Positions 1-25,559 of a stretch of DNA of 25,559 bases are shown here, one piece after another. Below the pieces are notes generated by a model that ran no database searches, was not told where the DNA came from, and worked only from the letters and a program-made list of their open reading frames with translations. The stretch's first letter is position 1, and every line of letters starts with the position of its first letter. Source of the DNA: a virus; the IMG/VR virus record IMGVR_UViG_3300044701_000001, positions 1 to 25,559 of that record, one strand, 5' to 3'. A program made the translations under genes and the position numbers.

Positions 1-2
1 AT

Positions 3-173
3 TACAAAGGCAGCTTAAATGTAGATGGCGTAGAATATTGGCTATCTGCTTGGCTAAAGGTCAGCAAGGATGGGGCTAAGTTTATGTCCCTGTCTATCAA
101 GAATAAGAACGCTGACGCTTCTTTAAATAAGCCCAAGAAAGCATCGTTTGACGATTCAGACGTGCCGTTCTGA
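3..173 (+). CDS. SSB-like / DUF736-like protein, C-terminal end (partial)
   Basis: The reading frame is open from the left edge and gives 56 residues ending in TGA; the start lies outside the window. The visible part reads as a beta-rich segment (GVEYWLSAWLKVSKDGAKFMSLSIK) followed by a Lys/Asn linker and an acidic tail ending DDSDVPF. An acidic tip ending in a hydrophobic-Pro-Phe is the classic protein-docking tail of single-stranded DNA-binding proteins, and small phage proteins of this look occur in replication blocks. The role as SSB or a short OB-fold relative is inferred from the tail and the neighbouring nuclease and MazG-like genes. Other explanations are possible because the N-terminal domain is not visible. 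Confidence 0.6.
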   Translation, partial: YKGSLNVDGVEYWLSAWLKVSKDGAKFMSLSIKNKNADASLNKPKKASFDDSDVPF

Positions 174-178
174 TTACG

Positions 179-271
179 ATGGGAAAGTTGTGCAAAGAGT
201 CTTTTGGCTTGCAGACGAGCAATGAGTACCATCACCCATACTATGAAAAATCAGTATGCAACCCATACTGA
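179..271 (+). CDS. possible 30-aa protein overlapping the nuclease gene
   Basis: ATG lies 5 nt after the stop of the SSB-like gene. The frame encodes 30 residues with a plausible composition (…NEYHHPYYEKSVCNPY) and ends in TGA inside the start region of the next gene, in a different frame. There is no convincing Shine-Dalgarno sequence, so expression would depend on re-initiation after the upstream stop. The His/Tyr/Cys-rich C-terminus looks more like protein than chance, but the length is too short to be sure. It could be a small leader for the nuclease gene, or noise. Confidence 0.3.
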   Translation: MGKLCKESFGLQTSNEYHHPYYEKSVCNPY

Positions 272-605
272 CTTCCGTGATTTCCGAGGGTTGATTCCCG
301 AAAATACGCATTTCTTGCCTAGCAACATAGACATGATTTGCGAGAGAAAGGGACACTTCCTAATCGGAGAGTGGAAGAAACCTAATGAGAACATGGCTAC
401 TGGTCAGCAATTGCTACTCAAGGCTTTTGCTCAAGTGCCTAAATTTACTGTGTTAGTCATTATCGGTCACACAGACAACGAACAAACTGAAGTTGGAGAT
501 GTGTTCCAAGTTGTTCTAGGTAGGTGTGTAAGGATAGGAGAGGGTCTTGATTTTCTCAAAGACTTTTACATCATGTGGTACGAATTTGCAAACTCGAAAG
601 GATAG
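243..605 (+). CDS. PD-(D/E)XK-type nuclease-like protein
   Basis: This 120-aa protein carries a compact restriction-endonuclease-like core. Asp30 sits in SNIDMICE, and Glu43 and Lys45 lie in a GEWK strand, followed by a Gln-containing helix (GQQLLLKAF). That D…ExK-helix-Q pattern is typical of the PD-(D/E)XK/VRR-NUC superfamily, which includes phage resolvases and recombination nucleases. The ATG at 243 was chosen because conserved-looking sequence starts soon after it; ATG 222 and TTG 204 are in frame upstream and neither has a good ribosome-binding site. It lies between an SSB-like gene and a MazG-like gene, consistent with DNA metabolism. Family membership is inferred from motifs only, and substrate specificity is unknown. 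Confidence 0.6.
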   Translation: MKNQYATHTDFRDFRGLIPENTHFLPSNIDMICERKGHFLIGEWKKPNENMATGQQLLLKAFAQVPKFTVLVIIGHTDNEQTEVGDVFQVVLGRCVRIGEGLDFLKDFYIMWYEFANSKG

Positions 606-630
606 ACACCCATTGTTTAAATGGTATAAT
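603..630 (+). promoter_or_regulatory. strong sigma70-like promoter with extended -10, upstream of HNH gene
   Basis: TAGACA (603-608, five of six matches to TTGACA) is followed 16 bp later by a perfect TATAAT (625-630). A TGG immediately before it forms an extended -10. The -35 box overlaps the TAG stop of the nuclease gene. A transcript starting near 637 would carry a short leader with AGGGG (645-649) five bases before the HNH start codon. Confidence 0.7.
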
Positions 631-654
631 TAACCATCTAAATTAGGGGATGCT

Positions 655-1149
655 ATGAACTTTAAAGATGAGTGCTTTAGAAAATTAAACTATGACCAAG
701 AAACTGGAATTTTTACTTGGAAGCATGACGGAACTAGAGGAGTTAAAGCAGGTCATATTGCAGGGTCAAAAATGAATAGTGGATATATTGCTTTGTCAGT
801 TAGTGGGAAAAAAGCACTTGGTCATAGAGTTGCATGGCTTTTTGCTCATGGTGAATTTGCACAAGGAAACATTGACCACATAAATAGAGACAAGGCAGAC
901 AATAGGATTGCAAATTTAAGACTTGCAACTTATGAGCAAAATGCTCAAAACAGATTAAAAAATTCTAAGAATACGTCTGGGTTTAAAGGTGTTACTTGGC
1001 ATAAAAGAGATAAAAGATGGCAAGCAGCAATAACAGTAAAAAGAAAAGTTTTACATCTTGGATATTACAAAACTCCAGAAGATGCTTATCTTGCATACAT
1101 TAAAGCATCTAAAAATTATCAATCACACTCAATTTTTAAAGGGAACTAA
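655..1149 (+). CDS. HNH homing endonuclease with AP2 DNA-binding domain
   Basis: This 164-aa protein joins two domains common in free-standing phage homing endonucleases. The first is an HNH_3-type nuclease core with His57 (GHRVAW), His75 in IDHIN and Asn83 in ADNRIANLRLAT. The second is a C-terminal AP2-like domain at about 109-150 (GFKGVTWHKRDKRW, LGYYKTPEDAYLAY). It would nick or cut DNA at an intron-less or gene-free site and spread by recombination. The start has a good RBS (AGGGG) and its own promoter just upstream. The gene is visibly more A+T-rich than its neighbours, consistent with recent arrival. It stops 1 nt before the MazG-like start, so it supplies that gene's RBS region. Confidence 0.93.
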   Translation: MNFKDECFRKLNYDQETGIFTWKHDGTRGVKAGHIAGSKMNSGYIALSVSGKKALGHRVAWLFAHGEFAQGNIDHINRDKADNRIANLRLATYEQNAQNRLKNSKNTSGFKGVTWHKRDKRWQAAITVKRKVLHLGYYKTPEDAYLAYIKASKNYQSHSIFKGN

Positions 1150-1150
1150 A

Positions 1151-1462
1151 ATGTCATCATACGCACGAATAGAAATGTTGATAATTCAATGGTCAGAAGC
1201 TAGGAAAATTATTCCTAACAGCACACCAGAAGTTCAGCTTCTAAAAGCAATGTCAGAGATGGGAGAACTAGCAGATGCCACGATTAAACATGACAAAGAA
1301 GCTGTTATTGACGCTGTTGGTGATGTCATGGTCTGCCTTATTAACTACTGCGCTTTACAAGATATTCAGCTAGTAGATTGCATGGAAGTTGCCTATGACC
1401 AGATTAAGAATCGCAAGGGAATTCTTTTACCAAATGGAGTCTTCCAAAAGGATGTTACTTAG
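1151..1462 (+). CDS. MazG-like nucleotide pyrophosphohydrolase
   Basis: The 103-aa product has the all-alpha MazG signature: SEMGELADA (Glu36, Glu39), then EAVIDAVGDVMV (Glu50, Asp54, Asp58), the acidic residues that bind Mg2+ in this superfamily. Such enzymes hydrolyse NTPs/dNTPs to monophosphate and pyrophosphate; in phages they are thought to affect nucleotide pools or ppGpp signalling. I chose ATG 1151 because it directly follows the HNH stop (TAA at 1147-1149) with a purine-rich AAAGGGAA upstream; the longer frame running back to 1058 lies inside the HNH gene and is not credible. The gene ends overlapping the convergent 47-aa gene by 8 bp. It is the last visible + strand gene. Confidence 0.85.
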   Translation: MSSYARIEMLIIQWSEARKIIPNSTPEVQLLKAMSEMGELADATIKHDKEAVIDAVGDVMVCLINYCALQDIQLVDCMEVAYDQIKNRKGILLPNGVFQKDVT

Positions 1463-1598
1463 CCAACAAGTACAGACCCACGTTTGAAAAGGCGTACCCT
1501 GCATACACCACAGCCATGCTTGGGTTTCCTCTGTAGAGTTGTTCAGCAGCAATGTAGGCGTAGATGCCACCAGTTAAGATAATTAACCAAGCACTCAA
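1455..1598 (-). CDS. 47-aa membrane protein with TTG start
   Basis: The frame starts at TTG (1596-1598), which overlaps the TGA stop of the metallophosphoesterase in a TTGA junction, and has AGGTG a few bases upstream. The product reads (M)SAWLIILTGGIYAYIAAEQ…MAVVYAGYAFSNVGLYLLAK, with two hydrophobic helices of about 16-18 residues separated by a polar turn with Arg-Gly-Asn-Pro. This is a plausible two-pass inner-membrane hairpin. I recall similar small proteins at the end of lysis blocks in freshwater phages, but that is memory, not a search. It is the last - strand gene and overlaps the MazG-like gene by 8 bp. Function is unknown. Confidence 0.7.
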   Translation of the reverse strand: MSAWLIILTGGIYAYIAAEQLYRGNPSMAVVYAGYAFSNVGLYLLAK

Positions 1599-2581
1599 AA
1601 TGCACCTACATCAATTACTTCACCACGAAACTCAATCTGGTCTTCATTAAACTTGTGAACTAACTCAGGCCAAAGTAGTGTTCCATTAAAGAAGTTCAGC
1701 ACCGCAAACCCTGACCTGTGGTTGCTTGGGTTTATTTCAGCATAAGTAAATTGTGGGCCATCAGTCTCAGCCAAAGTGCCTGTATCTACACCAAAACGAT
1801 TGCCGTTATAGTCAGCAAATGGCGTGACCTTTAGGCTATGCAAGTGTCCAGTAACGATTGACACACCAGCGTTAACTGTATTGTTGTGAGTAGCATGAAC
1901 ACCACCTTTGTATCGGTGCTTAACAATCACATCTTCGGTAGGCCATACTGCCCAACAAAACTCCCAATCTAGGAAGTGGTCTGTTAGCTTAAATCCCAAT
2001 ACTTCTTTAAATTGTGGTGCATGTTGGGCTAATCTGTTGCCAAACCTAACATCGTGATTGCCCCATGTCCACAGTAGCTTTACATTGTGCCTTGCTGCTT
2101 TAGCGACTTCCTCAATCTCGCCCAATGCGCCCTGACAGGCTTTAAGTTCTTGGATAACAGTAGTCGCTGGTTGTTCAGTTACGTCATGCCTTGATATAGA
2201 CGCACCATCAAACGCATCTCCGTTACAGATGATAGCTTTGGGCTTGAACTCTTGGATAGCCCATAGAAGCCCTTTAAACGCTGTTGTACGCTGACTAGGA
2301 ATAAAGTGGGCATCTGAGAACACAATAACTGTTCCGTCCAGTATGCCAAGTTCTACTTGCTTTAAAGGAGAGAAAGACTTGGGTCTGTTTTTGTTATACA
2401 AATCACCTCTATGGTCTTTCGCATTGAGGGTCATGTTGTATTCTTTTTCAATCCACCTTCTGCGTAAATGGACTGCCCTGTTATTTATACCAAGGTGTTC
2501 AGCCATTCTTTGTGCAGACTGAAGTTGTCCCCATAGCTGGATAAACTCCATGTCGGTACAGGTTTCATTATGTGCGCCCAT
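1595..2581 (-). CDS. calcineurin-like metallophosphoesterase with N-terminal HTH-like region
   Basis: This 328-aa protein contains the full metallophosphoesterase motif series: Asp90-x-His92 (SDAH), Gly-Asp122 (NGDAFD), GNHD at 174-177, a His near 229 (GVHATH) and GHLH at 245-248, which together bind two metal ions. Residues about 11-48 read like a helix-turn-helix (LWGQLQSAQRMAEHLGINNRAVHLRRRW), suggesting nucleic-acid binding. Substrate is unknown; phage members have been proposed to act on DNA ends or nucleotides. The ATG at 2581 has AAGGA six bases upstream and overlaps the zincin gene by 14 nt. It lies in the lysis-end operon, but its motifs give no link to lysis. Confidence 0.88.
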   Translation of the reverse strand: MGAHNETCTDMEFIQLWGQLQSAQRMAEHLGINNRAVHLRRRWIEKEYNMTLNAKDHRGDLYNKNRPKSFSPLKQVELGILDGTVIVFSDAHFIPSQRTTAFKGLLWAIQEFKPKAIICNGDAFDGASISRHDVTEQPATTVIQELKACQGALGEIEEVAKAARHNVKLLWTWGNHDVRFGNRLAQHAPQFKEVLGFKLTDHFLDWEFCWAVWPTEDVIVKHRYKGGVHATHNNTVNAGVSIVTGHLHSLKVTPFADYNGNRFGVDTGTLAETDGPQFTYAEINPSNHRSGFAVLNFFNGTLLWPELVHKFNEDQIEFRGEVIDVGAF

Positions 2582-2942
2582 TGGAATCCTTAGAGAGTAA
2601 GTTTTCTAGCAGATTGATAACTCTATGCTCTTGCATCTCTATTTCCTCATCAGAGGATTTAGGGTCTGTGGCTACACACATTAAGTCATGTAAGAAAACA
2701 TGAAGTAACTCGTGAAGTGCAGTTTTATCTAGGCTCTCAGGTGTTATCTTTTCAGCACCAAAGTCGCCAAGTCGGTAGGTAGCTAATCTAGCTGTCTGAT
2801 TAAACTCCACAGAAGCCATAGCTTGCTTGGCTGGCTTCATGCCCTTTTCAATTCTCCAATCCCCAAGACTTAGCACCTGTTGCCATTTTTTGACGCTTTG
2901 TGCAAAAAGTTCTGCATCTTGTTGGGTTGGTATGTTAGCCAT
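2568..2942 (-). CDS. HExxH zinc metallopeptidase-like protein
   Basis: The 124-aa product has a zincin active-site helix TALHELLHVFLHDL with HExxH at 77-81. A second helix containing EMQEHRVINLLENLL around 103-116 follows and offers Glu105 as a possible third zinc ligand, which would make it a small gluzincin-like fold. Phage minigluzincin or SprT-like proteins have this size and plan. No signal peptide or membrane segment is visible, so it is probably cytoplasmic. The ATG overlaps the end of the endolysin gene by 8 nt. Target is unknown; capsid or host-protein processing is possible. Confidence 0.75.
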   Translation of the reverse strand: MANIPTQQDAELFAQSVKKWQQVLSLGDWRIEKGMKPAKQAMASVEFNQTARLATYRLGDFGAEKITPESLDKTALHELLHVFLHDLMCVATDPKSSDEEIEMQEHRVINLLENLLSKDSNGRT

Positions 2943-3534
2943 TTAATATGTCCAAGGCATGATTGATATGCTTAATTCGGTCATCCAATCCTATCGTGCC
3001 TCCGTTAATCTTTTTTGTCATTAGTGTGAAATCTTGTCTATCAGCAAACTGATTTATCTTGTGGGTGTTCCAGAACCAGCCAGCAGTCATAGCAGCATAC
3101 TTAGGGGTAGCCACTAGGTCTGGTTGCATTACAAAGTCCTCACCACAAGCCTGACCTGCATGAAAATAGTTTGCATGGCCTGTCAATTGGATACACCCTC
3201 TGCCTCTGAAACGATACCCATCCCCAGACGCTTCATCCCTGTTTCCCATACGAGAAGAATAGACTTTGTTAGCAATCTTCTTGGGATTCCTAGCGTACTC
3301 GTTAGCTATCTCAACTGTTGGAAATCTAGACTTCCACAACTTCATTAGGGTTTCAGCACGATAGTTTAGGTTTTCTTCCAAGACCTTAAAGTTAGCGCAC
3401 TCATGTCCACATTGCCCAATAAACGATGCTTGTCTGACAGGTGTAGATATATCGAAACGCTGGAAAGTCTCGTTAAGTGCGTCAACCCACACAGGGTCAA
3501 TGTGCATCTTTTTTAGGTGTTCACTTGTTACCAT
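2935..3534 (-). CDS. endolysin, glycoside hydrolase family 19 (chitinase-like)
   Basis: This 199-aa enzyme shows GH19 hallmarks: a GHE motif with likely catalytic acid Glu45 (GQCGHECANFKVLEENLNY), a second Glu about nine residues later (Glu54), and the conserved YRFRGRGCIQLTGHANY segment at about 107-123. A KKINGG segment lies near the C-terminus. GH19 phage lysins cut the glycan strands of peptidoglycan. There is no signal peptide or anchor, so release requires a holin; the candidates lie upstream in the same transcript. Start ATG 3534 overlaps the Rz gene by 14 nt. Length is normal for single-domain GH19 endolysins, with no extra binding domain. Confidence 0.92.
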   Translation of the reverse strand: MVTSEHLKKMHIDPVWVDALNETFQRFDISTPVRQASFIGQCGHECANFKVLEENLNYRAETLMKLWKSRFPTVEIANEYARNPKKIANKVYSSRMGNRDEASGDGYRFRGRGCIQLTGHANYFHAGQACGEDFVMQPDLVATPKYAAMTAGWFWNTHKINQFADRQDFTLMTKKINGGTIGLDDRIKHINHALDILNG

Positions 3535-4018
3535 TTATCAAATCTCTCATCTGTTGATACGAGTCCACACAAGCATTGAGTGCAGCAGTATTCCTATCAC
3601 CTTGGGCAACTATTTCTGCGATTGCGTCAATGGTTGCTCTTTCGGCATCAGAAGCTGTGTCAGTCGGTCTGTCAGGTTGACTGGTTGCTTTTGTATCTGC
3701 GCTGGTAGAGGCGGTACTTGAGGCGGTTTGTACGTTACTGGAGGGGCAGAGGCGCAGCTTGCCAGCACGATTAGCGACAGCAAGGGCAGTAGTCTTTTGA
3801 TTGATAGCATTGGTAGCCTCCTGTAATTTCACAGATTGTTGGTTAAGTTTCTCGCTCATGTTTTGCTCTATCTGACGAGCCTCATCATTCTTTTTGGCAA
3901 TGGCTATCTTCATGTCGCCATCACGCTCTAGCCATCCATAGTGGTGTCCTACTCGGTATGTACCAAAGAGAGATACCAAAACACCAACGATTAACCAAGG
4001 TAAAGGAATAGGTAACAT
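3521..4018 (-). CDS. i-spanin (Rz-like) inner-membrane lysis protein
   Basis: The 165-aa product has a short N-terminus and one hydrophobic helix at about 8-25 (WLIVGVLVSLFGTYRVG). A long charged/Gln-rich periplasmic coiled-coil region (about 38-80), a Thr/Ser linker and a helical C-terminus follow. This is the topology of Rz-type i-spanins. A complete lipoprotein frame (Rz1-like) is embedded in the +1 frame inside it, which is strong contextual proof. The spanin pair joins inner and outer membranes and fuses them after peptidoglycan is cut. Its ATG overlaps the upstream stop as TAATG. No sequence identity to lambda Rz is claimed. Confidence 0.85.
   Translation of the reverse strand: MLPIPLPWLIVGVLVSLFGTYRVGHHYGWLERDGDMKIAIAKKNDEARQIEQNMSEKLNQQSVKLQEATNAINQKTTALAVANRAGKLRLCPSSNVQTASSTASTSADTKATSQPDRPTDTASDAERATIDAIAEIVAQGDRNTAALNACVDSYQQMRDLINGNK
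3610..3810 (-). CDS. o-spanin (Rz1-like) lipoprotein, embedded in the Rz gene
   Basis: This 66-aa frame lies wholly inside the Rz-like gene in another frame. It starts with a lipoprotein signal peptide (MLSIKRLLPLLSLIVLASC) whose lipobox LASC places the acylated Cys at 19. The residue after the Cys is Ala, so outer-membrane sorting is expected. The mature part is short and proline-rich (APPVTYKPPQVPPLPAQ), as in Rz1. A perfect AGGAGG lies seven bases before its ATG, so the start is well supported. It would bind the periplasmic C-terminus of the i-spanin. Confidence 0.88.
   Translation of the reverse strand: MLSIKRLLPLLSLIVLASCASAPPVTYKPPQVPPLPAQIQKQPVNLTDRLTQLLMPKEQPLTQSQK
3817..3822 (-). 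promoter_or_regulatory. consensus Shine-Dalgarno for the embedded Rz1 gene
   Basis: AGGAGG on the - strand, spaced 6-7 nt from the Rz1 ATG at 3808-3810, lies inside the Rz coding sequence. A full consensus site there argues that the nested frame is translated in its own right. Confidence 0.8.
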
Positions 4019-4530
4019 TAGTCAGCCTCTTTTCTAGCTTGTGCTAATTGTTCTCGCTCGTCATCATCCTCTAGCAAATCTGGAGGAGTAGTCGGAGGAG
4101 GAGGAGGAGTCCATGATTCATCTAGTTCTGGATTCTTCCAAACTGGCATTGCACCGAATGGTTGACTAGGTAAACCATACGCAGATTGCGGATAGGACGA
4201 GTTAAAACCACCCTGATAGCCTCCATAGCCCATTGGCTGACACATTGGCTGTGTCGGAGGATTAAACGCTCTGGAGACTGCGCCAGCAGCCCTCTTAGTC
4301 ATAACACCACCAATACCGCCAACAATTAGCAGAACAATGTCGTTCAGCATCTTGGTATAGGCTTGGTCAATCGGGGCCATGCTCTTAATTGGCTGAGTCA
4401 CAAAGGTGACAGAGTAGAGCAAAGCAATCACAATAAAGCACAGGATACAGGTCACGACAATGACCACAAAACCCCACACACGAACTTCAAATTCTTCAGT
4501 TGTTAGGTTTGGCTTCTGGCTGGATATCAT
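4018..4530 (-). CDS. membrane protein with Gly/Tyr/Pro-rich tail, holin candidate
   Basis: From the ATG at 4530 the product is 170 aa. It has a long hydrophobic helix (VWGFVVIVVTCILCFIVIALLYSVTF, about 18-43), a short loop, and a second weaker hydrophobic segment (DIVLLIVGGIGGVMTKRAAGAV, about 64-85). A low-complexity tail follows, rich in Gly, Tyr, Gln and Pro and ending in an acidic helix (LLEDDDEREQLAQARKEAD). Position just upstream of the spanins and endolysin fits a holin or lysis regulator, but the long tail is unusual. The frame extends to 4617, where it would shadow the lipoprotein gene; GGAG upstream of 4530 favours the shorter form. Function is inferred. Confidence 0.6.
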   Translation of the reverse strand: MISSQKPNLTTEEFEVRVWGFVVIVVTCILCFIVIALLYSVTFVTQPIKSMAPIDQAYTKMLNDIVLLIVGGIGGVMTKRAAGAVSRAFNPPTQPMCQPMGYGGYQGGFNSSYPQSAYGLPSQPFGAMPVWKNPELDESWTPPPPPTTPPDLLEDDDEREQLAQARKEAD

Positions 4531-4705
4531 TGACTTTTTTCTCCAATATTGGGGCAACCAGATATTCTGGACATTGTTGAGTAAACAAACACTTAGGCTT
4601 CTGACATTCCTCTGCATGGAAGTGGTCAGGATTTTGGCACTTGTATCTGTACCTGTCTTCGCATCCAGATAGCATAAGTGCTATAAAAATCAGAACATAT
4701 TTCAT
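4496..4705 (-). CDS. small cysteine-rich lipoprotein
   Basis: The 69-aa product begins with a short signal peptide (MKYVLIFIALMLSGC) containing the lipobox LSGC, so Cys15 would be lipid-modified. The mature part has five further Cys in a short span (…YKCQNPDHFHAEECQKPKCLFTQQC…), suggesting disulfides in the periplasm. Small phage lipoproteins of this plan lie near lysis genes and may act in superinfection exclusion or lysis, but the role here is unknown. The ATG overlaps the TGA of the preceding 51-aa gene (ATGA), and the 3' end overlaps the next gene by about 35 nt. Confidence 0.75.
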   Translation of the reverse strand: MKYVLIFIALMLSGCEDRYRYKCQNPDHFHAEECQKPKCLFTQQCPEYLVAPILEKKVNDIQPEAKPNN

Positions 4706-4857
4706 TTACCAAGTCCAATACGATTAAGTAGGAGATTAACAATTCTGTCCGACAAATCGTCAGGAAGAAACTTTAGAAAGCCTAAAAAATACAAAGCCAC
4801 AAGTCCATAGACAAATATTTTTAAGCATAAGTCAAAGGTCTTCTGGTATTCATTCAT
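4702..4857 (-). CDS. 51-aa single-pass membrane protein
   Basis: This short frame is joined at both ends by 4-nt ATGA overlaps: its ATG overlaps the stop of the 167-aa gene and its TGA overlaps the start of the lipoprotein. The product reads MNEYQKTFDLCLKIFVYGLV then ALYFLGFLKF and an amphipathic C-terminus (DDLSDRIVNLLLNRIGLGK). One transmembrane helix at about 11-30 is likely. No family was recognised. The double stop/start coupling makes it very likely to be a real gene. Confidence 0.7.
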   Translation of the reverse strand: MNEYQKTFDLCLKIFVYGLVALYFLGFLKFLPDDLSDRIVNLLLNRIGLGK

Positions 4858-5357
4858 CTGCCACATCTACGAGTAGTTGCACAGAATTCCATCAACTCAT
4901 TTACACCAACAAAGACTAGAAACAATACAAAAAAGATTCCACCTATTGCCAAACCAATCTCTAGTTGTTCTTGCTCTTTCTGTTTGGCTTCTTTCTCGGC
5001 TTTCTTCAATGCACTTATCTCTTTAGCATCTGCCAAGTCCATCTCTGCTTGACGAGCCTTAATCTTGTTCCAGACATCAATCTTGCCTGTCTGCATAAAG
5101 AGCATCTTGAGTTCTTCTTCAAACGCTCTGGCTTGCTCTAGTGCCATCTCAATCTGCAAAGCCGTACCCATGTTCGAGCCTTTTCCAGACTGCTTGGCTT
5201 GAAGCATTGCTTTGGTAGCTACAGACTTAGCGTCAAATAGCTTACCAATCATGGGCGCAAGTGAGCCTAGGTCATTGGCAACATTAGCTGCCTTCTTGAC
5301 CATGCTGATTGCTGACTGTATGCCAGCTAGTGCGGTCATCGGGTCTATGGGAATCAT
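4854..5357 (-). CDS. coiled-coil protein with C-terminal membrane helix
   Basis: The 167-aa product starts with an Ala/Met-rich helical region (MIPIDPMTALAGIQSAISMVKKAANVANDLG). It continues through long charged helices (about 65-130, rich in Lys, Glu, Gln and Ala) and ends with one strong transmembrane helix (LAIGGIFFVLFLVFVGV, about 135-152) and a small Cys/Arg-rich tip. The pattern of helical N-part plus C-terminal anchor is known from small virion or membrane-associated phage proteins, but I cannot assign a role. Start and stop both form ATGA overlaps with neighbouring small genes. Confidence 0.6.
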   Translation of the reverse strand: MIPIDPMTALAGIQSAISMVKKAANVANDLGSLAPMIGKLFDAKSVATKAMLQAKQSGKGSNMGTALQIEMALEQARAFEEELKMLFMQTGKIDVWNKIKARQAEMDLADAKEISALKKAEKEAKQKEQEQLEIGLAIGGIFFVLFLVFVGVNELMEFCATTRRCGR

Positions 5358-5476
5358 TTTTTATCTACCTTTTTCCATTCAATACAGTAGACTTTTCGGT
5401 TGTACACATCGCCAACCCAAACCCACTTGACACACCTGTACTCAATAGTTACAGCCAATAAAAACGCTAGTACCAT
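5354..5476 (-). CDS. 40-aa small phage protein (VGDVYNRKVYCIEWKK type)
   Basis: From the ATG at 5476 the product has a hydrophobic N-terminus (MVLAFLLAVTIEY) followed by RCVKWVWVGDVYNRKVYCIEWKKVDKK. The second half resembles very small proteins seen in several marine and freshwater phages, from memory only. It ends in an ATGA overlap with the 167-aa gene. The frame is open for another 40 codons upstream, but that part is the shadow of the 30-aa gene, so the shorter form is preferred. It overlaps the end of the 30-aa gene by 10 nt. Function is unknown. Confidence 0.6.
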   Translation of the reverse strand: MVLAFLLAVTIEYRCVKWVWVGDVYNRKVYCIEWKKVDKK

Positions 5477-5559
5477 GCCCACAAAATAATGTAGGCACAC
5501 CAAACAACAGTAATACAAAAAAGGACTGCGGTAGTAAAAGCCATAGCCCAATCTCTCAT
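5467..5559 (-). CDS. 30-aa membrane microprotein
   Basis: The ATG overlaps the TGA of the 74-aa gene (ATGA). The product MRDWAMAFTTAVLFCITVVW then CAYIILWAWY is almost entirely one transmembrane helix with an aromatic C-terminal edge. It ends in TAG inside the next small gene. The start/stop coupling, composition and position in a run of similar small genes support it, although at 30 aa it cannot be proven by sequence alone. It could assist a holin. Confidence 0.5.
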   Translation of the reverse strand: MRDWAMAFTTAVLFCITVVWCAYIILWAWY

Positions 5560-5780
5560 TTTTTAATCCAAGTCTGCCAGATAGCACCAGCAGCAATGAC
5601 TAAACCACCAATCCACAAAACTGGTTGAGCAATAGATGCTATCCAGTTAAGAACCTTTACAGCACCCTTGGCAGCGTCAATAGCGTCTACCAAGTCTTTA
5701 GTGTTCTTATCTATCTCATCTACCTTTGCTTCAACAGCTAGTAGACGCTCATAGATTTGCTCATGGCTTACATCTGTCAT
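5556..5780 (-). CDS. small coiled-coil/membrane protein, holin candidate
   Basis: The 74-aa product has an N-terminal amphipathic helix with heptad-like spacing (IYERLLAVEAKVDEIDKNTKDLVDAI, about 9-34). A hydrophobic C-terminal segment (VLNWIASIAQPVLWIGGLVIAAGAIWQTWIKK, about 43-74) ends in Lys. Small proteins with this order are often found beside phage lysis genes and include pinholin- or holin-like proteins. The ATG and TGA both form ATGA overlaps with neighbours. Holin function is inferred from size, membrane segment and location. Confidence 0.6.
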   Translation of the reverse strand: MTDVSHEQIYERLLAVEAKVDEIDKNTKDLVDAIDAAKGAVKVLNWIASIAQPVLWIGGLVIAAGAIWQTWIKK

Positions 5781-6277
5781 GGTGCATCAGGCCAAGTAAT
5801 AGTCCAAGGAAAACCTGTCTGCGTAGTGACATCACGCAAGGCTTGACGATAGGTAGCCCATACTGCTTTGTCAACAGGAGCATCAGCTACTTGTGTCCAA
5901 TCACAGTCTTTTAGTTTCTCATCCCTTGAAGCACGAACACTCTTAGCCTGTTCAGCATCCTTAGTGGCTTTGTAAGCAGTCTCTTGTTCAAGGGCTGTTT
6001 TAGCAGGGGTTTCGTCTGTGGCGGCAATATCTGTGAAGACAGGGCCAAGGATATATTTGGTGTACCACTTACCATCTACTTGCTCAACACCAGAGGCTTG
6101 AGAGTATTGGTAAACAGTACCACCAGTAGCTTGTGCGCCTTCAAAGACTACATCAGCACCCAAAGCCTCTAAGACTTCAGTTGTTGTTATGTCCCATGAT
6201 GGGCCACCATTGGCTTTTGTGTATGCACGAAATTCTGCTTCGTACATGACTTGTCCTGATTGTGTTCTGATTTGCAT
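5777..6277 (-). CDS. tail fibre assembly chaperone-like protein (Phage_tail_APC type)
   Basis: The C-terminal third of this 166-aa protein (SVRASRDEKLKDCDWTQVAD, then APVDKAVWATYRQALRDV and GFPWTITWPDAP) is the recognisable signature of tail-fibre assembly / Phage_tail_APC proteins. The pattern is R-x-x-R-D-x-x-L…DWTQ…D…WxxYRQALRD…PW…WP. The N-terminal part is a small beta-rich domain. Such proteins help fold or trimerise tail fibres, matching the two large fibre genes upstream. A consensus AAGGAG lies before its ATG, inside the end of the GIY-YIG gene. Confidence 0.85.
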   Translation of the reverse strand: MQIRTQSGQVMYEAEFRAYTKANGGPSWDITTTEVLEALGADVVFEGAQATGGTVYQYSQASGVEQVDGKWYTKYILGPVFTDIAATDETPAKTALEQETAYKATKDAEQAKSVRASRDEKLKDCDWTQVADAPVDKAVWATYRQALRDVTTQTGFPWTITWPDAP

Positions 6278-6280
6278 GAA

Positions 6281-7033
6281 TTACTCCTTAATCCGTTTTC
6301 CAGATGCCCGTTTAGGTATATTAAGTGCGCCATTGATGGCTTCCCACTCAGGTTGAAACTTCTTTAAAGAACCCCAAGAACTACCAAATTTTGTAATGGC
6401 TTGGTCTCTTGTTGCTTTATTTTCAACAGCCCAATCCAAGGCTTTAAATAGATTTTGTTTAGCAAGTTCTATTTGCTTTTGTCTAGCTTCTTCCCAATTG
6501 GGGAAATGTCCATTAGCTGTTCTTGTTGCTAACGCTTTTGCCCTTACTTCGGGTTTGGCCGCCATAGCGCAACGCTTTGCTACAGTTTCTGGTTCTTGCA
6601 TATTTGCTATATGCGCCTCCCATGCCAAACTTGTCGCCCTTGTTTCTGCTTGACGTTGCTTTGCAATATCAGACATTGTTGTTCCACGTCTTGCATCAGC
6701 CCACTTACGTTTAGTTTCTTCAGAATGTTTCTGACCAAGAAACCCACCAACAGAGTTTTTATGTGCGTTGTATAAGCGACCCGTGTCAAAACATTCTTCA
6801 AGCACAAATGATTCAAGTTCTTCAAGTCGCTCAACAACTTCAGGCCAAACAAGTTTAAATTCAAAGTCTTGCTCAGTCCTTGATGACCATGAGTGCTGTA
6901 AACGGGGATTCATATGGCGACCAGCACGTAAGTCAGATAAGTGCCTACGCTTTCTAGCGGGCCAATCAATGGTACGCCCAATGTAGGACATACCAGTTGA
7001 AAGGTTTTTAATCTGATAGATTCCGATATTCAT
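6281..7033 (-). CDS. GIY-YIG homing endonuclease with NUMOD3-like motif
   Basis: The 250-aa product begins with a GIY-YIG nuclease domain: GIY at 4-6, SYIGRT with YIG at 17-19, basic KRRH at 28-31, and a Glu-rich helix (EELESFVLEECF, about 71-82) followed by YN at 88-89. These match the catalytic layout of the family. A NUMOD3-like DNA-binding motif follows (GFLGQKHSEETKRKWADARRG, about 97-117), then a long helical, Ala/Lys-rich DNA-binding region. It starts 2 nt after the fibre gene's stop and its last codons (AAG GAG TAA) form the RBS of the chaperone gene. It is probably a free-standing homing endonuclease inserted between two tail genes. Confidence 0.93.
   Translation of the reverse strand: MNIGIYQIKNLSTGMSYIGRTIDWPARKRRHLSDLRAGRHMNPRLQHSWSSRTEQDFEFKLVWPEVVERLEELESFVLEECFDTGRLYNAHKNSVGGFLGQKHSEETKRKWADARRGTTMSDIAKQRQAETRATSLAWEAHIANMQEPETVAKRCAMAAKPEVRAKALATRTANGHFPNWEEARQKQIELAKQNLFKALDWAVENKATRDQAITKFGSSWGSLKKFQPEWEAINGALNIPKRASGKRIKE
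6284..6289 (-). promoter_or_regulatory. Shine-Dalgarno of the tail chaperone gene inside the GIY-YIG 3' end
   Basis: AAGGAG on the - strand, six bases before the ATG at 6275-6277, is formed by the last two sense codons of the endonuclease. The downstream gene therefore keeps a consensus RBS although an endonuclease gene precedes it directly. Confidence 0.75.
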
Positions 7034-7035
7034 GT

Positions 7036-8991
7036 CTAAGCAATCGCAAGAAAAATGTAGGAAACACCATTGGTATTAGCCGCAATAGTTGCTGTTTCGT
7101 TTACAACAAAACCTGAATTATCTGCATCAATCCAATCTAATCCTGTCACTTCAGCCGCTGTGCTGTTTAAGTATAAAGCAGGGTCATTACCAGCCACAAT
7201 TCCTCGTGCGCTGTCTGCCACAATCCAATTTCCTGTGGTGCTTGTAGCCTTGACCAATACAAACCTTGCACCACCTGTAAAACCGCAGTTAATTGTTTGG
7301 CTAGAGCCGTTTCCTGTGTACGAGCCTACTTTGGAAACACCTGCACAAGTGGCAAATAGGTAAGTTACAAAAGTCCATCCCGACCCCGTATTACCCATGT
7401 ACATCACAGATGATGTGGGAGTAGTATTAGTCCAAGTATTTAAGTTTGTATCTTCAGCAGAAGTTGATTCAAGTTGCAATTTTTTAGATGCACCTAAAGG
7501 GGCGACATATACATCCCATTGACCGCCAGTAGAAGAATCCCTGCGTTTGCGAATCATCATTTCTGGGATTGCACCTAGGTTATGGCTAATCGTTTGAGGA
7601 GAGCCTGTTGCTGTCCAACAAACCATATCAAAGAAGCTAGGGGCACGTCTAAATGACCACCAAATATTGTTTTCACCAGAATATGTTTTAAAGCCTGTAT
7701 TCCAATATTCATACCCTGTTTGATTGCTACTTTCTGCCGCAGTTGAATCTGGGTAAAGCGTTACTGTTCCACTACCCGCTGTTGATGGCAAGCCACGCAA
7801 TCTGTCTTGAAATTGACCACTATAAGAACCACCACGGGCTTTCCACATACTTAAATCTGTTGGAAATCCTGTTGTAACTTGTGTGCCATCTGTTGGCGCA
7901 TTTAAAGCATTAGGACTAAACACACTAGTCCCACTTGTAGGCACTTTCATTGGGCCTCTACGAATGGCTATGTAGATGTATGTGTTTGGGCCAAGAGCCG
8001 TTACATTAAAACCTGTTGAATTTGGTCTTGCGCCACCAGAAGCAGTATTTTCTGCTTGCGATAAATTTGCAAACAGTCTTGCAACAGCTGTGTCAACAGG
8101 CATTCCTCTCATATTGTCATTCATAAACCATGAGCCAGTAATATTTGTCACCTTCATCATGACCCACTGAGGCTCATAACCAAGGTTTATGTTTGCGTTG
8201 CCGTCATCATCTGCCGTAAACGTCCCACACGAAATCACATTGTCTGTACCAGTTAGGCCAAAGCCTCCTGCGTCATGGGCGAATAGGTAGGCTACGTATG
8301 TTCCACCAGAGGCGTTAACAGTTGCATCAGTACCAAGACTAAAAACTGTGCTTGTTGGCGTTGTTGAATTCCATCTTGTTGCACCTGTTGCTACAGCGGC
8401 TGTTGTGTTTAGTACCAAGTATTGTGTATTTGCTAATGAACGATGGTAAACCTGCCATGCACCAGTTGTATCTGTGCGCTTCACCATAATACAAGCTGGC
8501 ACAGAGCCTAGTGAATGAGAAATAGTTGTGTTTGAACCTGTCCCTGTATACGTCACAACATCAAAGAACTTTGGTTGCTTGCGGAATGTCCATGAGACGT
8601 AGGTTGCACTTGAACTGTAGTTAGCGCAACCGCTAGATTGGTCGCCTCCAAGCGTAAAGCCATTTGAGTTAAATGATGAAATTGCCTGATTGGTTACAGT
8701 TGCACCAAGGTCAGCTTGAGCATTTGTTAAGTCAGAATAAAGCTGGAATCTATTTCCACGAACTGTATCAATCAAACTGTTATTTAGTGCAAATGGTTGC
8801 GTTCTTGCCTTAGTCCAAACAAGACCGCCTTTACCCGCCAAGTCAATCCCGTTTGTAATTGTTTGGCTTGATGGGCCGTTGCCTGTATAAAGATAAGTGC
8901 TAAACACATCTTCAATGTACTGAGGAACAGCAGGAACACCACCACCAAAGGCATCGTAACTAGCAGCACCAGAAGTTGCTTGTAATGGCAT
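7036..8991 (-). CDS. tail fibre / host-recognition protein with duplicated domain
   Basis: The 651-aa product is rich in Ser, Thr, Asn, Gly and aromatic residues, as in beta-structured phage fibres. It contains two related blocks of about 115 residues (131-245 and 443-555). Each starts with a W-S/T-F-R-x-x-P-x-F-F-D motif, continues with SxxTISHxLGxxP and M-I-x-K-R, and ends with YLFA. Shorter echoes (GNGxSSQTI) occur near 38 and 560. This layout is familiar from phage structural proteins with DUF7483-like modules, but I cannot confirm the family. It lies between another fibre gene and the fibre-assembly chaperone, so a role in the adsorption apparatus is likely. Confidence 0.75.
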   Translation of the reverse strand: MPLQATSGAASYDAFGGGVPAVPQYIEDVFSTYLYTGNGPSSQTITNGIDLAGKGGLVWTKARTQPFALNNSLIDTVRGNRFQLYSDLTNAQADLGATVTNQAISSFNSNGFTLGGDQSSGCANYSSSATYVSWTFRKQPKFFDVVTYTGTGSNTTISHSLGSVPACIMVKRTDTTGAWQVYHRSLANTQYLVLNTTAAVATGATRWNSTTPTSTVFSLGTDATVNASGGTYVAYLFAHDAGGFGLTGTDNVISCGTFTADDDGNANINLGYEPQWVMMKVTNITGSWFMNDNMRGMPVDTAVARLFANLSQAENTASGGARPNSTGFNVTALGPNTYIYIAIRRGPMKVPTSGTSVFSPNALNAPTDGTQVTTGFPTDLSMWKARGGSYSGQFQDRLRGLPSTAGSGTVTLYPDSTAAESSNQTGYEYWNTGFKTYSGENNIWWSFRRAPSFFDMVCWTATGSPQTISHNLGAIPEMMIRKRRDSSTGGQWDVYVAPLGASKKLQLESTSAEDTNLNTWTNTTPTSSVMYMGNTGSGWTFVTYLFATCAGVSKVGSYTGNGSSQTINCGFTGGARFVLVKATSTTGNWIVADSARGIVAGNDPALYLNSTAAEVTGLDWIDADNSGFVVNETATIAANTNGVSYIFLAIA

Positions 8992-8994
8992 GGT

Positions 8995-11322
8995 TTAAGC
9001 CTTAAATTGTGTGTTGCTTGCCAAGACTGTGAAAGTCGCACTACCTGTTTTGATGATGAGGTAACGATAACTATCAATGCCACTTGCATTTCCAGCAGTA
9101 GGCGCACCACCTAACCACCTAGTCGTAACACCTGATGTAGTGCCATCAACTTGCACAGCAGAGTTGTAGTAAGCAGTAGCACCTTGAGTGACCAAGAAAG
9201 CCACAGTCATTGATTGACCTGTACTCATCAAAGTATCTAATGAAGTACCGCTAGAGCCTCTGAAGTTAACTGTCCAGTTAGCACTTGCATTGCTTGTGTA
9301 ATACAAAACAGACTGAGTGGTAATGTCGTAAGCAATCGTGCCTGTAGCCGCAGTTGCTGATACTGTTGCCACCTCTGCCGCATCGTTTAAAACAATGGCA
9401 GTAGCTGATGATGAACCTGAGAAAGTCTTAGTAGCCGTGAATGTCTGTGCTGTGTTAAGACTTGCAACATTGGTTAGCGTATTGTCAGCAAAGGTGATAG
9501 TCTTGTTTGTCAGGGTTTCTGTGCCTGTCAAAGTAGCAAAGCCACCTGCCGTGAAAGCAGCGTTAGTCCATGTTGAACCTGTCCACACGAATAAGTTATT
9601 AGTGGATGTATTCCAGTACAAAGCACCTGTGAGCAAAGCGTTACCATCATTGTCTACAGATGGTGCAGAACTCTTAGAACCTAAATATCTGTCATCAAAC
9701 TCATCATAAGTGTTAGAAGCACTGGTAGCACTAGCAGCAGCATTTGTTGCGCTTGTAGATGCGTTTCCTGCGCTTGTAGAGGCATTGGATGCACTCGTTG
9801 AAGCGTTAGAGGCAGAAGTCGCAGCAGCAGCAGCACTTGTTGCAGCAGAAGTTGCACTACCTAAGATGCCATCAACATAAGTCTTAGTGGCAGCGTCTTG
9901 GTTATTGGTAGGGTCACCCAAACCAGTAATCTTAGACGTACCCATCGCAATAGCACCCGACATCGTGCCACCAGTAGTCGATAACTTACCACTCAGAGAA
10001 GTATCAACTTCAGTCTTTGTGTAAGCGTCTGTAATACCATAACCAGAGATAGTCGTAGGATTCGTACCAGAAGTGATACGTCCATAAGCATCAGCCGTAA
10101 CGGACTTGTATGTGCCAGCAGTAACAGCAGTTGTAGCCAAATCAATGTTGTCCGAATTGACAACAATACGGCTAGAAGACGCTGTTCCTACGTCTAGTGT
10201 GTTACCTGTCTTTGTAAGACCTGCGCCAGCGATAACCTGACCTGCACCAGAGAATTGAGCAAAGGTAATTGATGTGCTACCTAAAGTACCGCTTGTTGGA
10301 ATAGTACAGATAAAGCCGTTATTAGCGTTTACTGTACCGCCTTCAACAAAGGTGTAAGCAGCTACCAATTCAGCATAGGTGTCAGCGTCTGTTGTTCTAG
10401 TCCATGAACCAGATGCACATAAGTAGATACCATTATTAGAAGCAGTAGATTGGTCTTTAACCAATACTCGGTCACCTGCAATAACAGAAACTCCGTCTAT
10501 GGTCTGTGCGCCTGATAACGTAAGGTTTGCAGTAGAAGCAGCAACCACAGAGGCTTTGGCATCGATACCTTGGGCAATAGCATCTACATAAGACTTGGTT
10601 ACTGCATCAGCATCAGCCGTTGGTGTACCAAGACCTGTAATCTTGTTTGTACCCATAGCGATAGCACCAGACATAGTGCCACCAGCAAGATTCAACTTTA
10701 AGTTGTCAGCAGTATCTACATAGCCTTTGGTAGCTGCATCAGATGCGTTAACAGGTGTAGCCAATCCTGTGATTGTTCCTACTGTCCCAGAGGACATATC
10801 CAATGTGCCATCAATCGTGACGTTATTGAATGTAGAAGTTCCTGTAGCCGTTGTGACGTTACCAGAGACATTGCCTGTCAGGTTACCAGTGACATTACCT
10901 GTTACAGCACCTGTGTGTGTTCCTGTGGTGTTACCAGTTACGTTACCTGTCAAACCACCAACAAAGCCTGTTGAGGCTGTTACTGTCGTTCCTGTGATAG
11001 CTTGGGCAGATGAGCCACCAATCACCGCACCATTGATAGTTCCACCAGTAATAGTGGCAGACGATGATGTGAGTGGGCCTGACAGACCAGCAGTAGCTGT
11101 TAAAGTGCCTGTCAGAGTGGATGTGCCAGTAACAGATAAGTTACCACCTACAGTTACATTGTCACCAGCAGAACCATCTTGAAAGTTCTTTAACTGAGCC
11201 ATCAATGTACGAATAGCATTGTTGACCAAAGATGGGGCCATACCCTCCGCTAAGTTAATACTGTTAATGTCAGTATTGTTATTAGCGGTACTGCTGTATT
11301 CTGAAATCTTGGTCTTTGCCAT
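8995..11322 (-). CDS. long tail fibre protein with GNVTGN and Ala/Ser repeats
   Basis: This 775-aa fibre begins with a short conserved attachment-like segment (MAKTKISEYSSTANNNTDIN…SLVNNAIRTLMAQL, residues 1-43). Then come beta-repeat sequence, a run of GNVTGN/GNLTGN units (about 126-156), and two copies of a GGTMSGAIAMGTxKITGLG…DAxTKxYVD unit (about 214-247 and 451-484) with a partial third at about 183-203. An Ala/Ser/Thr/Asn coiled-coil-like stretch follows (about 489-537, repeats of SASNAST), and a beta-rich tip closes the protein. These features match trimeric phage tail fibres such as lambda Stf-like proteins. AAGGA precedes the ATG. It is probably the fibre that carries or anchors the 651-aa protein. 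Confidence 0.85.
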   Translation of the reverse strand: MAKTKISEYSSTANNNTDINSINLAEGMAPSLVNNAIRTLMAQLKNFQDGSAGDNVTVGGNLSVTGTSTLTGTLTATAGLSGPLTSSSATITGGTINGAVIGGSSAQAITGTTVTASTGFVGGLTGNVTGNTTGTHTGAVTGNVTGNLTGNVSGNVTTATGTSTFNNVTIDGTLDMSSGTVGTITGLATPVNASDAATKGYVDTADNLKLNLAGGTMSGAIAMGTNKITGLGTPTADADAVTKSYVDAIAQGIDAKASVVAASTANLTLSGAQTIDGVSVIAGDRVLVKDQSTASNNGIYLCASGSWTRTTDADTYAELVAAYTFVEGGTVNANNGFICTIPTSGTLGSTSITFAQFSGAGQVIAGAGLTKTGNTLDVGTASSSRIVVNSDNIDLATTAVTAGTYKSVTADAYGRITSGTNPTTISGYGITDAYTKTEVDTSLSGKLSTTGGTMSGAIAMGTSKITGLGDPTNNQDAATKTYVDGILGSATSAATSAAAAATSASNASTSASNASTSAGNASTSATNAAASATSASNTYDEFDDRYLGSKSSAPSVDNDGNALLTGALYWNTSTNNLFVWTGSTWTNAAFTAGGFATLTGTETLTNKTITFADNTLTNVASLNTAQTFTATKTFSGSSSATAIVLNDAAEVATVSATAATGTIAYDITTQSVLYYTSNASANWTVNFRGSSGTSLDTLMSTGQSMTVAFLVTQGATAYYNSAVQVDGTTSGVTTRWLGGAPTAGNASGIDSYRYLIIKTGSATFTVLASNTQFKA

Positions 11323-11330
11323 GTTAGTCC

Positions 11331-12959
11331 TTAGTCGGGGTTAGCCATACCAGTTAAATCAATTTTTCTTGGTTGTTGTGCTTGGTACAACAAATTGAAC
11401 ATTGTTGGATAGTCTATATCTGGCATCCTGTTCTGTACGTCAAGCAAACCTTTAGCTACACGACCTGCACCATAAGCAGCTTCTCCCATCAAACGAGGAG
11501 ATGATGTGGCTAATGATGCAGCAGCAAGTGGAGTTCCAAATAAACTACCAGCCAATAATGCTGTAGGAACAGATGAAGCACCTTGCAAACCACGAGGCGC
11601 ATAGTTGCTTAATGCTTGACCTGCTAATGCTGGCATCATCTCTCGACCACCAGCTTCTTCAAGTTGCTTAACCAAACTCATGCGCTGACCATAATTTGTA
11701 TTTACATTATTTCGCATGACTGACTGCAATTTACGCATTTGCGTATCTACAGAGGCATTTTTTCCTTGAGATAAAGTTTTTTCAATCTCACGAATAAGGT
11801 CAGTAGCTTCTGAATACGCTTGCATTGTCTTAGCGTATGTAGGTGCTTGTTTCTTAATTTCGTTTTTGATTCCATTGTAAACTTCATTAACAGCAGTTAA
11901 AGCAGTCTTTTGCTCAAAAGGAATGTCCTCAAGAATTGCACCAACTTTTTGCTTTAGCTTATCAAGACCTTCTGGTGTATGAAACTCAGCAGGGTCTAAT
12001 TGCTTCCAAGCATCAATTTCAGCCCTTGCAGAAGCTAACCTATCAAACGCTTTTTCATTAACTATCTTACCTTTGTAAGTAGTTTTGTTCATAGCGTTAT
12101 CAATGGCTTTATCAATTCCATCAAAAGATAAAACTGTCTTGTCTTTGCTTATGCTTGCCATCTCTGTGCGATAAGCATTTTGACGCTGAATAGCCATCTC
12201 AGCTAGGTTTTGTTTGGCAGCATCTAAAACTTCAGTTTGTGGAACTTCGCCACGCAAATTAGCTTTAAAAACATCTGCTGTTTCACCACCAGTACGACCT
12301 GCTTGATATGCTTGACCAATAGCATCAGAACCTGCGCCTGTTTGCATACCGAGTAAAGGCTTTAAAGCCTTACCAGTAACATCGGCAGTTTTACCAACAG
12401 CACGAGCAGAAAGCATCAATGGGTCAACAGCACGAGCAGCAGTAGCTAACGCAGGTGCTGCCCTTGTAGGCAACATAGCACCACCAGTAAGCACAGTAGA
12501 TAGGTCTGCCATAACTCCAGCAGGGTCTGTAGCCAATGCTCGTTTAGCACCTTCTACGCTACCATAACGCTCTACATAATGCTGACCAACTTTAGACGCT
12601 AAGTCACGACTTGCTTTGTCTTCGCCTACAGCTTGGACAAGTCTCTCTGGTAATGCGTTTTGCAATATGCCAGCACCAAGGTCTAAAACTGCTTTGGTTG
12701 TTTGAATAGGGCTTGTAACGGCTTGATATATGTCGCCAAGCATTGAGCCAACAGAACTAGGAAAGTTTGTTACAGCACCTGTTAAAACTTGCTCAGTAGA
12801 TAACTTCTGTCCACCAGCAACTCTATCAAGACCAGTAATTTGTTTTCCAGAAAAGTCTTTTGAAGCACGAGCAATCACATCGTCTTTAGTAAGACTTTCT
12901 GGTGCATTTCGATAAACATGAGAAGTGCCATCATCAAAGGTTACTGTAATGTCAGCCAT
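11331..12959 (-). CDS. internal virion / DNA-ejection-like protein (542 aa)
   Basis: The product starts MADITVTFDDGTSHVYRNAP, continues through Ala-rich and hydrophobic stretches (TVLTGGAMLPTRAAPALATAARAV; about 490-510 ALLAGSLFGTPLAAASLATS), and has long charged helices in the middle (about 255-440). Large helical, Ala-rich proteins with short hydrophobic segments, placed after the gp10-like gene in podoviruses, are usually ejected internal proteins that help DNA cross the envelope. That role is inferred from composition and place. I chose ATG 12959 over an in-frame GTG nine bases earlier because that GTG falls inside the upstream gene's last codons and GGGTGG then serves as RBS. No enzymatic motif such as transglycosylase was seen. 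Confidence 0.65.
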   Translation of the reverse strand: MADITVTFDDGTSHVYRNAPESLTKDDVIARASKDFSGKQITGLDRVAGGQKLSTEQVLTGAVTNFPSSVGSMLGDIYQAVTSPIQTTKAVLDLGAGILQNALPERLVQAVGEDKASRDLASKVGQHYVERYGSVEGAKRALATDPAGVMADLSTVLTGGAMLPTRAAPALATAARAVDPLMLSARAVGKTADVTGKALKPLLGMQTGAGSDAIGQAYQAGRTGGETADVFKANLRGEVPQTEVLDAAKQNLAEMAIQRQNAYRTEMASISKDKTVLSFDGIDKAIDNAMNKTTYKGKIVNEKAFDRLASARAEIDAWKQLDPAEFHTPEGLDKLKQKVGAILEDIPFEQKTALTAVNEVYNGIKNEIKKQAPTYAKTMQAYSEATDLIREIEKTLSQGKNASVDTQMRKLQSVMRNNVNTNYGQRMSLVKQLEEAGGREMMPALAGQALSNYAPRGLQGASSVPTALLAGSLFGTPLAAASLATSSPRLMGEAAYGAGRVAKGLLDVQNRMPDIDYPTMFNLLYQAQQPRKIDLTGMANPD

Positions 12960-12961
12960 GT

Positions 12962-14284
12962 TTACCACCCACTAGATGTTGCTTGTTGTTTCTTTTTAGG
13001 AGGAGTAGTCTCCTTCAAAAGACCAAGACCGAATGTTTTATCTAAGTTTTGCAAAGCCGTTATGTTAGCCTCGTAGCTAAGTTTAGGGTCTGTGGCAGCC
13101 TTTAAATACATCTGCATTTCAGCATTTGAGTTCATTTGTGACGCAGACATTCCTGTTGCTTCTTTAATCAAGTTCAACAACAAGGGACGAGTCTGTTCAA
13201 TTACTTGACGTTGTTCTTGGTTTTTAGTTCCAAGCGCACTACCCATAAATTGACCAACTGCCGATGTTCCCATCTTTGCACCAATGTTTTCACGACCACC
13301 AGAAGTTGTGCTAGTAATACCACCACCTTCAAGAAGCGTGTCATAACTTGTTTTTAGTTGACCAACAACATCTGACAATTGTTGTTTGGCTTGCTTTTTA
13401 ATATCAGCTTTTTCTTGCGCTTTTTCTTCTTTTTGACCAATGTTAAATTCAGCCAACATTCTAGCTGTCGCTTGAGAACCTTGAGACAATGCAGCAGTTT
13501 GGGCTTGTGCAAGTTTAAATTGTTCAGATGATTGAATCCTATTAGACAATTCTGCAAAACGCTTGTCAGCAGTTTCATCATCAATAGCACCACTTGCATA
13601 ACTTTTGCTATACCTCTGTGCAGTTGCCCTTAAAGCAGCAGGAACATTCTGGTCATTAGCAAAAATATCAAATGGGTTATCTGCAATTTGTGCAGGTTTT
13701 TGCCCACCAGCAATAACTTCGGGCTTTTGCGTTATTGGGTTTATCCTGATAAGTTGCTCATTTTTTCCAAGTTTTGTAGTTTCACCTGTCATTGCCTTTT
13801 GAGCAGCAACCAACTCAGCCAAAGTCTTGCGTCCTTCAGCAGAACCCATCAATTGAGGAACTACTCTTTGCAAATCAAAGCCACCAGCAGTCATGCCTTC
13901 GCCTACTCGCTGACCCATTATGTCTTCGCCATAAATTTCTTGAGGCTTGGTTACAGCACCTTGGAGAACACCTTGAATTCGTTGTTGTTCAGCTAATTGT
14001 TGTTGCTCTAACTTACGCTTACGAATCATGTCTTGCAACTGAGCATTTTGTAATTGCTCTTGCAAAGCACCTTGCATACCACCACGATAGGCTTTCTGCC
14101 CTTGTTGCAATCCCTCAACAATAGACTGTCCTGTGTTACCACCTTGAAATAGTCTGCCAGCTAATGCGTAGAGGGCTTGTGCTTGTGCATCGTCACGATT
14201 ACGAGCAATGTCAGCTTGTGACATACCAAGCAGACCCATTGTGTCTGCACCGCCTGTACCGAAAATGTCTAATAGTCCAGCCAT
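12962..14284 (-). CDS. internal virion / DNA-transfer-like protein (440 aa)
   Basis: The protein is Gln/Ala-rich and helical: MAGLLDIFGTGG, an ALYALAGRLFQGGNTGQSIVEGLQQGQKAYRGG region, a Gln-rich coiled coil (about 75-110), a middle domain, and a conserved-looking C-terminal part (about 375-425, ATGMSASQMNSNAEMQMYLKAA and NITALQNLDKTFG). The N-terminal plan and Lys/Thr-rich end resemble DNA-injection proteins of short-tailed phages. A full GGAGGT RBS lies six bases before the ATG, formed by the last codons of the 280-aa gene. Function is inferred. Confidence 0.65.
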   Translation of the reverse strand: MAGLLDIFGTGGADTMGLLGMSQADIARNRDDAQAQALYALAGRLFQGGNTGQSIVEGLQQGQKAYRGGMQGALQEQLQNAQLQDMIRKRKLEQQQLAEQQRIQGVLQGAVTKPQEIYGEDIMGQRVGEGMTAGGFDLQRVVPQLMGSAEGRKTLAELVAAQKAMTGETTKLGKNEQLIRINPITQKPEVIAGGQKPAQIADNPFDIFANDQNVPAALRATAQRYSKSYASGAIDDETADKRFAELSNRIQSSEQFKLAQAQTAALSQGSQATARMLAEFNIGQKEEKAQEKADIKKQAKQQLSDVVGQLKTSYDTLLEGGGITSTTSGGRENIGAKMGTSAVGQFMGSALGTKNQEQRQVIEQTRPLLLNLIKEATGMSASQMNSNAEMQMYLKAATDPKLSYEANITALQNLDKTFGLGLLKETTPPKKKQQATSSGW

Positions 14285-14286
14285 GA

Positions 14287-15129
14287 TTAACCTCCACCAC
14301 TTAGCCAGTTAGATGCGCTGTCCCACAAGTTTCCAATGCCTTCAGAGCCACCTAGATTCTTATACAAACCACCACCAACAGCAGCCAATCCTAACAAGTT
14401 TTGCAGATTAGAAGTGTCTTGTGTACCACTAGCAGTAGACTGCCCAACTCGTCCTAATGGATTACCATAGACAAGTGATAGATAGTTCTGTAAGTTTTGT
14501 TGTGGTTGGTTTTGCAAGAAGTTAAATCGAGCCATGTCAGACTGTAATTGCTGACCTTGATAGCCTTCACGCAATTGCCCTGCTTGCAACATCTGCTGAA
14601 TGTCTTGATAGTCAGCACCAGCCATTGCAGGGGCAGCCATCGTAGCAGCTTGCTGTCTTGCTCTCTCATCAGCGTAGTTCTGATAAGCCAACTGTCCAGC
14701 AGTATTAGTTAATTGTTGACCAAATACACCTGCTGCCCTGTCTTGCAATGAACCCATAGCACCAGAGCCATAACGCCCTGCTAGGCTTGCTTTAGAGCCA
14801 ATGTCGCCTAGTGTTTGTTGAAACTGAGTCTGCGCTGCTTGTGCAGCAGGTTGAAACGCACCTTGAAAGAAAGGGTTTCCACCTAGAAAACCACCAGAAA
14901 CTGTGTTCTGTAGCTGATTCTGTGCAGATTGAAGTAAGGGATTACCCAAAGAAGCACGAGCCTCTAAAGCCTGTAGACCAGTTTGAGTGGTAGTGCTAGG
15001 GCTTACATAAGTCTGACCACCATAATATTGAGGCCCACCGCCCTGATAGGCTTGCTGTGCTTGCTGTAAGCCATACGAAAGGTAGGGCTGAATTGTTGGG
15101 TCAATTGACGATGTGGTAGTAGTAGCCAT
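14287..15129 (-). CDS. Gln/Ala/Gly-rich virion protein, ejection candidate (280 aa)
   Basis: From the ATG at 15129 the product is 280 aa: MATTTTSSIDPTIQPYLSYG, then a Gln/Gly/Tyr-rich segment (QQAQQAYQGGGPQYYGGQTY), Ala/Gln helices with Arg/Gly-rich turns (GRYGSGAMGSLQDRAAGVFG), and a Gly-rich end with a hydrophobic stretch (LLGLAAVGGGLYKNLGG). This matches small internal proteins often found next to larger ejection proteins. TAGGAG five bases before ATG 15129 strongly favours this start over TTG 15156, which lies inside a hairpin. It opens a gene trio (280-440-542 aa) that likely acts together. Confidence 0.65.
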   Translation of the reverse strand: MATTTTSSIDPTIQPYLSYGLQQAQQAYQGGGPQYYGGQTYVSPSTTTQTGLQALEARASLGNPLLQSAQNQLQNTVSGGFLGGNPFFQGAFQPAAQAAQTQFQQTLGDIGSKASLAGRYGSGAMGSLQDRAAGVFGQQLTNTAGQLAYQNYADERARQQAATMAAPAMAGADYQDIQQMLQAGQLREGYQGQQLQSDMARFNFLQNQPQQNLQNYLSLVYGNPLGRVGQSTASGTQDTSNLQNLLGLAAVGGGLYKNLGGSEGIGNLWDSASNWLSGGG

Positions 15130-15147
15130 CTTTACTCCTAGAGTTTC

Positions 15148-15177
15148 GGATTCCAAGATGGGTCATCCACGGAATCC
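15148..15177 (-). promoter_or_regulatory. compound hairpin in the leader of the 280-aa gene
   Basis: GGATTCC (15148-15154) pairs with GGAATCC (15171-15177). Inside, GATG (15157-15160) pairs with CATC (15164-15167) around a 3-nt loop. The result is a two-tier stem with a small internal loop. No U-run follows in the - direction, so it is not an ordinary terminator. It sits about 7 nt upstream of the RBS of the 280-aa gene. It could stabilise or process the mRNA. Confidence 0.5.
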
Positions 15178-15183
15178 ATTATA
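15178..15183 (-). promoter_or_regulatory. possible -10 box (TATAAT) in the late block
   Basis: A perfect TATAAT on the - strand lies in the only gap between 15130 and 15189, directly followed by the hairpin. No good -35 hexamer is found 16-18 bp upstream, so promoter activity is uncertain unless a phage or activator-dependent factor is used. Confidence 0.3.
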
Positions 15184-15189
15184 CATAAA

Positions 15190-15981
15190 TTATCCAATTA
15201 CAACATAGGCATATGTCTTATTTGCCGTACTATTAGCAAAGTGTGAAACCACAGCCTCACCGCTAGTTTGGGACGAAACATAGACATTTGAATATGCGTA
15301 AGGTGCGATAAACTGAGCCGTAATGATTGCAGCAGGAATAGATGGTCTTGGTACGCCAGTATCAGCAGCAAAATGCTCTAATGTCACACCAACATTAGAA
15401 ACAGCACCTGCTAACTCTACATAATCATTTGCTGCTAAATCAAGAAAGAAATTCATTGAGCCAATCAAATGGCTAGGGTCACCTGTGCTTTTTCTAGCTG
15501 GCATACCAAATCGACTAGCAGACCTAACTACATCTGTTCCATTTACCCTAAACCAAATATCGGCATATTGACCATCATTTGTGCTGTTTTGCAACTGTAA
15601 GGAAAACTGAAAGTTATAAACACCTGCATTTCTTACATTTATTCTTGTAGTGTTTGACAGGTAAACACCATTGCTTTCCTCAGTTGTGTCAAAAACAACA
15701 ACAGCAGTAGTACCAGCACTAGGTGCTGTTTGGTCTGTATTGTTGCTAAAACACCCATAAGGCGCAGCATCAGCCTCTGCTGCATTAGAAAATGGAACTA
15801 AAATAATCTTTGAATCGACACTAATACGCCTATCGTAAATAGTCGTAGATGTTGCATTTCCTGTAGCCAGAGTAATCGTTCCTGTGTTATTGGTCTTGCC
15901 ATTCATAATGCCATTGACAATTTCAGCAACCGACCTTTGGTCAGAGCCAAATACAGGAAGTGTCCTAAACTGACTTGTCAT
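15190..15981 (-). CDS. virion structural protein, jelly-roll-like C-terminal domain
   Basis: The 263-aa product has an N-terminal segment (LPVFGSDQRSVAEIVNGIMNG…TLATGNATSTTIYDRRI) that I recall from small head/tail decoration proteins. A beta-rich domain follows (about 105-200; GVYLSNTTRINVRNAGVYNF, SLQLQN, ADIWFRVNGTDV, SRFGMP, HLIGSMNFFLDLAANDYVEL), whose alternating strands resemble C1q/TNF-like jelly rolls. No signal peptide is present. Its ATG overlaps the gp10-like stop as ATGA. A role as surface or tail accessory protein is an inference from fold impression and location. Confidence 0.55.
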   Translation of the reverse strand: MTSQFRTLPVFGSDQRSVAEIVNGIMNGKTNNTGTITLATGNATSTTIYDRRISVDSKIILVPFSNAAEADAAPYGCFSNNTDQTAPSAGTTAVVVFDTTEESNGVYLSNTTRINVRNAGVYNFQFSLQLQNSTNDGQYADIWFRVNGTDVVRSASRFGMPARKSTGDPSHLIGSMNFFLDLAANDYVELAGAVSNVGVTLEHFAADTGVPRPSIPAAIITAQFIAPYAYSNVYVSSQTSGEAVVSHFANSTANKTYAYVVIG

Positions 15982-17417
15982 CGAACACCCTGACCAGCTA
16001 CATCAACATCAACAGCAACAGCGTTTTTCCAATCTGCGCCAGTAGGGTTAACTTGGATACGATGGTAACGCCCTGCGCTACGCAAAGAAACCCTGTTCTC
16101 TGAGTCAGCAGCTACTGGAGTCCCAAAAGTAACGTCTTGGCTTAACAATGTGCGAGAAGCTACAGCTATGGTTGCAGAGCCATTATCTACCTGTGGTCTA
16201 GCCAAAGTCACTACAGACTGTCCACCAAGGTCAATGTCGCCAGTAGCAATCTGCCCTGTAAGACTTGCACCTGTGTATGTATAAACCTTCGCACCTAGCG
16301 TACCACCAAGGAAATACTTACCACCAACATACAAACGTGAGTCTAAACTTGTCGTCAATGCGTCAATAGATGCGTTAATGCTATCTAACTGCTCTAAAGT
16401 TACAGCAGTCGTAGATGCCTCAGACAAGTAATCAGTACCTGCATCTGCATAAGTCCATCTCTTTGTAGCAAAGTTGTAAATGATTAGTTTACGATTTCCG
16501 TCTGTAGCTACATAGTTCCAAATAACCAGTTTGCGAATAGGGTCAACAGCAGCAGACATAGAACCATAGTCAGATTCTGATGCGTCATCAATAAAGAATC
16601 GGTCAACCTTTTCACTACCAATTGGCTGAACAGTCTGACCATCACACAGATAAAAACCATCATCCGATAGGAAGAATGTAATCCCTTGGTACTGAGCAAT
16701 AGAGCCAGCAACCATACATCCCTTGTTACGAGAGATATTGTCAAACTGGAATATGAACGGAGTACCTACATAGGTCATTCGGCTAATGGCTCTTTCTAAG
16801 AACACCAAGCCAAACTCACCACCTCGGATTCCTACAATCTGTCCACCATCAGGAATATCTTGATAGTCAGACTGAGTGTTTACATTCTCTACCCAATCTG
16901 TTTCATCGTTAATTGCAGACCAACGAACACGATATTGTTGCTGTGCAGCAGATTCATAAGTATTAGCGCAAACCACAAAGTCACGCACGACAGTAATGAA
17001 CTTAGCTATCGGTGCAGAAGCACTTAAATTAGCAAATGCTGTAGAAGTTCCTAGAGTCCATGCTTGCAATACATCAGCATTGTTAGTTGTGATAACAGTC
17101 TTACCAAACTGAGTAAAACGAACCTTGTCGTTAATACCAGTAGTCATCCCTGTCTTAACTTGAGTCAATGCGCCTACGCCGTCTACTGTGTAAATCTTAG
17201 ATGCACCAGAAGTAAACAACTGAGTCGTAGAGTCTGGATTCTTGGCAGCGTACAGAGACACTAGGTCTTCGGCAGCAGTACCAGAAAACGCTACAGCACT
17301 AGGGAAAGGCCCATATCCCACAGCCTGAGAAACCACGTTCTTAGCGTCAGTCAATGCGCCAGTAATACCTGACTGGTCAGGCATCCACTCACCTAATTGG
17401 ATTCTTTGTGTAGCCAT
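15978..17417 (-). CDS. packaged-DNA stabilisation protein, P22 gp10-like (tail hub)
   Basis: The 479-aa product starts LGEWMPDQSGITGALTDAKNVVSQAVGYGPFPSAV, typical of a widespread short-tail phage family related to P22 gp10. Repeating beta blades follow (…FGKTVITTNNADVLQAWTLG…, RDFVVCANTYES, YRVRWSAINDETDW, GGEFGLVFLERAISRMTYVG, CDGQTVQPIGSEKVDRFF, NRKLIIYNFATKRWTYAD). These suggest a propeller-like tail-hub domain. In P22 the protein plugs the portal after packaging and binds the tail needle and fibres. The gene begins one base after the adaptor's stop, as expected for portal-adaptor-stopper order. Confidence 0.8.
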   Translation of the reverse strand: MATQRIQLGEWMPDQSGITGALTDAKNVVSQAVGYGPFPSAVAFSGTAAEDLVSLYAAKNPDSTTQLFTSGASKIYTVDGVGALTQVKTGMTTGINDKVRFTQFGKTVITTNNADVLQAWTLGTSTAFANLSASAPIAKFITVVRDFVVCANTYESAAQQQYRVRWSAINDETDWVENVNTQSDYQDIPDGGQIVGIRGGEFGLVFLERAISRMTYVGTPFIFQFDNISRNKGCMVAGSIAQYQGITFFLSDDGFYLCDGQTVQPIGSEKVDRFFIDDASESDYGSMSAAVDPIRKLVIWNYVATDGNRKLIIYNFATKRWTYADAGTDYLSEASTTAVTLEQLDSINASIDALTTSLDSRLYVGGKYFLGGTLGAKVYTYTGASLTGQIATGDIDLGGQSVVTLARPQVDNGSATIAVASRTLLSQDVTFGTPVAADSENRVSLRSAGRYHRIQVNPTGADWKNAVAVDVDVAGQGVR

Positions 17418-17418
17418 A

Positions 17419-18039
17419 TCAGATGTATGTAGTTTGCATTGCCAAAGGAACGCCAGAGAATTGACCCTTCTCGTCAGAGCGAGTCAATGAACCCATAGCT
17501 CTGTCAAACATAGTTCCCCATGTATTGATTCGAGCATCGTTCATCAAGTAAGGCTCGGCTTCAATCAAAGCACCATACAAGAGCAAGTCAGGACAAACAG
17601 TCAAGAATGTATTACTTGTATTCGATGTACTCAAGAAAGGAGGCGCAGCAGAATAAACCAAACTCAATGTGTAAGCAAAATCAGGAATAGGTGCTAACTT
17701 AAATGTGCTTGCCAAAACTGTGTAATCCAATGGCTTACCTGCGTCCATGCTTCGTGAGTTACGAGAGAACAAAGATGGGGATTCGTAGTTCAATGGAAAT
17801 ACAGGATTACCTGCAACCACAAAATCTTTTACTTCCAAGAAGTCAGATGGGATATTAACTGTAGCTGTTCCAGATGTGCAGGTCAAAGATGTAGAAGTCA
17901 ACATCTGACGAATACGCAAGTCTCTGCGTAAGCGTACTTCTGCCAAACGGATAAAGTCTGGAATCTGAGTCGTTAGGTCTGAACGAGCCAAGTATTCTGC
18001 AATAGTTGTCTGTAGTTCAGCATAGGTAGTAAAACTCAT
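17419..18039 (-). CDS. head-tail adaptor protein (SU10/P22 gp4-type)
   Basis: The 206-aa product begins MSFTTYAELQTTIAEYLARS and DFIRLAEVRLRRDLRIRQM. This is an N-terminal helical pattern typical of SU10-type adaptor proteins, followed by a beta part (SDFLEVKDFVV…) and a C-terminal helical segment (YGALIEAEPYLMNDARINTW). Adaptors dock under the portal dodecamer and connect it to the gp10-like hub encoded next. The start has AGGAG five to six bases upstream and overlaps the 101-aa gene as ATGA. Confidence 0.8.
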   Translation of the reverse strand: MSFTTYAELQTTIAEYLARSDLTTQIPDFIRLAEVRLRRDLRIRQMLTSTSLTCTSGTATVNIPSDFLEVKDFVVAGNPVFPLNYESPSLFSRNSRSMDAGKPLDYTVLASTFKLAPIPDFAYTLSLVYSAAPPFLSTSNTSNTFLTVCPDLLLYGALIEAEPYLMNDARINTWGTMFDRAMGSLTRSDEKGQFSGVPLAMQTTYI

Positions 18040-18341
18040 ACAACTCCTGTTCTAGTGCGCCAAGCACGATTCATTGGGTCATTTAACCAAACAGCAAAAC
18101 GCTTCTCATCTACCACAGCATAACCACGCATGATGCCCTCTTTGTTTAGGTCATCAATAACTGTCAAAGGAATAGATGCAACCTTGTTGCCAAACAATTG
18201 GTCAGACCATCTTGCTCTCTCGTCATACGAGTTATATTCTTTTTTATTCTGCTCAACAATGTCAGACACATCCTGACGAGTCTGAATAACGATGCCACCT
18301 TCGCCATCGGCATGAACAGCAGTTTGTCTAATGTTTTCCAT
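18036..18341 (-). CDS. small hypothetical head-region protein (101 aa)
   Basis: The product MENIRQTAVHADGEGGIVIQ…DVSDIVEQNKKEYNS…GNKVASIPLTVIDDLNKEGI…WLNDPMNRAWRTRTGVV is soluble, with a distinctive C-terminal WLNDPxNRAWRTRxG motif. I recall similar short proteins beside capsid genes in short-tailed phages, without a known function. It is linked to the adaptor gene by an ATGA overlap. It has no visible RBS, and a candidate extended -10 (TGATAGAAT) ends seven bases before its ATG. It may be leaderless or read by leakage through the upstream terminator. Confidence 0.7.
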   Translation of the reverse strand: MENIRQTAVHADGEGGIVIQTRQDVSDIVEQNKKEYNSYDERARWSDQLFGNKVASIPLTVIDDLNKEGIMRGYAVVDEKRFAVWLNDPMNRAWRTRTGVV

Positions 18342-18347
18342 AATGCA

Positions 18348-18356
18348 ATTCTATCA
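18348..18356 (-). promoter_or_regulatory. weak extended -10-like element upstream of the 101-aa gene
   Basis: On the - strand TGATAGAAT gives a TGn-TAGAAT extended -10 with five of six matches. It lies between the HNH terminator and the next gene. No -35 match is present. A start from it would fall at or near the ATG at 18341. Confidence 0.3.
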
Positions 18357-18365
18357 GTTTTGGTT

Positions 18366-18390
18366 AAAAAACACACATTATTTAATGTGC
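18366..18390 (-). terminator. candidate intrinsic terminator of the HNH gene
   Basis: CACATT/AATGTG arms around a 4-nt loop, with a possible G·U extension, are followed on the - strand by TGT and then six T. The stem is only 6-7 bp and A+T-rich, so termination may be partial. It overlaps the TAA stop codon of the HNH gene. Confidence 0.5.
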
Positions 18391-18947
18391 AACCAAGTTC
18401 TTCCAATCCTTACACCTCTTACGCAACTAGGCGAAACTTCTAGCAGTTTTGCTAATTGTGCGTGAGGCAAATCACTTGCTCTTATAAATCTTACTTTTTC
18501 TTCATTAAGGACTGATTTGCCATTTTTATCACCAGAGGAAGTAACAACACGCTTTCTTCCTTTTGCAATCATATCTTGCGTATTTTCTTTAGGTGTTCCA
18601 ATTATTAAATGCTCTGGATTACAGCACTCAGGATTGTCACACTTGTGCATAACAAACATACCTTCTGGAATCTTTTGCTTGTTATGAATTTCCCAAGAAA
18701 GCCTATGGGCTAACGTATATCCATCCGTTTTTTTACCAGTTGATATACGCCCATAACCCAAAGCCTTGTTGCCAATCCAACTCCAGCAAGATTCATTCTT
18801 CACTACAAACTTCCAGAATCTTTCTTCAATTGGTGCTTGGTTTTTTGTTCCTCCAAATGGAGTTCCATATCGTCTTAATCTCAAATAGTGCTTATTGCAC
18901 ATTCCAGATTTTGTTGCTTCTTTATCACAATTTTCAACGCTACACAT
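18378..18947 (-). CDS. HNH homing endonuclease with N-terminal zinc finger and C-terminal HTH
   Basis: From the ATG at 18947 this 189-aa protein has three parts. The first is an N-terminal zinc-knuckle-like motif (C-x4-C-x9-C-x2-H at 2-20). The second is an HNH nuclease core with His81 (AHRLSW), Cys103/Cys108/Cys109 and His101/His113 (MHKCDNPECCNPEHL), and Asn122 (GTPKENTQDM). The third is a C-terminal segment (about 145-188; SVLNEEKVRFIRAS…LAKLLEVSPSCVRGVRIGRTW) that reads as a helix-turn-helix used by homing endonucleases to bind target DNA. It lies just after the capsid gene and is A+T-rich. The frame extends eight codons upstream into the terminator hairpin; ATG 18947 is preferred. Its only Shine-Dalgarno-like sequence (GGGGG) lies inside that hairpin. 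Confidence 0.92.
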   Translation of the reverse strand: MCSVENCDKEATKSGMCNKHYLRLRRYGTPFGGTKNQAPIEERFWKFVVKNESCWSWIGNKALGYGRISTGKKTDGYTLAHRLSWEIHNKQKIPEGMFVMHKCDNPECCNPEHLIIGTPKENTQDMIAKGRKRVVTSSGDKNGKSVLNEEKVRFIRASDLPHAQLAKLLEVSPSCVRGVRIGRTWLHIK

Positions 18948-18980
18948 AAAAATGCCCCCATGAATTAACATGAGGGCATT
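18948..18980 (-). terminator. strong intrinsic terminator after the major capsid gene
   Basis: In - strand RNA, AATGCCCTCATG pairs with CATGGGGGCATT over 12 bp (one G·U pair) around a 6-nt loop. The pattern ends in five U, two of them in the stem. The same stem in + strand RNA has an A/C mismatch and no U-run, so it is built for the - strand. It begins 20 nt after the capsid stop codon. The 3' arm holds the GGGGG upstream of the HNH start codon. Confidence 0.85.
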
Positions 18981-19000
18981 GTATCACATCAATGTGAGTA

Positions 19001-19951
19001 TTATGGCGTTAAATCCGCGATAATGCCATGAGCAGCTTGGTTTTTAACTTCCAAGGTGTACTCAGCCAACAACTGTGTAGACTCATTGTCGCCAGTTACA
19101 GCCAACTCGTTGGTCTGGAAAGGACGCAGATAAGCGATAGCAGCCATGTCAGGGTCAAGCACAAATGCTGTCTCGTCACATGAGTTGGTAGATGTCATAA
19201 AGCGGTTAGGAACAACGGAAATTGTACCGAAATCGCTCATGTAAACATCGGCAGCCGCCACGATTGTGGTAGGGCTGTTAGATGGGGCCATGAAACGCTG
19301 AGCAGCAATACCAGCAAAAGCAGAAACTACTTGCTTGTGTGCAGGGTTGACCATCAACACTTTAGGATTGCCACCAGAGGCGTAAACTTGACGAACAACA
19401 GATTGCAACAAGGCTTCTGTGAAAGTGCGGTTTGTGCCGTTAACACGAGCAGTTGTTCCCAAAGAACCAGCAACACCATCAGTACCGCCAGAGTAGTTTG
19501 TGTTCAACCATGCTTGCAGACCACCCAATTTACGAGCAGTAGAAGAATCACCATTGGCAGCAATCTGGTTGCTCAACAGGGAAGTTTCCATGTCCCGCTT
19601 AATTTCGCTGGATGCTTTAGCCAGTTGATAGGCTTTTTCTGATTTGCGGCCAGCTTTGTCCACGCTCTGCAAAGTGCCAGAAATCTTGATAGTCTTCTGT
19701 GCAATCTGAGTGCGGTTGCCAACACGAGTTGTTGGAGACATAGTAGCGTCAGATGCTGTTGCACCCTCGACTGCAAAGTTTGACAGAGTTGCTGCTGCCA
19801 AAGAATCAGTCTGCCACTCGTGCAAAACAGCAGTAGCCTTTGTCTTGCCAATGGAAGACATAAAAGGTGTGTCTGTGGGGCTGATGTTATAGATAACGTC
19901 AGAGAGGTCTTCACGCATACCGATTGCGGTATATGTTTGATAGGTAGCCAT
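19001..19951 (-). CDS. major capsid protein (SU10/DUF5309-type, HK97 fold)
   Basis: The 316-aa product starts MATYQTYTAIGMREDLSDVI, YNISPTDTPFMSSIGKT and HEWQTDSLA, a hallmark N-terminal sequence of the DUF5309/SU10 major head protein family. Further family-like segments are GNRTQIAQKTIKISGT, KRDMETSLLSNQIA, PKVLMVNPAHKQVVSAFAG and QLLAEYTLEVKNQAAHGIIADL near the C-terminus. It forms the HK97-fold shell. GGAG lies about nine bases before the ATG. It follows the scaffold gene by 18 nt and ends at a strong terminator, as expected for a very highly expressed gene. Confidence 0.93.
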   Translation of the reverse strand: MATYQTYTAIGMREDLSDVIYNISPTDTPFMSSIGKTKATAVLHEWQTDSLAAATLSNFAVEGATASDATMSPTTRVGNRTQIAQKTIKISGTLQSVDKAGRKSEKAYQLAKASSEIKRDMETSLLSNQIAANGDSSTARKLGGLQAWLNTNYSGGTDGVAGSLGTTARVNGTNRTFTEALLQSVVRQVYASGGNPKVLMVNPAHKQVVSAFAGIAAQRFMAPSNSPTTIVAAADVYMSDFGTISVVPNRFMTSTNSCDETAFVLDPDMAAIAYLRPFQTNELAVTGDNESTQLLAEYTLEVKNQAAHGIIADLTP

Positions 19952-19969
19952 AATTTAATACTCCAAAAT

Positions 19970-20899
19970 TTAAAAAAATCGTTCAAATGCTTTAGCTGCG
20001 TCTGCGACTTTTCCTGTCTCACGCAACCTTTGCATAACCTGTTTATCCTGTGAATTCCTTGTAACTGGCGCAGAAGAACCAGAGCGCATCATCTTAGGAG
20101 CAGACTGGAGTTTTTTATTCAACTCTGGTTTGCTCTTTTGAAGTTGCTCATACTTCATTGCTTTATACAATGTATGCACAGCACGACTGTCATATACGGA
20201 ACTGAGTTCTTGGTCAGACCACCCTACAGACTTCGCATAGTCACGGATTTGTTTCCGAACCGCATCACCCTGTGGCGTAGCTAACTCAGGAATAAGACTA
20301 ACTAGCTTCTCAGATTCTTGACGGAGATGGTTTTGCAATTGGGTTTGTTGCTCGGCTTGTTGCTGTTGGGCAATGCGTTGCTGTTCATTCCTGACTACTG
20401 CTAACTGTTTCTCACGCTGACTCTGTTCAGCTACCGCTACCGCATAACCGATAGGGTCTGTTTCCTTTAGAACATCTAAGTCCACACCCCGATTTTGCTG
20501 CGTAAGGAAGCTATCCAACGCTTGCAACTTCTGGGCATATGCCTGTCGCTCTTGTTTAACCTGCTCTAAATGACCACGCTCAGCTTCAATTGCCTTACGT
20601 TGTTCAGCTAGAGCCTGAGACTTTTTAGTGTAGTCCGTACCTTGTTGATAACCCTTGATAAGTTCGTCTAGTTCTACTTCGACTTCCTCACCAGATGCTT
20701 TGACTTTATATCTCTGCTTGGGCTGTTCCTCGGATTCCTCCTCAGAATACTCAACTTCATCAGTCTCTTGAATTTCCTCTGGTTGACCTTCGGCTTGGCC
20801 TTGTTCGGCTTCCTCAGAATCACCCATCATGCCTTCAAATGCTGAAGCAGCTTGGTTTACATCTAGGCTTTCACTCCCATTAGGGTTGGTGTTTTCCAT
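19970..20899 (-). CDS. capsid scaffolding protein
   Basis: The 309-aa product has an acidic Glu-rich N-terminus (about 28-60). A conserved-looking RYKVKASGEEVEVELDELIK motif (about 63-82) runs into GYQQGTDYTKKSQALAEQR, then a long Gln/Glu/Lys/Arg coiled coil (about 95-205) and a basic C-terminal region. This is the usual design of phage scaffolds, whose basic C-terminus binds the capsid. Its position directly before the capsid gene supports the call. The RBS (GAGATGACAA) is weak. The leader holds two hairpins, which may be regulatory. No protease motif is seen. Confidence 0.8.
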   Translation of the reverse strand: MENTNPNGSESLDVNQAASAFEGMMGDSEEAEQGQAEGQPEEIQETDEVEYSEEESEEQPKQRYKVKASGEEVEVELDELIKGYQQGTDYTKKSQALAEQRKAIEAERGHLEQVKQERQAYAQKLQALDSFLTQQNRGVDLDVLKETDPIGYAVAVAEQSQREKQLAVVRNEQQRIAQQQQAEQQTQLQNHLRQESEKLVSLIPELATPQGDAVRKQIRDYAKSVGWSDQELSSVYDSRAVHTLYKAMKYEQLQKSKPELNKKLQSAPKMMRSGSSAPVTRNSQDKQVMQRLRETGKVADAAKAFERFF

Positions 20900-20917
20900 T
20901 TGTCATCTCAATAATCG

Positions 20918-20932
20918 CCAGAAACCTTCTGG
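20918..20932 (-). repeat. leader hairpin 2 (CCAGAA stem) upstream of scaffold
   Basis: CCAGAA and TTCTGG form a 6-bp stem around a 3-nt loop, 19 nt before the scaffold ATG on the - strand. No U-run follows. It is the second of two adjacent stems in the 61-nt gap between the 79-aa and scaffold genes. Confidence 0.5.
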
Positions 20933-20940
20933 ACGGAGGT

Positions 20941-20956
20941 GTAGCCTATAGGCTAC
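20941..20956 (-). repeat. perfect 16-bp palindrome (GTAGCCTATAGGCTAC) upstream of scaffold
   Basis: GTAGCC-TATA-GGCTAC is a perfect inverted repeat that could form a 6-bp stem with a 4-nt loop in RNA or act as a two-fold protein-binding site in DNA. It lies 4 nt downstream of the stop codon of the 79-aa gene and 8 nt ahead of the second hairpin. Confidence 0.55.
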
Positions 20957-20960
20957 AGAA

Positions 20961-21200
20961 TTACAATATTTTCCACTTCTTCTCTCTAATCACAGTTTCC
21001 GAGGCTAAGCCTTCTAGGTGTCCTGTAATTAGTTCAATAGTCTTAATGTGCCTGTAAGCGTCTTCACGCCTATCACATTCTTCTGCACTTGTGTTAATTA
21101 TTACACTAATCTGCTCGTTTTTCAAATTATTTAATACTTCTTTGAAAAAGTCATCATTTAACAGGTTTTTAGCCCATTGTGCTAACAGGTGCTTGTCCAT
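20961..21200 (-). CDS. hypothetical 79-aa phage protein between internal protein and scaffold
   Basis: The product is a small, mostly helical soluble protein (MDKHLLAQWAKNLLNDDFFK, then EVLNNLKNEQISVIINTSAE, then a Glu/Arg-rich helix with CDRREDAYRHIKTIELITGHLEGL and a basic EKKWKIL end). It shows no catalytic motif. Small proteins ending in (R/K)(K)WKIL and carrying AYR-HI…HL occur in the head-gene region of other short-tailed phages as I recall, but no function is known. Its start overlaps the 621-aa gene by 32 nt. Confidence 0.6.
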   Translation of the reverse strand: MDKHLLAQWAKNLLNDDFFKEVLNNLKNEQISVIINTSAEECDRREDAYRHIKTIELITGHLEGLASETVIREKKWKIL

Positions 21201-23034
21201 ATTGGTTTTGTATTCCAGAAATTATGTCGTTAATGCTCAAGCTAGATTTAGCAGGGTAACCTTGCTTACTACCCAAGATGCCCATCAAGTCGTTGTAACT
21301 CAGGCTAGATGGCTGTGAGTATTGGATAGGCTCTGGCACTTGACCATAGTTAGGGTCTAGGAACTTTTCCCATTGAGTACCAATTAGCAGGTTTCTGTCG
21401 CCAAAGTTAATTGGAGGCAATACTGTAGCAGGGGCAACACTTGTCCTTGGAGGAGTAGTCCAATTAGCAGGAACATCAACAATTGGATATTGAGTAGCAC
21501 CACCGCCACCACCACCAGTAGCAGCGTTAACACCTGCAATAGTAGTTCCAATTCCAAGAATTCTAATAATATCAGAGGCAGTTAATGATGTATCTTTAGT
21601 AGTTGGTGTAGTTGTTGTTGGAATTGTAACTGTAGGCGCAGTTGCTGTAGGTACTGTAGGTACTGTAGTAATAACTGGAATATCAGGCTGTGTAGGTCTA
21701 GGTGCAGTTACCTCAACAGTCGGAGGCGCAGTTGCACCACCACCTAAAATAGATGTAACAGCATTGATTACATCTGGAGATACTTGTTCTGGTCTGTTAG
21801 CAGTTGTTACAACAGTTGGAACTTGTGAAAGAGTGTTAATTAAATCAGTTGCAGTAATTGGTGTTCTGGCAGCATTAACAAGCAAAGTATCAGACGCACC
21901 TGTTACTGGCAATGCGCTAGTAATAGATGCAATATCTGCTGCACTTGCGTTTTCTAAAAACTGAGTAATCTGTGCGTTTGTTAATCCTGCACCTTGCATT
22001 GAACTAATTAACTGACTTTCAAGAGCATCATTAAACTGTGTTGCAGTCATGTTAGATGCGTCTATCGGACCACCCTGTAGATAACCACCCAATGCACCAC
22101 CTGCGCCACCTAGCAAAGCACCTTTAAGTGGGTCACCACCAGCAATTCCAGTTGTTAAACCACCAAGAATAGCGTTACCCAATGCGTTAGAAGCTACTGC
22201 ACCAGCACCTGCACCAAGCAAAGCACCACCAAGCAAACCACCCGCACCAGTTGCAGCTAATGCAAGTTGGACAATAGGCATCCATTGGTCTGCATCAGAA
22301 CTTGACGCACCAGTTGTATAAAAAACTGGAGTGCCATTGGGTGCAATTTCTACTCGATAACCTGTGTTACCTTTACCTGTAAAAGTGCCACCAAAAGCAT
22401 TGCCAGTTTGACGTTCACCATATGTACTAGGAACTTCTTGACCAGTTACTTTATTTCCATAAGTAGTAACTGTTTGTGTTTGACCAGTATCGTATGTATT
22501 GCCATTGTCATCTGTGTAAGTAACAGGGACTTGTTTAGTAATCTGACCAAACTGGTTAATGTCTGTAATTCCAATGCTAGACAAAATGTTAGCCATGTCA
22601 GCAGCGTTAGCTTGTGCTGAACCTTTGCCCTCGCCTGTCCATTGGTCAGCAGTACCTTGACCAAGAATTTGCTGAGTTAGATATGTCTGTGCAATTTCTG
22701 GATTGCCTTGAAGCGCAGAAGATACTTGTGTTGGAGAAACTCCAGCAGCTTGCATTGTTTGGTTAATCAATGTAGCGTCAGCATTAGGATTAGCGTTAAA
22801 CCATCCAAGAATGTCAGCGTTAGTTACAGCAGGTGTAGCAACCGCTTGTTGTACAGGAGGAGGAGGGGCTACTGGAGTTGTTGCTTGTGGTACTGGAGGA
22901 GGAGGCGCACCAGTAGCAGATTGATACTGAGCCGCACTTACACCAGCCTCTGCCATCGTTTGATTGATAAGGGCAGGACTAGCATTAGGGTTTTCATTCA
23001 ACCAACCGAGAATGTCTGCATTAGTAACTGCCAT
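21169..23034 (-). CDS. large virion protein with duplicated N-terminal repeat and Gly/Ala-rich core
   Basis: The 621-aa product begins with two near-copies of a 39-residue repeat (2-40 and 69-107) of the pattern AVTNADILGWxNxNPNAxxxLINQTMxxAGVS, separated by a proline-rich linker (43-60). A unique beta/Thr-rich part (about 155-245) follows, then a long Gly/Ala-rich hydrophobic core (about 253-330) that could enter membranes. Pro/Thr/Val linkers follow, then three short related C-terminal units (SLTASDIIRILG, SLSYNDLMGILG, SLSINDIISGI). Lying between portal and scaffold, it is probably a virion component, perhaps ejected. The function is not known and no enzyme motif is seen. Confidence 0.65.
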   Translation of the reverse strand: MAVTNADILGWLNENPNASPALINQTMAEAGVSAAQYQSATGAPPPPVPQATTPVAPPPPVQQAVATPAVTNADILGWFNANPNADATLINQTMQAAGVSPTQVSSALQGNPEIAQTYLTQQILGQGTADQWTGEGKGSAQANAADMANILSSIGITDINQFGQITKQVPVTYTDDNGNTYDTGQTQTVTTYGNKVTGQEVPSTYGERQTGNAFGGTFTGKGNTGYRVEIAPNGTPVFYTTGASSSDADQWMPIVQLALAATGAGGLLGGALLGAGAGAVASNALGNAILGGLTTGIAGGDPLKGALLGGAGGALGGYLQGGPIDASNMTATQFNDALESQLISSMQGAGLTNAQITQFLENASAADIASITSALPVTGASDTLLVNAARTPITATDLINTLSQVPTVVTTANRPEQVSPDVINAVTSILGGGATAPPTVEVTAPRPTQPDIPVITTVPTVPTATAPTVTIPTTTTPTTKDTSLTASDIIRILGIGTTIAGVNAATGGGGGGATQYPIVDVPANWTTPPRTSVAPATVLPPINFGDRNLLIGTQWEKFLDPNYGQVPEPIQYSQPSSLSYNDLMGILGSKQGYPAKSSLSINDIISGIQNQYGQAPVSTMG

Positions 23035-23036
23035 GA

Positions 23037-25169
23037 TTAACCCCTAATCTCTACGTTAGATGTAATGCCAGCACCAATCTTCATTGCTTTCAGTTGTGCT
23101 TCTGCTTCAAACTCTTGTTGCTTCATAGCAAAGTAAGCCTGTTGTTTCTCACGCTCTAGTTGCAACTTGGCAGCTTCCTTTTCACGCATCATCTGCATTT
23201 CAAGAACAGCCTTCTGTTGCGCCATCTCCATGTCAATCTGTTGTTGCTGTTGCTTCAACTGAATGTCAGCTTGTGCTTTAGCTTGGTTAGCCTGTATCTC
23301 AGCCTGTGTTCTGGCCATGATTGCTTGAACTTCTGGAGGCATCTGCTGTTGTTGTGGAGGAGGATTAGATAGCATCTGGTCTTGCTCTGGCGTAATTGCT
23401 TTGTAGAACTCAGCACTATCTTTAAAGCCAGCAATCTCTACCATACGTCCTAATGTGCCACGATACTGAGCAGGTGAAACGTAAGGATTAGCAGGGCCGT
23501 ACTGACCAATCAACTGCTCTTGTTTAGCAAGAACCATAGACAGCATAGCCATCTGCTCTTGTCGGTTTCCAGCACCTAAACCTACGTTGATAGAAACATC
23601 GTATTGGTTAGCCCATGTTCTAGGGTCAAACTCTACGAACTCACCACGCATACGCACCATTCGTGCCTTGTCCTGATACTTACAGAGCAAGTGCAAGATA
23701 CCTTGGAACAAAGACTTAACGCCTGTCTCAGCAAAGATTCGAGCCATCAGTTCAATCTTACCTGCGCCAGCTTGTTGCATAGAAGCTACCGCAGCAGCAG
23801 TTACGTTCTGCAAGATAGCAGGGTCTAAACCTTGTGAAGCATCAGATACACCTGTACGCTTAGACTGTACTGTGTCCAAATACTGAAGCATTGGGAAAGC
23901 CTGATTAGCCACGTTCTGCACAACTAACTGTTGAACAGCACCTTGTGACTTGGCACGAATAACACCACCAGCAGTAGATGTTAGCAAGTCATCTAGGTTT
24001 ACTTGACCTTCAACCGCAACCACACGAGCATTGTTTGTCAGATATAAGTTATCCAACATCTGACGAGTGATGGTAGTCTTGATTAACTGTAGGTCAACTG
24101 TTCTGTCAGCTAGTGAGTTACCAAAGAACTTGTGTGGAATTGGGATAGGACAGATTGAGTGGAAAGGAACATAGTCCACTTCCTCAACCATTTCCTTACC
24201 ATCCTCATCTTGCAGAATCTCATTTGAAGCGTAAAAGACTTGAGTCAGAGCAGCAATGCCCTTTCCGTTCATATCAGTTTTGACATAACACTCAAAGACC
24301 TCAATCTCTTGCATTGATGGGTCATCAGTCTGTGTTTGGTAAGGTTGCTCACCAGCAGAGTAACGAGCCACTCGCTCTGGCGTATAAGCCAAAGCATCAT
24401 CCATCTGTAAGCCTTCAACTTGTTTCTTGTTAAAACCCATAGCAACCAAGTCACTACGAGTCAACATCTGTCTGTGGGCTACGAATGGGCTATCAGCAAT
24501 AGTTCTAGCCTTCTTGCTAATCAAGAACTCCTCTGGAGGAACATTCTCAATCGTGACTTTGCCTGACTTTTTCTTTTGTTGCACCACAACATTGTGTGTA
24601 GCACTCATCACAGGCATACCCATAGGGTCAACAACTGGCTGCCCCATTGGGTCAATGATAGGAAGTTCTGTCGTATCTTGCTCGACAATCTCCATAGTCT
24701 CATCACTCATCAGCATTGCTAACTCGTCATCAGACAAATCAAAGTAACGCTCTTTAGTAATGTCTTCTTTGTTTTCCCAATAAGCCTTAACGATGCCGTT
24801 CTTTTGCATCAAGGCATCTTTAAACCAATCATGCAGAATGGCTACACCAGCGTTATCACGATTGAAAACCCAATTGCAGTAATCAGTAGCTTGCTTGGCA
24901 GAGGCTTCATCCCTTGGGCCTTGTGGCTCAAAGACTACGATATTGTCTGAGCCTGTAAAGATACGAACTAAGCTAGGTAACGCACCATCTATCGCTTCTG
25001 CCACTTCTCCAGTAACGATTTGAGACTTACCTTCGACCTCATTCCCATATGGCTGTCGTAGATAAGCCTCCAAAGCCTGTTTGCGCTGTTCAACAGTTTC
25101 GCTTTCAATAAAGCCAATTGCATCATCAATCTCTGACTGTAGTATTGACTTCAGTTCGTTCTGTTCCAT
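23037..25169 (-). CDS. portal protein (P22/SU10-type)
   Basis: This 710-aa product fits short-tail phage portals in length and sequence plan. It has an N-terminal helical region with EAYLRQPYGNEVEGKSQIVTG and ALPSLVRIF, a middle part with VEEVDYVPFHSICPIPIPHK, and FFGNSLADRTVDLQLIKTTI preceding a long helix. Then come QGLDPAILQNVTAAAVASMQ, the wing/crown part, and a Gln/Glu/Lys-rich coiled coil (about 600-690) at the C-terminus. The portal forms a dodecameric ring for DNA entry and exit. AAGGA is six bases before the ATG, and terminase lies just upstream. Confidence 0.93.
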   Translation of the reverse strand: MEQNELKSILQSEIDDAIGFIESETVEQRKQALEAYLRQPYGNEVEGKSQIVTGEVAEAIDGALPSLVRIFTGSDNIVVFEPQGPRDEASAKQATDYCNWVFNRDNAGVAILHDWFKDALMQKNGIVKAYWENKEDITKERYFDLSDDELAMLMSDETMEIVEQDTTELPIIDPMGQPVVDPMGMPVMSATHNVVVQQKKKSGKVTIENVPPEEFLISKKARTIADSPFVAHRQMLTRSDLVAMGFNKKQVEGLQMDDALAYTPERVARYSAGEQPYQTQTDDPSMQEIEVFECYVKTDMNGKGIAALTQVFYASNEILQDEDGKEMVEEVDYVPFHSICPIPIPHKFFGNSLADRTVDLQLIKTTITRQMLDNLYLTNNARVVAVEGQVNLDDLLTSTAGGVIRAKSQGAVQQLVVQNVANQAFPMLQYLDTVQSKRTGVSDASQGLDPAILQNVTAAAVASMQQAGAGKIELMARIFAETGVKSLFQGILHLLCKYQDKARMVRMRGEFVEFDPRTWANQYDVSINVGLGAGNRQEQMAMLSMVLAKQEQLIGQYGPANPYVSPAQYRGTLGRMVEIAGFKDSAEFYKAITPEQDQMLSNPPPQQQQMPPEVQAIMARTQAEIQANQAKAQADIQLKQQQQQIDMEMAQQKAVLEMQMMREKEAAKLQLEREKQQAYFAMKQQEFEAEAQLKAMKIGAGITSNVEIRG

Positions 25170-25317
25170 GTTTGTCCTTTGGAGGGCGACCCATTCGGGG
25201 TTTGTCCAATTGTAATGCTTTTACCACATTTTCCAACATTTCAAGACGTAATTCAAGTTCTTTTACTTTAGGGGCTAGATTTACCCCTTGCATTGATACA
25301 TACATCAGACAATCCAT
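25126..25317 (-). CDS. small coiled-coil protein with AT-hook-like GRPPK
   Basis: The 63-aa frame runs between terminase and portal and overlaps both. It has one amphipathic helix (KVKELELRLEMLENVVKALQ, about 17-36) and a basic tail with RMGRPPKDK, an AT-hook-like element. Three Met codons could start it; the fifth codon (ATG at 25303-25305) overlaps the terminase stop as TGATG, which is a plausible coupled start. Small coiled-coil proteins with GRPPK tails beside the terminase are a recurring feature as I recall. It might bind DNA ends or terminase; this is inference. Confidence 0.55.
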   Translation of the reverse strand: MDCLMYVSMQGVNLAPKVKELELRLEMLENVVKALQLDKPRMGRPPKDKHGTERTEVNTTVRD

Positions 25318-25559
25318 TTCGGAGTTTGGTTAATCGGCTTAGACCACGTTGAATGTCCTTCATCCAATCCAAGGGCTAAGTAACGGAAAGAATCAGAGCC
25401 ATGACTTGACCAATCGTGTAGTGGTCTTTCAAAGAATATCTTACGCTTCTCATCGTAGTCTCTGCGGTAGTTTCTCAGGCAGTTTAGTCCTGTTTGCACT
25501 TTAGGTACGTTAAACCAGCACCTTGGCAATAACCTTCTTACCGCTTGGATGCCATCATC
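25305..25559 (-). CDS. terminase large subunit, C-terminal end (partial)
   Basis: The frame is open to the window's right edge and gives 84 residues. The sequence VPKVQTGLNCLRNYRRDYDEKRKIFFERPLHDWSSHGSDSFRYLALGL is a typical end of the terminase nuclease domain; the HDWSSHGSDSFRY segment holds the conserved Asp of the RNase-H-like active site. A TTG within the frame at about 25527 is not the start, since homologous sequence continues upstream. Terminase pumps and cuts concatemeric DNA at the portal encoded next. Confidence 0.88.
   Translation of the reverse strand, partial: DDGIQAVRRLLPRCWFNVPKVQTGLNCLRNYRRDYDEKRKIFFERPLHDWSSHGSDSFRYLALGLDEGHSTWSKPINQTPKWIV

Follow-up and report, generated by a model that had tools for sequence, protein, structure and literature searches.

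Gene Order at the Capsid-HNH Junction

The window, i.e., the whole stretch of DNA that was analyzed, is an IMG/VR virus record of 25,559 bases in which the minus strand carries an SU10-type head module. This module is composed of genes for a portal (PF23899), a scaffold, the major capsid protein (PF17236), an HNH protein, a PHROG-3982 protein and an SU10 adaptor (PF24175). The HNH gene product is a putative homing-family endonuclease, as judged from its matches to HNH_3 (E 3.5e-12) and to PHROG HNH endonuclease (E 1.6e-30). Its start codon, AUG 18947, is supported by aligned homologues, which start there or within a few codons. The capsid stop codon occupies 19001-19003, and 20 nt separate it from the foot of a hairpin that precedes the HNH start. 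The features at this junction are:

19001..19951, minus strand: SU10-type major capsid protein gene (PF17236), upstream neighbor of the HNH gene
18378..18947, minus strand: HNH endonuclease gene (HNH_3)
18036-18341, minus strand: PHROG-3982 gene, next after the HNH gene
18951..18980, minus strand: hairpin sequestering the Shine-Dalgarno sequence (SD), 12-bp stem and 6-nt loop, from folding and from covariation over 14 distinct variants
18955..18959, minus strand: SD GGGGG in the 3' arm of the hairpin, 7 nt from the AUG
18972..18977, minus strand: anti-SD GCCCTC, preceded by the -10 box and followed by the predicted transcription start, paired with GGGGG in the fold
18948..18952, minus strand: UUUUU run in the SD-AUG spacer, a possible weak terminator tail that is not conserved across loci with the HNH gene

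Other variations in gene content were observed nearby. About 650 nt of extra sequence is found between the PHROG-3982 and adaptor genes of L108, L110, L119 and their relatives, and is absent in the clade of the window. In L123, L125, L126 and L127 there is extra sequence between the scaffold and capsid matches, the capsid match of L123, L125 and L127 starting only at residue 15; this may possibly reflect another insertion at the 5' end of the capsid gene.

A Hairpin That Contains the Shine-Dalgarno Sequence

The minus strand at 18980-18951 reads AATGCCCTCATG-TTAATT-CATGGGGGCATT, which gives 12 pairs, one of them U-G. Folded as minus-strand RNA, the region 18935-19003 reaches -25.0 kcal/mol (z -4.3), a value equaled by none of 200 shuffles, and z varies between about -4 and -5 depending on the stretch folded. 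On the plus strand a C.A mismatch interrupts the stem and the fold reaches -19.5 kcal/mol, i.e., all 12 pairs form on the minus-strand RNA only. The GGGGG run is the only good SD for AUG 18947, while the in-frame ATG at 18971 has no SD. An earlier note, made from the letters of the window alone, had described this minus-strand stem, its asymmetry and the GGGGG run in its 3' arm as the sole SD-like run of the HNH gene, and the fold agrees with it on each of these points. A search of Rfam returned no match to the window, and a tRNA/tmRNA search found none.

A Predicted Promoter at the Foot of the Hairpin

The earlier note had recognized the masking of the ribosome-binding site (RBS) but had overlooked a promoter that would make the hairpin a switch. 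A sigma70-like extended -10 box, TGATACAAT, overlaps the foot of the hairpin by three bases, with which the box ends and the hairpin begins. The six bases that separate this box from the predicted transcription start are GCCCTC, i.e., the anti-SD itself:

18978..18986, minus strand: extended -10 box TGATACAAT of the HNH gene (hexamer TACAAT 18978-18983), from motif match and from comparison of leaders with and without the HNH gene
18971, minus strand: predicted +1 (A), placed from the -10 spacing; this A also opens an in-frame ATG, from which a leaderless start would be possible

Because the predicted start falls past the anti-SD, RNA from the -10 box of the HNH gene should be incapable of forming the stem. 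In agreement with this prediction, the long RNA (minus 19003-18917) folds at -30.2 kcal/mol (z -5.05), while the predicted short RNA (minus 18971-18917) folds no better than shuffles (z +0.66). The HNH promoter of the window is without a good -35 element and would rely on the extended -10, which is why a generic two-box promoter scan omitted it.

Only three matches to TGNTANAAT are found in the window with both strands counted. Two of these, in the HNH leader and before the next gene (18348-18356), are on the minus strand, and each is located exactly 6 nt ahead of an ATG. The start of that next gene, PHROG-3982 (18339-18356, minus strand), has no SD, and 72 of 80 close relatives retain the arrangement TGATAGAAT-6 nt-ATG; this suggests that the gene may be expressed as a leaderless mRNA from an extended -10 promoter of its own.

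The -10 box was scored across loci in a search interval fixed relative to the stem, with a threshold of 8 bits and with matrices of approximate sigma70 frequencies; the sigma factor preferences of the host, like its anti-SD, may differ from those assumed. A strong -10 (at least 8 bits) was found in 33 of 53 leaders with the HNH gene (HNH+), in none of 146 leaders without it (HNH-free) and at 0.5% of random positions. Most of the HNH+ loci without a strong -10 have TTGAC-type two-box promoters (TTGACA-17-TAGGAT in L105, L121, L128, L131 and L171; TTGACT-17-TAGAAT in L286), for which the start is predicted 17-22 nt ahead of the AUG, again past the anti-SD. For the L149-type clade, the -35/-10 spacer contains the anti-SD and the predicted start is near the loop; the L150/L152/L153 clade, with a weak -10 (TATGGA), is the least secure of the promoter cases. 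The predicted internal promoter appears to be positioned such that its RNA is without the 5' arm.

Burial of the Shine-Dalgarno Sequence in Related Loci

A set of 320 loci was collected from viral-contig scans, for which the capsid protein, the HNH protein and capsid proteins from two further clades served as queries. The HNH gene lies between the capsid and PHROG-3982 genes in L085-L157 and in 17 loci found via the capsid, and wherever it does so a hairpin precedes its start codon with the SD in the 3' arm. The leaders analyzed below come from 53 distinct HNH+ loci, including L325, and represent 16 HNH clusters at 70% identity.

On the long RNA, the probability that the SD is unpaired is at most 0.04 in 52 of these 53 leaders and 0.25 in L325; a homologue that keeps the HNH gene but loses the pairing was looked for, and none was found among the 53. 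The predicted cost of opening the SD on this RNA has a median of 16.9 kcal/mol (range 9.6-22.0), against 2.6 kcal/mol for the starts of 124 other genes in these loci (Mann-Whitney p 7e-26). The loci are related but enter the test as if independent, such that the p-values are overstated and the cluster count is the safer measure. Each of the 16 clusters has an opening cost of at least 9.6 kcal/mol. The downstream gene of HNH-free loci opens at 2.9 kcal/mol, and HNH RNA begun at the predicted start at 3.4 kcal/mol; in L085, the allele of which is identical to that of the window, the cost falls from 18.0 on the long to 2.9 kcal/mol on the short RNA. The short RNAs are moderately open only, at about 3 kcal/mol, which is comparable to ordinary genes. 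Weak pairing of short RNAs with sequence further downstream made a truncation sweep by 50% accessibility noisy, and opening energy was adopted in its place.

Relatives of the HNH gene in other contexts, sampled in nine phages (Vibrio 1.191.O and 1.079.O, S-CBS4, Nepra, Mx9, Katbat, CHF1, Spp16 and phiGT1), have open SDs at 0.7-5.5 kcal/mol, values that are approximate as they refer to annotated starts. The only relative elsewhere with the masked layout is that of L325, the P22-coat-type Manatee Spring phage MW202691 (10.9 kcal/mol). The switch consequently appears to accompany this cassette and this kind of locus, to which L325 is added. In L325 (MW202691.1, 2430-2500), which is outside the SU10-type capsid family, the related HNH gene is found right behind the coat gene and a TATAAT lies within the SD-masking hairpin. 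In L326 (Sulfitobacter phage phiGT1, 1316-3052), two HNH genes flank two small genes behind the major head gene; a masking hairpin is found at neither of the two HNH starts.

Covariation of the Stem

Alignment of homologous junctions yielded 14 distinct 12-bp hairpins, gapless apart from the flank, in which 168 of 168 cells are paired. Seven of the 12 pairs have changed on both sides (28 cells) with the pairing always kept. None of 500 shuffles reaches the covariation score of the stem, and slid versions pair in 40-56% of cells. All one-sided changes lead to G-U pairs, which are impossible on the opposite strand. The kept pairing and these G-U changes indicate that selection has acted on the sense RNA and not on a DNA palindrome. 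Together, SD burial, opening energies and covariation in the homologues lend strong, model-based support to the proposal of the earlier note that the RBS would be sequestered on read-through RNA.

A Mobile Cassette in Place of the Native Terminator

Comparison of L010 (HNH+) with L009 (HNH-free) delimits an inserted unit. The two loci are 99% identical up to the capsid stop, right behind which homology breaks. It resumes within the latter half of the native U-tract, with 94% identity beyond that point, and the intervening segment measures about 629 nt in L010 but about 50 in L009. According to these junctions, the cassette would have supplied its own promoter and hairpin while the native stem was removed. 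In the HNH-free relatives of the window, the capsid gene is followed by a standard native terminator, AATGCCTCAGA...TCTGGGGCATTTTCTTTTCT, the U-tract of which is longer than that of the window; no window-type hairpin was found among these relatives, upper stem and loop both being different. Hence, the native capsid terminator of this lineage has given way to a mobile HNH cassette of about 630 bp, to which the hairpin belongs:

18371..19000, minus strand: mobile cassette (leader and HNH gene), approximate extent transferred from the L010 and L009 junctions
18366..18390, minus strand: weak terminator-like hairpin made of the HNH 3' end and the leftover native U-run (GCACATT-AAAT-AATGTGT-GTTTTTT)

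The second of these features is found with variations in L085-L092, L094 and L095, and the cassette insertion may have rebuilt a terminator behind itself. A clean insertion is seen also in L132 relative to L210, the flanks being 98% identical on either side; in L132 the HNH gene is followed by the surviving native terminator and preceded by an SD hairpin without a U-run. When mapped on a capsid tree (233 rows, 55 of them positive), HNH presence or absence has changed at least 43 times, a patchy distribution as expected of a mobile gene, and this pattern together with the clean junctions points to mobility of the cassette. In L056 and L067, both HNH-free, an HNH-type leader start (CTCACATAGATGTGATAC) is joined past the capsid stop to a native-type terminator; these junctions are likely remnants of HNH loss or recombination.

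The earlier note had called the hairpin the capsid terminator and had proposed that one element both terminates transcription and silences translation. A stem followed by UUUUU is indeed present in the window, but the hairpin is that of the cassette and the native one is different. A U-tract of about seven or more was sought for terminator status; here there are five, followed immediately by the AUG, and the longest U-run between SD and AUG is at most three in 28 of 53 HNH+ leaders. Silencing is probably the conserved role, and termination a lineage-specific and weak addition; modest terminator activity is plausible in the lineage of the window.

A Proposed Promoter-Hairpin Switch and Alternative Explanations

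From the above discussion, the element is best described as a promoter-hairpin switch on a mobile, free-standing HNH cassette behind the major capsid gene, a reading to which a probability of about 0.8 is assigned. Computation has shown here that the structure exists, covaries and is universal in the family, that a -10 box is located with it and that the cassette is mobile. If read-through RNA from the capsid gene enters the HNH gene, this RNA would hold the entire hairpin, in which GCCCUC pairs with GGGGG. Provided that translation tracks accessibility, the paired GGGGG would bar the ribosome such that no nuclease is made from capsid-operon messages; ribosomes that end capsid synthesis would probably not open the stem, which is 20 nt off, given the usual ribosome footprint. 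If instead the promoter of the cassette fires, RNA begun at TGATACAAT would start about 7 nt further, at A18971 past the anti-SD, could not make the hairpin and would be translatable. Since the -10 box looks host-type, synthesis of the nuclease may simply follow the firing of its own promoter, with silencing on capsid RNA, and the timing is possibly for that reason the reverse of the late-only pattern of T4. More tentatively, and with odds somewhat below even, this would be a widespread, T4-independent selfish cassette in which the -10-to-start interval serves as anti-SD, transcript origin decides translation and the T4 timing is inverted. If so, the phage would be spared overproduction of the nuclease from its structural operon.

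The stem with its UUUUU, which is the best terminator-like site in the scan, could instead be the intrinsic terminator of the capsid gene, with the HNH gene inserted right behind and the SD overlap incidental; the terminator of HNH-free relatives is found at the same place and has a similar-looking lower stem (AATGCC/GGGGCATT). Yet the hairpin arrived with the cassette and displaced that terminator, L132 retains its native terminator downstream of the HNH gene, the U-runs are short in the 28 leaders mentioned above, and the SD is within the stem in every HNH+ case. Termination as the main role was rejected on these grounds, and we regard this explanation as quite improbable. Even less credible, to the point of being very improbable, is that the palindrome acts as DNA, i.e., as an operator or a homing site for the HNH protein. 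There is a precedent in I-TevI, which autorepresses via an operator overlapping its late promoter (PMC2988022), but in the present family the sequence varies while pairing stays, where a protein-binding site would conserve sequence, and the G-U changes described above are possible in sense RNA only; the operator was rejected on this covariation.

Somewhat more room, although it too is unlikely, is left for a leaderless short RNA in the lineage of the window, which would start at ATG 18971, add eight residues and make the masking of GGGGG less important. This ATG is in frame, is located 6 nt past the -10 box, the same spacing as in the SD-less next gene, and that gene keeps its arrangement in the close relatives noted above. 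However, the in-frame ATG is restricted to the nearest clade (L085-L094); elsewhere this position lacks a start codon, or has one whose reading frame leads to a stop, and the SD and the later AUG are conserved everywhere.

Comparison with Known Systems

Descriptions of RBS masking in homing endonucleases have hitherto been confined to a few T4-type genes; in the present case it appears to have originated in, or spread to, unrelated aquatic phages whose capsid is SU10-type, in 16 diverged HNH clusters. What appears to be new is the combination of the known T4-type masking logic with a host-type promoter, in phages that are unrelated to T4; searches of open-licence papers returned no account of such an arrangement of HNH and capsid genes. 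The compensatory changes and the matched loci with and without the HNH gene make it possible to ask, by comparison, why mobile nucleases have to be silenced on the transcripts of their neighbors. The compact layout, with -10 box, anti-SD, start site, loop, SD and AUG in about 45 nt, may aid recognition of such switches, and cautions against annotating such hairpins merely as capsid terminators.

Inhibitory structures at start regions are known also for the T4 genes e, soc and 49, with an effect of about 100-fold measured for e (PMC3014915). As proposed for the HNH gene, the structure of e forms on longer transcripts (PMC3014915), but e, soc and 49 are ordinary phage genes and not mobile elements. 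In Bacillus subtilis sigG, a conserved 5'-leader hairpin occludes the RBS and reduces translation up to 4-fold (PMC5942855). In contrast to the HNH gene, sigG is a chromosomal sigma-factor gene, and its hairpin is reported to damp expression of the gene itself without sorting by transcript origin.

The closest precedents are the hairpin-regulated phage homing endonucleases, the sequence-testable features of which (I-TevI/segB/mobE kind) appear to be shared by the switch. In T4 I-TevI, transcripts from upstream promoters are the only ones on which the RBS is sequestered, and the late promoter is placed such that late RNA is without the 5' arm (PMC2988022). The earlier note had appealed to this T4 precedent, and similar arrangements are reported for I-TevII, I-TevIII, segB and mobE of Aeromonas phage Aeh1 (PMC2988022). 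The present system would resemble I-TevI, I-TevII and I-TevIII in that the SD is masked on upstream-promoter RNA and an internal promoter gives RNA without the 5' arm. Those genes are intron-encoded, belong to T4-type phages and use middle or late T4 promoters, whereas the HNH gene is free-standing, is located behind an SU10-type capsid gene and has a host-type -10 box. Aeh1 mobE and T4 segB are likewise free-standing endonuclease genes, and their leaders combine a promoter with a hairpin that masks the SD; mobE is an HNH gene, and T4 mobE also holds a weak intrinsic terminator of about 30% (PMC2988022). These two genes are found in the nrd and tRNA regions of another phage family. Unlike in mobE and segB, the interval between -10 and +1 of the predicted promoter here is the anti-SD in many lineages, with covariation evidence for the pairing.
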